NCBI GenBank assembly: GCA_030603685.1
Contig: JAUVXG010000010.1
Coordinates: 1 to 52,049, forward strand
DNA length: 52,049 bases
DNA from: Pleomorphomonas sp.
GTDB lineage: Bacteria > Pseudomonadota > Alphaproteobacteria > Rhizobiales > Pleomorphomonadaceae
Direction: 5' to 3'
The translations under genes were made by a program, and so were the position numbers. Below the pieces are notes generated by a model. That model saw nothing but the letters and a program-made list of their open reading frames with translations, searched no databases and was not told the origin of the DNA. Shown in pieces: positions 1-52,049 of this stretch. Numbering within the stretch: the stretch's first letter is position 1; each line of letters starts with the position of its first letter.

Positions 1-1087
1 GACGGGCGATCTTCTCGGTCTGGGCGGCGTTGTCGGCGTTCTGCTTGATGTTGGAGGCCATCTCCTCCATCGACGAGGAGGCTTCCTCGGCCGACGAAGC
101 CTGTTCGGTGGCACCCTGGGCGATCTGCTCTGAGGCCGACGACAGCTGCTGGCTGCCGGCCGACACGTTGTCGGAGGCGACCAGCGCATCGCTCACCACC
201 GACCGCAGACGCTCGACCATATCGAGCAGCGACTTGCCCAGCGTGTCCTTGTCGGACAGCGGCTTCGGCGTCACGGTGAGGTTGCCGTTCGAGATTTCCG
301 CAGCCATGCCGGCGGTCTCGCGCAGGTTGGCCGTCATCTTCTGCATGGCCGAGATCAGATCCTTGATCTCGTCGTTGGCCTTGTGCGCAACCTCGTGGTG
401 CAGATCGCCGATGGCGACGGCCTCGGCGAGATCGACACCCCGCTTGAGGCCACGGGCGATGGACAGCGACATCCAGGTCGCGGCGACAATGGCAACCAGT
501 GCTGCGGCCACCGCGAGGGCGATCACGAGCGTCCTGATCGACTGGTAAGTGCTTTCCGCTGCGACGGTAGCGGCCTGCAGAACGTTCTGCTGTCCTTCAA
601 CCAGGGCATCAGCAGCTTCAGAGGTCGCGTTTGCGGTCGTGCTGACGTCGCCTTGGGAGAAGCTGATAGCTGCCATCTGGCCGCTGCTCGCCTGTACCTG
701 GGGGAGTTTCGACGCGGCCTTCGAGAAATCGCCGACGGCCGTTTTGAGCACTTCCCAAGCGGGCTTCCGGTCGTCACTGGCGCCGTCAAACCCCTTCTGG
801 GCGAGTTCCAGGACGGTGGCAAGCGATGCCTCGGACTTCTTGTAGTATTCGTTGATCTTGTCCGTCTCGGTGGCAAGCAAGGCGTTCTTCTGCTGGCGAA
901 CAGACTCGGCAAGCGCTCCCTTGGCTTCCAGCGCGTATTGCAGGCGAACGACCGGACCGTTGACGAGATTAGAGAGGGTGTCGTTGAGGTTGGCGAGGCT
1001 GAAGGTGCTTAGGACAGCCAAGCTGACAAGCATGGCGACGACCAAGGCAAAGGACAGCGCAAGCTTTATTTTGATTGTGATACGCAT
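1..1087 (-). CDS. Methyl-accepting chemotaxis protein (3' end outside window)
   Basis: Inner-membrane chemoreceptor that would relay ligand binding to CheA through CheW. About 362 codons are visible from the ATG at 1087. A first membrane segment covers roughly residues 9-30, followed by a helical periplasmic domain of about 150 residues rich in Ala, Gln and Ser. A second membrane segment (Val/Ala/Leu-rich, around residues 185-205) is followed by a HAMP domain (SIARGLKRGVDLAEAVAIGD) and the start of the cytoplasmic signalling coiled coil with the Ala-Ser-Ser-Ala-Glu-Glu-type methylation helix near the window edge. It is the last visible gene of the leftward che operon, 77 bp after cheW. The periplasmic domain resembles helical-bundle sensors, but the ligand cannot be told. 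The family call is firm; the protein is cut by the window. Confidence 0.93.
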   Translation of the reverse strand, partial: MRITIKIKLALSFALVVAMLVSLAVLSTFSLANLNDTLSNLVNGPVVRLQYALEAKGALAESVRQQKNALLATETDKINEYYKKSEASLATVLELAQKGFDGASDDRKPAWEVLKTAVGDFSKAASKLPQVQASSGQMAAISFSQGDVSTTANATSEAADALVEGQQNVLQAATVAAESTYQSIRTLVIALAVAAALVAIVAATWMSLSIARGLKRGVDLAEAVAIGDLHHEVAHKANDEIKDLISAMQKMTANLRETAGMAAEISNGNLTVTPKPLSDKDTLGKSLLDMVERLRSVVSDALVASDNVSAGSQQLSSASEQIAQGATEQASSAEEASSSMEEMASNIKQNADNAAQTEKIAR

Positions 1088-1164
1088 TTACTGAACTTTC
1101 CGTCGATATGTCCGGGTTCCCGTCCGGGCTTGTGGGTCTTGATTTGGGATCTCGGGTATTCGAC

Positions 1165-1668
1165 TCAGCTCGGCTGGCTCGACTTGCCCTTGGAAGCAAA
1201 GATGGCCTTGAGGTTCGGGAAGATGATGAAGGCACCTTCCCTTTGAATCAGGCATTCGATGAACTGGGCCGGCCACTTGAGGCCGACGCGCGGCGGCGGT
1301 TCGCCGTTCGCCTTCGACAAGGTGGTGACCTCGTTCACCCGATCGGTTCTGAGGCCGATGAGCGAGGGGACGCCGTCGAGATCCAGCTCGACGACCACGA
1401 TCCGGCTGTCGATGGTGGTGGCGGCGGTTGGCATTCCCATGGCGACGCGGATATCCGCAAGCGGGATGACCTTGCCGCGGAAGTTGACGACCGCGTTGAC
1501 GAACGGCCGGCTGCCCGGAACGATGGTCTCCGGCAGGAGATCGAGGATTTCGCGCACGATGGCGGCCTCGAGGGCGAAGGTCTCTCCGCCGATCTCGAAG
1601 GTCAGGACTTCGATCTCGCCGGCGGGTACGTCCCGGCCGGCCTTGATTTTAAGGGCTAGGTCACTCAT
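1165..1668 (-). CDS. cheW: Chemotaxis adaptor CheW
   Basis: Adaptor that links chemoreceptors to the kinase CheA. The 167-residue product is a single CheW domain: an N-terminal beta strand segment (EIEVLTFEIGGETFALEA), the helix VREILD, the conserved VNFRGKVIPLADIR strand-turn (around residues 62-75), and the VVELDLDGVPSLIGLRTDRVNEV segment typical of the family. Its ATG overlaps the cheA stop codon in an ATGA arrangement, so the two are translationally coupled. The length and motifs match ordinary CheW, with nothing missing. Confidence 0.95.
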   Translation of the reverse strand: MSDLALKIKAGRDVPAGEIEVLTFEIGGETFALEAAIVREILDLLPETIVPGSRPFVNAVVNFRGKVIPLADIRVAMGMPTAATTIDSRIVVVELDLDGVPSLIGLRTDRVNEVTTLSKANGEPPPRVGLKWPAQFIECLIQREGAFIIFPNLKAIFASKGKSSQPS

Positions 1669-3695
1669 GCGATTGCGCGCAGCCGCGCCTCCTGCTCCTG
1701 GCCGAGCGAGACCAGATTGGCCACGTCGAGGATGAGAGCGACCGAGCCGTCGCCGAGGATCGTGGCCCCCGAGAAGGTGGTCACGTCGTCATGCAGCTTC
1801 GACATCGACTTGATGACGGTCTGGTGGTGGCCGATGATCTGGTCGACGATCAGGCCGACGCGCTCCTCGCCGGTCGAGACCACGACCATCTTCTGATAGA
1901 GATCCGGTTTGGTCCCGGTGGCGAACAGCTCGCGAAGGCGGATGAACGGCACCAGGGCGTCGCGAAGCGACAGGAAGGCACGGCCGCGCGAGCGCAGGTC
2001 TTCCTCCTGGCTGATCTCGATGCACTCTTCGACGGCGGGCAGAGGGATCACATGATGACCTTCGCCCACCCTGACGAGCAGGCCGTCGATGATGGCCAGC
2101 GTCAATGGAATACGAAGCGAGACCGTGGAGCCCTCGCCGGGACGGCTGGCGATGTCGATCGAGCCGTGTAGCGATTCGATGGCCTTCTTGACGACGTCCA
2201 TGCCGACGCCGCGGCCGGACAGGTTGGTGACCGACGAGGCCGTGGAGAAGCCCGGCTGGAAAATCAGCTGAAGCAGCTCTTGGTCGGGGATCGTCGCTCC
2301 CGGCTGGATCAGGCCCGCAGTTTCCGCCTTGGCGCGAACCCTGGCCCTGTCGATGCCGCGACCGTCGTCGATGACCGAAATGATCACTTCGCCGCCGGTC
2401 TGGCGGGCCGACAGGCGGATGCTGCCCGTTTCCGACTTGCCGGCGGCGATGCGCTCTTCGGTCGATTCAAGGCCATGATCGGCGGAGTTGCGCACCAGAT
2501 GAACCAGCGGATCGGCCAGACGCTCGATCACGGTCTTGTCCATCTCGGTGCTCTCGCCATCGGTCGACAGCTCGATCTTCTTGCCCGTATCTCGCTGAAG
2601 ATCGTGGACGAGGCGACGATAGCGATCGAACAGCGTGGCGACGGGCACCATGCGCAGCACCATCATGGTAACGCGCAGCTCGCTGCAGAGACGTTCCATT
2701 TCCTCGCTGACGGTCCGGAGGGCGATATCGGCGCCGCTGGCTGCGATCTGCTGCAAGCGGGACTGGACGATCACCAGTTCGCCGACGCGATCCATCAGTT
2801 CGTCAAGGCGCTCGGCGGGAACGCGGACGCTCTCCACCTTGCGCTTCAGCTTGGGATCCGCGACCTCGACGATCGGGCGGCTGGTTGCCTCGACTGCCTG
2901 ACGCTCCATCGGCGCTTCGCTCACGGGGGGCGTGGCCTGCACTGCCTCCGGTTCGGAGACGGGCAGAGCCGCCGAGACGACGGGGGCGCCGTCGGTTGCC
3001 TCTTCGATCGTCAGCGACATGTCGTCCATGACGAACAGGAACACATCCTCGATGTCGGCTCGGCTCTTGCTGGTGGTCAGCGTCACGTCCCACGTGAAAT
3101 AAAGAGCCGTCGGATCGAGCTTTTCCAAAGGCGGCAAGGCCGATCTGTCGAGCAAGACGTGGCATTCGCCCATGTCCCTCAGTTCGTCGAGGAAGCTCAG
3201 GGGATTCGTGCCGTTGACGAAGGTGTTCTCCGGCAGACCGAACCGAATGTGCCATGTCGTCGGCACATCGGGAACAGCGGGCTTGGGAGTCTCGACGATC
3301 GTCGTGGCTGGCGAAGTCGACGTCCCGGAAACGGCTGCCTGGAGGCGTTCAAGGAGATAGCGCTCCTCTTCGGCATGATCGCCGCTGGGATCCTCCACAA
3401 GGGCGCGCATATGGTCGCGGGCATCGAGCACCGCGGAAACCAGGTCCGGCGTTGCGTCGGCCAATCCCTTGCGAACCCGGTCGAAAGCGGTTTCACAATG
3501 ATGGGTGAACGCGGCGAGGCGATCGAAGCCGAACATGGCGCCCGACCCCTTGAGGGTATGAAGGGCGCGAAAGACGGCGTCGACCAGCGTGCGGTCATCG
3601 AGGCGATGTTCGAGATCGAGCAGGCCCTGCTCCATCTGCTCGAGCAGTTCGGCCGCTTCGATGCGGAAGATGTCCGCTGGATCGGGGGTACTCAT
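1665..3695 (-). CDS. cheA: Chemotaxis histidine kinase CheA
   Basis: Cytoplasmic kinase that phosphorylates CheY in response to receptor state. The product is 676 residues. It has an N-terminal Hpt domain with the phospho-accepting His46 in ALHTLKGSG and a middle region (about 150-260) that looks like a CheY-binding P2 domain. A dimerisation helix follows (SVRVPAERLDELMDRVGELV), then an ATPase domain with N box HLVRNSADHGLE, G1 box DDGRGID and G2 box GRGVGMDVV, and a C-terminal CheW-like domain. I place the start at the ATG at 3695, which overlaps the cheY stop (ATGA) and begins the Hpt domain. The open frame extends further upstream only because it runs antisense-free through cheY. All catalytic motifs are intact. 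Confidence 0.95.
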   Translation of the reverse strand: MSTPDPADIFRIEAAELLEQMEQGLLDLEHRLDDRTLVDAVFRALHTLKGSGAMFGFDRLAAFTHHCETAFDRVRKGLADATPDLVSAVLDARDHMRALVEDPSGDHAEEERYLLERLQAAVSGTSTSPATTIVETPKPAVPDVPTTWHIRFGLPENTFVNGTNPLSFLDELRDMGECHVLLDRSALPPLEKLDPTALYFTWDVTLTTSKSRADIEDVFLFVMDDMSLTIEEATDGAPVVSAALPVSEPEAVQATPPVSEAPMERQAVEATSRPIVEVADPKLKRKVESVRVPAERLDELMDRVGELVIVQSRLQQIAASGADIALRTVSEEMERLCSELRVTMMVLRMVPVATLFDRYRRLVHDLQRDTGKKIELSTDGESTEMDKTVIERLADPLVHLVRNSADHGLESTEERIAAGKSETGSIRLSARQTGGEVIISVIDDGRGIDRARVRAKAETAGLIQPGATIPDQELLQLIFQPGFSTASSVTNLSGRGVGMDVVKKAIESLHGSIDIASRPGEGSTVSLRIPLTLAIIDGLLVRVGEGHHVIPLPAVEECIEISQEEDLRSRGRAFLSLRDALVPFIRLRELFATGTKPDLYQKMVVVSTGEERVGLIVDQIIGHHQTVIKSMSKLHDDVTTFSGATILGDGSVALILDVANLVSLGQEQEARLRAIA

Positions 3696-4060
3696 TTGGC
3701 CAGCACCTTCTGTACGAGACGGACCAACTGGTCGGACTCGAAGGGCTTGGTCAGCCAGCCGGTGGCCCCGGCGGCCTTGGCGCGCCCCTTGAGGGCAGCA
3801 TCGGACTCGGTGGTGAGGAACAGGATCGGGACGCCGATCTGGTTCGGCAGGCGCCGAACCTCCTCGATCATGCGCAAGCCGTCCATGTTCGGCATGTTGA
3901 GGTCGGTGATGACGAGATCGAAGCGGGTCGCCTTGGCCTTGTTGAGGCCGTCGAGGCCGTCGACGGCCTCCGTCACCTTGTAGCCGGCGCCGGTCAGAGC
4001 GATGCGCGTGGTCATGCGCACGGAAACCGAGTCGTCGACGGTCAGAATACTCGCGGTCAC
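3692..4060 (-). CDS. cheY: Chemotaxis response regulator CheY
   Basis: Single-domain receiver of 122 residues, the diffusible output of CheA. The acidic pair lies at DD near residues 9-10, the phospho-acceptor is Asp53 in ITDLNMPNMDG, the switch Thr is in LFLTTESD, and the conserved Lys is in LTKPF. There is no output domain. Its start overlaps the stop of the STAS gene and its stop overlaps the cheA start, which places it firmly in the operon. Whether it binds the flagellar motor or acts on a signalling pathway cannot be decided here, because no motor genes are in the window. Confidence 0.93.
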   Translation of the reverse strand: MTASILTVDDSVSVRMTTRIALTGAGYKVTEAVDGLDGLNKAKATRFDLVITDLNMPNMDGLRMIEEVRRLPNQIGVPILFLTTESDAALKGRAKAAGATGWLTKPFESDQLVRLVQKVLAK

Positions 4061-4374
4061 TGGGCGGTCTCCTCGTGGAGCCAGAATGAACGATCGGCAA
4101 CTGTCGCGGCCGTCATGAGGCCGCTTCGGTCCAGCGCGCGCCGAAGCTCGCCGTTGGCCGGTTCAAGAAGAGACAGGGATTTGCCCTGTTCGACAGCTCG
4201 TTGCCTGGCGGCTTCGATGAGCTGAAGAAAGCTGAGATCGACGATCGCGTCGGTCGGGATGGCGAGGCGAATACTCGGAAATTTATCCATCGCTTCGACC
4301 AAGGTAGAGTAAGACGTCTTGATGTCAGAAACACATAGATTTGAGTGCATCCGAATGACGATTGAGTTCTCCAT
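4057..4374 (-). CDS. STAS-domain protein, first gene of the che operon
   Basis: Small cytoplasmic protein of 105 residues with a STAS (anti-sigma-factor antagonist-like) fold. It has an N-terminal strand MENSIVIRMHSNL, a central VDLSFLQLIEAARQRAVEQGKSLSLLEP strand-helix-strand typical of STAS domains in chemotaxis operons, and a short C-terminal helix. In classical anti-anti-sigma factors the loop DxS carries a phosphorylatable Ser; here DLSF keeps a Ser at that place. Being first in the operon and overlapping cheY suggests a part in the same pathway. STAS genes of this kind often accompany alternative (non-flagellar) che clusters. Confidence 0.8.
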   Translation of the reverse strand: MENSIVIRMHSNLCVSDIKTSYSTLVEAMDKFPSIRLAIPTDAIVDLSFLQLIEAARQRAVEQGKSLSLLEPANGELRRALDRSGLMTAATVADRSFWLHEETAQ

Positions 4375-4772
4375 GGAAGCAGCTCCTGCTGGTCATGAAG
4401 TTCTGTAAGACAAAAGCTAAATTTCCATAAACTGGATTTCTACAGTGCAAAATTGATTCAAAAGGCGTGAAATAAATTCGATAAAGAGCGGAGTTGGATA
4501 TTAATACTCAAGAGTCATGAGACTCGTTTTGCGAGTACTGAAGTTTCGCTAAACAGCTGGAAATGCGCGCAACGCTCATGAGAATCTGCGTCTCGTTGGA
4601 AGCCTGACTCGTGAGGGTTGTCGGCCCCCACCGCAGAATTTCCGAGGAAAACCGCCGTTTTAAGTATGATTACGTAAGTATTTTAGCTGATGAACAGCGG
4701 CGCCATTTTCACGTCGGCCTCGAGTGGGCGGCGCATCTGACGAGTGCCTTTCCGGCCTGTCCGTTGCCGAAC
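4375..4772. other. Non-coding gap upstream of the che operon
   Basis: About 400 bp between the STAS gene start and the end of the HD-GYP regulator gene. The first 150 bp are clearly more AT-rich than the flanks and should hold the che operon promoter, read leftward, but I see no clear -35/-10 pair. No convincing gene is visible. Confidence 0.5.
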
Positions 4773-5861
4773 CTATCCGCCGATGATGGGAGCCTCGCTC
4801 GTTTTGGCCCAGGCTGCCGGCCCTTCCTCCTCGTCGCGGAGGGTGCGCGCCACCTCTTCGATATCCCGCCATTTCTCACGGAACACGCGCACGCACTCCG
4901 GATCGAAATGACTGCCCGAACCTCGGACGATCTCGTCGTAGGCTCGTTCCGGGCTCCAGGCTTCCTTGTAGGGCCTTGCCGAACTCAGGGCGTCGAACAC
5001 GTCGGCAACGGCGGTGATGCGCGCCTCGATGGGAATGGCTTGGCCCGACAGGCCGCGCGGGTAGCCGCTGCCATCCCATTTCTCGTGATGCCCGCCGACA
5101 ATGGCCGCCGCCACCCGAATGAGGTCGGAGGTGCCGTTCTCCAGCATTCTTGCGCCGTAGTTGACATGCTCGCGAACCGCAGTCATCTCCTCGGCGGTGA
5201 GCCGGCCCGGCTTGTTCAGGATCGCGTCGGGAACGCCGATCTTGCCGATGTCGTGCAGCGGGGTTGCGAGATAGATCATCCGGCAGAAATGCGGATCGAG
5301 CGCCAGCCCCTCCGCGATCAGCCTGCTGATCGCCGCCACGCGCGAAATGTGGGCGCCGGTGCCGCCGTCGCGCATCTCGATGGCCCGCGCCAACCGCCAG
5401 ATCATTTCTTCCTCGCGCAACACCAGATCGGCGGTGGCCTGGCTCACCGCCTCCTCAAGGCGATGGGCTTGGGTGGCGAGCTCCACCTGGGTGCGCCGAA
5501 GCGACATCAGGTTGGTGATCCGGGCCCGCAGCTCGATCGGGTCGAAGGGCTTGTTGAGGAAGTCGTTGACGCCGGCAAGTAGCGCCTTGAGCCTGATTTC
5601 GCTATCCCGTTCGGCGGTGATCATGACAATGGGAATGGCGTGATAGTCGGGACGAAGGCGAAGGGCTTCGGTCACGTCGATGCCGGTGAGGTTCGGCATC
5701 AGATAGTCGACGACCACAAGATCGTATTGCCTCGTCGAGGCGAGGGCCAACGCATCCTCCGGCCTGTCGCACAAGTCGAGGATCAGGTCCGGCACTTCGG
5801 TCAAGGCCGCGCCCATCCACAACAAGACCGATTTGCTGTCATCAATGATCAACGCGCGCAT
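4773..5861 (-). CDS. Two-domain response regulator: receiver plus HD-GYP phosphodiesterase
   Basis: Predicted cytoplasmic response regulator of 362 residues whose output domain hydrolyses cyclic di-GMP (family knowledge). The receiver domain covers residues 1-120, with the acidic pair at Asp7-Asp8, Asp52 in VVDYLMPNLTG and Lys104 in LNKPF. A coiled-coil linker (about 122-155) leads to the HD-GYP domain, with the HD pair at 203-204 (PLHDIGKIGVP) and HHEKWDGSGYP at 258-268, so the metal ligands and GYP triplet are present. It lies upstream of the che operon on the same strand, 400 bp away, and may be a separate transcription unit. A link from two-component input to cyclic di-GMP level and motility or attachment is the likely role. 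Confidence 0.93.
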   Translation of the reverse strand: MRALIIDDSKSVLLWMGAALTEVPDLILDLCDRPEDALALASTRQYDLVVVDYLMPNLTGIDVTEALRLRPDYHAIPIVMITAERDSEIRLKALLAGVNDFLNKPFDPIELRARITNLMSLRRTQVELATQAHRLEEAVSQATADLVLREEEMIWRLARAIEMRDGGTGAHISRVAAISRLIAEGLALDPHFCRMIYLATPLHDIGKIGVPDAILNKPGRLTAEEMTAVREHVNYGARMLENGTSDLIRVAAAIVGGHHEKWDGSGYPRGLSGQAIPIEARITAVADVFDALSSARPYKEAWSPERAYDEIVRGSGSHFDPECVRVFREKWRDIEEVARTLRDEEEGPAAWAKTSEAPIIGG

Positions 5862-6487
5862 CGCGTCTTGGTCCTATCCGATACGACGTGACTTCATCTC
5901 GACACAACTCGCGCTTCTCCAGTGGATCCGATCAAACGGGAGAGGCAGGCCGCGACGCGCTTCTGGCTCGGCCTTGGTGGTCTGGCTTTCGATGTCCCCG
6001 GCCGAGGGGATGGTCATAACTTCGATCCAGACAAACACATAATGACGATGATGGAAAAGAGTGAACTTAGGGTTCGTCTAAAAAGCGTAATTCTATGAAA
6101 GCAGGATCTTTGATGGTGCAGGGAGGTGATGTCCAACCGTGCCGCTTCGGGGGCGGCCGGTTGCTCAAACGAGGGCCGGCCGGTTCACGCCAATGATGGG
6201 CAAGACGGTCCGGGCCGAGGCAGGCGCTTCGGCCCCTTCGCGGCAGCGTTCAGGAAGGCGAGGGAGTCGTCGGGGGGGGCGCGAGGCGGGCCCGGCCGGC
6301 ATCAATTGCCGATGCTGCGAGCCGAAGTCGGCATCGGTCTGGAGCCGCCAGAGGCCGAGGTTCGAGCCGCCTCCAGGAGGCGGCGGACGACAATGGCTCG
6401 ACTGCAACGAGCGAGCGAACGGCGGACATCTCGCTCCAGTCGCGCGTCGCGTTGATGCCATTCGATCCGCGATTGCGAGCCAAGGGC
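5862..6487. other. Non-coding region, 626 bp
   Basis: No gene that I can support. Open frames here are GC-rich random frames without a ribosome-binding site or family likeness. The region from 5862 to about 6100 should contain the promoter of the HD-GYP regulator gene, read leftward. The rest is downstream of a small secreted-protein gene, also on the minus strand. I see no clear terminator hairpin or repeat. Confidence 0.4.
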
Positions 6488-6814
6488 TCAGTCGTTGAAA
6501 TAGAAGTTGCCGACCTTGCACACATTCACGCTGTGCTTGATGCTCTCGACGCCATCGTTGAACAAAGCTCGAAAGTCGTACTCGCAGTGTCCCGTTCCAT
6601 CGTCGATGTCGATGTCGATGGAGTCGCCGGGCAGAACGACCTCGTCGCCCAGGATGTCCTCCTCCCATTTCTTCGTGTCGACATTGGATGCGAAGAACAT
6701 CTTCATGGTCGTCGATGTCGAGTTGATGATGGTGACATGTCTGTCTGCCGCCGCGGCGCTTCCAGCAACAAGCGACAGGGCGACCGGCAGTATCGTAAGA
6801 GAGCGAATGGCCAC
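6488..6814 (-). CDS. Small secreted protein of unknown function
   Basis: 108 residues with a clear signal peptide (MAIRSLTILPVALSLVAGSAAA, cleavage after AAA near residue 22). The mature part is rich in Asp and Thr and is built of alternating strands: HVTIINSTSTTMKMFFASN, the acidic WEEDILGDEVVLPGDSIDIDIDDGTGHCEYDF, and a C-terminal VCKVGNFYFND. Two cysteines (CEYDF and VCKVG) could form one disulfide. Proteins of this pattern are common in alphaproteobacteria and have no established function as far as I know; the acidic loops suggest metal binding, which is inference. The neighbour is another small exported protein on the same strand, 68 bp upstream. Confidence 0.75.
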   Translation of the reverse strand: MAIRSLTILPVALSLVAGSAAAADRHVTIINSTSTTMKMFFASNVDTKKWEEDILGDEVVLPGDSIDIDIDDGTGHCEYDFRALFNDGVESIKHSVNVCKVGNFYFND

Positions 6815-6882
6815 ATCCAGCCCTTTCCGGCAAAAGGAGACGGCGCCCCGTCGAGGCAGCCGTCTCGCTCAGAGTCTACGGT

Positions 6883-7164
6883 TCAGTTGAAGAGATCGAG
6901 AATCTTCTGGTCGGGGTTGCCGTTGCATTCCTTGGCCACGTCCTGAACGTTCTGGCCCATCTGGTCCGGATCGATGACGGTGTTGCCGGAAGCGTTGCTG
7001 AGATAGCCGTCGATCCAGAAAATGGTCGGCATGATGCCGTCGGGATCGGCCATGAACTCCTTGCAGGTGAGCTCGGCCATGTCCACTTTCTGCCCGGCAT
7101 AAGCGATGGTCGGAAGGGTCGCCAGACACCCCAGCGAGACGGCCGTGATCATGATGGTCTTCAT
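6883..7164 (-). CDS. HdeA/HdeB-family periplasmic protein
   Basis: 93-residue exported protein similar to HdeA, a periplasmic acid-stress chaperone family. The signal peptide is MKTIMITAVSLGCLATLPTIAYA. The mature part has the family pattern MAELTCKEFMADPDGIMPTIFWIDGYLSN with two cysteines (TCKEF and KECNG) that form the conserved disulfide in HdeA. I chose the ATG at 7164 because a GGAG sequence stands 8 bp upstream and the signal peptide begins there; an open frame extends further upstream but has neither. Alphaproteobacteria often carry such proteins without the enteric acid-resistance island, so a chaperone role is inferred from family only. Confidence 0.8.
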   Translation of the reverse strand: MKTIMITAVSLGCLATLPTIAYAGQKVDMAELTCKEFMADPDGIMPTIFWIDGYLSNASGNTVIDPDQMGQNVQDVAKECNGNPDQKILDLFN

Positions 7165-7415
7165 ATTCTTCTCCAGTTTGGACAGCACTGGCCAGAACCT
7201 TCGAAGCCTTTCATGAGGCCACCCAAGCCAGCGCCCTCTCGATGGTGGCAATTCCATCGACGCGTCGCGGACGACACCTAGACCGATGGATGCGTCGTTG
7301 TCTGTCCGGGAGTTGGCGGACAACGCGATGAAATATTTAAACTATTCTGCCGCTCGGCTCTTGTTGGCCGGCAACCTGCGTCCTATGGCTTGGCGACGGT
7401 GGCGAGGCGGGCGGC

Positions 7416-9428
7416 ATGAAAGACGGGGCGAACCTGGTGCAAGGGGAAAGGCGACTCGAGGTCGCACTTGCCTGCGTTGTCCTCCTGTTCTGTGCCATCC
7501 TTTGGCTGATATTCAGCGCAACCGACAATCGGACCGTCGCCGAACTCGATGCCCAGGGCGGGGTCGCGACCATTCCGGAAGAGCTCTTCGATCACGGTGC
7601 GATCTTCGCCGTAAGTGGCCCTTGGCAGGTTTACTGGGGGCATCTGCTCACGCCTGAGGAGCTTCTGGGTCCGGACGCGCCGAAGCCGAACGGGACACTC
7701 CGATTTCCGGGGGCCTGGCGTGGGCATCGTTTCGGCGATGATGTCGCGGGCGGAACGGGAGCGGCCACGTTTCGCCTCCGCCTTGCCCCTCCCGCGGGCA
7801 AGCGAACGCTGACGCTTCGCCTGTTCGATCTGCGCCTTGCCTATCGGCTGTGGGCCAACGGGATGCTTGTTGCCGAAAGTGGCAAGCCTGGACTGGATGC
7901 TGCGACGGAGCAGCCCGACCGGTCGCTCGTCCTTGCTCCCGTCGAGACGACCGGGCAGCCGGTGGACCTCGTTCTTCAGATGTCCAACCATGGATTTCGA
8001 GAAGGAGGCGTTGGCGATCCCATCCTGCTTGCCAAGGCGGGCATCCTTCAGACTGCGCGTGACCGGGTATGGATCTTCTCTGCCTTCTTCTGCGGCGTTC
8101 TGCTTGTCGCGGGCACGTATCACCTGCTGATCCATTTCCTGCGACCCGGGGAGATTTCCTTCCTTTACTTCGGAACGTACTGCCTTCTGATTTTCGGATA
8201 TGCGGCCAACTCGAACTCGACCTATTGGCTTTCGCGCGCCGTCGTACCCGGGTGGATCAATCCCGCCACTCTCGATGAGCTTGCCCTTGTCTGCTATGCC
8301 GTTTCAGGCGCGATCATCTATCGCTTCTATCGGTGCCTTTTCCCATCCGACATATCCCGACGCCTGCAAGTCGTTTCCGATCTGCGTGCCGTCGTGTTCC
8401 TGCTGGCCGAACTCGCGCTGCCGCCGGTTTGGCGGTCCTGGCTGATCGTGCTGCTGATGCTGGCCGGCTTGCTGTTCACGGCCTACTTCCTTGCCCGGTT
8501 GTCCGTCTGCGTCATCAAGCGGCGACCGGGTGCGATCTTGCTGTTCTCCGGCGCGGTCTTGCTGGCAACCGCCAGCATCCACGACGTACTCGTTCATGTC
8601 GACGCTGTCGAAGGCGAGTACATGATCCTCCATGGGCTGTTCGCGCTCGTCCTCTTTCAGTCGTCGGCATTGGCTCTGCGATATGCGCACAGCTTTCAGA
8701 CGGTCGAGCGGCTGTCCGTAGACCTTCACCGCAATCTCCATGCGCTCAAGGCGGAAATGAGCCGGCGTCGCGAACTCGAAGCGGAAGTCGTCAGGGTCAG
8801 CGAGGAAGAGCGTCGCCGCGTCAGCTACCAGATCCATGACGGCCTTTGTCAGCAGCTCACGGCGGCGCGCCTTAGGTATTCCATGTTGTCCGGTCTTTCC
8901 TCCGTGAAGGACTCTCCGCAAATGGTCGAGCTCGGGCGGGTTCTGTCAGCCGCAGCCGAGGATGCCTATGCCCTGTCGCGAGGGATGTGGCCGGTCGAGC
9001 ACGACGCCGCTCTCACCGGTCCGACAATCGGCGAACTGGTGGAAAGCGCGAGGCGGGCGAGCGGCATAGAGATCAACCTCAGCCAGAACTGGCCCTGCGC
9101 GAGTTGTGCAGGCGAGAACCTCGGTGTCTTGCAGCGGATTGCCCAGGAAGCGCTTGCCAATGCGGTGCGGCATGCCGGCGCGACGCGCATCGACGTTTCA
9201 CTGACCTGCAGGAACGGCGTGACCAGGCTTGAGGTCAGGGACAACGGTGCGGGCCGTCCGCCTGAGCTGGCCCCCGCCGGGCCTGGCGGCCTTGGACTTC
9301 GGATCATGCGTCATCGGGCCAGTGCCATCGGAGCGGAGTTTTCGATTGACGATGCGCCTGGCGGCGGAACGGTCGTCAGATGTTGCGCCCAGTGCCATGA
9401 TGCCACCGGTTCACAGGGAGTGCCGTGA
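7416..9428 (+). CDS. 7TMR-DISM sensor histidine kinase (HisKA_3 type)
   Basis: Membrane sensor kinase of 670 residues. An N-terminal membrane anchor (about residues 15-35) is followed by an extracytoplasmic carbohydrate-binding-like beta domain (7TMR-DISMED2-like, about 60-210). Seven closely spaced membrane helices cover about 220-410, and a coiled coil leads into the kinase. The phospho-acceptor His lies in [24 protein letters not shown], the hallmark of the HisKA_3 family, followed by an ATPase domain with N box [13 protein letters not shown] and G box [13 protein letters not shown] and [12 protein letters not shown]. It is coupled to the downstream regulator by a TGATG overlap, so the two form a NarXL-like pair. 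The ligand is unknown. Confidence 0.9.
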
Positions 9429-10054
9429 TGGAAGCATCCGTTGCCTGCACGGTTCTGCTGGTCGATGATCATCCCGCCGTGCTGCAAGGGCTCGCAGCCC
9501 TTCTTGCATCGAGCGGGCTCCCACCTCCTCTTCAAGCTTCGACGATGGAGGAGGCACGCGCGATTGCCTGCGAGACCGAGATCGACCTCGCCGTCATCGA
9601 CCTCTCGCTCGAGCGTGGCGATGGCCTGGATCTCGTCCCGGATCTTACCGGTCGCGGCGCTCGGGTGATTGTCTACTCGATGTTCGAAGATGCGCGGACG
9701 ATCAGGCGTTCGCTGCAATATGGAGTTCTCGGCTACGTAACCAAGCGCGACGATCCTGCCCGTCTTCTCGAAGCTGTGGATCGGATTCGCCGTGGCGAGA
9801 CCTACCTGTCCGTCCGGGCAGCCGCTGCGCTGCGCGACGCGGACGGGGCAACGCAAGGTAAGGAGCTCAGCGAACGCGAACGGCAAGTTCTGGCTTTGAT
9901 GGGGCAGGGGGAAAGCAACATCGGCATCGCGGCAACGCTCGGCATCAGCGTGCGAACGGTCGAGACCTATTATGCCCGTATCAGTGAGAAGTTGGATCTG
10001 CCGCTGAGCGTCCGGGACCTTCGGAAATACGCGATCCGCCATTTCCACGAGTAG
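9428..10054 (+). CDS. LuxR/FixJ-family response regulator
   Basis: DNA-binding response regulator of 208 residues that should be phosphorylated by the kinase encoded just upstream. The receiver covers residues 1-120 with the acidic pair in LVDDHP, the acceptor Asp58 in LAVIDLSLERGDGLDLV and Lys in GYVTKRDD. The C-terminal LuxR-type helix-turn-helix (about 140-205) reads LSERERQVLALMGQGESNIGIAATLGISVRTVETYYARI. The ATG at 9428 overlaps the kinase stop codon; a GTG three bases earlier is also possible. Targets are unknown; no gene beside it suggests one. Confidence 0.92.
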   Translation: MEASVACTVLLVDDHPAVLQGLAALLASSGLPPPLQASTMEEARAIACETEIDLAVIDLSLERGDGLDLVPDLTGRGARVIVYSMFEDARTIRRSLQYGVLGYVTKRDDPARLLEAVDRIRRGETYLSVRAAAALRDADGATQGKELSERERQVLALMGQGESNIGIAATLGISVRTVETYYARISEKLDLPLSVRDLRKYAIRHFHE

Positions 10055-10117
10055 TTTCCGCTCGCAGTGCCTCGAGGCCATCTGGCAGCCGCGCTGTCCT
10101 GCAGGAGAAGACCTCAA

Positions 10118-10300
10118 TCAGCGGAATGAGCTGCTAAGGGTCTTCAGCGCTTCGGGCAAGCCGGACAACGTCCGCAGAAGCTCTTGGGCGTTAACGCCAT
10201 TCGGACCACTGGCGTTTTGCGAGAACGCGTTCAGGGCGAACAGGAAGACCGCCATCAGAATGAGCCGGTTGACGACGAGCGTCAGAAGCCACCTGATCAT
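10118..10300 (-). CDS. Small inner-membrane protein, 60 residues
   Basis: A short protein with one N-terminal hydrophobic helix (MIRWLLTLVVNRLILMAVFLFALNAF reads as a transmembrane segment or uncleaved signal) and a Ser/Leu-rich tail. Its ATG overlaps the stop codon of the PilZ gene (ATGA), and this coupling is the main reason to believe it. No family is recognised. It might help bring the PilZ protein to the membrane, but this is a guess from gene order. Confidence 0.55.
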   Translation of the reverse strand: MIRWLLTLVVNRLILMAVFLFALNAFSQNASGPNGVNAQELLRTLSGLPEALKTLSSSFR

Positions 10301-10683
10301 ATCATCGGCTCGGTCAGCTCCCTGACCCGTCGGGCCAGCATGTCGCGTTCCTCTTTCAGCTTCCGTACCTGGCGTGCGACTTCGATGGGAACGACCGTGC
10401 CGGTGTCCTTTTTCTCGATGAACGAGACGCCCAGCGACGTTGCCTGCCGCCAGACCACCTTCACCCGGCGGCTGTGCCCCTTCAAGGGAATGAGCAGATC
10501 CAGCTCACTGGGTACCTGCACTGGATCGGAAAAATCGAGCTTCGCTCCGCTTTCCGACATGTTCCGGACGAGGCAGTCGATGGTACACCAGCGGTTGTTG
10601 AAGGCGACCTGACCTCCCAAATAGGTACGCCCCCGATGCTCTCGGCGCCGATCAAGCATTGAAAATGCCTTTCTTTGAAACAC
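10297..10683 (-). CDS. PilZ-domain protein, probable cyclic di-GMP receptor
   Basis: 128 residues. The N-terminal basic motif RRREHR (residues about 11-16) and the later NMSESGAKLDF (N/DxSxxG pattern) are the two conserved cyclic-di-GMP-binding motifs of PilZ domains. These are followed by strand-forming LDLLIPLKGHSRRVKVVWRQATSLGVSF. A C-terminal helix rich in Lys/Arg/Glu (VARQVRKLKEERDMLARRVREL) could form a coiled coil, so the protein may dimerise. It is translationally coupled to a small membrane protein downstream. With an HD-GYP phosphodiesterase 5 kb away, cyclic di-GMP signalling is active in this organism. Confidence 0.88.
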   Translation of the reverse strand: MFQRKAFSMLDRRREHRGRTYLGGQVAFNNRWCTIDCLVRNMSESGAKLDFSDPVQVPSELDLLIPLKGHSRRVKVVWRQATSLGVSFIEKKDTGTVVPIEVARQVRKLKEERDMLARRVRELTEPMI

Positions 10684-10858
10684 ATGGACACGTCATGCTC
10701 CTATTCGGAGCAAGAGAGGTGCCAATGCAGTTCAGAGTAGCAATCCAGATGCTTCCTTTGGCAGTGCCGTCGCGGTGTCGGCCGATCTCGCTTTTCGTTG
10801 GGTGACGCCCGCTGCTCGATTGGGATGCCCGCCCTCAGGGATGGTTCACGGCGTATCC

Positions 10859-11893
10859 CTAGGCAGCCCTTGGAGCAACGGCGGCCTGGCGAAACGAGAT
10901 CAGTTTCCGGCTCTGCTCGTCCCACAAGACCAGCTTCACGCATTTCAGGCTCTGCAGAAGCGTGATCCTGCCGATTTCAGCAAGTTCGGGATGGTTTCGG
11001 AGAACCTCCGGCAGGCGATAGTAGGGAACCTTGCTCGATAGGTGATGCACATGGTGGATGCCGATATTGGCGGTCATCCAGCGCAACACGGGGGGCAGGT
11101 CGTAATGGGAGGCCCCGTGCAGCGCGGCTTTCGGGAACTGCCACTCCGGCTCTTTCGACCAGTGCGTTTCCTCGAACTGATGCTGCACGTAGAAAAGCCA
11201 GACACCGATGGATCCGGCCAGCAAGACGATCGGCAGGTGAACGGCGAAGAAGGACACGGGCCCGACCGCCCAGATCAACAGCGCGGCGACGGCGATGACA
11301 GCGGCGTTGGTCGCCATGGTCGACACCCAAGGCAGAACCCCGGCGCGCATCATGCCGAATGGCAGGCGTTGCTGGATCAGGAAAAGCCAGGCGGGGCCGA
11401 TGCCGAACATGACAAGCGGATGTCGGTAAAAACGATATCCGATCCGCCCCCATCGAGAGCGCGCGTAATACTCGCTCACGGTAAGGGTCGTGATGTCGCC
11501 GACACCGCGCTCGTCGAGATTCCCAGCCGAGGCGTGATGCGTGGCGTGCGCCCTTCGCCAGTAATCATAAGGGGTGAGCGTGAGGACGCCGAGGATGCGC
11601 CCCGTCCAGTCGTCGCAGCGCCGCCGGGCGAAGAACGAGCCATGACCGCAATCGTGCTGAATCATGAACAGACGCACAAGGAAGCCGGCCGCCGGAACGA
11701 TCAGGATCAGGCCCCACCAGTAGCCGTAATGGACAGCGGCCCAGGTCAGCAACCACAGGCCGACAAAAGGCAGGGCCGTCACGGCCAGTTCGAACACGCT
11801 GCGGCCCACATGAGGCGTGCGGTACTTCGACAGGAGCTTGAGCCAGGCTTTCTCAGACCCATCGGGGACTCTGGAGATCGTATCCGCCGTCAT
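10859..11893 (-). CDS. Membrane fatty-acid desaturase
   Basis: 344-residue integral membrane di-iron desaturase that would insert a double bond in lipid acyl chains. The three histidine boxes are present: HDCGH at 80-84, HATHH at 116-120 and HHVHH near residue 288. Four or more hydrophobic segments lie around them (about 35-55, 57-78, 165-180, 195-245). The pattern is that of the FADS superfamily, close to bacterial delta-12/omega-6 types such as DesA; the exact position of the double bond cannot be read from the sequence. The ATG overlaps the stop of the short DUF4167 gene upstream (ATGA). Confidence 0.9.
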   Translation of the reverse strand: MTADTISRVPDGSEKAWLKLLSKYRTPHVGRSVFELAVTALPFVGLWLLTWAAVHYGYWWGLILIVPAAGFLVRLFMIQHDCGHGSFFARRRCDDWTGRILGVLTLTPYDYWRRAHATHHASAGNLDERGVGDITTLTVSEYYARSRWGRIGYRFYRHPLVMFGIGPAWLFLIQQRLPFGMMRAGVLPWVSTMATNAAVIAVAALLIWAVGPVSFFAVHLPIVLLAGSIGVWLFYVQHQFEETHWSKEPEWQFPKAALHGASHYDLPPVLRWMTANIGIHHVHHLSSKVPYYRLPEVLRNHPELAEIGRITLLQSLKCVKLVLWDEQSRKLISFRQAAVAPRAA

Positions 11894-12117
11894 CGTTGGT
11901 AACCTGCCTTCCCCAGGGCCGCCACGCGATAATAGTGTTCGGCATGCTGAAGGAGGTTCTCCGCCTCGATCTCGTCGCCCGCCTGGGCGCTTTGCCGGGC
12001 GAGCCGCACATAGTGCTCATATCGGCGTTTTGGGCTGTCGGAGGTTGTGTTTGGCGCGGCCGTGACCCCGCCCGCACGCCTGCGGGCTGAGCGGAAGTTT
12101 TGACGTGATGAGGTCAA
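11890..12117 (-). CDS. Short DUF4167-domain protein
   Basis: Small basic protein whose C-terminal half matches the DUF4167 signature of Hyphomicrobiales: KRRYEHYVRLARQSAQAGD followed by IEAENLLQHAEHYYRV. The usual family member is several hundred residues long with a long disordered tail and is encoded alone; this copy ends right after the domain and is coupled to a desaturase. The start is uncertain: a TTG at 12117 gives a family-like basic N terminus (TSSRQNFRSARRRAGG), while the frame is open to a TTG at 12243. The function of the domain is not established. Confidence 0.65.
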   Translation of the reverse strand: MTSSRQNFRSARRRAGGVTAAPNTTSDSPKRRYEHYVRLARQSAQAGDEIEAENLLQHAEHYYRVAALGKAGYQR

Positions 12118-12426
12118 TAACAGTTCAAGCCCTCGATGCGGCTTGCTCCTCGAAGTTTGGTCTCTCGGGATGGTCGACAGCGATGAATGCGAGCCAAGCG
12201 CCAATCGTATCGCCGCTTCTGACGCGGCATCGCCGTCCGACAATGACTTATCCTATCATTGCGGCCTTTTCATGTATTCAGCGGCAATGGTCGTATTGAT
12301 GAAGATATAGCCATTTCTTCGGGCCGATGCCCGAGCCGGCGTTGAAATTGTTCCGAAACGACGGATTATCTTTCTACGAGGGCAGGGCGCGGCTGGGCAA
12401 CCTAACGGCGATGCGCCCCCCGTCCG
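12118..12426. other. Non-coding region between the DUF4167 gene and the sugar operon
   Basis: About 310 bp holding the likely promoter of the DUF4167/desaturase pair (leftward) and the 3' region of the sugar operon. No gene, repeat or clear terminator is seen. Confidence 0.35.
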
Positions 12427-13551
12427 TCAAGTCCCGCGGCGGGCCCGCACGACTTCCGGCACTTCGCGCCGCGTCAAGGCCTTGCCGGCGCTGTCGAACA
12501 GGTGACAGGACGCGGCGGCAAAGCTCAGGTCCGTCGTGTCGCCCAGCGAAATCAGCGTCGTGCCGTCGATGATGCCCTTGAGATCGAGGCCGTTGGTGGT
12601 GGTGATCTCGACCAGCGTTTCGTGTCCGAGCCGCTCCACCAGTTCGACGCGACCGCTGACGGTGATGCCGTCCGTCTTGCCGTGGCGCATGTCCTCTGGC
12701 CGAATCCCGAGCGTCGCCCGGTCGCCGACCGCTGCCTTGTCGGGGTCAATGGGCAGGAGAGCCTCGCCGATGTCGGGGGCTGCAACCTTGACGCCGTCCG
12801 CCGACACCTCTGCCACCGTCACCTCGATGTAGTTCATCTTGGGCGAACCGATGAAGCCGGCGACGAACAGGTTGGCCGGCGTATGGTAGAGCTCCATCGG
12901 CGTACCGATCTGCTGGGCGTAGCCGCCTTCCAGGACGACGATCTTGTCGGCGAGTGTCATCGCTTCCACCTGGTCGTGGGTGACGTAGATCATCGTCGCC
13001 CCGAGGTCGCGGTGCAGCTTGGCGATCTCGGCGCGGGTGTTGACGCGCAGGGCAGCATCGAGGTTGGAGAGCGGCTCGTCGAACAGGAACACCTCCGGAT
13101 TGCGCACGATGGCGCGGCCGATGGCAACGCGCTGGCGCTGGCCGCCGGAGAGCTGCTTCGGCAGCCGATCGAGATAGGGTTCGAGCTTCAGGATCTCGGC
13201 GGCCTTCTTGACCTTGGCGTCGACCTCGGCCTTGGGCGCCTTGGCGATGTGAAGGCCGAAGGCCATGTTGTCGTAGACCGTCTTGTGCGGATAGAGCGCG
13301 TAGGACTGGAACACCATGGCGATGCCGCGATCCTTGGGTTCGAGGTCGTTGACCACCCGGCCGCCGATTTCCATCGTTCCGGCAGTGATCTCCTCAAGGC
13401 CCGCCACCATGCGCAAGAGCGGCGACTTGCCGCAGCCCGACGGGCCGACGACCACGACGAACTCGCCGTCCGCAATGTCGAGATCGACCCCCTTGATGAC
13501 CTCGACGGCGCCATAGCTCTTGCGCACCGACTTCATGCTGAGGCTGGCCAT
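12427..13551 (-). CDS. ugpC: Sugar ABC transporter ATPase (UgpC/MsmK/MalK type)
   Basis: 374-residue nucleotide-binding subunit that powers the importer encoded just upstream. Walker A is at 36-43 (GPSGCGKS), the Q loop is VFQSYALYPH, the signature is LSGGQRQR, Walker B is VFLFDEPLSNLDA, the switch His is in YVTHDQVEAMTLAD, and a C-terminal TOBE regulatory domain begins near residue 235. One oddity: the residue after GKS is Pro44, where nearly every ABC ATPase has Thr (GKST). A single base change in the Thr codon would explain it. The gene symbol is used in the generic sense of this subfamily; the substrate is not known to be glycerol-3-phosphate. Confidence 0.9.
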   Translation of the reverse strand: MASLSMKSVRKSYGAVEVIKGVDLDIADGEFVVVVGPSGCGKSPLLRMVAGLEEITAGTMEIGGRVVNDLEPKDRGIAMVFQSYALYPHKTVYDNMAFGLHIAKAPKAEVDAKVKKAAEILKLEPYLDRLPKQLSGGQRQRVAIGRAIVRNPEVFLFDEPLSNLDAALRVNTRAEIAKLHRDLGATMIYVTHDQVEAMTLADKIVVLEGGYAQQIGTPMELYHTPANLFVAGFIGSPKMNYIEVTVAEVSADGVKVAAPDIGEALLPIDPDKAAVGDRATLGIRPEDMRHGKTDGITVSGRVELVERLGHETLVEITTTNGLDLKGIIDGTTLISLGDTTDLSFAAASCHLFDSAGKALTRREVPEVVRARRGT

Positions 13552-13624
13552 GATGCGATAGTCTCCCTGGAATGTCCGTTCGGTGTGGCGACCGGCCGAC
13601 TCTGTGGTCGGTCACCCTGTCGCC

Positions 13625-14602
13625 TCAGCCTTCGACGTGGAGGAGGCCGGTCTTCGGATCGCGCGTCACCGGCACGGGATCGCCGATGTAGCCGCCGAAG
13701 GTGTCGGGTGTCGGATGGTTGGCAAAGCTCATGAACAGCAGCCCCTCGTCGGCGAACACGATCTTGCCGGCATAGCGCTGACCGCTGTTCGTCGCCCCGT
13801 CGAGGAACGGGCCGGGTGCGACCGTCCAGGGGCCGAGATGGCTGTCGGCGACGAGATAGTGCGTGCCGCTGACCGGCGCGGTCGGGGCGCCGGCCGCATA
13901 GGCCTTGGACCAGTGAACGCTGGCGGTGCAGAACAGCATGTACCACTTGCCCTCGATCTCGAAGACCTGCGGGACCTCGAGCTGGCCGAAGTCGCCGCCG
14001 GCATAGATCGGCGGTTCGAGCGTCCAGGCGAAGAGATCGGGTGAGCGGGCAAAGCCGATGGCGCCGCGCGCATTCATCTCGTCGCCGACTGGCACGCGGG
14101 CGGTGAAGTACATTACCCAGCCATCGCCGGCGGGATCACGCATCACCCACGGGTCGCGCATCGCCCGGTCGCCCCAGATGCCCGGCTCCCACTCCTCGTA
14201 CCAGCGGGTATCGATGTCGAGGATGAGGCCGTTGCCGACGCGCGTCCAGGTGAAGAGGTCGGGCGAGGTGGCATGGCCGATGCGCTGGTACATGCAGTCC
14301 TCGTCGCGCCGGTTGGCGGTGTAGAACTGATGCCAGAGGCCATCGTCGCCCTTCACCACCGAGCCGGTCCAGGTGCAGAGGTCGTCCCAGGCCGGGCCGT
14401 CGGTCGATGGACCGAAGCAGGTGCCATGATGGATCCAGTTGCGGAGATTCCGGGACGTGGCGTGGCCATAGCTGGCGTTGCGATGGCGCTTGTGCGGGTC
14501 GATCAGCGATTTCGGGGCCTGCAGGTGGAAGATGTGCCAGTCGTCCCCATCCCTGGCCAGCCAGAAGTCCCAGATCCATTTATCGTCGAGAGAAAGAGTC
14601 AC
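13625..14602 (-). CDS. Glycoside hydrolase, five-bladed beta-propeller (clan GH-J-like)
   Basis: 325 residues without signal peptide, so probably cytoplasmic. Three acidic motifs fit clan GH-J (families 32 and 68): WIWDFW near the N terminus in the place of WMNDPNG, MRDPWV in the place of RDP, and LEVPQVF in the place of the acid/base ECP motif. Repeated W(x)D/PDLFTW strands fit a beta-propeller. I prefer the GTG at 14602, right before the conserved TLSLDDKWIWDFW; the open frame extends to a TTG at 14659. It sits between the permease and ATPase genes, so it should cleave the sugar that the transporter brings in, perhaps a fructoside (inference). GH43-like proteins share the fold and cannot be excluded. 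Confidence 0.78.
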   Translation of the reverse strand: MTLSLDDKWIWDFWLARDGDDWHIFHLQAPKSLIDPHKRHRNASYGHATSRNLRNWIHHGTCFGPSTDGPAWDDLCTWTGSVVKGDDGLWHQFYTANRRDEDCMYQRIGHATSPDLFTWTRVGNGLILDIDTRWYEEWEPGIWGDRAMRDPWVMRDPAGDGWVMYFTARVPVGDEMNARGAIGFARSPDLFAWTLEPPIYAGGDFGQLEVPQVFEIEGKWYMLFCTASVHWSKAYAAGAPTAPVSGTHYLVADSHLGPWTVAPGPFLDGATNSGQRYAGKIVFADEGLLFMSFANHPTPDTFGGYIGDPVPVTRDPKTGLLHVEG

Positions 14603-14669
14603 AGTCAGTGTTCCATGTTGAGCCGATCCGACAGAGGCCGGGTCGGCGGGAGGGGGCAAGCGCGCCCCG

Positions 14670-15548
14670 TCATCCCTTGATGCCGGTGGAGGCGATCGAG
14701 GTGATGAAGGCGCGCTGCAGGGCGAGGTAGAAGGCCAGCACGGGCACGGTGATCATCGACAGGTAGGCCATGACCTGCCCCCAGTCGGTGTTGAGCTGGA
14801 AGAAGTACTGCAGGCCCACCATCACCGGCCGGTACTGCTCCGACTGGGTCACCATCAGCGGCCACAGATACTGGTTGTACATGGCGAGGAAGCGCAGGAT
14901 GGCGGCGGTGGCGATCACCGGGCCGGAGATCGGCATGATCACCTTGGCGTAGATCTGGAACCAGGAGGCGCCGTCGATCCGGGCCGCCTCGATCAGGTCG
15001 CGCGGCAGATCGCGGAAATACTGCACGAACAGGAAGACGGTCAGTGCATCCGACAGGAAAGGCACGATCTGGACGCGGTAGCTGTTGAGCCAGCCCCACT
15101 CGATGCCGTCGGCGCCGATCCAGGGCAGGTTGTTGACCACCAGAAGAAGCGGGATGGCGATGGTTTCGAGCGGAACGATCAGCGTGGCGATGACGATCGA
15201 CAGCATCACGTCCTTGCCCTTCCAGTCCAGGAAAGCGAAGGAGAAGCCGGCCATCGAACAGATGACGAGGTTGAGCACCACCGTTACCGAGGTGACGAAG
15301 ATCGAGTTGAAGATGAAGAGAGCCACCGGCGCGCGGGCAAAGCTTGCCGTGTAATTGTCGAGCGAGATGTCGCCCACCGGCAGGAAGGCGCGGATGGAGG
15401 AGGTGTCGGACAGAAGCTGCATGGACGGCTTCAGCGACGATACCAGCATGAACACCAGCGGGAAGACGAAGATCAACGCCACCAGAACGAGGATGGCATA
15501 GCGCATGAACAGAGACGTCGCGCGGGTTTCGGGCGTGCGGGATGGCAT
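14670..15548 (-). CDS. Sugar ABC transporter permease (MalG/UgpE type)
   Basis: 292-residue inner-membrane permease with six predicted membrane helices. The EAA loop motif, which contacts the ATPase, reads LPRDLIEAARIDGASWFQIYAKVIMPISGP. The N terminus (MPSRTPETRATSLFMRYAILVLVALIFVFPL) begins the first helix. The start at 15548 overlaps the stop of the partner permease by one base (TGATG), so the two subunits are translationally coupled. It is of the second-permease type of carbohydrate uptake family CUT1. Confidence 0.93.
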   Translation of the reverse strand: MPSRTPETRATSLFMRYAILVLVALIFVFPLVFMLVSSLKPSMQLLSDTSSIRAFLPVGDISLDNYTASFARAPVALFIFNSIFVTSVTVVLNLVICSMAGFSFAFLDWKGKDVMLSIVIATLIVPLETIAIPLLLVVNNLPWIGADGIEWGWLNSYRVQIVPFLSDALTVFLFVQYFRDLPRDLIEAARIDGASWFQIYAKVIMPISGPVIATAAILRFLAMYNQYLWPLMVTQSEQYRPVMVGLQYFFQLNTDWGQVMAYLSMITVPVLAFYLALQRAFITSIASTGIKG

Positions 15549-16630
15549 CAGGTCCGCTCCCTCGTGAGATAGCGCTGGATCAGCGAGATGGAGAGCACGA
15601 TGAGGAACAGCAGCACCGAGATGGCCGAACCGCCGGCGATATCCTGCTGGCCGTAGCCACGCTGGACGGCCTGGTAGACAAGCGACTGGGTGCTGTCGAT
15701 CGGTCCGCCGTTGGTCATCACGTCGACCTGGGTGAACAGGGCGAAGGCTTGCATGGTGATGACGATCAGCACCAGCACGGCGGTGTTCCTGAGGCCCGGC
15801 CAGGTGACGTGGACGAAGGTCTGCCATCGGCTGGCGCCTTCGATGCGCGCCGCCTCGTAGAGATGCTCGGGAATGGTCTGAAGACCCGACAGCCAGATCA
15901 CCATGTGGAAACCCACGGCCTGCCAGATCGACATGGCGATCATGGCGCCGAAGGCGGTCGAAGTGTTGCCGAGCCAGTCGACCGGCTTGAAGCCGCCGAA
16001 GGTGAGGAAGGCGAGCAGCGTGTTGAGCAGGCCGTTCTGCCCGTCGTAGATGAAGCGCCACAACAGGGCCACCACCACCATCGACACCACGACCGGCATG
16101 AAGAAGATCGCCCGGAAGGCGTTGATGCCCTTGAGCTTCTGGTTGACCAGGAGCGCGAGGCCGAGTGCAAGGGCGCCCTGGAGCGGGGCGACGATCAGCA
16201 CGAACATGAAGGTGTTGACGAGCGCCCGCATGAACACGACGTCCGAGGCGAGCACGTAGACGCGGTTCTCCCCCCACGTCCAAGAGATCCATTCGCGCAT
16301 GCCGTTGAGATGCGGATAGTCGGGGTTGTTGCGCGTGTACCCGCGCAGTCGCGGATAGGTCGGTGCGCCGTCCTCGAGGATGAGGTCGCCATTCTCGCCG
16401 CGCAAGGGTTCGAGCGTCAGCGTCCCGACGCCGAGCAGGCTTTCGAAATTGCGCATCCCGACATACTCGGTCGGGTTGGGCGAGATCAGCCGCTGGTTGG
16501 TGAACGACAGCCCGAAGGCCAGAAAGAACGGCAGGATGAGGAAGATGGCGAGTATGGCGAGGCTGGGGCCGGCCATCAGCCAACCGGCCACCGTGTTCCT
16601 GCCGAACCGGGATTGAGATCGTTGGGTCAA
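15548..16630 (-). CDS. Sugar ABC transporter permease (MalF/UgpA type)
   Basis: 360-residue inner-membrane permease. The first helix follows a short basic N terminus (about residues 14-36). A long periplasmic loop (about 45-130) separates it from five further helices; such a loop is longer than in UgpA and recalls MalF. The EAA motif is IPEHLYEAARIEGASRWQTFVHVTWPGL. It is located between the binding-protein gene (92 bp upstream) and the second permease. With the other genes it makes a CUT1-type importer. Confidence 0.93.
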   Translation of the reverse strand: MTQRSQSRFGRNTVAGWLMAGPSLAILAIFLILPFFLAFGLSFTNQRLISPNPTEYVGMRNFESLLGVGTLTLEPLRGENGDLILEDGAPTYPRLRGYTRNNPDYPHLNGMREWISWTWGENRVYVLASDVVFMRALVNTFMFVLIVAPLQGALALGLALLVNQKLKGINAFRAIFFMPVVVSMVVVALLWRFIYDGQNGLLNTLLAFLTFGGFKPVDWLGNTSTAFGAMIAMSIWQAVGFHMVIWLSGLQTIPEHLYEAARIEGASRWQTFVHVTWPGLRNTAVLVLIVITMQAFALFTQVDVMTNGGPIDSTQSLVYQAVQRGYGQQDIAGGSAISVLLFLIVLSISLIQRYLTRERT

Positions 16631-16722
16631 GATCCTCGGCCTTGCTGGAGACGCCCGACGGGCGCTTCATTTGTCGAACGGTGGGGTGCCGGAGCCGGCA
16701 CATGCCGGCCCCGGTCGTTCTG

Positions 16723-17988
16723 TCAGTGGCCGTAGCCGCTGTTCTTCTCGATGTCGGCGGTGATGGCGTCAGCGGCCGCGTCGAGGGTGTCCTGCACGTC
16801 GGCGCCGTCGGCGATGTCGCTCAGCGCCTTGCGGAACTCCTTGGCGGCGAAGACGTAACCAGGCGTCACCGGTCGGACGAGCGCCTGCTTGGCCGAGAGG
16901 TCGTAGAACACGGCGAGCTTGCCGCCGTCCTTGTAGTTCTCGGTCATCTGCGCCGCCTCGGCGGTGGCCGGGATCAGGCCGATGGCGTTGGAGAAGGCGG
17001 CGAGATACTTGTCCTGCGTCGCGAACTCGATGAACTTGGCGGCGCCGTCGGCATGCTCGCTGGAAGCGGAGATGCCGAGCTGCCAGGACGCCGCGCCGAT
17101 CTTCGGGCCGTGGCCGAAGTCAGGGGCCGGCAGGAACAGCATGTCGTCGCCGAACTTGTCGAGCGGCTTCAGCGCTGCCCAGTTGCCGTTCCACTGCAGC
17201 GCGTACTTGCCTTCGAGGAAGCCGGTGTCGTGGTCGGCGGTATCCTGCGAGGTTCCCGGCGCCAGCTTGCGCTCGAACAGGCTCTGCCACCACTTGCCGA
17301 ACTTCACCGCAGCCTCGCCGTTGAGGGCGCCCTCGGCGGTCTTGTAGGTCGACCGGTCGACGATATCGCCGCCGAAGGACTGCAGGAACGGGCTGAAGGC
17401 GTAGGGATACCACTCGCCCTTGTCGTTCATGGCGAGATCGAGCGGGTAGTCGAACTTGCCGCTGTCCTTGAGCTTGACAAGCGCCGCGTCGAACTCCTCC
17501 AGCGTCCAGGGCTTGTCCAGCGTCGGGATGCGGATTCCGTTCTCTTCGAGCACCGACTTGCGGGCATACATGGCGACGGCGGCGTCCCACAGGCCGACCG
17601 AATAGAGCTTGCCGTCCCAGTGGCCGAGCGTGCCGGGCAGGAACTTGGCGAACTTCTCCTCGGGAATGGGCAGCGGCTGCATGTACTTCGACCAGGCCCA
17701 GTTCGGCATGATCGGGCCGTCGACGTCGATGATGTCGGGCAGCTTGCCGGCAACGGCGGCGGCGGTGATGGCGTCGTTGTAGGCGATCTGGGGGAAGGCC
17801 TGCAGCTTCACTTCCCAGTCGCTCTGGGACTCGTTGAACTCCTTGATGATGCGCGCAAACGTATCGCGTTCGGCGCTGTCGCCGCCTGCGCCGTGATACC
17901 ACATCGACAGCTCGGTGGCGGCCAGTGCCGGTCCGGCGAGGGCCGTCGTCAGGGCTAGAATCCCAGTCAGTTTTGCGAACCGTCCCAT
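16723..17988 (-). CDS. Extracellular solute-binding protein, family 1 (sugar)
   Basis: 421-residue periplasmic binding protein that delivers sugar to the permeases. The signal peptide is MGRFAKLTGILALTTALAGPALA; the mature protein begins near ATELSMWYHGAGGDSAERDTFARIIKEFNE, the usual family start with a strand and a long helix. Many Trp, Tyr and Phe residues in the mature part fit a carbohydrate site. A strong GGAGGAG ribosome-binding site stands 5 bp before the ATG, as expected for the most abundant component of the system. It is the first structural gene after the LacI regulator, 215 bp downstream of it. Confidence 0.92.
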   Translation of the reverse strand: MGRFAKLTGILALTTALAGPALAATELSMWYHGAGGDSAERDTFARIIKEFNESQSDWEVKLQAFPQIAYNDAITAAAVAGKLPDIIDVDGPIMPNWAWSKYMQPLPIPEEKFAKFLPGTLGHWDGKLYSVGLWDAAVAMYARKSVLEENGIRIPTLDKPWTLEEFDAALVKLKDSGKFDYPLDLAMNDKGEWYPYAFSPFLQSFGGDIVDRSTYKTAEGALNGEAAVKFGKWWQSLFERKLAPGTSQDTADHDTGFLEGKYALQWNGNWAALKPLDKFGDDMLFLPAPDFGHGPKIGAASWQLGISASSEHADGAAKFIEFATQDKYLAAFSNAIGLIPATAEAAQMTENYKDGGKLAVFYDLSAKQALVRPVTPGYVFAAKEFRKALSDIADGADVQDTLDAAADAITADIEKNSGYGH

Positions 17989-18202
17989 AGTTTCTCCTCC
18001 GCTTTGTCGGCAGGCCTGACGCAGGTGTTGCTACGCGGCCGGCCTCGTTCCTCAAGGCAATGACCAACCCATCCCGGCAGCGCTGCGCTGCCGGGGCTGG
18101 CGAGTCAGACGTCGTTTCAAGGGATCGTCGCCGTGAGACACACTCCCGGCGGCGATCACGGTGTCCGCCTCGCTTCCTGCGAAACGGACTTTGGGGCCGT
18201 CC

Positions 18203-19225
18203 CTAGACCAGGGGGCGGCAGGACTTCCGCTCTACGAGCGGACAGGGGACGAGGATCTGTCGGGCCATCGGCCCTTCGGTTTCCTCGCCGAGCATGGCCA
18301 TCACCTCGGCGGCGATCCGGCCGATGTCGAAATAGGGAAGCGCCACCGAGGTCAGCATCGGGCGCAGGGTCGTCGAGCTGACCTGCATGTCATCGAAACC
18401 GATGACGGAGAGATCGTCGGGAATCGAAAGGCCGAGGTTGGCCGCGGCCGCGTAAACCTGCACGGCCGTCTGGTCGTTGCCGCAGATGATGGCCGTCGGC
18501 CTGTCCTTCTGCGACAGCATCGCCGTGGCCACTTCGGTGGCGATCATGTGGTCGTTGCCGACCGGTCCCCGCGAACCGGGGACTTCCAGCGACGGATCGA
18601 ACGAGAGCCCCGCCTCGGCGAAGGCGCTGCGATAGCCGCCACCGCGCAGAACTGTCGCCCGGATGGCCGGGTTCAGCGTGATGGCGCCGATGCGCCGGTG
18701 GCCAAGCTCGATCAGGTGCCTGGCCTGACGGTAGCCACCGCCCTCGTCGTCCGGCAGAACCGAAGGATGGTTGCGCTTCATCGAGTAGCAGTTGGCCAGC
18801 ACAATGTTGCGGAAGAAGGCCGGCTGGTCGAACTCGACCGGGCGATGAAACATGGTGGCATAGATGACGCCGGACACGTTGTAGGAGCGGAACATCTGCC
18901 AGGATGCCTCCTCGGTGTCGCGGTCGCCTTCGTGATCCATGATCACCATGCTGCGGGACTGGGCCCTCAGGGCAGCCTGGGCCCCACGGATGATGTCGAC
19001 CGAAAAGGGGGTCGTCGTGATGCGATCGGCGATGAAGCCGACGGCTGGCGCCACGTCCGCCCGCATCGCCTTGGCGGCATTGTCCGGCAGATAGCGGCGG
19101 CGGCGCACTACCGCCATGACGGCATCGCGTGTCGCATCGCTGACCGCCGGATCGTGATTGACCACGCGCGACACGGTCTTGGCGGACACGCCAACCTCTT
19201 TCGCAATGTCTCTCAGCGTGACCAC
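18203..19225 (-). CDS. LacI-family transcriptional regulator
   Basis: 340-residue repressor that probably controls the sugar operon encoded downstream on the same strand. The N-terminal helix-turn-helix and hinge are typical: MVTLRDIAKEVGVSAKTVSRVVN followed by the hinge helix YLPDNAAKAMRA (usually ARxL). The rest is a periplasmic-binding-protein-like effector domain, with VGFIADRITTTPFSVDIIRGAQ at the start and SVIGFDDMQVSSTTLRPMLTSV near the end, a standard signature. I found no clear palindromic operator in the 214 bp between it and the binding-protein gene. Confidence 0.93.
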   Translation of the reverse strand: MVTLRDIAKEVGVSAKTVSRVVNHDPAVSDATRDAVMAVVRRRRYLPDNAAKAMRADVAPAVGFIADRITTTPFSVDIIRGAQAALRAQSRSMVIMDHEGDRDTEEASWQMFRSYNVSGVIYATMFHRPVEFDQPAFFRNIVLANCYSMKRNHPSVLPDDEGGGYRQARHLIELGHRRIGAITLNPAIRATVLRGGGYRSAFAEAGLSFDPSLEVPGSRGPVGNDHMIATEVATAMLSQKDRPTAIICGNDQTAVQVYAAAANLGLSIPDDLSVIGFDDMQVSSTTLRPMLTSVALPYFDIGRIAAEVMAMLGEETEGPMARQILVPCPLVERKSCRPLV

Positions 19226-19783
19226 TTACCCGCCCTCCGGGGCTCCTTTCGGCCTCCGTTCGCGGGCAAGAGTTGCCGGTCATCCTGCCCTTGTCAACCA
19301 GCCGTGGCTTCTCGCCGGGACAGGGAATGTCTCGCAATTAACTATTGTGACATGAACTCTGTCCTGTAGGGACAATTATCCGAATGCCGGCATCCCGGCG
19401 TCCCGAGATGGGCATTTCTGGAACCTTACCCGAGGGGTGCTCATTGAACCTAGAAAAATGCGACCGTCGATTTGCTGGTCGGGATTGTCTAGGCCTCGTG
19501 GCGCATCGAGAGGCTGGAGGGCATGGGACATCTAGTGAGACATATGCCCAAAGGGCCGTTTCGGAACTACGACCTTTGTCGCAAGAAATGGCGCGCATGG
19601 GACATGGGGCCATGATGCTGCCAGCATCGGGTCGGTGAGGGACATCCCGCTGAACGCGCCGCACTGATCCGCCGATCGCACCGGCGCCGCCGGGTGGGGG
19701 AGCCAAGGTGGGGCGAGCAGATTGACGCTCCCGGCCGGCCGTCGCATGGCCTCAGCCCTAACGCGGATACCTGTGTACCGGGA
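19226..19783. other. Non-coding region, 558 bp
   Basis: Lies upstream of the lacI-type gene (leftward) and downstream of the cupin gene. The part around 19330-19450 is AT-richer than its surroundings and may hold the regulator promoter. Open frames on both strands lack ribosome-binding sites and family likeness. No repeat or RNA gene is seen. Confidence 0.4.
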
Positions 19784-20317
19784 TCAGTCCGGCTTCTGCA
19801 CCGATAGCGGGGTGCCCTGTTCGCCGATGTATACCGCCAGCAAGCGCACGGTCTCGCGGCCTTCGTTGCGACCGAAATGCCAGTCACTCGATTCCATGAA
19901 AGCATCGCCAGCCTTCACCTTGCGTATGCCTCCGCGCTCATGGTGCAGCGTCAGCTCTCCCTTCAGAATATAGGCGAACAGAGGGACCGGATGGCGGTGA
20001 TGATTGGTCCCCACGCCGGGCTTGATCTCGATGAGACGCGCCGTTACCTCCGGCTGGCCCGAGGGATAGGCAAGCGGGACGCCGTCACCGTGGGTTGTTG
20101 CATCAAGAAGTGGGACGACGGTGGGGGCATTTGCCGAAGCTGTTTCGTCCGCAGCGGCGGCGCCTACGAGCGCCAGAAGCCCCAGCGCCGTCAGTCCGAT
20201 GGACCATGAGAAACGCCGCCGCAGCGGTTGCCGGCTGGCAACTTCGGTTTCTGCCGAGATAGCTGATGGCAACGACGCCTCCCATACAGGTCGCTCTCCT
20301 CGGGACCACGCCCGCAT
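19784..20317 (-). CDS. Exported cupin-domain protein
   Basis: Up to 177 residues. A basic stretch followed by a hydrophobic helix (LRRRFSWSIGLTALGLLALVGAAAA) is a signal peptide. The mature part is a single cupin barrel: HHRHPVPLFAYILKGELTLHHE (motif 1 with metal-binding His residues and Glu), KVKAGDAFMESSDWHFGRNEG (motif 2 with His). The start is uncertain: a TTG at 20272 has GGGAGG close upstream and gives a normal-length signal, while the ATG at 20317 has no such site. Exported cupins of this type are widespread; the substrate is unknown. It is the last host gene before the integrated element. Confidence 0.78.
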   Translation of the reverse strand: MRAWSRGERPVWEASLPSAISAETEVASRQPLRRRFSWSIGLTALGLLALVGAAAADETASANAPTVVPLLDATTHGDGVPLAYPSGQPEVTARLIEIKPGVGTNHHRHPVPLFAYILKGELTLHHERGGIRKVKAGDAFMESSDWHFGRNEGRETVRLLAVYIGEQGTPLSVQKPD

Positions 20318-20618
20318 CGGTCGTGGGTCGGGAACGCGGTGCTCGGCAGTCTATCATGCCTGAGGATGGAGGGAAGCGACAGCTTCCGGCCATCGCCATC
20401 GTGGAGCGGAGATCCGTAAGCAGGCCAGGAACCCGTCGAGGCTACCTATGATCACCTCGGTACTTCGGGAAGAGCTGCAGATACCCTGACCGAACAGAGC
20501 GGGAATCGACACGTCCCTATCGTGCCGAACTGCCCGCATGTTCATGCTGTGCCCTGCATGATGCAGCGCAAGGCATCGAAACTGATGCTTCAGCCGCCGA
20601 CAGACTTGTAGAGGGGAA
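20318..20618. other. Host flank between the cupin gene and the element boundary
   Basis: About 300 bp without a supported gene. It ends exactly at the left direct repeat. No tRNA 5' half is present here, which matters for reading the integration history. Confidence 0.4.
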
Positions 20619-20665
20619 AATGGTGCTGCGAGAGAGGATTGAACTCTCGACCTCTCCCTTACCAA
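20619..20665 (-). repeat. Left attachment repeat: 3' fragment of a tRNA gene (attL)
   Basis: Read on the minus strand it starts with TTGGTAAGGGAGAGG and continues through a perfect T arm (GAGAG TTCAATC CTCTC) into the acceptor strand and an encoded CCA. The anticodon loop would read TTGGTAA, so the tRNA is probably tRNA-Thr(GGU). The same 47 bp occur at 43257-43303. Sequence on the other side (beyond 20665) is not a tRNA 5' half, so this copy is not a working tRNA gene. Confidence 0.85.
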
Positions 20666-20713
20666 TTATGGAATAATGAGAATTTAATCAGCAAAATCAG
20701 TATGTGAATGGAA

Positions 20714-20733
20714 GTGTGCTAGGTACGTGCTAG
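20714..20733 (+). repeat. Putative integrase arm-type sites, left end
   Basis: Two GTGCTAG-type units, GTGTGCTAGG then TACGTGCTAG, 49 bp inside the left attachment repeat. An almost identical pair (GTGTGCTAGG then TCCGTGCTA) lies at 43104-43122 inside the right end. Short repeats near both ends of an element are the usual pattern of arm sites bound by the N-terminal domain of a tyrosine integrase. Confidence 0.55.
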
Positions 20734-20933
20734 ATTGGAATCTGTCTGGTGCTGTAATTAATCGAGTTCGATGCTGAAGTTGATGCGCTAAGTAATTCTG
20801 GGGTCGCTTGTGGGATAACAAGCGCTGATCTGAAACCTAATCGGCGTCGCGGTTCGATTTGTTGATACAGCTGGTTGCGAGTTTGGAAAACGGCTGTAGA
20901 TGGGACGGGACTTTACACACGGAGGTCCCGACA

Positions 20934-21380
20934 ATGAGCATCCTGAAGAGCCTGAAGCTGACCAACGCCAAGCCCGTCCGCACGAGCGACAATCCCATCG
21001 AACGTGCCCGCGACAAGGTGATTTCCGCACTCGTCGAGCAGAAGGCCATGGCCGAGGCCAAGATTGCCGGTCAGCATTTCGCGCCGACACACATGGTCTG
21101 GCGAAAGGGCGCTGATGGTCAGCGCGTTCAGGTCGAGGCGCCGAAGCGTCTCCGGGCTGGCTGGTTCACCGATGCGTCCGGTCAGTTCTTCTTCGGCCTT
21201 CGCTATGCGGGCAAGACCATCGAGTTCGCCAAGGACAAAAATGCCGTCACCGTCGGCGAATTCGCGAACCTTCCCGGCATCATCGACAAGCTGATCGAAG
21301 CGGTTCGTGCGGGAGAGCTCGATGACCAATTCGCTCAGGCTTCGGCGGAACGAGGGCTGATACTGAAGAAGGCGGGGTAA
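20934..21380 (+). CDS. DUF6641-like protein
   Basis: 148 residues, cytoplasmic. It begins MSILKSLKLTNAKPVRTSDNP, and contains an FAPTHMVWRKGADGQRVQVEAPKRLRAGWF segment and a C-terminal KDKNAVTVGEFANLPGIIDKLIEAVRAGELD. This pattern I recognise as the DUF6641 family found on plasmids and integrative elements, where it usually sits among replication or transfer-region genes; no function is established. I chose the ATG at 20934, preceded by GGAGG at 8 bp; the frame is open further upstream without such a site. Confidence 0.7.
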   Translation: MSILKSLKLTNAKPVRTSDNPIERARDKVISALVEQKAMAEAKIAGQHFAPTHMVWRKGADGQRVQVEAPKRLRAGWFTDASGQFFFGLRYAGKTIEFAKDKNAVTVGEFANLPGIIDKLIEAVRAGELDDQFAQASAERGLILKKAG

Positions 21381-21442
21381 TCACCGACAAAACTCGCTTC
21401 TACACGAGATGCCGGAGCGGCTTTGGTGCTGCTTCGGCATTG

Positions 21443-21709
21443 CTATATCTGGATCACGCAGCCTTGCGGACATGCCACTTCGATCTGCAAACCCGCCGCG
21501 ACGACCATGTTGACGAGGCTGTCGACCGAAAACAGGTTGATCTTGCCGTGCAGCAGATCGGAAACGCGCGGCTGCGTCACGCCAAGCCGGCGTGCGGTTT
21601 CTGCCTGTGTCCACCCCTTGGCCCGGACGCGCTCATCGAGGGCCATCATCAGCGAAGACCGGAGCTTCTTGTTCTCGGCTTCGGCCGGCGTGTCCGGCCT
21701 GTTCGCCAA
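21443..21709 (-). CDS. XRE-family helix-turn-helix protein, antitoxin-like
   Basis: 88 residues with a central helix-turn-helix: LDERVRAKGWTQAETARRLGVTQPRVSDLLHGKINLFSVDSLVNMVVAAGL. The arrangement (short N-terminal helix, HTH, then SVDSLVNM and a hydrophobic strand) is that of HigA-like antitoxins with partner RelE/Gp49-like toxins. No toxin gene is seen next to it: the 130 bp upstream hold no matching frame. It could be an orphan antitoxin or a plain regulator. Confidence 0.75.
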   Translation of the reverse strand: MANRPDTPAEAENKKLRSSLMMALDERVRAKGWTQAETARRLGVTQPRVSDLLHGKINLFSVDSLVNMVVAAGLQIEVACPQGCVIQI

Positions 21710-21840
21710 CTGCCAGTCGAGAGAGATGTTCTTTCTCAGTCAGAAGGAATCGGTCGCGCTGACCCGCTTCGTGCTAGAAAAGACCGCCGGGCGCGTGCCG
21801 GTGGTCGCCTTTCGCTTATCCGCCGGAGGGGACATCTCAA

Positions 21841-22131
21841 CTATCGGCAGTACCCTCCGTTGCACCAATACTCCATTGCGTCCCAGCACGCGAATATCCA
21901 GCCACTGCCGAACATGGCCATTCCCACGACGTTGTAGATCAAGAGCCCAATCGCCAGCGCCGTGATGAGTTTCCAGAACAGGGCTAGGCGGTCCGCATCA
22001 TTTGCTGCCACCGAGCGATCCTGATCGCCCACTGACGCCGTTTGCACGCGGTCAGTTCCTCTTCCCTCAGCTGTCCATGTGGGGGCTGCTGCCGTGACGC
22101 CCAGCGGCTTCAAAAGCGAGATACTGGACAT
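21841..22131 (-). CDS. Small protein with one C-terminal membrane helix
   Basis: 96 residues: a polar, Thr/Asp-rich first half, then one hydrophobic segment (LFWKLITALAIGLLIYNVVGMAMF) and a short tail with three cysteines and aromatic residues (ACWDAMEYWCNGGYCR). A ribosome-binding site AGGAAGG lies just before the ATG. The gene is divergent from an HTH regulator gene, and two inverted repeats lie between them. No family recognised. Confidence 0.55.
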   Translation of the reverse strand: MSSISLLKPLGVTAAAPTWTAEGRGTDRVQTASVGDQDRSVAANDADRLALFWKLITALAIGLLIYNVVGMAMFGSGWIFACWDAMEYWCNGGYCR

Positions 22132-22181
22132 GCCGTTCCTTCCTCAAAAAAAGCTGCTGACCAGCTCTTCACGGAACTGAT

Positions 22182-22218
22182 TATGAGGCGTACAGTCCTC
22201 ATATTAACGAACTGTTAA
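22182..22218. promoter_or_regulatory. Two adjacent inverted repeats between divergent genes
   Basis: First: TATGAGG (22182-22188), 8-bp spacer, CCTCATA (22197-22203). Second: TTAAC (22204-22208), 5-bp spacer, GTTAA (22214-22218). They fill the gap between the small membrane-protein gene (leftward) and the HTH gene (rightward), where an autoregulatory HTH protein would bind. Confidence 0.5.
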
Positions 22219-22234
22219 GTGTGTGTACAGGCCT

Positions 22235-22489
22235 ATGAGTTCAGAGGGCATGGAACAGCACCGGGGCAAGTCCAGCGCTGTTGCCGAGGTGGCTAGGGGC
22301 ATTGCCCGGTGGCGGGAGCTAAGGGGATTGACCGTCGAGCAGTTGGCTCAGCGATCAGGCATTCCAACGATCGTGCTGCTTGCGATCGAAGCGGGGCAAC
22401 ACGATCCAGACATTGACCTTTTAGATCGATTGGCGCGCGTCCTTGGAATCCGGTTGATCGATCTGTTGATAGTGCCTAGTCAAAAATAA
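22235..22489 (+). CDS. Small XRE-family regulator
   Basis: About 84 residues, nearly all a Cro/CI-type helix-turn-helix: IARWRELRGLTVEQLAQRSGIPTIVLLAIEAGQHDPDIDLLDRLARVLGIRLIDLL. The start could be the GTG at 22223, the ATG at 22235 or the ATG at 22250; the middle one has AGG five bases upstream. It is followed after 50 bp by a second gene of the same kind, and the pair probably forms the regulatory switch of the element. Confidence 0.75.
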   Translation: MSSEGMEQHRGKSSAVAEVARGIARWRELRGLTVEQLAQRSGIPTIVLLAIEAGQHDPDIDLLDRLARVLGIRLIDLLIVPSQK

Positions 22490-22540
22490 TAGGCCCAGAG
22501 TCCGTGGATATTGACGACGATCTGTGATGCCTTGGCCGTC

Positions 22541-22810
22541 ATGAATGGTCGCGAACTTATCTCCTGGAATATGCGCCGCCTCAGGGGCGAGAAGGGAATC
22601 TCACAGGAGCGCCTAGCCAATGAAGCTGGCGTTGACCGAACTTATGTCAGTCGGCTTGAGCGCGAGAAGGAAAATCCATCGATCGGTATCCTTGAAAAGA
22701 TCGCCAATGCTCTCGGCGCCCATGTATCGGAACTACTTCGTGAGCCGGTTGATGGAGAAGAGCCGAAGCGAGTGGCAGCGGGCCGAAAGCCCAAGGTAAA
22801 GCATTCATAG
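22541..22810 (+). CDS. XRE-family regulator
   Basis: 89 residues with an N-terminal HTH that is a close match to the family: MRRLRGEKGISQERLANEAGVDRTYVSRLEREKENPSIGILEKIANALGAHVSELL, then a basic tail (EPKRVAAGRKPKVKHS). This resembles the small regulators that control excision or transfer genes on integrative elements of alphaproteobacteria. It follows another HTH gene on the same strand. Confidence 0.8.
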   Translation: MNGRELISWNMRRLRGEKGISQERLANEAGVDRTYVSRLEREKENPSIGILEKIANALGAHVSELLREPVDGEEPKRVAAGRKPKVKHS

Positions 22811-22999
22811 TGGCGCGAGGCGCCTTGTCAGAAGGCAGAGAGGGCCCATATCGGCGCGAATAGCATGGAAAAGCTCGGTATCGCATCACACGCGCTGAGC
22901 ATTTTCTATGAGAAAGTCTCCGAGATCATAGGGAATTCCTAGCTTGCCAGCATAAAGGCTAACGAGCTGCACTGTCTGGATTGGTTTCCCGCTTCAGTC

Positions 23000-23395
23000 T
23001 CACGCTTGCCAAATGCCGATCAATGAGTTCATCCAGCCGATTCTTGGAAATGGCGCTGGTTGGATTTGGGCTGGCAGAGATGGTGCACCTTTCTTCAAGC
23101 AGGGAGGTATGGTCTGCTCTGCCAGATATCCATTCACCGCCACCATGGCGTGACGCAACGCAATGCGATCGGCCACGTAGCGGTCATCTCTCTTGGCTCT
23201 GATCTCGGCGATGATCGCCTCGCTTAAATCCACCATCACATCGCTGGAGATGTGGCGCTGCCGAGCTGCCATTGATGTCAGGTAGCTTTTTGATTTTCCC
23301 AGGAACCTTTTGGAAAAATCGGCCTTCGAGCTGACAAGATCAGCAATACGAAGCTGCTCGTAAATGCCTTCCAGCAGCTTGATTTCTTTGTTCAT
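23000..23395 (-). CDS. DUF6626-like protein
   Basis: 131 residues. The first 60 residues read like a small DNA-binding domain (IYEQLRIADLVSSKADFSKRFLGKSKSYLTSMAARQRHISSDVMVDL), with a longer helical C-terminal part. I associate this pattern with the DUF6626 family of element-borne proteins that resemble repressors, but I am not certain. Its stop lies in a poorly coding region and its ATG faces the HUH-like gene across a 85-bp AT-rich gap, so the two may share a divergent promoter region. Confidence 0.55.
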   Translation of the reverse strand: MNKEIKLLEGIYEQLRIADLVSSKADFSKRFLGKSKSYLTSMAARQRHISSDVMVDLSEAIIAEIRAKRDDRYVADRIALRHAMVAVNGYLAEQTIPPCLKKGAPSLPAQIQPAPFPRIGWMNSLIGIWQA

Positions 23396-23480
23396 TTTCT
23401 GCCTCCAGAAGATAAATAGTAAGAGCAGTAACGCAATATGCGCTGCTACATGAGTATTTATATATTAATGGAAATATGTT

Positions 23481-23969
23481 GTGGATAGAAACGAATACAA
23501 TAAAATGCAGGAAGCAAAATTCTATAATCGAACGATGCGGACTTTTTATGTTGAATACGCAGAGCAGTTCGACGGTCACTTCCTGACGCTCGCCAGCAGC
23601 GTTTGTCTGCCGGTCTCAGATTTCCATAATCTGATCCGGGAGTTCCATAAACGCCTCGACCGCAGCCTTTTGGGCCGCAACTACTACAAGAAGGCGTGGA
23701 ACGAGCGGACGCTGGGCATCATGTTCCTGGAGCAGATTACCAGCCACATCCATGGCCATGCCTTGGTGAACTTCGCCGGCAGCAAAACCGATACGGAGTT
23801 ACAGAATATATGTCACTCGGTATGGCGCGAGGTTTGTCCCGGCGGTGAGGTGAATGTGCAGCGCCAAAGCGAAAAGAGCCCGGCGCGCTATGCCACTAAG
23901 GAGTTTGAGAATTGGGAACACGACGATCTGAAGCAGGTCATCTTGTTCAAGGACTTTGTCAGCAAGTAA
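23481..23969 (+). CDS. Small HUH-like replication or mobilisation protein
   Basis: 162 residues. Two motifs suggest an HUH endonuclease fold: SHIHGHALV at 88-96, which fits the metal-binding HUH motif, and ARYATKE at 136-141, which fits the YxxK catalytic motif. An intervening WREVCPGGEVNVQRQ stretch is like that of rolling-circle Rep proteins of small plasmids and filamentous phages. The length is short for a complete Rep, and no helicase is attached. The GTG at 23481 is the first start; an ATG at 23505 is an alternative. The assignment rests on motif order only. Confidence 0.5.
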   Translation: MDRNEYNKMQEAKFYNRTMRTFYVEYAEQFDGHFLTLASSVCLPVSDFHNLIREFHKRLDRSLLGRNYYKKAWNERTLGIMFLEQITSHIHGHALVNFAGSKTDTELQNICHSVWREVCPGGEVNVQRQSEKSPARYATKEFENWEHDDLKQVILFKDFVSK

Positions 23970-24241
23970 TCGCTGACCCCGCTCGGCTATCCGGCTTGCG
24001 AATCTCGCGGCCAAGAAAAACGGGCCGGTATTTCTGATAATCCCCAGTGCAGGTGTAAGACCTGACAATGGGATATTTGTGAATGAAAATCATATAATCA
24101 TAAAACATTAAATTCTCCTAATTCTAAATATAAAGAAAAAAGACAGAATATAAAAGTTAACGAATAATATTCAATATAGATGGAAGATCCAGATATTAAA
24201 TTTGATATAGAAATTCTCCTTCAAGCTCAGATGCTAAAATT

Positions 24242-25510
24242 CTAAATCTCGCCTCCCTCCTCAGAGCGTTCGTTCTCGCCGGATACGTCGGCGTTTAATT
24301 TCCGCCCATGTGTTCGCAGGGCCTTGAGACCGTTTTCCACGTCACTGCCAGAGAAGACTTTGTCCAACGCCTCAACGCTTTGCCTTATTCCCCAGGGCAC
24401 CAAACTATTTTTGTCGTTCTGCGCCATATCGACCAAGCGGTTGGCCTGTAAAATCCCCGACAACTCCGCATAAACGGAGTGATTGGTGAGCAGCAGCTTG
24501 CCGAGAGTGTCGGCTGCGGGATCGGCTGGGTTGCGTCCAGGCATGAAATCTCCCGTCGTGCAACGATCACCAAGCGGGCTGGAAAAGGGAAACGGCGAGT
24601 CAGGGTGGAAATCACCGCCATGTTGTGGAAGCGTATGGGAGAGCAGCCGGAACTCGCCATCCTTCACATCCAGTCCCGTGGTGATCTGCCCGTAGCGCTG
24701 GACGATGCTGAAGCTTCGCGAACTATCGAAGCTGACGGTGATTATGTCGTTCACGTGCCGTCTCAACGCTCGTTGCAAGGCTGTGGCCAAGACCGCGAAG
24801 GAGGGACGGCTAGTTCCCAGGAAGTGTATATGTGTCACGTGGTCAAAGGTGCCTGCGTCGAGCATCTTCCGGAACTGCTTTGCCCAGAACCACATATCGA
24901 GACGTGTGTGCCCGGCGATCGCCAAGCCTTCAAGGGGATAGGGCGCGATCTGCTCGCGCCAATATTCGGCCTCCTTGTGGTCTCTTCCTTGATAGACCGA
25001 CAGAAGACGCAGACTGGAAGCGCTGCGATTGTTCTGGGCGAACTTGAGATTGTCGATGGTTCGATTGAGACACTCCGCGAAAGTGGTGACGCCACTGGCT
25101 GGGACGCTGAGGGCGCGCGTTGGCACATCAAGGATCAGACCTACGTCAAAGTAAGCTTCCTGCCATTGCAGGACTTTTGCACGAAACGAGGCTTCAGAAT
25201 ATTTGACCGCCCCGCTGATCAGGGAGAAGCCGCCGCTGTCTGCCATCGCGAACGTGTTCTGGCGGTCCCGCGTCTTGACGATGTCCGGCCGTTGATCTTC
25301 AAAGCCGAGGGCTGCCGAATAAAGAGCGTTTGGCCAATGATAGAGCTTGGACTTGGCGTTTAGGAAGTTGAAGTCGGTTGGCCGAACGCCAGATGGCAGC
25401 CGAGCTTTTGTTTGCGCGTTGGATCGCTGCGCAGCAAAGGCCGAGTAGCCGTTGCTTAGCGCTGGAAGATAAAGGGCGTAGTCGGCCCAGAGCGACGCAA
25501 AATTCGTCAT
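24242..25510 (-). CDS. tRNA-guanine transglycosylase-fold protein (DpdA-like)
   Basis: 422 residues. The motifs of the TGT superfamily come in the right order: ADSGGF at 90-95 (general acid-base Asp91), LILDVPT at 125-131 (substrate Asp128), LEGLAIAG at 193-200 in the place of GGLAVGE, HFLGTSRP at 229-236 in the place of the GVGxP strand, and VSFDSS around Asp262 in the place of the nucleophile Asp. The zinc motif CxCxxC of tRNA-type enzymes is absent; only two cysteines occur. This suggests a nucleic-acid base exchange enzyme for another substrate, such as DNA (as DpdA), rather than housekeeping queuosine synthesis. None of the preQ0 synthesis genes or other dpd genes are in the window. It follows a 587-residue unknown gene by 64 bp and probably shares its transcript. 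Confidence 0.75.
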   Translation of the reverse strand: MTNFASLWADYALYLPALSNGYSAFAAQRSNAQTKARLPSGVRPTDFNFLNAKSKLYHWPNALYSAALGFEDQRPDIVKTRDRQNTFAMADSGGFSLISGAVKYSEASFRAKVLQWQEAYFDVGLILDVPTRALSVPASGVTTFAECLNRTIDNLKFAQNNRSASSLRLLSVYQGRDHKEAEYWREQIAPYPLEGLAIAGHTRLDMWFWAKQFRKMLDAGTFDHVTHIHFLGTSRPSFAVLATALQRALRRHVNDIITVSFDSSRSFSIVQRYGQITTGLDVKDGEFRLLSHTLPQHGGDFHPDSPFPFSSPLGDRCTTGDFMPGRNPADPAADTLGKLLLTNHSVYAELSGILQANRLVDMAQNDKNSLVPWGIRQSVEALDKVFSGSDVENGLKALRTHGRKLNADVSGENERSEEGGEI

Positions 25511-25515
25511 GGAGC

Positions 25516-25532
25516 TTTCCTCTTTGAGGAAA
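25516..25532 (-). promoter_or_regulatory. Inverted repeat over the ribosome-binding site of the TGT-like gene
   Basis: TTTCCTC, three bases, GAGGAAA: a 7-bp hairpin directly before the ATG at 25510. Read on the minus strand the GAGGAAA arm is the ribosome-binding site, so the hairpin could limit translation. A related palindrome (arms TTTTCCTCA/TGAGGAAAA) lies at 27841-27861 upstream of the operon. Confidence 0.5.
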
Positions 25533-25574
25533 AATAGGGGGTGGCCGGGAAACTGGGTTCCCGGCCTGTCACGG

Positions 25575-27338
25575 TCAGACGTTCGGCAACTCGTCGTTGT
25601 TCGCCTGCGTGGAGTCGCTCGGCAGCTCGCTGTCTGGCGACTCGTCGTTCGTCAATGGCTCGCCGATGCGAGGCCATGTCACGGGCGACATCTTCACGAT
25701 GTGGCGGTTGGACCGGTGAAGCTTGTCGGAGACCGAAGGCAGATAGACCTCGTAACCGGCAAGCGCCGTCGTGAACCGGAACACGACCATGTGCTCATCC
25801 ATGGAAGCGCTGATCGCCCCCTTGAGTGGAAGCCGGGAGAGCGCTTCCGCGACGGCGATGAAGTCGTCAGGATGAACATCCACGGTGCCGCTTGCATGAG
25901 CAGACGGCGCAGGCACGGACACAATCTTCTTGTGACACGCGATTGCCAAGCTCTGCGCTGCCAGTGTCAACGCCACCGGAGCGTCGTCCTTGCGGAACTT
26001 CTTCACCGTCGGAACGACCTCCACCATCTTGTCGATGAGGCCAAACAGACCACCTGTCTGGGTGGTTGGCTTGAACGAGTCGCTGATCATGGTCGGAAAG
26101 TTGTTGGTCCGCGATCTCACCTGTTCGATGAGCATGCCGACATCCACGCCCCTGTCTTGCTCGTCCTTCGCCACCGATGTCGTCAGCTTGATCCGCTTGA
26201 TGCCTTCCGTGTCGCCGGGACCGGTGACCTCGAAGTCGAACGCATCGCGCCGCTTCCGGTCCTTGAGGTTGGCAGCGGCTCGACGCCGACCATAGGTCTG
26301 AAAACGGGCATGCCCTTGGATCGGCTCGTCCAGTAACTCGACCGAAGGTGCGACCTTGATGATGACGCTGCTCGGATTGAGGATCGGCGAGATCGTCATC
26401 TTCCCATCGGGGTGGAACACGAACTGGCGTGATGCCAGGCGACGAGGCGACGCCGAGTCATTCGGGTCGTCGTCGTGGTTGACCAGGACGCTGGTTTTCT
26501 CCTCGACCAGCGCCTCACCAACTTCAAAGAGCTCGGCAAGAAACTTGATACGATCGTCAGCCAGATCCAGCGCGGAATAGACGAACGGCAAGGCTTCTGA
26601 AGGCAAATCAAGGGCCCGCGCGATCTTGGGCTCTCCGACGTCTGATTGGACCGCGAGGGCGAAGATAAGACTGCCGCTTCCTCCTCCCAGTGCCCCTCCG
26701 AGCAGAGATTTCGCCATCGCTGACTGCCGAATGGTGTGGGCGTCGGATGACAGAGGAATGACCTCGGCGTGCTCGGAACTGTCCGCAGAAGAGTCCAGCG
26801 CCATCTTGTTGACGCCACCTTCGCTCTCGATGATGTCCATCAACATCGTCACCCCAGCACTGTCGTAGGTGATGTCGATTCCACCATCCTGAGCCGGCAT
26901 CGCCTTGCGGGCCAGTTCAAGCAACCGTGCCCCTGCCGAGGCATAGCGGTTGAGTGCCTTCGAGTCGTCGGCCTTCTTCTTCTTGTCGGCGTTCGCTACG
27001 TCTAGCTTGAGATGGTAAGCGAATGCTGCCGCGAGAGGATTTTTGGAGCGAGGGATACCTAGCCCGGCGTTTTTGAGTTCGCCTTCAAAGAAGCCTGCCG
27101 GAGCGAGCTGTGCGTCCATGACCACCATGGCGACAAGCTGGCGAACGGCAACTCGCTTCTTCGCTGCGAAGTCTGTAGCTGTGCCGGCGCATTCCTGAGT
27201 CTTTTGACGCCAGGTAATGGCTTGACTCGCGTTCAGGCTTTTGCCGAACGCAGGAACGTCCTTGAACGCGAGTCCAAGGTCGTTCGGGGCTGGGCTGGTC
27301 TCGGTTGGTGCCAAATTGGCGGAGACGGCTATTACCAT
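25575..27338 (-). CDS. Unknown 587-residue protein, first gene of the TGT-like operon
   Basis: No family recognised. A soluble protein with no signal or membrane helix. It has a Lys-rich stretch near residue 130 (ADKKKKADD), a glycine-rich stretch near 215-225 (LLGGALGGGSGS), a basic region around 340-355 (YGRRRAAANLKDRKRR), and a Ser/Glu/Asn-rich tail. The C-terminal 100 residues before the tail (HPDDFIAVAEALSRLPLKG, HMVVFRFTTALAGYEVYLP) look like alternating helix and strand, faintly like one domain of a sliding clamp, but this is weak. The ATG at 27338 is chosen because GAGGTG stands 6 bp before it; the open frame extends to 27380 through the leader RNA. It sits 64 bp upstream of the TGT-fold gene and is likely its partner. 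Confidence 0.75.
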   Translation of the reverse strand: MVIAVSANLAPTETSPAPNDLGLAFKDVPAFGKSLNASQAITWRQKTQECAGTATDFAAKKRVAVRQLVAMVVMDAQLAPAGFFEGELKNAGLGIPRSKNPLAAAFAYHLKLDVANADKKKKADDSKALNRYASAGARLLELARKAMPAQDGGIDITYDSAGVTMLMDIIESEGGVNKMALDSSADSSEHAEVIPLSSDAHTIRQSAMAKSLLGGALGGGSGSLIFALAVQSDVGEPKIARALDLPSEALPFVYSALDLADDRIKFLAELFEVGEALVEEKTSVLVNHDDDPNDSASPRRLASRQFVFHPDGKMTISPILNPSSVIIKVAPSVELLDEPIQGHARFQTYGRRRAAANLKDRKRRDAFDFEVTGPGDTEGIKRIKLTTSVAKDEQDRGVDVGMLIEQVRSRTNNFPTMISDSFKPTTQTGGLFGLIDKMVEVVPTVKKFRKDDAPVALTLAAQSLAIACHKKIVSVPAPSAHASGTVDVHPDDFIAVAEALSRLPLKGAISASMDEHMVVFRFTTALAGYEVYLPSVSDKLHRSNRHIVKMSPVTWPRIGEPLTNDESPDSELPSDSTQANNDELPNV

Positions 27339-27344
27339 AACATA

Positions 27345-27750
27345 CACCTCATACTGAGGTGAGCCGCGCCGTTCTTTCACTCAGGCATAGCGGCTCACCC
27401 CCCGGAATGACCGGGTGTTGGTGAGCCGTATTGCAGAACGGTCTCGTGTTGGTGCCGCCTCCAGACTGCCAGTTCCTACCGTTGCCGATAGCCCCGCCGG
27501 GACGAATTCCAGTTAGCTGACGTTCAGCTATGAAACCCGTTCTTGTCGAACCAGACCCTCTCGGGTCGCACCTGCCTGCACTACGAGGGTGGCCGAAGCC
27601 CAGTCTCTTTACAGCGTCCGCAAAGGAACCCCGATGGAACTCCGCCAAGGCGAAGCTTCAACACGTAGCGATGTTTCGGGGCTAGCCGCCCCTTTTCACT
27701 GGTCGCTCCCGAAGGAGGCAACCCCTCGACGGCGTTGGTCGAGGCTACAA
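27345..27750 (-). ncRNA. Structured leader RNA with alternative helices before the 587-residue protein gene
   Basis: Read on the minus strand, this 400-nt segment contains a series of perfect hairpins: 27724-27744 (CCTCGAC arms), 27706-27717 (CTCC-UUCG-GGAG), 27678-27692 (GGGGC arms), 27591-27600 (GGC-UUCG-GCC), 27554-27567 (GACCC-GAGA-GGGTC) and 27514-27530 (TAGCTGA arms). UUCG and GNRA tetraloops are typical of real structured RNA. Near the 3' end three 9-nt segments alternate: A CGGCTCACC (27420-27428), B GGTGAGCCG (27391-27399), C CGGCTCACC (27358-27366). A can pair with B, or B with C. The end of C overlaps a 7-bp hairpin (27345-27361) that holds the ribosome-binding site GAGGTG. This is the layout of a translational riboswitch or attenuator. 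I cannot match it to a known RNA class. Confidence 0.7.
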
Positions 27751-27757
27751 TACTGCA

Positions 27758-27787
27758 AATTTACCAAATGAACTTCAGGAGAGTCAA
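27758..27787 (-). promoter_or_regulatory. Promoter for the structured RNA and the TGT-like operon
   Basis: On the minus strand: -35 TTGACT (27787-27782), 18-bp spacer, -10 TAAATT (27763-27758). A transcript would start near 27750, exactly where the structured RNA begins, giving a leader of about 410 nt before the ATG at 27338. Confidence 0.6.
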
Positions 27788-27840
27788 TAGAGGCGATTCT
27801 ATATGGTTAATTACCTTTAGGCTTTCCTTCTTGGATTCCG

Positions 27841-27861
27841 ATTTTCCTCACTGAGGAAAAT
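27841..27861. promoter_or_regulatory. Perfect 21-bp palindrome, possible operator
   Basis: Arms ATTTTCCTCA and TGAGGAAAAT around a single C. It lies 54 bp upstream of the -35 box of the leader RNA promoter and about 80 bp downstream of the recombinase gene. No T-run follows on either strand, so an operator is more likely than a terminator. A shorter version occurs at 25516-25532. Confidence 0.55.
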
Positions 27862-27941
27862 ATATGACACCGAAAGACGCTGCTTTCTGCTGTTTCATCC
27901 ATCGTCCGGCGTGAGTTCGGGTTGTCAATACGCAGGCGCCA

Positions 27942-28520
27942 TCACAGATGCTCCACTGCCGCTCGCATCATGTCCTCGCGCACGTCGATGTACCGTTGCG
28001 TCGTGGTCATGTGTTTATGGCCGGCCAAGGTCATAATGACCTTCGTGCCGACGCCCGAGTTTGCCAGTTTGGTTATGAACCAGCGTCGGCCGCTGTGAGA
28101 GGTCGCCCCATCCAAGCCGGCAGAAGTGTAGAGCCGGTTCATCAACTGGCAGAGCGTATTGGGCGAGAATGCCGTGTGCTTCTGCGTCATCAACAATGGG
28201 TCGCCTAGTTTGCGTCCACGACGACTATCATCCACCGAACGGCGAAACCGTTCGATCTCATGTCGCAGGCGGTCGTTCAGGAAGACCACTCTTTCATAAC
28301 CACCTTTGGCAATCGAGGCACGGACGACCAAGCGCTCTCGGATGGTACCCTCTGCTTCCAGCACATCGCCGACTGATAGGCCAGCGATCTCACCGACGCG
28401 AAGCCCGGCGAGATGCGACAGCATGAAAGCTAGCCGATTGCGCTCGGCGTGCTTGGTCTGAGCCACAACGGCCAGCAGCCTCTTGAGTTCGGGTTCGGTA
28501 AGCACGCGGGCTTGGCGCAT
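27942..28520 (-). CDS. Short tyrosine recombinase (catalytic domain only)
   Basis: 192 residues made up only of the catalytic domain of the tyrosine recombinase/integrase family. The first catalytic Arg lies in HLAGLRVGEIAGL, the box II His/Arg in TSHSGRRWFITKLANSGV, the second His in LAGHKHMTTTQRYI and the nucleophile Tyr in the final QRYIDV. The N-terminal core-binding domain of Xer and phage integrases is missing; the size is that of FimB/FimE-type inversion enzymes. The TTC-free upstream region has no leftover N-terminal domain, so it does not look like a recent truncation. It may act on the element itself or on an inner cargo unit. Confidence 0.85.
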   Translation of the reverse strand: MRQARVLTEPELKRLLAVVAQTKHAERNRLAFMLSHLAGLRVGEIAGLSVGDVLEAEGTIRERLVVRASIAKGGYERVVFLNDRLRHEIERFRRSVDDSRRGRKLGDPLLMTQKHTAFSPNTLCQLMNRLYTSAGLDGATSHSGRRWFITKLANSGVGTKVIMTLAGHKHMTTTQRYIDVREDMMRAAVEHL

Positions 28521-28651
28521 AGAAACCTCACAAAATGCTGTAATTGCTCATCTTTTATGATGTTTCCATATGCTCGGCTTCGCTACCGAAAAATGCCGGC
28601 CCGAAATTTAGTCGTTATGCCAATAGGTTAGAGGTTGAAAATCGGAAAACG

Positions 28652-28673
28652 TCACAAAAGTAGTATTTTGTGA
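28652..28673. promoter_or_regulatory. Inverted repeat TCACAAAA-N6-TTTTGTGA
   Basis: Two perfect 8-bp arms with a 6-bp spacer, about 130 bp upstream of the recombinase gene start. A half-site (TCACAAAATGCTG) is found at 28528 just before that start, and a related sequence on the minus strand near 35800. The form is that of a dimeric repressor operator. Confidence 0.4.
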
Positions 28674-28700
28674 TGTTTTCTAAAGAGGGGGAACAATCCT

Positions 28701-28727
28701 CTTGCTTCTCAAGTCGCTACAGCATGT
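28701..28727 (+). promoter_or_regulatory. MerR-type metal-responsive promoter, copy 1
   Basis: CTTGCT, then TCTCAAGTCGCTACAG. The -35 box TTGCTT (28702-28707) overlaps a dyad element that aligns without gaps to the copies at 29391 and 30481. MerR-family promoters for Zn/Cd/Pb efflux have this form (-35, CTC/TAGAG-type dyad, elongated 19-20-bp spacer). It would drive the secreted-protein gene at 28906. Confidence 0.65.
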
Positions 28728-28905
28728 ACCCCTGTCACCTAGATGCATAGGTGAGGGACCTGAAGGGCCGCCCAACTGCTCTAGGCAGGTCTCCTAGGTA
28801 AGGTTTAGAGCGGCGATTGGTGCGTCGATAGAGTGAGTCTCTGATCTGCTTTTAGTAGAACAGTCGACACTCGAGTTATGCTGACAGTAGGGAGGAATGT
28901 GCGCG

Positions 28906-29340
28906 ATGAGAATTATTCGCGTGTCATTTCGGAGGGGGCTGACTGCCGTTTTGCTCTTGCTTGCTTGTCCAGCCGGGGCAGCAGCAGCAGACGGGATTGC
29001 GGTGCCTTCGGCAATTCTGCAGACGAACGGCAAAGAAGTAACGTTTATAGTAAACGTTATCAATCAACGCGACATGGACGTTGAGATTGTCACTGTCGAG
29101 ATTGAAGGCCGTAAAGGCGTGTTGGAGGTGCAGAACAGGTTGGCCTGGACGCGTGTCCAAGGATTACGGTTGCCAAGGCATGCGGAACTAAAGATGGATG
29201 CCGTGCATGGTCCCCGAGTTCTCCTTCCGTCGCGGGTGGGCTTTCCTTCAAATGGTCGTGCCACAATTGTTCTGAGCACCGGTGAACGCATCACCACGCC
29301 ATACTTGACGCTTTCCGAAGCTCGACCTCACGGTTCCTAA
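28906..29340 (+). CDS. Exported protein of the metal regulon, unknown function
   Basis: 144 residues. The signal peptide is MRIIRVSFRRGLTAVLLLLACPAGAAAA. The mature part is a beta-rich domain (EVTFIVNVINQRDMDVEIVTVEIEG, then RHAELKMDAVHGPRVLLPSRVGF and GRATIVLSTGERITTPYLTL) with Met and His in the RHAELKMDAVHG loop that recall PCu(A)C-like periplasmic metal proteins, though the likeness is weak. The ATG at 28906 has GGAGG ten bases upstream; an earlier ATG at 28897 is too close to it. A MerR-type operator lies about 180 bp upstream, so it probably responds to the same metal as the efflux pump. Confidence 0.65.
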   Translation: MRIIRVSFRRGLTAVLLLLACPAGAAAADGIAVPSAILQTNGKEVTFIVNVINQRDMDVEIVTVEIEGRKGVLEVQNRLAWTRVQGLRLPRHAELKMDAVHGPRVLLPSRVGFPSNGRATIVLSTGERITTPYLTLSEARPHGS

Positions 29341-29390
29341 GGAAGCGGTAGCGCTCCACGTAAGATAAAAGGACCGAGGCAAAAAAAGAG

Positions 29391-29420
29391 CTTGCTCCTC
29401 CAGTCGCTACAGGACCTAGC
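29391..29420 (+). promoter_or_regulatory. MerR-type metal-responsive promoter, copy 2
   Basis: CTTGCTCCTCCAGTCGCTAC followed by AGGACCTAGC. It aligns without gaps to copies 1 and 3 and stands about 45 bp upstream of the zinc-ribbon gene, which is followed by the merR-type gene, so the regulator would control its own transcript. Confidence 0.7.
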
Positions 29421-29462
29421 CTCCTTAGGTAGCTTATCGAAGCATCTGAGGGAGACTCGATA

Positions 29463-29750
29463 ATGACAGCTGATGCTGCCCTTCTTTGTCCCGTCTGTCG
29501 CGTGGACCTCGTCATGACGGAGCGACAGAACGTAGAGATAGACTACTGTCCCAAATGCCGTGGAGTCTGGCTGGACCGAGGTGAACTCGACAAGATCATC
29601 GAGAAAAGTCTGGCTCCTACGCCTCAGCAACCCCCGTCAGCGTGGGGGGCAAGCGACCATGCATCATCTCAGCGTTCCGACCATCACGGCTCGTCGCATG
29701 GACGGCATGGTGGTCATGGTCGCGGGTTGCTCGGCAGGTTGTTTGACTGA
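29463..29750 (+). CDS. zf-TFIIB zinc-ribbon protein with a His-rich tail
   Basis: 95 residues. The N-terminal half is a TFIIB-type zinc ribbon with two CxxC pairs: CPVCRVDLV and CPKCRGVWLDRGELDKII. The C-terminal half is low-complexity with many His, Gly and Ser (SDHHGSSHGRHGGHGRG), which should bind divalent metal. Small proteins of this kind are found widely in bacteria, often near metal or stress genes, with unknown role. It is the first gene behind operator copy 2. A metal-buffering role is inferred. Confidence 0.8.
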   Translation: MTADAALLCPVCRVDLVMTERQNVEIDYCPKCRGVWLDRGELDKIIEKSLAPTPQQPPSAWGASDHASSQRSDHHGSSHGRHGGHGRGLLGRLFD

Positions 29751-29889
29751 TCCTCGCTTCCACACGCCTTGGTAGCTTTGATCCTTACTGTCGTATCCGC
29801 ACTGCGGACGTCTGTGGGGGAATGGAATGTCCTGATGCGTGATCTAGACATCGCCACCTCTTTCTTTGCTTTCAGTACTGGAGAGCGCA

Positions 29890-30375
29890 ATGCGAGCCGA
29901 AACAACCATAGGCGAAGCAGCGCGGATCAGTGGGGTCAAGATTCCGACGATCCGCTATTACGAAAGGATCGGCCTACTACCACGCCCGCTGCGAACCGAA
30001 AACAATCGTAGAGCCTTCAGTCGCGAGGACTTGCATCGTCTTGCTTTCATTCGGCACGCGCGTGAGCTGGGATTCGAGATTGAAGCAATTCGGGCATTGC
30101 TGCTCCTAAGAGACAGAAAGGATCAGCCATGCAGAGGCGCGGATCTGATTGCTCAGGCACGGCTTGAGGAAATCGATGCTCGGATAACGGGACTCGTAAC
30201 GCTGAAAGCAGATCTCGAAGCGATGATTGAGAGCGGACAGCACGGACAGGTCGGAGAGTGTCACATTATCAAGGTGCTTGCCGACCATGCCCTGTGTCGG
30301 AGCGATCATCCCAGCTATGCACGCGTATTTCCCCTAGATGAGCAGATAGGCAAGAGGCGAGAAGGGGATTCGTGA
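29890..30375 (+). CDS. MerR-family metal-responsive regulator
   Basis: 161 residues. The N-terminal winged HTH is typical: TIGEAARISGVKIPTIRYYERIGLLPRPLRTENNRRAFSREDLHRLAFI. A long dimerisation helix follows and a C-terminal metal-binding region with cysteines at QPCRGADLI, GECHIIKVL and HALC, together with nearby His. The pattern resembles CadR/PbrR/ZntR regulators of Zn, Cd or Pb. The ATG at 29890 begins the HTH. It activates promoters by untwisting a long spacer, and three matching operator copies flank this gene. Downstream is the efflux ATPase gene. Confidence 0.88.
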   Translation: MRAETTIGEAARISGVKIPTIRYYERIGLLPRPLRTENNRRAFSREDLHRLAFIRHARELGFEIEAIRALLLLRDRKDQPCRGADLIAQARLEEIDARITGLVTLKADLEAMIESGQHGQVGECHIIKVLADHALCRSDHPSYARVFPLDEQIGKRREGDS

Positions 30376-30480
30376 CCTCCCGCATTCTATCTTGGATTTT
30401 CCCTGCCGCGCCGGAATGGCGACTCAGATGTTGTGGTTTTTCGCCAGACTAGAGGCGACCTCAAACGCTGAGAAAAAGTC

Positions 30481-30510
30481 CTTGCTTCTATAGCGGCTAG
30501 AGGAACTAGC
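30481..30510 (+). promoter_or_regulatory. MerR-type metal-responsive promoter, copy 3
   Basis: CTTGCTTCTATAGCGGCTAG followed by AGGAACTAGC, directly upstream of the P-type ATPase start. It is the copy closest to published CadR/PbrR operators (CTCTATAG...CTAGAGG-like dyad). The ATG is 28 bp downstream, so the leader is very short. Confidence 0.75.
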
Positions 30511-30538
30511 CGATGTGCGGAAACAATGGAGCCATGTC

Positions 30539-32806
30539 ATGACAAAAGCAGCTCAGCAGGACCGCTATCGAATTGGTGGCATGGATTGCGCTTCCTGTGC
30601 GCAGAAGATCGACACGGCAGTGCGTAGGCTGCCGGGAGTCGAAGACGTATCCGTGTCGGTGACGGCTGGCACAATGAAAGTGACGCATTCCGGTGCGGAG
30701 ACGCTAGCGCCGACAATAACGAAGCGTGTTACCGATCTTGGATACACAATCACGCGCGTGGTCCCGGCGGCTAATCAGAACGAACAGGACAAGGTCGAGG
30801 CCGATACATGCGAATGTGGCCATCATCACCATGACGATGGAGACGACCACGCCGATCATCATCAGGATAAGGCTTCTCACCCGGAGCATTCTCACGAAAA
30901 GGAGGTACCGGGTCTCCACGGCCACGATCACGGCCCATCCAACGGCCCTTGGTGGAAATCAGAGAAGGGACGTCTGACAATCATTGCTGGCGCTGCGCTG
31001 GCTTTGGCATGGGGTGTTGGCCAGTTCGTTCCGAATTACGAACAATGGATATTTACCGCCGCAATGTTGGTTGGCTTATTGCCGATCGCTCGCCGCGCTG
31101 TAATGGCTGCATTAGTCGGGACTCCTTTTTCCATCGAAATGCTGATGACGATTGCAGCAGTCGGTGCGGTGTTTATCGGTGCCAGCGAGGAGGCCGCTGC
31201 CGTCGTATTTCTGTTTTTGATTGGGGAGCTTCTCGAAGGAGTCGCGGCTGGCCGTGCGCGAGCAAGCATCCAGTCGTTGGCCAATCTAGTGCCAAAGATG
31301 GCGCTAATCGAAGAGTCTGGGAAGACCCGTGAGGTGCCCGCCGAAAGTCTTGCTGTCGGTGCGGTCATCCTCGTTCGTCCCGGTGACCGCATTCCGGCTG
31401 ATGGTGTCGTCATCTCGGGCGAAAGTGCTGTGGACGAGGCACCCGTAACCGGCGAGAGCACACCTGTGCGTAAGGAGGTGGATTCGAATGTTTATGCTGG
31501 CACGGTGAACGGAGAAGCGGCTTTACGCGTCAAGGTTACGGCGGAAGCGGCAGACAACACGATTGCCCGGGTAATCAAACTTGTTGAAGAGGCTCAGGAA
31601 TCCAAGGCTCCAACCGAGCGTTTCATAGATCGGTTCTCGCGATACTACACACCCGGCGTCGTCGTGTTGGGTGCCCTCGTCGCGGTACTGCCACCGCTTC
31701 TAATGGGTGGGGTATGGGGTGAGTGGATTTACAAAGGCCTCGCCATTTTGCTGATCGGTTGTCCGTGCGCCCTGGTGATTTCGACGCCCGCTGCTATCGC
31801 GGCGTCGCTATCGGCAGGTGCCCGCCGTGGACTATTGCTTAAGGGCGGAGCTGTTCTCGAGAACATTGGTAAAGTCACCACTGTGGCCCTAGACAAGACT
31901 GGGACGCTCACCGAGGGCAAGCCTGTTGTCACCGACGTCATAGGTTGTTCAAAATCAGAGAGCGAGGTGATTAGGCTGGCGGCTGCGCTTGAGACTGGTT
32001 CAAGCCACCCGCTCGCCCGAGCAATATTGGGGCGTGCAGCCTCGGATGGTATCGACCCGCCGATGGCGGAAGGTGCAAAAGCCCTGGGCGGAAGAGGGGT
32101 AATTGGCGTTGTCGAAGGGGCCAACATTTTCCTAGGTTCACCTAACGCGGCAGCGGAGCATGTATCGTTCGCCGACGAGCTGATGCGCCAGATTGCGGCG
32201 TTCAACGATGAAGGCAAAACAGTTTCAATACTCATTGTCGGTCGCGAGATTGCCGGCATTTTGGCTATGCGCGACGAACCTAGGCCTGACGCTGCTGTAG
32301 GCCTCAAGGCGCTGACAAACATCGGCATCAAGACCGTCATGTTGACCGGAGACAACAAACGCACCGCCGAGGCAATCGGAAGGCAGCTAGGTATAGAAGT
32401 ACGTGCTGAGCTGCTGCCTGCAGACAAGCAACGTATTGTTAGTGAGCTAAAGGGCAAAGGTTCCAAGGTCGCCAAGGTCGGAGACGGCATCAACGATGCA
32501 CCTGCGCTAGCGGCAGCGGATGTAGGCATTGCCATGGGGGGCGGAACGGACGTTGCGCTTGAAACGGCAGATGCGGCGATCCTGCATGGTCGGGTCAGCG
32601 ATATTGCCGAGATGATTGGCCTTTCAAAGCGAACGATGACCAATATCAGTCAGAACATTGTCATCGCGATAGGCCTGAAGGGCGTGTTCCTGATCACAAC
32701 GATCACTGGTATCACAGGTCTGTGGCCCGCCATCCTTGCCGATACCGGCGCGACGGTGCTCGTGACAATTAACGCTCTCCGACTGTTATCTCCTGGCCGC
32801 CGCTAA
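30539..32806 (+). CDS. zntA: Zn/Cd/Pb-exporting P-type ATPase (P1B-2, ZntA/CadA)
   Basis: 755-residue inner-membrane pump that exports divalent heavy metals. An N-terminal heavy-metal-binding domain (GMDCASC, Cys17 and Cys20) is followed by a His/Asp-rich insert (about residues 85-135, many HHHH and HDHG units). Then come eight membrane helices, the CPC metal-transport motif at 408-410, the phosphorylated Asp452 in DKTGTLTEGKP, the HP motif in SSHPLARAI, and GDGINDAPALAAADVGIAM. The last helix carries ADTGATVLVTINALRLL, with the Asp that marks Zn/Cd/Pb pumps. The ATG at 30539 has GGAG upstream. It is the effector gene of the MerR regulon. Confidence 0.93.
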   Translation: MTKAAQQDRYRIGGMDCASCAQKIDTAVRRLPGVEDVSVSVTAGTMKVTHSGAETLAPTITKRVTDLGYTITRVVPAANQNEQDKVEADTCECGHHHHDDGDDHADHHQDKASHPEHSHEKEVPGLHGHDHGPSNGPWWKSEKGRLTIIAGAALALAWGVGQFVPNYEQWIFTAAMLVGLLPIARRAVMAALVGTPFSIEMLMTIAAVGAVFIGASEEAAAVVFLFLIGELLEGVAAGRARASIQSLANLVPKMALIEESGKTREVPAESLAVGAVILVRPGDRIPADGVVISGESAVDEAPVTGESTPVRKEVDSNVYAGTVNGEAALRVKVTAEAADNTIARVIKLVEEAQESKAPTERFIDRFSRYYTPGVVVLGALVAVLPPLLMGGVWGEWIYKGLAILLIGCPCALVISTPAAIAASLSAGARRGLLLKGGAVLENIGKVTTVALDKTGTLTEGKPVVTDVIGCSKSESEVIRLAAALETGSSHPLARAILGRAASDGIDPPMAEGAKALGGRGVIGVVEGANIFLGSPNAAAEHVSFADELMRQIAAFNDEGKTVSILIVGREIAGILAMRDEPRPDAAVGLKALTNIGIKTVMLTGDNKRTAEAIGRQLGIEVRAELLPADKQRIVSELKGKGSKVAKVGDGINDAPALAAADVGIAMGGGTDVALETADAAILHGRVSDIAEMIGLSKRTMTNISQNIVIAIGLKGVFLITTITGITGLWPAILADTGATVLVTINALRLLSPGRR

Positions 32807-32829
32807 CGTTGATCTTGGTTAGGGCAGTT

Positions 32830-32859
32830 TGAGGCCAGTCACCTTAGGGGCTGGCCTCA
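32830..32859. terminator. Bidirectional terminator-like hairpin
   Basis: TGAGGCCAG (32830-32838) and CTGGCCTCA (32851-32859) form a 9-bp stem with a 12-nt loop, right between two convergent genes. There is no T-run, so it may act as a weak or Rho-assisted terminator. Confidence 0.5.
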
Positions 32860-32865
32860 CATAAA

Positions 32866-33558
32866 TCAGCTTTCGCCGAGCTGCGCTCCCAACACGATAA
32901 CATTGGTTCCTACGGGTACACGTCCCGAGAGATCGATAACGTCATGGTTCATCATCCGAATGCAGCCCGACGAGACGTTACGGCCGATGGTTTGCGCCTC
33001 GGCTGTGCCGTGAATACGATAAAGGGTATCCCGGCCATTCTGATAGAGGTAAAGAGCGCGAGCTCCGAGCGGATTCTCCAGCCCTCCCGGCATACCTCCG
33101 GCCCAGCGGCGAGCTTTCTCATCCCGAGCCTGCATCTCTACCGGCGGATACCAGAATGGCCAAGCGGCCTTGCGCGCAATCTGCGCTTCACCACTCCATG
33201 CGAAACCGTCGCGTCCAACTCCGATCCCGTAGCGGATTGCCGCCTGGTTCTCCTGAACCAAGTGCAGAAAGTGCTGCGAGGTATCCACAATGATTGTTCC
33301 TACGGGATACGGGCTGGAGTAGGGGACCTTTTGGCGCAGGTAGCGTGGATCCACCAAGGTGAGGTCTACGGCAGGCAGTTCCCAGTCGCCATCTTGCATT
33401 CGTTCGTAGAGTGCCTGCACCTCTGGCGAGGGCACCGGAAACCTCTGTGGAGAGGCGGCAAGTACTGGCTTCGGGGGCGGGAGCGGGGAATTTGTCGTAC
33501 AACCAGCAATTCCCACAGGAATAGCAAGCAGGAATGTTCTTCGACTCAGGGACATCAT
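32866..33558 (-). CDS. L,D-transpeptidase (YkuD family), exported
   Basis: 230 residues. The N terminus MMSLSRRTFLLAIPVGIAGCTT has twin arginines and a lipobox-like IAGC, so it is probably a periplasmic lipoprotein. The YkuD domain covers about residues 85-225 and ends with the catalytic motif IHGTAEAQTIGRNVSSGCIRMMNHDVIDL, which has the His and the Cys of the HxxxxxxSxGCIRM type. Such enzymes cross-link peptidoglycan by 3-3 bonds or attach outer-membrane proteins. It is convergent with the efflux pump. In hyphomicrobial genomes copies of this family are many, so this could be a host-derived passenger. Confidence 0.92.
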   Translation of the reverse strand: MMSLSRRTFLLAIPVGIAGCTTNSPLPPPKPVLAASPQRFPVPSPEVQALYERMQDGDWELPAVDLTLVDPRYLRQKVPYSSPYPVGTIIVDTSQHFLHLVQENQAAIRYGIGVGRDGFAWSGEAQIARKAAWPFWYPPVEMQARDEKARRWAGGMPGGLENPLGARALYLYQNGRDTLYRIHGTAEAQTIGRNVSSGCIRMMNHDVIDLSGRVPVGTNVIVLGAQLGES

Positions 33559-34049
33559 GCGCGAGTACTCTCTGTCTTAACAACCCAGACAAGAGGGCAG
33601 ATTCGTTGCTCTTGTCTAATTGACCGCCTACGCAAAACAGGCGCGCCAAAATATTCATACAATGAATATTCGCCGCACTTATATAATGTAAAATGCGGCA
33701 AAATAAAGTCAAAAGCAAACAAAACAAGCAGAAGTTCCACGATTTATTCGTATAATATTTCGTGTTATGCGCTTATAAATTCTCTAATTGTCGGATTGTA
33801 TTTTATATACAGAATAATAATCGAGTATATTACGGTAATGAGCGGTATGAATACGTTATTTGTAGACAAAGGCTCACCTGCCGGCGGGATGAGAAAGGCC
33901 AGTTCATCCGCTTTGCCAACCCAATGCTGCGACACTTACTCGACAACGTCGAGAGTGCGGCTGGACGTGTTTGGCTCAGACGAAGCGACCTAATTGCACG
34001 AACATCAGCGAAGATTCGTGCCCAACTCGGATTAATGAAAGGAAAGAAC
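33559..34049. other. AT-rich divergent region, 491 bp
   Basis: Lies between the L,D-transpeptidase gene (leftward) and the DsbA-like gene (rightward). It is among the most AT-rich parts of the window and contains the 33650-33670 inverted repeat. The frame of the DsbA-like protein is open upstream to 33762, and residues such as FANPMLRHLLDNVESAAGRVW look protein-like, so a decayed gene fragment may be present. No whole gene is supported. Confidence 0.45.
33650..33670. promoter_or_regulatory. Inverted repeat AATATTCAT-N3-ATGAATATT
   Basis: Two perfect 9-bp arms with a 3-bp spacer, about 90 bp upstream of the L,D-transpeptidase ATG. The form fits a dimeric ArsR/SmtB- or MarR-type repressor site. 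No such repressor gene is next to it. Confidence 0.45.
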
Positions 34050-34700
34050 ATGCTGAATCGCCGCCGCCTCCTTGCAACGGCAAATGCCGTAACGATGGGA
34101 CTAGCAACCAGTGTTGCTTTTCCATTTGCATCCTTTGCACAATCGCGTGATGCGGCTGTCGATGAGGCGAAGCTCCTTGTGCCAGGTGCACTGCCCGATC
34201 AATCACTTGGGGATCCTAATGCAAAGGTTCGAATAGTAGAGTACATGTCCATGACATGTAGTCATTGCGCAAATTTTCATAATAAAACATTCGAGTCGAT
34301 AAAACTGGATTATATAGATACAGGAAAGCTGTATTTTGTTATCAGGGAGTATCCCTTGGACCCATTGGCTGCGGCCGGATTTATGCTTGCCAGAAATGCT
34401 CCGGGTGGAAAATATTTCGACGTCGTATCGATTTTGTTTAAGACGCAATCGGAGTGGGCTTTTGTTGCCGATCCTTTGGCAGGATTACGCAACGTCTCCA
34501 AACAGTTTGGCTACTCGCCCGCGACTTTTGAGGCGACGCTGACAAATCAGAACCTTCTCGATGGGCTTAACGCCTCACGGGAGCGCGGATCTAGAGAGTT
34601 CGGGGTTACAGGCACCCCCACTTTCTTTATCAATGGTACGCGTGAAGTGGGATTCATGACAGTAGAGGAGATGTCTACAAAAATAAGGGCGATGTTGTAG
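34050..34700 (+). CDS. DsbA-like thiol oxidoreductase, exported
   Basis: 216 residues. The N terminus MLNRRRLLATANAVTMGLATSVAFPFASFAQ is a signal peptide with a twin-arginine-like start. The thioredoxin-fold domain (Thioredoxin_4/DsbA family) has the active site MSMTCSHCANFH (CxxC), a helical insertion (about 95-170), and the cis-Pro loop GVTGTPTFFINGTREVGFM. It should form or shuffle disulfides in the periplasm. The ATG at 34050 has GGAAAG upstream; another ATG stands at 34035. In this part of the element it may serve cysteine-containing exported metal proteins, an inference. Confidence 0.9.
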   Translation: MLNRRRLLATANAVTMGLATSVAFPFASFAQSRDAAVDEAKLLVPGALPDQSLGDPNAKVRIVEYMSMTCSHCANFHNKTFESIKLDYIDTGKLYFVIREYPLDPLAAAGFMLARNAPGGKYFDVVSILFKTQSEWAFVADPLAGLRNVSKQFGYSPATFEATLTNQNLLDGLNASRERGSREFGVTGTPTFFINGTREVGFMTVEEMSTKIRAML

Positions 34701-34745
34701 CCGAAAGTGTCCGAATAGAAAGCGAAGTTACAGATCAGTTGGCGT

Positions 34746-35522
34746 ATGCGCGAGAAGCGAACGGCCAAGAATATCGAGGTGCCAGACTGGGTCGCCAAAT
34801 CACCCCGAACACCGGCGTTGGACGTGAATAACAAGAGGCTAGGAGTGAAGTTTGTAGCGACATGGCCGAGGCCGGCAACGGCACTTTCGATTTTGGGTCA
34901 TGCCGTCTTTCTCGCACTCCTTGCCATCGAAACACCCCGTCGCACGGTGGTAGTCCAACCGCCTCCTGCGGTTGAAGTGATAATAGTTGCTCCAGTGGAA
35001 AGACGGCCACCAAACCCGACCTTAGCTGCCAGTCCCATTCCGACTGTGCCTGTGCAGCCAGAGATCGATAATCGCTCATCGCCTATACCGACCATAAGGG
35101 AGCGTCCGTCATCCGGCTTACAGATTACAGCGACCGAATATTATGCAGGTGCCGTGCTAGACGATCCTCGCAATCGAGAAACGAGACAGAAGCTGGAAAG
35201 CTTGACTGCTGACGAACGCTTGATCCAACTCTGTAACATTGAAGCCATAGAACAGATCAGGCGCTGGAGGGCCGGATTCGTTCCTGATCATGTTGTGGCT
35301 TATGCTACCGCTGACCCGTCATTCACGGCAACGTCTCTCATAGCAACTGGGGCCGCTGTCTACGCCAGCGGTAAATGGTATCGATTGTCTTTCAGATGTA
35401 ATGCAACAACAGATCTCGGACGTATCACATCCTTTGCCTTCACGCTTGGCAGGCCAATCCCTCGCCAGGAATGGGAGCGGGATAGCTTGCCCGAGCAGGT
35501 TGACGGCGACATGACTGATTAA
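34746..35522 (+). CDS. DUF930-domain membrane-anchored protein
   Basis: 258 residues. A basic cytosolic N terminus, one membrane helix (about 44-62, ALSILGHAVFLALLAIE), a Pro-rich periplasmic linker (about 65-120), then the DUF930 domain: RQKLESLTADERLIQLCNIEAIEQIRRWRAGFVPDHVVAYATADPSF followed by KWYRLSFRCNATTDLGRITSFAFTLG. One Cys occurs in each part (LCNIE and FRCN), likely a disulfide. The family is typical of Hyphomicrobiales; its role is unknown, and the TonB-like architecture suggests an envelope function. It is 45 bp after the DsbA-like gene. Confidence 0.82.
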   Translation: MREKRTAKNIEVPDWVAKSPRTPALDVNNKRLGVKFVATWPRPATALSILGHAVFLALLAIETPRRTVVVQPPPAVEVIIVAPVERRPPNPTLAASPIPTVPVQPEIDNRSSPIPTIRERPSSGLQITATEYYAGAVLDDPRNRETRQKLESLTADERLIQLCNIEAIEQIRRWRAGFVPDHVVAYATADPSFTATSLIATGAAVYASGKWYRLSFRCNATTDLGRITSFAFTLGRPIPRQEWERDSLPEQVDGDMTD

Positions 35523-36022
35523 GACCGGGTGCTGCAAAGGCCGGGAGCAAAGCAGGTCCGTTGTCAAGATGAAGGTTGTGATGGCCGCTATCACTGCTAC
35601 TCGATCTAGTGGAGCAACCTCTCTCTGGGGCGTTAGCGGATGACGCCTGGAGCCAATTTCCTGGGATACTCAGGCAGCTTGGATTCTCGCGATTTCTCTT
35701 TAAGAAAAAAGCGCCAAATTCAAAATAATTATGAGAAACATATATATACGACATGGATCATCAATCGATATCAACAGATAACATCATAAAAGCAATGCTT
35801 TGTGACGTTTGCTGACAATGCCTTTTCAAATGCTGCTTAGCTGATGGTGCCGGCCGCTTTTGAGAGGGCTTGGCTGGAGCGACTTCGTAAAAGCTTACGC
35901 GTCCGCAGTTCTAGCTAGGTATTGTCCGTCAGGCTATTGGCTGCGCGGTTTATACCGGGTGTCGCGATCGGCGTCGGCGGCAGCCGATCGCGCATCTTTG
36001 TGTAGGCTTAACGTGAGCTTAG
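35523..36022. other. Non-coding region, 500 bp
   Basis: Lies downstream of both neighbouring genes (DUF930 rightward, DUF2188 leftward). It has an AT-rich core (about 35700-35810) with a TCACAAA-type sequence like that at 28652, and the hairpin at 35963-35992. No gene supported. Confidence 0.45.
35963..35992 (-). terminator. Terminator-like hairpin after the DUF2188 gene
   Basis: CGCGATCGGC (35963-35972) and GCCGATCGCG (35983-35992) form a perfect 10-bp stem with a 10-nt loop, 30 bp beyond the stop of the leftward DUF2188 gene. There is no T-run on the minus strand and a weak one (CATCTTTG) on the plus strand. Confidence 0.45.
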
Positions 36023-36265
36023 TCACCCTTTTATGCTTCGCGGATCGTTGCCATGCGAGTCCGACTGACCAATTCGACCGTCGCGGTTATGAATCTTCAG
36101 CTCCGTCTCAGCATTTCGGCTGATCTGACGGCCGCGGTCCACAGCCTCCTGCTTGATTTCGAAGTGGCCGCTCGATCGACCGCTGCCTCCGCGACGGATA
36201 TCCCATCCGCCGGTTGGGTTCGGCACGACATGATGTGTACTGCCTGCATCTTTGCCTTTGGACAT
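36023..36265 (-). CDS. DUF2188-domain protein
   Basis: 80 residues, all DUF2188: THHVVPNPTGGWDIRRGGSGRSSGHF, then KQEAVDRGRQISRNAETELKIHNRDGRIGQSDSHGNDP. This small domain is common in alphaproteobacteria and plasmids; a role in binding nucleic acid or as a stress protein is unproven. The ATG at 36265 has AGGAG nine bases upstream, which I prefer to the longer open frame. It is divergent from the ATPase-protease-FRG cassette. Confidence 0.82.
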   Translation of the reverse strand: MSKGKDAGSTHHVVPNPTGGWDIRRGGSGRSSGHFEIKQEAVDRGRQISRNAETELKIHNRDGRIGQSDSHGNDPRSIKG

Positions 36266-36383
36266 TCGCCCACTCCTTCTCGCTTCGTTGTGAACTAAAC
36301 CCATGTCGCAGTACGCCTGCTTAAGGGTGCAACGACGGGCCGTTTGTTCGCATCCGACGAGGAGGAGCTTACAACGATCTCAA

Positions 36384-36412
36384 TTGACATGCAACGATAT
36401 GCGCGGTATATG
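36384..36412 (+). promoter_or_regulatory. Strong sigma70-type promoter of the ATPase-protease cassette
   Basis: TTGACA (36384-36389), exactly 17 bp, TATATG (36407-36412). It is a consensus -35 box at ideal spacing, uncommon in this GC-rich genome. The expected start of transcription is near 36419. The first candidate start codons (36431, 36440) follow within 25 bp, so the leader is short or absent. Confidence 0.7.
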
Positions 36413-36457
36413 CATCGAAGATAACAAATTTTGCATCGAATGGTGGGTTTGGCGCAC

Positions 36458-37666
36458 ATGGAGTATTTCCCGATAATTCAGGCTCTCTGCCGGGCAGCCA
36501 TGGCTGAGCCGTCTCCGGCACTGCGCAAACAGATCGAGCGATTGCGTGATGCCTTGAGTAAAGACGGCGAGGAAAAGCAGGCAGCTTCGCTTGCCGGAAT
36601 CTTGGCTGCTGCAGAGCGTCTGAAGGAGATGGCGCCCAGTCGGATCGAGCGCTCGCGAGCAATTCTTCCTGGTGAAATGCTTGGACGGAATACGCCCTTG
36701 CCGGTGGATCGCGAAACTGCTGCGCCACTCGCAGAGATTATCTTCCCAGCCGAGATAAATGCTGACGCTCCGCTGTTCAACCTAACAGTCACCCAAGCCG
36801 TTGGCACGATCATTGACGAGTGGACAAACTTTGAAGCTCTTTCGGCAGTTGACATTTCGCCGGCAAAGACGTGTTTAATCTATGGGGCGCCGGGCACTGG
36901 GAAGACGCGTCTTGCCTTCTGGATCGCTCGCCAGCTGGAATTACCGGTACTGCTCGTCAAGTTGGATGGACTGGTTTCTTCGTTCCTGGGGACAACTGCC
37001 CGAAACATTGGGAATCTCTTCACTTTTGCCAACCGCTATCGCTGCGTTCTCCTTCTCGACGAGTTTGATGCAATTGCGAAAGTGCGGGATGATCCGCAGG
37101 AAGTCGGGGAAATAAAGCGCGTCGTGAATGCGCTGCTGCAGAACTTAGATATTCGACAGAATATTGGATTCACTATCGGAATTACCAACCATCCTAAGCT
37201 TCTTGACCCAGCAGTTTGGCGCCGTTTCGAAATTCAACTTGAGATTCCAAAGCCCGATTTTACGGTAAGAAAGGCTATCGCTGAGCATTTCATGCCGCCT
37301 GTTAAGGCGCCGGATAGCCATCTGCGTTTAATTGCTTGGTTTACTGAGGGATCTACTGGGGCGGAGATTGAAGCGCTTGTCCGCACTTACAAAAAAGCGA
37401 CCACGGTCCGAGAGGAGGAGCGTCGTGGCTTACTCGATACGCTGCGGCAGTTTGCAACGCTAAACGCAGCACGCGTTCAGAGTGAACGTAGAGCACTGTT
37501 ATTTGATGAACCGGCGAGTCTGTTTAAAGCGATGCGTGATGATCCAGCGTTGGCATTCTCCATGGGCGACATCGGCGATATTGCTGGGAAGGATAAGTCT
37601 ACAATCAGCAGGTGGCTTGGTCGTCAGGCCGGTAAGTCTAGTGATGGCGAGGTGACGCATGGCTAG
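36458..37666 (+). CDS. AAA+ ATPase partner of a subtilisin-like protease
   Basis: About 402 residues. A helical N-terminal region (1-90) is followed by an AAA+ core: Walker A GAPGTGKT at 143-150, pore-loop-like LVSSFLGTTARNIG, Walker B LLLDEFDAI at 198-206, sensor-1 Asn in IGITNHP, and Arg fingers in AVWRRFE near 255. Near the C terminus MGDIGDIAGKDKSTISRWLGRQ looks like a helix-turn-helix. The start is not certain (TTG 36431, ATG 36440 or ATG 36458; none has a good ribosome-binding site). It overlaps the protease gene by 8 bp. This ATPase type is known to accompany S8 proteases in bacterial genomes, where it should control or feed the protease. Confidence 0.88.
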   Translation: MEYFPIIQALCRAAMAEPSPALRKQIERLRDALSKDGEEKQAASLAGILAAAERLKEMAPSRIERSRAILPGEMLGRNTPLPVDRETAAPLAEIIFPAEINADAPLFNLTVTQAVGTIIDEWTNFEALSAVDISPAKTCLIYGAPGTGKTRLAFWIARQLELPVLLVKLDGLVSSFLGTTARNIGNLFTFANRYRCVLLLDEFDAIAKVRDDPQEVGEIKRVVNALLQNLDIRQNIGFTIGITNHPKLLDPAVWRRFEIQLEIPKPDFTVRKAIAEHFMPPVKAPDSHLRLIAWFTEGSTGAEIEALVRTYKKATTVREEERRGLLDTLRQFATLNAARVQSERRALLFDEPASLFKAMRDDPALAFSMGDIGDIAGKDKSTISRWLGRQAGKSSDGEVTHG

Positions 37667-40157
37667 TCCCATTCAAATTGTTCTTAATCCTGAGAACTTT
37701 GAGGAGGCGCGGGAGGCTGGCGGCGGCGGCGGGCACAAGGACTTTTATGCCCTCCGGGATCGTGACTTTGAGGTGCACAAAGCTCAGCTAATGAGCCAGA
37801 TCGACACAATCTCCGGCTTGATCTCCGCTCAGTCGCAAGGTCCCATCGGCTACCTGAAGGTAATACTGAAGCGCGAAGCTTGGGCTAAAAGCCATCGTCC
37901 TGTGGCGGCCCTTTTCCGCGATGACCGCGCGCCAGTTGTTGGCGGCGGTGATCTTGGTGTCATGATTGTTGAAGGTCGGCCATCCGCACTTGCGCAGATT
38001 AAGGTGGAGATAGCGAAGGCGGAAACGCAGACTCGCATGAAGTTCGATGAGAATAGAGGGAAAGAGGTTCCTAATCCGTCCCTGCAGAAGAGTGAAGCCG
38101 GAGCGATCGAGCGGATCGAACTCTATGGTCCATCTGACAAACGTAGGTTTTCTGTTGAGGAGGCTGTTGCCTGGCTTTCAATCCCCGCAACTGGCGGGGG
38201 GTATGAGATCGAGCTGTTCGATGTGGTGCCTCCTCGATCTGAATGGGATCGCTTAGACAGTTCGCACCGGCGTCTTGTAGAGTCATTCGTCGATGGTTTT
38301 AGCCGTCTCGATTATAGCCTCTCCGTCGAGCGTCTGCCCTCTGGGAGAGATAAGCTGCCGACGCTGGCAGTTCGTCTTGATCAAGCTGCTACAGGTGCTG
38401 TCGTTCGTTTGGCAGGAGCATCGGTTAAGGAACGACGTGAACTGGCTCCCTTCGATTCAAACATCCAGCGCCACAGCCGATTGCTTGATTTCCTAGACAG
38501 GCACCCGCTGGTAAAGCGCATTGAGCTACCTGGCATTATCGTGCGGTCGGACCAACCTGCTACGGCTATCCGGATGCGCCCCGACAGCGCTGTGATGCCG
38601 GTTCGTGACAGTCGGCTCTCTCATCCGAAGCTGGGAATCATTGACGGTGGTCTGAGCCCCGCCTTGGCAGACTGGGTTATTGATCGGTGGAATGTTCTGG
38701 CCGACGAAGACATGGATCTGTCTCATGGTACCTTCATAGGCGGCCTCGCCGTGGCGGGTTCCAGCCTTAATGGAACTATTGCATGCCCTGAGGCCGATGG
38801 TGCGGATCTGGTAGATCTTGCAATCTTCCCCAATGAGAGGAAGGCGGGCGCTTTCGCATCCTACTATTCTGGAGGACTCCCGCATTTTTTTGACGAAATG
38901 GATGCCGCTGTTGCAGATGCCCGCGCGCGGCATGGCGTGCGGGTATTCAATATGAGTCTGAACGTTCTTCAGCCTGCGGCTCCCGACAGATACAGCCCAC
39001 ATGCTGTTCGTCTAGATCGTATCGCTGAGGAAAATAACGCAGTCGTATTCCTGTCGGCCGGTAACCTTCAACCTCAAGATCTTCGGCCGGAATGGCCGGT
39101 TGATGCTGCGGCAGCGCTGGCCAACTTAGCGCTCACACGTAACGATGGGCTCCTCACTCCGGCAGAGAGTGTTCGGAATGTGGCCGTGGCGGCAGTTAAT
39201 CCGCCCGATCACGCCGGATGCCTGCCATTTGCGCCAGCTCGCTTCAGTCGAAGAGGCCCGGGGCTTCGTTCCGGCGTCAAGCCCGATCTCGCTCATGTTG
39301 GCGGCGCCGGTACTCTCCACCCGACGCTGGGACATGGCTTGTTCTCCATTCTGCCAGATGGCACTGTCGCCGACGGTTGTGGGACGAGTTACGCCTCGCC
39401 GTTGGTAGCGAAAACGGCAGCTGCGCTCGATCACGCAATCGAAGGTGAGGTTTCCCGAGAAACGTTGATCGGCTTGCTGGTGCATCATGCTGAGATACCG
39501 GAGCCGCTGAAATCCAATGAGTTAAGGGCTGTCGCGCGTCACTTGGTCGGCTTCGGGGTGCCGCCGTCTGCAGAAAAGATTCTAGAGACCGGTGAGCATT
39601 CGATCACACTGGTATTCGCGTCTCGTATTCAATATGGTCAGCAGATTAATTTCAAGTTCTCTTGGCCTGCTTCACTCGTTAGCACGAGCGGCAAGTGCCG
39701 AGGAAGTGCTAAGCTTACTCTCGTAACTACACCTCCGCTAGACTCCAGATTCGGCTCCGAGTTTGTCAGAATCAATATCGATGCCGCCCTCCAGCAAGAG
39801 CAAAAAAAAGGCTGGAAGGGTCGACTAGACCCGTTGTACCTGCCTTCATCGCGTGGAGCCCATGCTGTTGAGGCTGAACGCATCGAGCATGATCTCAAAT
39901 GGAGTCCAGTGAAGGTTTTTGGGAAGACATTTCCACAGGGTGTCGGACCTTCGTCGAACTGGCGCCTGTTTATTGAATACCTAACGAGGGCTGGTGAGGT
40001 GATGCCCAAAGAGGGCGTTCCTTTCACCGCAATCCTTACAATCAGCGATCCGGAGGCAGAAAAGCCTGTCTTCAACGATATGCGCCAGAATCTTCAGGCG
40101 ATTGGTGCTCAGATCGCAGACATTCGTACCGCAGCACGAATTACACCACGCATCTAG
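37659..40157 (+). CDS. Subtilisin-like serine protease (S8 family)
   Basis: 832 residues without signal peptide or membrane helix, so cytoplasmic, which is unusual for a subtilase. About 310 N-terminal residues precede the catalytic domain: Asp329 (PKLGIIDGGL), His356 (DLSHGTFIGGLAVAG), oxyanion Asn469 (FLSAGN) and the nucleophile Ser577 (GCGTSYASPLVAKTAAAL). All triad residues are present. About 200 C-terminal residues look beta-rich. The start overlaps the ATPase gene, so the two are made together. Pairs of AAA ATPase and S8 protease are found in genomic islands; a role as a protease triggered by phage or other stress is plausible but not proven by sequence. Confidence 0.9.
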   Translation: MASPIQIVLNPENFEEAREAGGGGGHKDFYALRDRDFEVHKAQLMSQIDTISGLISAQSQGPIGYLKVILKREAWAKSHRPVAALFRDDRAPVVGGGDLGVMIVEGRPSALAQIKVEIAKAETQTRMKFDENRGKEVPNPSLQKSEAGAIERIELYGPSDKRRFSVEEAVAWLSIPATGGGYEIELFDVVPPRSEWDRLDSSHRRLVESFVDGFSRLDYSLSVERLPSGRDKLPTLAVRLDQAATGAVVRLAGASVKERRELAPFDSNIQRHSRLLDFLDRHPLVKRIELPGIIVRSDQPATAIRMRPDSAVMPVRDSRLSHPKLGIIDGGLSPALADWVIDRWNVLADEDMDLSHGTFIGGLAVAGSSLNGTIACPEADGADLVDLAIFPNERKAGAFASYYSGGLPHFFDEMDAAVADARARHGVRVFNMSLNVLQPAAPDRYSPHAVRLDRIAEENNAVVFLSAGNLQPQDLRPEWPVDAAAALANLALTRNDGLLTPAESVRNVAVAAVNPPDHAGCLPFAPARFSRRGPGLRSGVKPDLAHVGGAGTLHPTLGHGLFSILPDGTVADGCGTSYASPLVAKTAAALDHAIEGEVSRETLIGLLVHHAEIPEPLKSNELRAVARHLVGFGVPPSAEKILETGEHSITLVFASRIQYGQQINFKFSWPASLVSTSGKCRGSAKLTLVTTPPLDSRFGSEFVRINIDAALQQEQKKGWKGRLDPLYLPSSRGAHAVEAERIEHDLKWSPVKVFGKTFPQGVGPSSNWRLFIEYLTRAGEVMPKEGVPFTAILTISDPEAEKPVFNDMRQNLQAIGAQIADIRTAARITPRI

Positions 40158-40285
40158 CCGCTTTTATGGAAGAAAATCAATTGGGACCCTGAGATCTGTT
40201 ATCAGTATTTTGCTGAGTGTTGCAATTATGGGGTGATATGTATTCTGTTTCAGTTAGCGTAACTAGCAAAAAATAGGTGATAACC

Positions 40286-41653
40286 ATGGCGGAGAACTTC
40301 AATTATATCTCATTCGGAAGCTGGGGGTATATTGAAGATGGCGTTGATTTATTCACTATGGGTCGAGGGCGCATGTTTGAGTACACGCCCGTTGATATCG
40401 AGAAAAGGCTTGAAAAGCTGGATGATACATCGGTCTCTTTTTTAGAGAAGTTACCGACTTTTCTTTGTAGCGAGATCAAGACGATTGGGGATACTGCGTC
40501 CATGCTTATTAAGTATGGGCGCGTTTCCAACATTAGCGCCGGACGCAAAGAGGTTTCCGCTGCCTTTGAGACGGTGATCGACTTCGGGGTGATTGACTTC
40601 GGTGATATTGAGTCCGCACGTGCGGTGTTCGGAGCGGATAAGTTCCAGCTTTATCGCACCCACTGGGCCGTCCGTGAAGGCGATGCCCGAACCGTTCTAG
40701 GTCGGCTGGTGGAGGCAAAGCCAAATCTTGCCCAGTTGATCGCTCCGCAGGACGCTTCTGTAATCGAGGAAGAGGACGTTCAGCCGCCACCGCGCGACAA
40801 GAAGATTTTGGGTATCGCCGATAGCGTGGAGCGATTTCTTGAGTTGCTTTACAGTTCGCCAGCAAAGGATGAAACCGAGACTTTCTTTCGCGGGCACAGC
40901 GACGCAGGGTATGAACTGACCCCTTCGCTATTGCGGAAGTGGGACAATGGCGACTGGCAGTTCATGCCAAGTGAAGATCGGTTATGCAAGGAGCTCCTGA
41001 TCGCTCATTACGATGAGTTTAAAGACGATCAATATTGCTTCGATCGGCTCGTTCGGATGCAGCATTATGGATTGCCAACTCGCCTTCTTGATATATCTGG
41101 AAATCCTCTGGTTGCGCTATTCTTTGCCTGTTCTTGTAAGCCCGAGCAGCTCGGAATAGATGGCGAGGTCATTGTATTCCGGGTGGCATCGGGTCGTGTG
41201 AAATACTATGACTCAGATACTGTGAGTTGTCTTTCAAATTTATCTAATCTGACTTATTCACAGAAGAACGATATAGAACTAAGTCTTGATCAGGGCGCAT
41301 TCAACCTGACCGACGTTGCTGGCAAGCTTCTACACCATGTCAAATCAGAAAAGGGCTTTTTTGAGGGGCGAATCGTTCCTGATGACCTGAGGTCAATCAT
41401 CTGCGTAAAAGCAAAGCGCACGAACACGCGTATTAAGTCTCAGTCTGGTGCCTTCCTGCTGTTCGGTCACGAGGCTGCTCTTCCTGACGCGGGGCAAGAC
41501 GGAATTGAAATCACTCGTGTCACGATCAAAAACAAAACGCATATTCTCAACCAGCTGGACCGGATCAATATTAACGCCACTACTGTCTATCCAAGCATCG
41601 ACCAGACTGCCGTCCATCTGCGGGATCAATATCAATCGGCACCGCCGGTATGA
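40286..41653 (+). CDS. FRG-domain protein
   Basis: 455 residues. The C-terminal half is an FRG domain: FFRGHSD at about 200-206, YELTPSLLR, then RMQHYGLPTRLLDISGNPLVALFFAC at 257-282, the two signatures of the family. The N-terminal 170 residues (YISFGSWGYIEDGVDLFTMGRGRMFEY) are not recognised and may be a sensing domain. FRG domains occur mostly in proteins of defence islands and mobile elements; the enzymatic activity is not settled. The ATG at 40286 has AGGTGA six bases upstream. It follows the protease gene by 128 bp on the same strand, so it may be the third part of the cassette, with possible own promoter in the gap. Confidence 0.88.
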   Translation: MAENFNYISFGSWGYIEDGVDLFTMGRGRMFEYTPVDIEKRLEKLDDTSVSFLEKLPTFLCSEIKTIGDTASMLIKYGRVSNISAGRKEVSAAFETVIDFGVIDFGDIESARAVFGADKFQLYRTHWAVREGDARTVLGRLVEAKPNLAQLIAPQDASVIEEEDVQPPPRDKKILGIADSVERFLELLYSSPAKDETETFFRGHSDAGYELTPSLLRKWDNGDWQFMPSEDRLCKELLIAHYDEFKDDQYCFDRLVRMQHYGLPTRLLDISGNPLVALFFACSCKPEQLGIDGEVIVFRVASGRVKYYDSDTVSCLSNLSNLTYSQKNDIELSLDQGAFNLTDVAGKLLHHVKSEKGFFEGRIVPDDLRSIICVKAKRTNTRIKSQSGAFLLFGHEAALPDAGQDGIEITRVTIKNKTHILNQLDRININATTVYPSIDQTAVHLRDQYQSAPPV

Positions 41654-41756
41654 ATTATTCTAGGCGATGTGTCAGGAGCGGTGACGTCATCACCTGTTAT
41701 AATCTATTGCCTTACCGAAAGAAATCTGAAGTAAGGCGTTCCGCCATACTGCTCCT

Positions 41757-43070
41757 TCAGTCAAAGCTCCCCTCCAATTGCCTCGCCAAATCCTCCGGCA
41801 CCACGTCAGAGTAGTACATCTCGATCATCCTCACCGATGTCCGCATGTTGATCGCCAGAGTGTAGACGTCCGTGCCCTTCCTAAGCTGCCGGGTCGCATA
41901 GGTGTGCCGGAAGCTGTAAGCGGAACGAACCTGTCCGAACACGTCGGTCTTGAGCTTGGCTGCTTCCAAGAGAGCGTTGAGGCTCTTCTTGTAGGATTGG
42001 GCTCGCTCACCAGAGGCGTTGACGAACACCGGCTCGTCGTCTCTCGGCTCCCGTCCGTGGACAGTTTTGAAGGCTTCCCAGAGATTGATGAAGCTCGCGA
42101 AGGCCTCGATGTTCGGAACGAGCTGCTGCGGCTTCTTGCCTTTGCCATAGGCCAGAATGCGGATGCGCTGCTGGCTGATTGGCTTGTTCCGCTCTTCCTT
42201 GAAGCCGACGATGTGACCCCAATCGAGGTTGAAAAGCTCAGTCGGTCGCATGCCGGTTTCGAGTGCGATACCGATGAAGCAGTAGAGCACCATCCGCTCA
42301 TAGCCGACGCGGCTGACAGAGGAGACGATGTCTTTTCCGTCGGCCCCCTTCCAGGTGTTCGACAGCTTGCCTCGCTTCCGGATGTCAAGAACGTCGATCA
42401 TCCGTTGCTCTGCGACCTCCATCAGCTTGGCGACTTCGGCGTCAGTGAAGGAGGGGCGTTTGTTCCGCTCCTCGGCAACCAAGTCGATCTTGGGAATGTC
42501 CGACGCTTTGAGATAGCCCAGCCGGACAGCGTGTTTGAACACCGACCTCATGGTGACGGCTTCTCGGCGCAGCGTGCTGAGCGTTGCCTCAATATGTTGG
42601 GCGGGACGGATCACCCGGCGTCCCTTTCGCTCGTAGGCGATATGCTTCTCCTCGGCTCCAGGACCGCTCGTCCAGTAGCTTCGTCGCCACGTCATGTAGC
42701 CATGAAGCTTCGGAACGCTGATGGCTGTTATGGGGCTTCTACCGAAGAAGGGGACCATATAGCGGTCAAGCACACCTCGGTCGGCTGCGACCTTGGAGAG
42801 CTTTGACGGATTGCTTCCGGCTTCCAGTTGGGCGCTTTCGAGATACTGGCGTGCGACTTTATCGAAGGATGTCTTTCCGGGAAGCGTTCCTTGCTCGGCC
42901 TTCCAGACGGCGCGTTGATATTCGTACTCGGCGTTCCGCTTGGCTTCTTCCTCGTCGCTGGTCTTCAGGCAGATGCGTTTCTGCCCTTGTCCCGGTATGG
43001 AGAATCGAACCCAGAGGCTCGGGCTATCCACTCGGGAAAATACGACATAGGGCGGTTTGGGCTGATCCAT
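41757..43070 (-). CDS. int: Tyrosine integrase of element 1
   Basis: 437 residues. The N-terminal part (about 1-60, VVFSRVDSPSLWVRFSIPGQGQKRICLKT) is an arm-binding domain, followed by a core-binding SAM-like domain (about 65-180) and the catalytic domain with Arg in ALETGMRPTELFNLDW, YSFRHTYATRQL in box II (Tyr stands where His is common) and the nucleophile Tyr in MIEMYYSD. The ATG at 43070 begins the conserved part; a longer frame upstream has no ribosome-binding site and would run through the arm sites. The gene starts 187 bp inside the right attachment repeat, the normal place for an integrase, so it is most likely the enzyme that inserted the element at the tRNA gene. Confidence 0.9.
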   Translation of the reverse strand: MDQPKPPYVVFSRVDSPSLWVRFSIPGQGQKRICLKTSDEEEAKRNAEYEYQRAVWKAEQGTLPGKTSFDKVARQYLESAQLEAGSNPSKLSKVAADRGVLDRYMVPFFGRSPITAISVPKLHGYMTWRRSYWTSGPGAEEKHIAYERKGRRVIRPAQHIEATLSTLRREAVTMRSVFKHAVRLGYLKASDIPKIDLVAEERNKRPSFTDAEVAKLMEVAEQRMIDVLDIRKRGKLSNTWKGADGKDIVSSVSRVGYERMVLYCFIGIALETGMRPTELFNLDWGHIVGFKEERNKPISQQRIRILAYGKGKKPQQLVPNIEAFASFINLWEAFKTVHGREPRDDEPVFVNASGERAQSYKKSLNALLEAAKLKTDVFGQVRSAYSFRHTYATRQLRKGTDVYTLAINMRTSVRMIEMYYSDVVPEDLARQLEGSFD

Positions 43071-43103
43071 GGGTCGCCACCAGCGAGTTACTGTGCTGCG
43101 TCG

Positions 43104-43196
43104 GTGTGCTAGGTCCGTGCTAAAAGCACGCTGCACGCTACCGCTAACTTATTGAAAAACAATAAGCAGGACAACCTCGTGCTAACAGCGTGCTAG
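43104..43196. repeat. Putative integrase arm-type sites, right end
   Basis: GTGCTA units at 43106, 43117, 43179 and 43190, in the gap between the integrase start and the right attachment repeat. The first pair (43104-43122) repeats the left-end pair at 20714-20733 with one or two changes. Between the pairs lies an inverted repeat CTTATTG (43148-43154), AAAAA, CAATAAG (43160-43166). Confidence 0.55.
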
Positions 43197-43256
43197 CCCG
43201 TTTTGACCCGGAAATCCGCGGAATTCCTAGAAAAACATCAGCTATTTCAAGGGGTT

Positions 43257-43303
43257 AATGGTGCTGCGAGAGAGGATTGAACTCTCGACCTCTCCCTTAC
43301 CAA
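43257..43303 (-). repeat. Central attachment repeat: 3' fragment of a tRNA gene (attR of element 1 / attL of element 2)
   Basis: Identical to 20619-20665. Upstream on the minus strand, from 43304 on, the sequence is GTGGTCAGCGCCC, not the anticodon-stem partner CTCCC nor a proper D arm, so this is again only a 3' fragment (a single base-pair of the anticodon stem fails). Element 2 starts right here with its integrase gene 35 bp away. Confidence 0.8.
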
Positions 43304-43337
43304 GGGCGCTGACCACGTTTTGAAAGATCTCTATATA

Positions 43338-44624
43338 TCAACGCTTTGCGGATGCTTCCCGCTCCTCGCGTGTCACTAACGTGCCAAAATCATCGAAGGC
43401 GGCGACGGTGGCGCGGCGGGCGTCGGGCACGTCGTGGACATAGCCGAGGATGCTGCGCTCGTCGAGCCAACCGCCTTGCTCCATGGCCGCCCTGAGGTCG
43501 TGGCGCATGCGGGTGGCGAGCAGATGGCGGAACCAGTGTTGGGTCAGCTTGCGCATCAGGCGGGCATCGTCGCGGGCGGCGAGCAGCGTATCGAGCGCGG
43601 CGGCTCGGTTGCCGAGTCGGCGCTGCTGGCGCGCCTCGACGAAAGCCTTTTCGAGGATGCGAAGGCGGGCGCGGCGTTTGGCGGCGTTGAACCCCGTCTT
43701 GTTCTGGCCACCGCCGGCCTTGCCGTTGTCGGCGTAGGGCTGGCGCTTGTAGGTGAGGAAGAACGGCTGTTCGCGGTCGCGCATGTTGCCACGCCAGGCG
43801 GCATAGTCGCGCAGGATGGCCGCGGCCGAGGGGTGAAGCGCGGCGGCGACATCTTCGCCGTTCTTGGTATTGCGGAAGATGATGGTTTCCCGGCCGGGCG
43901 CCAGGATGACATCACAGATCCGCACGCCATAGAGCACCGACGACACGCGGGCGCCGGTCGACCATTCGGCCGCCATCTGGGCGCGCAAAGTGATGTGCGC
44001 CTCCTCGAGGAGAAGGGCGATCAGATCGGGGCGAAGGTCCGACACCCGGCGGCGCTTGCGGCGGCGTGGATTGCGGGCCGCCTTGTCGCGGCTGAACTCG
44101 ACGACGGCGTTCAGCTTGTGGTGTTTCACCGCATAGGACTGGAACGCAACCACGCCATTGATGAAGCGCTCGCGCGTGTCGGCGGCGTTGCCTTGCTGCC
44201 GTGTGTCGACCCAGATTTTCCATTCGGAATCGGGGATCTCGTTGAGGCGGCGAGGGCCAAACTTGGCGACGATCTCCTGGACGATGCTGATCGCCGTGGC
44301 ACCCAAGGGGCGCAGGCGCGGCAGGACCAAATAGCCCCGTGCGGCTATGGCAACGGGGTCGCCGCGCGATTTTTCGCCGCGTGCTTCGGCGGACGTGTCG
44401 CTTTCGATGAGGCGGGCTTCTTCCCAGGCTGCGTCCCAGGTGTCGGCCGTCGCGGGAAGGCCAAGACTTCGGCGCACGCGGATTGAACGGCCCCCGGCGC
44501 GAACAGTGCCGGCGACGTGCCAGTAACCGTCTCGCTCCTTGATTTCGAGGCCGCGAGCACGCCGCCCAGCTCGCTTTCCCGCTCGATCGCCGCCGCGAGT
44601 GCTTCTGTCGCTTTTACGCTCCAT
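43338..44624 (-). CDS. int: Tyrosine integrase of element 2
   Basis: 428 residues. The N terminus is very basic (about 1-24), then a beta-rich arm-binding domain (GLEIKERDGYWHVAGTVRAGGRSIRVRRSLGLPATAD). The catalytic domain has Arg in EWSTGARVSSVLYG, box II LTQHWFRHLLATRMRHDL, then GGWLDERSILGYVHD with Trp and the nucleophile Tyr. It ends 35 bp from the tRNA repeat and reads toward it. The family branch differs from that of the element 1 integrase, so the two elements are independent although they use the same site. Its first 280 bp overlap the reading frame of the upstream HTH gene. Confidence 0.9.
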   Translation of the reverse strand: MERKSDRSTRGGDRAGKRAGRRARGLEIKERDGYWHVAGTVRAGGRSIRVRRSLGLPATADTWDAAWEEARLIESDTSAEARGEKSRGDPVAIAARGYLVLPRLRPLGATAISIVQEIVAKFGPRRLNEIPDSEWKIWVDTRQQGNAADTRERFINGVVAFQSYAVKHHKLNAVVEFSRDKAARNPRRRKRRRVSDLRPDLIALLLEEAHITLRAQMAAEWSTGARVSSVLYGVRICDVILAPGRETIIFRNTKNGEDVAAALHPSAAAILRDYAAWRGNMRDREQPFFLTYKRQPYADNGKAGGGQNKTGFNAAKRRARLRILEKAFVEARQQRRLGNRAAALDTLLAARDDARLMRKLTQHWFRHLLATRMRHDLRAAMEQGGWLDERSILGYVHDVPDARRATVAAFDDFGTLVTREEREASAKR

Positions 44625-44791
44625 AGCCGCTTACGCCCCCGCCTGACATGGAACTGAAACCGCCGATCATCCGGCCCGCGCGCCAGATCGGCCGACAACC
44701 ACCCCTCAAGGGTGCGAACGCTCACCCGGAGGCGCTCGGCAACTTCGGCGATAGTGAGATCGCCATGGTGGCGGCTGTCAAGCTCGACCAT
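44345..44791 (-). CDS. Helix-turn-helix protein, excisionase-like
   Basis: 148 residues as the frame reads. The first 75 residues are an HTH of the MerR/excisionase kind: LTIAEVAERLRVSVRTLEGWLSADLARGPDDRRFQFHVRRGRKRLWSVKATEALAAAIERES. The rest (Pro/Ala/Lys-rich) is encoded in the stretch that also encodes the integrase N terminus in another frame, so it may be non-conserved tail. Being directly upstream of an integrase it is the natural candidate for the directionality factor. It starts 3 bp after the previous stop codon. Confidence 0.65.
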   Translation of the reverse strand: MVELDSRHHGDLTIAEVAERLRVSVRTLEGWLSADLARGPDDRRFQFHVRRGRKRLWSVKATEALAAAIERESELGGVLAASKSRSETVTGTSPALFAPGAVQSACAEVLAFPRRPTPGTQPGKKPASSKATRPPKHAAKNRAATPLP

Positions 44792-44793
44792 AT

Positions 44794-45141
44794 TCAGGCC
44801 CCGATATCGTCGCCGTCGTCGATCTCTTCCGGATCGTCATCGGGCGGGGCGAGATAGCGGCCTGCCGGCTCGTAGGGCTTGTTCGCCTTGAGGGCCGTGG
44901 CTTCGTCGGTGGGGGTGAGCGAGAAGATGGCCGCGCCGCTGTAGTAGTGCGTCGTCCACCCCTTTTCGTCCGGCTTGCCGTCCTTCGGCACGTCGACGCG
45001 GAGCATCTTGGCGCCGAAACGCTCTTCCTCGCGGATGCGGCCGACGTGGCGGCGATGGCCAAACAGCTCGACGACGGCCCATTCGTATTCGATCGTCTCG
45101 GCTTCGGGCGTTGCGACGGTGGTTGTGGTCTCGTCAAGCAT
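44794..45141 (-). CDS. Phage-type protein of unknown function
   Basis: 115 residues. The central part reads [67 protein letters not shown], a pattern found in prophages of alphaproteobacteria as far as I recall; the tail is acidic ([12 protein letters not shown]). Small beta domain likely. The ATG at 45141 has GGAG at 8 bp; it overlaps the DfrB-like gene end by a few bases. Confidence 0.7.
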
Positions 45142-45496
45142 GGTCGGTCTCCACACGCTTAAGGGCGCTTTCGGGGTAGATCTGGACGCTGCCGGCCTCG
45201 CGCTCGCTTTCGACGGCGTAGCCGATGGGCGTCATGGATGTGCTGTAAAAGCCGACGACGACGCCCTGCCAGGACGCGCCCTTGACCTTGCGGACGCGGT
45301 CGCCGAGGGCAAAGGCGCCGGCATGGACAGTCTGGGCGGTGGCGCGCTCGCGTTCGGCTTCCGTGGCCATGGCGTAGGTTTCTTCAACGATCTGCTCGAT
45401 GAAGCGGGCCAGCGCGCCGACGACGATGCAGTCCTTGGCCATCGCCAGCGCGATCTTGCGGTATTCGGGGTTCTGAGGGGTGCGCCGCTGGCCCAT
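45134..45496 (-). CDS. DfrB-like (R67 type II) dihydrofolate reductase homologue
   Basis: 120 residues. The C-terminal 56 residues match plasmid R67 dihydrofolate reductase closely: [33 protein letters not shown], then [13 protein letters not shown]. The active-site residues of R67 (Lys32, Gln67, Ile68, Tyr69) correspond to Lys70, Gln105, Ile106 and Tyr107 here. R67 works as a homotetramer around one pore and is naturally insensitive to trimethoprim. Unlike R67 (78 residues), this protein has a helical N-terminal extension of about 60 residues ([32 protein letters not shown]). Reductase activity is likely from the residues, but not certain. The place among phage nucleotide-metabolism-type genes suggests a role in phage thymidylate supply. 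Confidence 0.85.
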
Positions 45497-45505
45497 GGTG
45501 CGATC

Positions 45506-46552
45506 TCAGCCTTCGCCGCGGCTGGCGGCGCGGTCTAGGCGCTCAATCTCGGCGAGGATGAGGGCATAGAGCCCTTCGGCTTCGAGGCTGTCGAAGCGGG
45601 TTGCGCCAGAAAAGCCACGCTCAAAGCGGCGCTTGCAGCGATCTGCTTCCGCGAGGCAAAGCGCTGCGGCCCGAACACAGTCCGGTCGAGGTCCTTTTGG
45701 CTTCCACCACTCTGCGTCCCACCTCCACATCATGGGAGTGCCGGCCATGCTGTGACTGTCGGGTCGATACAGTTTGCCTAAACGGCCAGTCGCGTTCAGG
45801 AAATAAGCCTTCGCCGCGTCAAGCAGTTCGCCGTTGACATGCTTATCGTCGTGCTCTGGCGTCCAGCCTTCGACCTCGATTTGCCTGCGGCGCTCGGCAA
45901 GAACATCGATTGCCGCCTGTGACATCTTGTCGGCCGGCGATGTCTGGGCGATCGGCAGCGCGGAGCCTTTGGGCTTGGCAGCCTGCTTGGCGCGGATCTG
46001 CTCGATCTTCGTCCAGACGCGGGCCAACTCCATGCCGCCGCAAACATGCATGTCCACGTTATGAGCGATGCAGTAGGCGGCGAGCGTGACCATGACGCCG
46101 CCGACTTCCTGGAAGGGCTCACCCTTCGGCCGCCCATAGACATAGGCTTGTAGGGCGTTGATGCGGTCGTGCGGATAGTCGCCGCTTTGCAGGAGTTCGA
46201 ACACTTCCTCAAGCAGGCGGTCGCCGCGCTCCAGCTTATCGCCGGTAATCTCTGGTCCGAAACAGGCCTGCATCCATGCGGCCACGCCATCCTGAAAGCT
46301 GAACCCATCGAGATGCGGCAGGGCGGCGAGAATGGCGGCATCCAGTGCGCTATCAAGCTCGCCCCCGTTGTCAGGTATGGTCTTGAGCCACGCCTGGACG
46401 GCTGCATAATGGGCCGCTTCGATGACGGAAACGCGCTTCTTGCAGGAAGTTGGGGTGGTGAGCGCTTCTGCGATGCCTCGCAGATCCTCGCCCTTGTCGG
46501 CCTTTACCTCGATGGTGGTACGGCGTCCGGTTTGCCTGACGATAGTCCTCAT
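45506..46552 (-). CDS. MazG-like nucleotide pyrophosphohydrolase-type phage protein, two domains
   Basis: 348 residues. The first domain (about 85-195) has the all-helical MazG-like pattern: GDKLERGDRLLEEVFELLQ (EExxE-type metal ligands), YVYGRPKGEPFQEVGGVMVTLAAYCIAHNVDM, then LARVWTKIEQIRAKQ. The second domain (about 210-345) is one often fused or adjacent in phages: IDVLAERRRQIEVEGWTPEHDD, then WRWDAEWWKPKGPRPDCVRAAALCLAEADR. It would cleave or sense nucleoside triphosphates. The stop-start junction with the next gene upstream is an ATGA overlap. Confidence 0.75.
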   Translation of the reverse strand: MRTIVRQTGRRTTIEVKADKGEDLRGIAEALTTPTSCKKRVSVIEAAHYAAVQAWLKTIPDNGGELDSALDAAILAALPHLDGFSFQDGVAAWMQACFGPEITGDKLERGDRLLEEVFELLQSGDYPHDRINALQAYVYGRPKGEPFQEVGGVMVTLAAYCIAHNVDMHVCGGMELARVWTKIEQIRAKQAAKPKGSALPIAQTSPADKMSQAAIDVLAERRRQIEVEGWTPEHDDKHVNGELLDAAKAYFLNATGRLGKLYRPDSHSMAGTPMMWRWDAEWWKPKGPRPDCVRAAALCLAEADRCKRRFERGFSGATRFDSLEAEGLYALILAEIERLDRAASRGEG

Positions 46553-47067
46553 GCTGCCTGTCCTTCCTCTTTCAGCTCGGCGAACAGGCCGTGGAGGCGA
46601 AGGTCGCGGAGCAGGTGGCGGGATTTCTTCTCGCCGGCGGCGGCGAGGCGGGATTCGGAAAGGGCATCGTCGAGCAGCGGCGCGAAGGCTTCGAACGCCA
46701 GGTGCATGGCGGAGCCGTCGACCAGTTGCAGCGCGGCGCTGTTGTGAAGGTCGCGGATGGTGACCATGACGGCGATGCCGTATTTAGCGGCGCGGTCGCC
46801 GCGCCAGCCATCGAAGATGTCGGCGGCGATGCGATCGATGCGCCGTGCCAGTTTGGCCTGTTCGACGAGCGATAGACCATCGAGCGGTTCCCATGATGCT
46901 TCGGATAGCAGCTTCACCAGGCGCTCGACGGTTTCCTGTTCGCCGCCCTTGATGGCGTTGCCGGCTTCGTCGGTGGCGACGTAGCCGCCGTCATTGACGA
47001 TGGCGAGTAGGAGGCGCGGCAGGATGGCGCATTCGACGCGGCGGCGGGCGGAGAGATAGAAACTCAT
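46549..47067 (-). CDS. Phage-type protein of unknown function
   Basis: 172 residues, mostly helical, soluble. It begins MSFYLSARRRVECAILPRLLLAIVNDGGYVATDEAG and has a central LVKLLSEASWEPLDGLSLVEQAKLARRIDRIAADIFDGWRG. No family recognised. The ATG at 47067 overlaps the ASCH gene stop (ATGA). The open frame extends upstream through the ASCH gene without meaning. Confidence 0.7.
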   Translation of the reverse strand: MSFYLSARRRVECAILPRLLLAIVNDGGYVATDEAGNAIKGGEQETVERLVKLLSEASWEPLDGLSLVEQAKLARRIDRIAADIFDGWRGDRAAKYGIAVMVTIRDLHNSAALQLVDGSAMHLAFEAFAPLLDDALSESRLAAAGEKKSRHLLRDLRLHGLFAELKEEGQAA

Positions 47068-47519
47068 GCCGCCGCCTCGGTGATGCGTGCCATGAGATCG
47101 GGCGTGGCGTCGAAGAAACCGAGCTGCGCCTTGAGGGGGATGAACGGCAGCGGCTTCGGGTTGCGGAGCACGAAGCCGAAGGAGCCGAAGAACCACGGCG
47201 AGTCCGACCGTTGCACGCAGTCGACGATATCGACCGATCCGATGATGCCGCCGCGCGGAACGTCTCGATAAAAGTCATCCCAGCCCTTGAGGCCGGTGGC
47301 TTCCGCCGCACGGCCCATGACGTCGAGATAGCGATCGCCAAGCGCCGCCAGTGCGGTTTCGCGGGCGTCGAGCAGAAGTTCGTTGCAAGTCGGCCGATGC
47401 GACGAGGCATGGACGAGAACCCGTCCGCGTACCTTCGTCGACCAGTTGCGGTTTTCGATGTCCTTGCCGAGGTGGATGATCATCCACGCCCAAGGCTGGC
47501 GGATGGAAAGGATCTTCAC
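47064..47519 (-). CDS. ASCH-domain protein (PUA-like fold)
   Basis: 151 residues. The domain starts at once: MKILSIRQPWAWMIIHLGKDIENRNWSTKVRGRVLVHASSH, the signature of ASCH domains, followed by a helical insert and RGGIIGSVDIVDCVQRSDSPWFFGSFGFVLRNPKPLPFIPLKA. ASCH proteins bind RNA or modified nucleosides; phage members have unknown roles. It is coupled at both ends by ATGA overlaps, so it belongs to the phage operon. Confidence 0.85.
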   Translation of the reverse strand: MKILSIRQPWAWMIIHLGKDIENRNWSTKVRGRVLVHASSHRPTCNELLLDARETALAALGDRYLDVMGRAAEATGLKGWDDFYRDVPRGGIIGSVDIVDCVQRSDSPWFFGSFGFVLRNPKPLPFIPLKAQLGFFDATPDLMARITEAAA

Positions 47520-47752
47520 TTCGCTCTCCTGGCTTCTCGCCCTTGCAGCGTGATCGCGGCGGCGCGGCGGACGGGCGCGCGGCCAAGGTCGAAAACGGTG
47601 ACGAGCCCGTCCTTGGCGAGGCTGTCGATGACGACGGCGGAGACGGGCGGCACGCCGCGACGGCCGTACGTTTTGCCGCTCTTGGCGCGGAAGAGCTTGC
47701 CGCCCTCCAGAAGGCCGAGCGCCGATATCTTGCTGTCAGAGAGGCGCGGCAT
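47516..47752 (-). CDS. Small basic phage-type protein
   Basis: 78 residues: MPRLSDSKISALGLLEGGKLFRAKSGKTYGRRGVPPVSAVVIDSLAKDGLVTVFDLG and a basic tail. The fold looks like a small winged or beta-barrel domain, but no family is recognised. The ATG at 47752 overlaps the previous gene by 17 bp; its stop overlaps the ASCH start. Confidence 0.65.
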   Translation of the reverse strand: MPRLSDSKISALGLLEGGKLFRAKSGKTYGRRGVPPVSAVVIDSLAKDGLVTVFDLGRAPVRRAAAITLQGREARRAK

Positions 47753-47966
47753 GGTCGGGCCCCTCGATGTGCTGCCAGTCGAAGCCGGCTGGATAGGACG
47801 GCGAGCGGCCGATCTTGGAGAACCGCTCGCCGATCTCGGCTTCGCGCTCGGCAAACTCGGCATTGCGCGCCGAGTCGGACGGGCGGGAGAGGTATTCGAT
47901 CTTGAGGTCGACCAGCTCCCATTGCAGGGCGAGCTCGGCCTTGTCGATGTCGGCAGGTGTGAGCAT
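47736..47966 (-). CDS. Small helical phage-type protein
   Basis: 76 residues, charged and helical: LTPADIDKAELALQWELVDLKIEYLSRPSDSARNAEFAEREAEIGERFSKIG. Likely a coiled-coil or helical hairpin. No family recognised. It overlaps the next gene by 17 bp, as usual in phage operons. Confidence 0.65.
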   Translation of the reverse strand: MLTPADIDKAELALQWELVDLKIEYLSRPSDSARNAEFAEREAEIGERFSKIGRSPSYPAGFDWQHIEGPDHAAPL

Positions 47967-48031
47967 GATTGCCTCCGGTGCTTGGGAAGCCGGGCGGCGT
48001 TGCCGCCGTCCGGAAACCGAAGCGCCGACCG

Positions 48032-48952
48032 TCAGACCTCGGGCGAACCCTCGAACACCGGCAGGGCCGTCTTCGCCCTGATGATGTCGAGGTCGGTCCG
48101 CACGCGGTCGGTGATGATCAGGTCGGGCCGATAGATCTGGAAGAACCAGAAAATCTTGCCATCGGCGACGCGATAGCGAAGCCGCACGGGAATGCGGGCA
48201 ACATCGCCCTGGAAGAACGGATTGACCTGAAGGATGAACAGGCCGGGCACTTCGAGACGGTTGCCCGCAGCGTCGCGGTGCTCTTCCTCGAACACGACCT
48301 GGCTTTCGCCACTCTGCAGCGTGACGGTGTTCTTGACGTTGACGCCGGCAAACACCTGCAGGCCGCGCGACAGCTCGATCAGCTTGGCCGGCGTTGCCAG
48401 CTTGGCGCTGAACAGCCGCTCATAATCGTCGGCCTCGGCCTCGGTGGGGCTCGAAAGGTCGGCAATATGATCTTCGATGAACTCGGCGAACTCGCCTTGC
48501 TTCATCGGCTGGCCATTCTTGGCGAGCCATTCCTTCCACGGATCGGAGAGCGGGAACTCGTAGCCGATACGGTGTCTCAGCCACGCGGGATCACCATCCG
48601 GCTCGACAGCGTGATAGTCGATCACCACCACGATGGACGGCTTGCGCCAGTCGGTATTGGCGAAGATCGCCGTATCCGGGGTTTTGTGGCGGTTGGTGAG
48701 GTCGATCAGGCTGTCAAGCGTGAGCACCTTGGCAGTGCCAGCCTTGCGGGCCGGGAAGAGGCGAAACTCTTCGAAGATCTCGCCGACCGATTCCAGCTTC
48801 GGCCTGTCGCCGTGGACGATGGCGACGGGGACATCCTTGGGAAGGCCGCGCGGAGCTTCCGGCCACATGAGGCCGGCGATTTCCGCGCCGGCCGCTTCCT
48901 TGGCCAGCTTGGCAATGGCCTGCACCGAGGCCGATTTCTCAGGGGAGTCGTT
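48032..48952 (-). CDS. DUF2303 family phage protein (YfdQ-like)
   Basis: 306 residues. Similar to the E. coli prophage protein YfdQ and other DUF2303 proteins: VLTLDSLIDLTNRHKTPDTAIFANTDWRKPSIVVVIDYHAVEPDG, then FAEFIEDHIADLSSP and LFILQVNPFFQGDVARIPVRLRYRVADGKIFWFFQI near the end. The role is unknown; members lie in the early region of temperate phages beside replication and recombination genes. I prefer the GTG at 48952, with AAAGGAAG upstream; another GTG at 48985 overlaps the stop of the gene before it. Confidence 0.85.
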   Translation of the reverse strand, partial: NDSPEKSASVQAIAKLAKEAAGAEIAGLMWPEAPRGLPKDVPVAIVHGDRPKLESVGEIFEEFRLFPARKAGTAKVLTLDSLIDLTNRHKTPDTAIFANTDWRKPSIVVVIDYHAVEPDGDPAWLRHRIGYEFPLSDPWKEWLAKNGQPMKQGEFAEFIEDHIADLSSPTEAEADDYERLFSAKLATPAKLIELSRGLQVFAGVNVKNTVTLQSGESQVVFEEEHRDAAGNRLEVPGLFILQVNPFFQGDVARIPVRLRYRVADGKIFWFFQIYRPDLIITDRVRTDLDIIRAKTALPVFEGSPEV

Positions 48953-48981
48953 CACTTCACACTTCCTTTCGGGGTAGGCGG

Positions 48982-49323
48982 TCACTCAGCGGCGCGCGCT
49001 TCACGCGGGCCGTTGAAAAGATCCTGCTGTTGTGGGTGCTCGGTGGTCAGAGACCCGTCGTCGGTGGCCCAGAAGACGCTCGAGCGCCGCGCCTTCTTGG
49101 GAACCTTGGTGTCGAGATCGGCCGTAACCGATACGAGGCCGCCGTATTCGACCTCGATGGCCACGGCGAGCAACACCTTGCCCTTGACGGTTTTCTTGGG
49201 AACGGTTGCCATGGCCTTGAGCTTGGCAACCGTGTCGGTCAGCGCGTTGCTGAGATCGGTGGCCAGTTCGCCACCTTCCAGCATGCCGATGATGACCGAC
49301 TGATCGCGGATCTTCTTCATCAT
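48982..49323 (-). CDS. Phage-type protein of unknown function
   Basis: 113 residues. The first 45 are helical with acidic and Ala residues (LEGGELATDLSNALTDTVAKLKAMATVPKKTVKGKV), then strands KVLLAVAIEVEYGGLVSVTADLDTKVPKK and a polar tail. It lies directly before the DUF2303 gene, and the two may work together. No family named with confidence. Confidence 0.7.
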   Translation of the reverse strand: MMKKIRDQSVIIGMLEGGELATDLSNALTDTVAKLKAMATVPKKTVKGKVLLAVAIEVEYGGLVSVTADLDTKVPKKARRSSVFWATDDGSLTTEHPQQQDLFNGPREARAAE

Positions 49324-49328
49324 GATCC

Positions 49329-49490
49329 TCAGCGGGCGAGATAGGCGGCGAACACCCCGAGCCCGACCAGGGCGCCGCCGATGGAGGCAATGGCGCCATC
49401 GAGCCGTGCGACGAGGCGCGGCGGCAGGACGGCGGGGGAAAAGGGCAGCGTGAAGCCCGGCTCGATGGTGATGATGCGCGGCGGGTGCAT
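49329..49490 (-). CDS. Tiny membrane protein, 53 residues
   Basis: The start ATG at 49490 follows a ribosome-binding site GGAGAGG by 3 bp. The product reads MHPPRIITIEPGFTLPFSP, then a polar part and a hydrophobic helix (ASIGGALVGLGVFAAYLA) before the final Arg. It fills the gap between two phage genes with only 5 and 12 bp to spare, which supports it. Function unknown. Confidence 0.6.
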   Translation of the reverse strand: MHPPRIITIEPGFTLPFSPAVLPPRLVARLDGAIASIGGALVGLGVFAAYLAR

Positions 49491-49502
49491 GGGCCTCTCC
49501 GT

Positions 49503-49994
49503 TCAGCGCGGCGCGGCGCGCAACCAGATGCGCGGGTCGGCGGCGGACTGGATGGCCTCGATGCGAAAGCCGGCGTCGGCGAGCGGCCGCAGGCGGTCGG
49601 TTCGGTTGTCGAGAACGCGGTCGCCAGCGTCGGTGGTGACGATCAGCACCGCGTGGCCCTCGCCACTCTTGAGCCGCCCCGTGGCGATGCGGGCGTGGCC
49701 GGAGGGCACACCCATGCCGATGAGCGCGGCGCGCTTGGCCAGCGCGTAGTCCTCGCAGTCGCCAACCTTGCCGCCGACCGTCCAGACGTCAGCGCCGGCC
49801 GGCTCGCGACGGGGCGCCATGGCGGCGTTGACGCGACGGTTGACCGCGTCGACCATGGCGAGCGTAGGCACCAGGTCGCCATGGCGAACGGCGCAAACCT
49901 CGGGCTGGTCGAGGCAGAGCTTGTACCAGCCAGCCGGCGCCAGCGTGTAGAGCGCGGCGCTGACGCCGGCAACGAGAGCAAGGGACGCGGGCAT
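49503..49994 (-). CDS. Transglutaminase-like cysteine peptidase (BTLCP family)
   Basis: 163 residues. The N terminus (MPASLALVAGVSAALYTLAPAGWY) is a membrane anchor or signal peptide. The papain-fold triad is visible: Cys in KVGDCEDYALAKR, His in SGEGHAVLIV and Asp/Asn in RVLDNRTD. The family (PF06035) includes LapG, which cleaves surface adhesins, and many small alphaproteobacterial members. Short copies in prophages are known; this one may act on the host surface or on cell wall. The ATG at 49994 fits; a longer open frame upstream is not real. Confidence 0.85.
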   Translation of the reverse strand: MPASLALVAGVSAALYTLAPAGWYKLCLDQPEVCAVRHGDLVPTLAMVDAVNRRVNAAMAPRREPAGADVWTVGGKVGDCEDYALAKRAALIGMGVPSGHARIATGRLKSGEGHAVLIVTTDAGDRVLDNRTDRLRPLADAGFRIEAIQSAADPRIWLRAAPR

Positions 49995-49999
49995 GGGGG

Positions 50000-50449
50000 T
50001 CAGCCTCGAAGGGTGTGGACGTTGCCGGCGCCGGCGGCCTCGGCGGCGGCGTCGAGCGTCACCATCAGGGCGCCGTCCTCGACCTTCCAGTCCATGCGGT
50101 TCGGGAAGGCGTAGCGATCGAGCATCTCGGCCGGGCAGACGCCGGGCAGATTCTCGGGCAGGACCAGATGGAAGCGGACGAGCTTGCCGCCATTGCTGGT
50201 CTTGGCCAGTCTCATGCCGGCGCGGCCGCGCTGAACCCGGCTGATCTGGAAGCTGCCCAGATGTTCGCCGACGCCGACCGACACGATGACGCGGTCGCCG
50301 ACCTGCCACTTCGCCTCGTCGAGAACCTCGCGGCTGAGCGCGAAGGTAACGCGGCGGCGCTTGCCGTCGCGGCCGTAGGGCTGGGCGTACATCGTCACCA
50401 TGTGCCGGGAGTCGCGAAGCCAGCCGGTGATTGCGGGAAGAAAGGTCAC
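50000..50449 (-). CDS. Phage-type protein of unknown function
   Basis: 149 residues. Two beta-rich parts: TFALSREVLDEAKWQVGDRVIVSVGVGEHLGSFQISRV and RFHLVLPENLPGVCPAEMLDRYAFPNRMDWKVEDGALMVTLD. No family recognised. It is the first gene of the leftward phage operon; a GGAGG-like site (GAGGTTACC) precedes its ATG. Confidence 0.7.
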   Translation of the reverse strand: MTFLPAITGWLRDSRHMVTMYAQPYGRDGKRRRVTFALSREVLDEAKWQVGDRVIVSVGVGEHLGSFQISRVQRGRAGMRLAKTSNGGKLVRFHLVLPENLPGVCPAEMLDRYAFPNRMDWKVEDGALMVTLDAAAEAAGAGNVHTLRG

Positions 50450-50664
50450 GGTAACCTCCTCGAAAAGGGATCGGCGGCGGCCTTGGATGCCTTCGTGGGG
50501 GTGGCCGCCGCCGGACCGCGCGGGACGCGCGGAGGGGAGAAAAGGCCCGGCGGTACGCGGAACCGGATCCGCCGGGAGTTCGCGCCAACAGGGGACAACG
50601 GCGCGCGAAAGGGGTTGATCGATCAGCCGAAAAGCCGGATGAATGCTCGCCGGAGGAACCCACC
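50450..50664. other. Divergent promoter region of element 2
   Basis: 215 bp between the leftward operon and a rightward small gene. It probably holds promoters in both directions, but I see no clear boxes or operators. A leftward frame of a neighbouring gene enters at 50623. Confidence 0.35.
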
Positions 50665-51066
50665 ATGAGCGACATCTCGGCGATCTTCGGCAGCGATCAC
50701 TGGTACAAAGGGATTGTTGCGTCGGGCGTCGCGCTGGCGCTGCCGGCCATCAGCTTCCATGAGCGCGACTTCGCCCTGTTTGCCGTGGGGATGGTGCTGT
50801 TCGGCCTCGGCGAGTGGATCAATCACCCGCATCGGATCGACATCTACCCCGAGGCCGGGGCGGAACTTCACAAGCGCTCGCGGCTGAACAGTCCTGTCGG
50901 CCTCGGCCTTGCGGTGCTTGGCGGCCTCATACAGCTTCTTGAGCTGTTCCGTCTCCTGTTCTGACAGGAAGCGGATCTCGGTGCGCGGCGGCAGTTCGAG
51001 AACGCCGGTTTCGGCGAACGCGTCGAGCGCGGCGTCCATCTCGTCCTTGCGCGGCTTGCCCCACAT
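50623..51066 (-). CDS. Possible leftward gene overlapping the small membrane-protein gene
   Basis: Up to 147 residues from an ATG at 51066 (GGAG 6-8 bp upstream). The first 55 residues look genuine, with a coiled-coil-like helix: MDAALDAFAETGVLELPPRTEIRFLSEQETEQLKKLYEAAKHRKAEAD. The remaining part is antisense to the membrane protein gene and looks like a shadow (Arg- and His-rich). Either this gene is real to its full length and the other is not, or the 3' ends of two convergent genes overlap. Confidence 0.4.
   Translation of the reverse strand: MWGKPRKDEMDAALDAFAETGVLELPPRTEIRFLSEQETEQLKKLYEAAKHRKAEADRTVQPRALVKFRPGLGVDVDPMRVIDPLAEAEQHHPHGKQGEVALMEADGRQRQRDARRNNPFVPVIAAEDRRDVAHGGFLRRAFIRLFG
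50665..50964 (+). CDS. Small membrane protein
   Basis: 99 residues with two hydrophobic segments (GIVASGVALALPAISF and FALFAVGMVLFGLGEWI) and a hydrophobic C terminus. A strong ribosome-binding site GGAGGAA lies just before the ATG. It could be a phage holin-like or superinfection-related membrane protein, but no family is recognised. It is encoded opposite to the phage operon. Confidence 0.6.
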   Translation: MSDISAIFGSDHWYKGIVASGVALALPAISFHERDFALFAVGMVLFGLGEWINHPHRIDIYPEAGAELHKRSRLNSPVGLGLAVLGGLIQLLELFRLLF

Positions 51067-51174
51067 CGTCATCTCCATCACGCGGATTTCCGCGTCTTCG
51101 TGCTATGGTTGTTGGTGCCGGGCGTCGTAAGCGCCCGGCACCCTTCATCAACCGCCACTTCACGGGGGACCAAA

Positions 51175-51351
51175 ATGGCGACTGACGAGAATTCGCAGCT
51201 CCTTGCCATCAACGAACTGCTCGACGAGAAGAATTGGACCGAGGCGTTCGACGGTAGCGTCGATCAACTGCGCGGTGAGGTCCGACAACTTCGGCTGAAC
51301 TTGCTGAAGCTTGCCGGAATCGTGCGAAACCTCATCGACCCGGATGCGTGA
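51175..51351 (+). CDS. Small helical protein
   Basis: 58 residues: MATDENSQLLAINELLDEKNWTEAFDGSVDQLRGEVRQLRLNLLKLAGIVRNLIDPDA. Amphipathic helices suggest a small coiled coil or adaptor. A GGGGGA site stands before the ATG. The open frame extends upstream only through non-coding sequence. Function unknown. Confidence 0.6.
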   Translation: MATDENSQLLAINELLDEKNWTEAFDGSVDQLRGEVRQLRLNLLKLAGIVRNLIDPDA

Positions 51352-51562
51352 TGAACGGTTGACGACAGATGCGACGGCCGTTGGCATCGTGAATGACCGA
51401 CCACTTCGGATGCAAAATAGGAAGGTCGACGTTCATCCGGCTCCGCTGGTCGCGATCGGCCTCCCGGCTCGGGATGCCGAAGGGCTGGACGGCCAACCGC
51501 CGCTTGCCGGGCGTCGGCTTGCGTTTCAAATCGGGATGGCCGATCGGCGTGAAGAAATGCAT
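51332..51562 (-). CDS. Small basic protein
   Basis: 76 residues starting MHFFTPIGHPDLKRKPTPGKRRLAVQPFGI. GGAGA precedes the ATG at 51562. It is rich in Arg, Pro and His with a VDLPILHPKWSVIHDANGRRICRQPF end. No family recognised. Its last 20 bp overlap the end of the convergent small helical gene. Confidence 0.5.
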   Translation of the reverse strand: MHFFTPIGHPDLKRKPTPGKRRLAVQPFGIPSREADRDQRSRMNVDLPILHPKWSVIHDANGRRICRQPFITHPGR

Positions 51563-51766
51563 CGTCGTCTCCATCTGCCTGCCGCGTCTTCGTGCCCGGC
51601 GGGCAGATCGGCGGCGGCGATGGGGATAAGTTGCATAAAAGGAAACATACGTCAATAGGCGGGTTGATAAATATGAAACCTCGGCCAATGACAGATGCGT
51701 GAAAAAGATCGAGAAAACTGGTGCAGGCCGCGCTATAGTCGCGTTAAACTGGTTAGGGAGGTAGTG

Positions 51767-52049
51767 ATGCGTCTTTTTTGGATTATTGGGTTAGCCGCCG
51801 CTGCATTAGGCGTTGCCCCGGCCCACTCTCAATGGGTCTATAATTCCAGCGGGGGCGAGTTTGACGGCGAAGCCTTGCATTACGCATTCACCGGGGCTGA
51901 TGAATATGGGCTTGGAGTGCGGTGTAAATCTAAGTCGATTGACATTATATTTATGACTAGGGATAGGTCATTTGAAGATGAGAGCAAATTCAGCGTCATC
52001 AACTTTATGGACCCGAAATTAAAATTCAAAATAGACGGTGGATCCGTGC
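51767..52049 (+). CDS. Secreted protein, 3' end outside window
   Basis: 94 codons visible. The start ATG has GGGAGG eight bases upstream. The signal peptide is MRLFWIIGLAAAALGVAPAHS; the mature part begins QWVYNSSGGEFDGEALHYAFTG and contains one Cys (GVRCKSK) and beta strands (SIDIIFMTRD). Base composition is lower in GC than the phage genes to its left, and it may be a morphogenesis-independent cargo (moron) gene. Function unknown. Confidence 0.7.
   Translation, partial: MRLFWIIGLAAAALGVAPAHSQWVYNSSGGEFDGEALHYAFTGADEYGLGVRCKSKSIDIIFMTRDRSFEDESKFSVINFMDPKLKFKIDGGSV

Follow-up and report, generated by a model that had tools for sequence, protein, structure and literature searches.

Between a gene for a short tyrosine integrase and the first gene behind it, the Pleomorphomonas contig studied here carries some 400 nucleotides on the minus strand, and the question raised by this locus is whether they encode a folded RNA and whether such an RNA would govern translation of the genes downstream. 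The window (the whole stretch of DNA that was analysed, 52,049 nucleotides) had been described in an initial annotation as carrying at this place a riboswitch- or attenuator-like leader, in which three short segments pair in exclusive ways and thereby hide or release a ribosome-binding site. The structured leader RNA was delimited in this study to 27339-27752 (minus strand), that is, about 414 nt from the expected start of transcription to the base before the ATG, and five homologous leaders, that of the window included, were available for comparison. In all five loci the RNA sits between the integrase gene and the first of the genes that follow (the cargo), and in all five a hairpin over the ribosome-binding site (the SD hairpin) stands just ahead of the start codon. 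A promoter-like pair, TTGACT-18-TAAATT, lies on the minus strand at 27758-27787 (one found against 0.4 expected in shuffles), which is the -35/-10 pair that had been proposed ahead of the first hairpin, and both hexamers are kept in the three Pleomorphomonas leaders. Because of this pair, transcription is expected to start near 27752, close to the 27750 given initially as the beginning of the element.

A search with the leader across 150 genomes, its own included, recovered it in three, all of them Pleomorphomonas. Besides the window these are P. carboxyditropha, with a leader that is 90% identical, and P. koreensis (92%), in which stop codons interrupt both of the genes that follow. The central 179 nt served for a covariance model (R1), which gave three matches among 347 genomes of the order, one of them outside the genus in a genome of another family (G254; E 6e-10). 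When the G254 sequence was added (model R3), two matches were obtained in 136 genomes of that family, the second being G798, which belongs to the same genus as G254. R1 in 337 genomes of the class and R3 in 309 genomes of the phylum each recovered the own genome only, and R2 gave three matches in 60 relatives; these genome sets overlap and are samples, and runs over 40 genomes filter more strictly, so that the RNA may be missed elsewhere. No match was found by blastn of the window leader against plasmids and phages, or of the G254 leader against plasmids. Amongst viral contigs, one exact 21-letter pattern had no match, and a 15-letter pattern occurred in at least 120 stretches, 80 of which were scored together with the single match of an 18-letter pattern (best E 0.21); that single match lies inside a long open frame and does not fit the model. 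Over the whole RNA the window leader is 56.7% identical to that of G254 and 60.7% to that of G798, and the five leaders represent effectively two clades.

The 5' part of the RNA is a series of local hairpins. H1 (27724-27744, minus strand as for all elements of the leader) has 7 bp and a 7-nt loop, is paired in all five leaders and differs on both sides of four of its seven pairs between the two families, while the loop CAATGCC is common to P. carboxyditropha and G798. H2 (27701-27723) carries a UUCG loop, its place being taken by a longer hairpin in G254 and G798, and H3 (GGGGC-GGCTA-GCCCC, 27678-27692) has one pair broken in P. koreensis. Further downstream lies a core closed by the long-range helix L1 (27440-27600), which holds the helices L2 and L3 and is supported by model R1. 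L1 joins 27600-27594 with 27446-27440 and forms 7/7 pairs in G254 and G798 and 6/7 in Pleomorphomonas; L2 joins 27572-27568 with 27455-27451, one pair being broken in P. koreensis; L3 joins 27553-27548 with 27475-27470. The core also contains a GNRA hairpin, (G)ACCC-GAGA-GGGT(C), at 27554-27567, the inner four base pairs and loop of which are invariant in the five leaders, and H6 (27476-27491), a covarying stem with a GCAA or GUAA loop in Pleomorphomonas.

Towards the 3' end are the three segments of the proposed switch. A (CGGCTCACC, 27420-27428) is identical in 5/5 leaders, B (GGTGAGCCG, 27391-27399) is the exact complement of A and of C, and C (CGGCTCACC, 27358-27366) has the same letters as A. 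The SD hairpin, CACCTC-AGTAT-GAGGTG (27345-27361), covers the ribosome-binding site GAGGTG at 27350-27345 and in the window shares four bases with C; GAGGTG ends 6 nt before the ATG at 27338. The letters of A, B and C, the GAGGTG hairpin with its distance to the ATG and the GAGA hairpin are thus all as first described. Of the two UUCG hairpins that had been reported, H2 was confirmed, but the second (GGC-UUCG-GCC, 27600-27591) has only three pairs, and because this stretch is an arm of a long-range helix in G254 and G798, the native RNA may not form it as a local hairpin.

Several tests indicate that these structures are not accidental. The window leader has six perfect hairpins with a stem of at least 5, in line with the "at least six" of the initial annotation, where 1000 dinucleotide shuffles average 2.1 (P 0.008). 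Among 1000 shuffles, none produced an A-B-C triplet made of 9-letter words and two produced one made of 8-letter words, and the fold energy of the leader (z = -3.79) was reached by none of 100 shuffles. With the Rfam 15 covariance models, none of 4227 families attained its gathering threshold on the whole window, and the Rfam models of group I and group II introns had no match; the Rfam check that had been suggested thus matched no family. A search of the window for tRNA and tmRNA was negative, and on three of the five leaders Rfam gave matches at chance level only, even with E allowed up to 10. Three resemblances to known RNAs were considered and set aside: a P7-like group I pairing (AGACTG with CAGTCT, by eye) is mismatched once in each of two relatives within the genus; the motif behind a tetraloop-receptor reading of the G254 sequence (by eye) is absent from Pleomorphomonas; and for a HEARO or omega RNA of IscB, the next gene is without RuvC/HNH, its 587-aa protein having no Pfam match at E<=1 and modelling as a clamp.

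Could the segment be coding, or its structure a product of chance? Stop-free stretches of up to 114 codons do occur in single leaders, but the longest open frame varies in both length and frame among the five, single-base indels are present and, as set out below, changes in the stems compensate one another; chance structure or a coding segment is hardly credible and was judged refuted at the level available. The leader RNA is apparently non-coding, and the minus strand at 27752-27339 encodes a folded RNA and not a chance pattern. Read by eye, a short frame for a leader peptide, ATGCCTGA.. before C, runs for 18 codons in P. carboxyditropha and 14 in P. koreensis and stops after 3 in the window, and since it is not conserved, peptide-based attenuation was not adopted.

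Compensating changes were sought, as the initial annotation had advised, in the homologous leaders. In a pair model of 49 pairs in eight helices, laid on a MAFFT alignment of the five leaders, 96.7% of the 245 cells are paired, and both-sided changes are found at 11 of the 49 pairs and in 21 cells; the rows of G254 and G798 are rough for H3 and H6, which are partly out of register in the alignment. The covariation score, the percentage paired and the count of both-sided cells were reached in 0/500 shuffles, the number of both-sided pairs in 2/500 and the number of further pair types in 325/500, figures that overstate certainty, as the helices were chosen after both clades had been viewed and two clades are few. 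Reliance is therefore placed on the slide control and on the size of the change: when the structure was slid along the alignment, only 34 to 49% of cells were paired and at most three were both-sided, compared with 21.

A second test assigned changes to branches, with 82 pairs from hairpins of the window sequence; its counts leave out four columns where all three Pleomorphomonas leaders differ, plus a few gapped columns. Compensated double changes numbered four on the P. carboxyditropha branch, against 0.16 expected (0/3000 random placements), and two on the P. koreensis branch (P 0.003). Broken pairs on the window, P. carboxyditropha and P. koreensis branches were 0, 2 and 2 against 1.0, 4.3 and 4.4 expected (P 0.29, 0.12 and 0.11), a deficit that is not significant on the window hairpins alone; on the consensus fold, which is itself derived from the same three sequences, they were 0, 2 and 3 against 1.7, 7.4 and 7.5 (P 0.06, 0.002 and 0.006). 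On the minimum-energy fold of the window, P. carboxyditropha has six broken pairs (12.6 expected) and P. koreensis 11 (11.2 expected), and because broken pairs compare worse there, the long-range part of that fold is regarded as unreliable. A relaxed constraint in P. koreensis, which the 11 against 11.2 might suggest, disappears by branch on the consensus fold (3 against 7.5) and counts neither for nor against the structure. Computation thus shows that the leader RNA has been conserved through compensating changes. The observations that had been named in advance as speaking against the element, namely stems lacking compensation, a known RNA of another kind or a coding segment, were all looked for and none was encountered.

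Conservation was also compared between the RNA and its neighbours. Between G254 and G798, a 217-nt core is 99.1% identical and the whole RNA 91.6% (its 5' part 75.3%, its 3' part 89.9%), compared with 84.4% for the integrase gene, 56.7% for the integrase-RNA spacer, 80.8% for the first cargo gene (67.3% at third codon positions) and 61.2% for the second. For the window compared with P. carboxyditropha, the identities are 90.8% for the RNA, 90.2 and 89.2% for the cargo genes (82.0 and 75.9% at third codon positions), 67.5% for the spacer and 81.9% for the integrase gene. In the G254/G798 clade, no part is hence as well preserved as the core; in Pleomorphomonas, the RNA and the coding genes are preserved to about the same degree. 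The 99.1% identity would also be expected had the core alone been exchanged recently.

That the core of G254 and G798 is better kept than their integrase and cargo genes would suit a trans-acting structured island RNA (RNP or catalytic) with its own transcript and read-through into the cargo, for which the SD hairpin would be incidental. The size of the RNA, its GNRA loop and its long-range helices likewise resemble large functional RNAs, and the window has a promoter-like pair at the RNA 5' end. We nevertheless consider a role in trans less likely than a riboswitch-like leader. Within 27300-27960 the minus strand has no terminator-like site other than the SD hairpin, which is maintained together with the A/B/C arrangement despite a family-specific hairpin sequence; and the only shared protein neighbour is the integrase, yet five integrase relatives have no match to the RNA beside them. 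In G254 the same scan gave no promoter-like site ahead of the RNA; its single plus-strand promoter-like site (4475-4502) falls within the RNA, together with a plus-strand terminator-like site (4555-4568), and the leader and trans-acting readings are weakened alike by the missing site.

The persistence of the 3' arrangement was examined pair by pair. All pairs of A:B form in four of the five leaders (in G798 with one G-U), and P. koreensis shows a single mismatch. For B:C the pairing is complete in three leaders (again with one G-U in G798), and P. koreensis and G254 each show a single mismatch. The SD hairpin is kept in 5/5, with one G-U in P. koreensis, and its letters differ by clade, being CACCTC/GAGGTG in Pleomorphomonas and CCTTTCAA/TTGAAAGG in G254 and G798, where C shares only two bases with it. 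In outline the A/B/C switch is conserved, and chance is unlikely to have produced it.

Folding computations, in which the energies of 400-nt folds are rough, separate the two pairings. In the window the pairing probability is 0.985 for A:B and 0.015 for B:C, and forcing B:C costs 2.5 kcal/mol and brings the unpaired probability of the single SD bases, otherwise close to 0, up to values between 0.08 and 0.70. Forcing it costs 1.1 kcal/mol in P. carboxyditropha, where the SD stays hidden, and 11.1 and 6.1 kcal/mol in G254 and G798, where the SD would be partly freed. In the decayed copy of P. koreensis, A:B and B:C differ by no more than 0.3 kcal/mol and lie 2.3-2.6 above the free fold, and forced B:C frees the first two SD bases and no others. 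B:C is less stable than A:B in four of the five leaders, and in the free fold the unpaired probability per SD base does not exceed 0.11 in four leaders and 0.42 in the remaining one. Computation thus shows that the five predicted structures have in common an "off" fold in which the SD is for the most part hidden, and B:C as the on state is supported only in part by these models. The proposed switch holds insofar as the exclusive A:B and B:C pairings can be drawn in all five leaders, but B:C is both cheap and SD-freeing in the window only. Of the wider riboswitch- or attenuator-like proposal, the conserved structured RNA with its SD hairpin and the lack of an Rfam match stand, whereas the B:C on state would be costly, or would free little of the SD, in the relatives.

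The genomic setting of the RNA is that of a small island. The short tyrosine integrase (192 aa, 27942-28520, minus strand; Pfam Phage_integrase E 3e-24) is encoded directly upstream of the RNA and adjoins it in all five loci, the integrases of G254 and G798 being 71 and 74% identical to that of the window. The integrase is followed in these two genomes by a spacer holding an inverted repeat and TTAACCATA, then by the RNA, a hairpin that contains the ribosome-binding site, and two genes. Their first cargo proteins have about 280 residues and their second ones 176 and 184; neither cargo protein of G254 has a Pfam match, and a tblastn search of the G798 stretch for the clamp-like and TGT-like proteins of the window (see below) yielded nothing. 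A domain common to the clamp family and the first G254 cargo protein was rejected at an hhalign probability of 0.1%, in a profile comparison that covered the first cargo protein only. What the RNA accompanies is therefore a place behind the integrase, not any one protein. The RNA had been taken for the leader of the 587-residue protein on a mobile operon; its place beside an integrase is borne out, but other genes follow it in G254 and G798, and from its sequence context the RNA looks like a module of integrase-linked islands, not a leader tied to that protein.

The association with the integrase is itself not fixed. Beside integrase relatives in G002, G006, G039, G250 and Azospirillum B510, no R1 or R2 match was found (a second integrase copy in G254 meets the contig end and was left out of this judgement), so that the integrase need not have the RNA beside it. 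A more distant integrase occurs in 185 plasmid records, of which only the Azospirillum one was examined for the RNA, and no integrase relatives were found in viral contigs. Since the element adjoins the integrase gene in 5/5 loci, it could be thought a folded single-stranded DNA site for the integrase, integron-like, and not an RNA element; R1 and R2, however, are unmatched beside those five relatives, one-sided changes to G-U pairs are tolerated and the element ends in an SD hairpin before a start codon, which leave this reading very improbable. An integron attC/attI site was likewise rejected, the element not being found beside those five relatives of the recombinase.

An inverted repeat, TTTTCCTC-NNN-GAGGAAAA (27842-27860), lies upstream of the promoter and is kept in the three Pleomorphomonas loci; it is possibly an operator or the end of the integrase transcript. 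A second one (25515-25533, minus strand) covers the likely ribosome-binding site of the 422-aa gene, and TTTTCCTC-NNN-GAGGAAA occurs at these two places in the window only (at most two mismatches; 0.10 matches expected). By eye, TTAACCAT (in P. koreensis, TTAGCCAT) is seen after an inverted repeat behind all five RNA-linked integrases, at 4341-4445 in L034, about 8466-8565 in L049 and 27753-27941 in the window, and this integrase-side repeat may be an operator or attachment site. Beyond the cargo, the window has a DUF6626 gene (23000-23395) and G798 a similar-looking frame (by eye; L049, 4949-5383); the gene is possibly another fixed part of the island. Elsewhere in the window, adjacent AAA ATPase and S8 subtilase genes followed by an FRG-domain gene (36431-41653) look like a defence cluster. 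Two larger tandem genes at 41757-44624 match the Phage_integrase model, the second below its cut-off, and invite comparison with mobile islands that carry several integrases, such as GInts (PMC5385486).

The first gene after the leader encodes a 587-aa protein with a predicted sliding-clamp fold (25575-27338, minus strand). It has no match in Pfam, PHROG, PADLOC or NCBIfam and no sequence match in the PDB. Its AlphaFold model is of moderate confidence (pLDDT 60.5), and the best 50 of 387 Foldseek matches (E<=0.001) are all PCNA, 9-1-1 or beta-clamp entries, with a best E of 1.5e-7, TM by target of 0.41-0.65 and rmsd of 4.6-7.2 among those 50; a sliding clamp fold is accordingly a prediction from the model. 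The clamp family was found only in Pleomorphomonas, in five of 150 genomes (the own included) with four loci in genome contigs, and no relatives were detected in viral contigs, plasmids or phages. The leaders of three other clamp-family loci (L013 in G006, L014 in G002 and L011 8765-10564, a second one in G003) had no match to the RNA. These distant leaders (L011 8655-8830, L014 3826-4030, L013 5785-5605) have no clear sequence in common with it and tend to be hairpin-rich (z -4.26, -2.40 and -1.62).

A leader bound by a protein, for instance one supplied by the host (ribosomal or RNA-binding) or one encoded by the element itself, could exert feedback control with no small-molecule ligand. The SD hairpin and the wealth of hairpins in the leader would fit such control, as would the tendency to hairpins in the unrelated leaders of the three distant clamp-family loci, but feedback by the clamp-like protein is improbable since the G798 stretch is without it. 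A host protein may still play this part, and on the whole we hold a protein-bound leader to be rather improbable.

The second gene of the operon encodes a 422-aa TGT/DpdA-like protein (24242-25510, minus strand). Foldseek ranks 1-10 are TGT structures, six of them with E<=0.001, and rank 11 is DpdA (7ui4, a DNA preQ0 insertase), with TM of at most 0.35 and rmsd of about 10-11 on a weak model (pLDDT 47). The protein reaches E 0.0064 and 15 bits with NCBIfam TIGR00432 (cut-off 350), and none of five members of its family matches the TGT models of Pfam; as modelled, it resembles TGT and DpdA. Relatives with 30% identity were found in PA5oct-like phages and in an Azospirillum plasmid, and one PA5oct phage relative sits a few genes from a QueE-like gene. 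In L026 (Azospirillum sp. B510 plasmid pAB510d, 4532-9066), a short integrase 62% identical to that of the window is one gene away from a TGT-like gene, and a 560-aa protein of pAB510d has no BLASTP similarity to the clamp-like protein. DpdA and DpdA2 put 7-deazaguanines into phage DNA, according to the available part of PMC6884629, in which PA5oct is not named. The likeness of the 422-aa protein to them comes from the Foldseek ranks of TGT and DpdA structures, and it differs in being only about 24-36% identical to outside relatives, over aligned parts.

What, then, might this RNA do? The explanation preferred here, held with about even confidence, is a cis-acting, riboswitch-like translational leader with which the cargo transcript of a small integrase-linked island would begin. 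It leads because a conserved folded domain, followed by a hairpin that hides the SD, stands ahead of different genes; a covarying folded domain was found in what, to judge from its position, is a 5' leader. A sensor is preferred to a partner-specific guide because the same RNA precedes different gene sets. If transcribed jointly with the cargo, the RNA could sense something through its folded core of about 320 nt (27752-27430), which would be the sensing or binding part, and the 3' end would serve as an expression platform. In the default off state, A:B would leave C free and the hairpin would hide the ribosome-binding site; if a small molecule or host factor put the core into another state, A:B or the SD hairpin would be disturbed, with B:C as the putative alternative, and the first cargo gene would then be translated. 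A riboswitch sensing domain of 320 nt would be very large.

A bolder proposal is tentative and on balance improbable: the RNA would belong to a hitherto undescribed class of very large sensors, carried along with a short integrase and controlling cargo that can be exchanged, defence genes perhaps among it. Were it true, one RNA core would decide when any cargo behind it is translated, and the RNA, not the cargo protein, would be the constant part of the mobile element. Such a conserved RNA control module, staying nearly unchanged while its protein cargo is replaced, would be an unusual division of labour and would offer a direct handle on the silencing or switching-on of cargo genes. This study also adds an RNA family without an Rfam match, present in two clades and with clear helices, that is linked to an unusual gene pair, the one clamp-like and the other base-transglycosylase-like.

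Such an RNA was not found in the accessible portions of the literature on structured RNAs with integrases, genomic islands, Rhizobiales, riboswitches, DpdA, sliding clamps or Pleomorphomonas, an absence that does not prove it undescribed. Some riboswitches carry SD-sequestering expression platforms, and the leader RNA is like these in its 5' leader place, in having a folded domain followed by exclusive helices, in its hidden ribosome-binding site and in the varied genes downstream; it differs in a core of about 320 nt, in having no Rfam match and in its place beside an integrase. GOLLD, ROOL and HEARO are large structured bacterial RNAs, comparable in size, in several long-range helices and in association with mobile DNA, whereas the leader RNA stays below Rfam gathering scores (in the window) and overlaps the SD of the next gene. 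The STAXI motif is a structured RNA candidate near XerDC-type integrases and other DNA-manipulating genes; in the available part of its description it is mainly a repeated pseudoknot, and by that description the leader RNA is set apart from it (PMC2864571). The genomic island SGI1 encodes a small RNA of its own, which is described as required for mobilization and is island-encoded like the leader RNA (PMC9299015).
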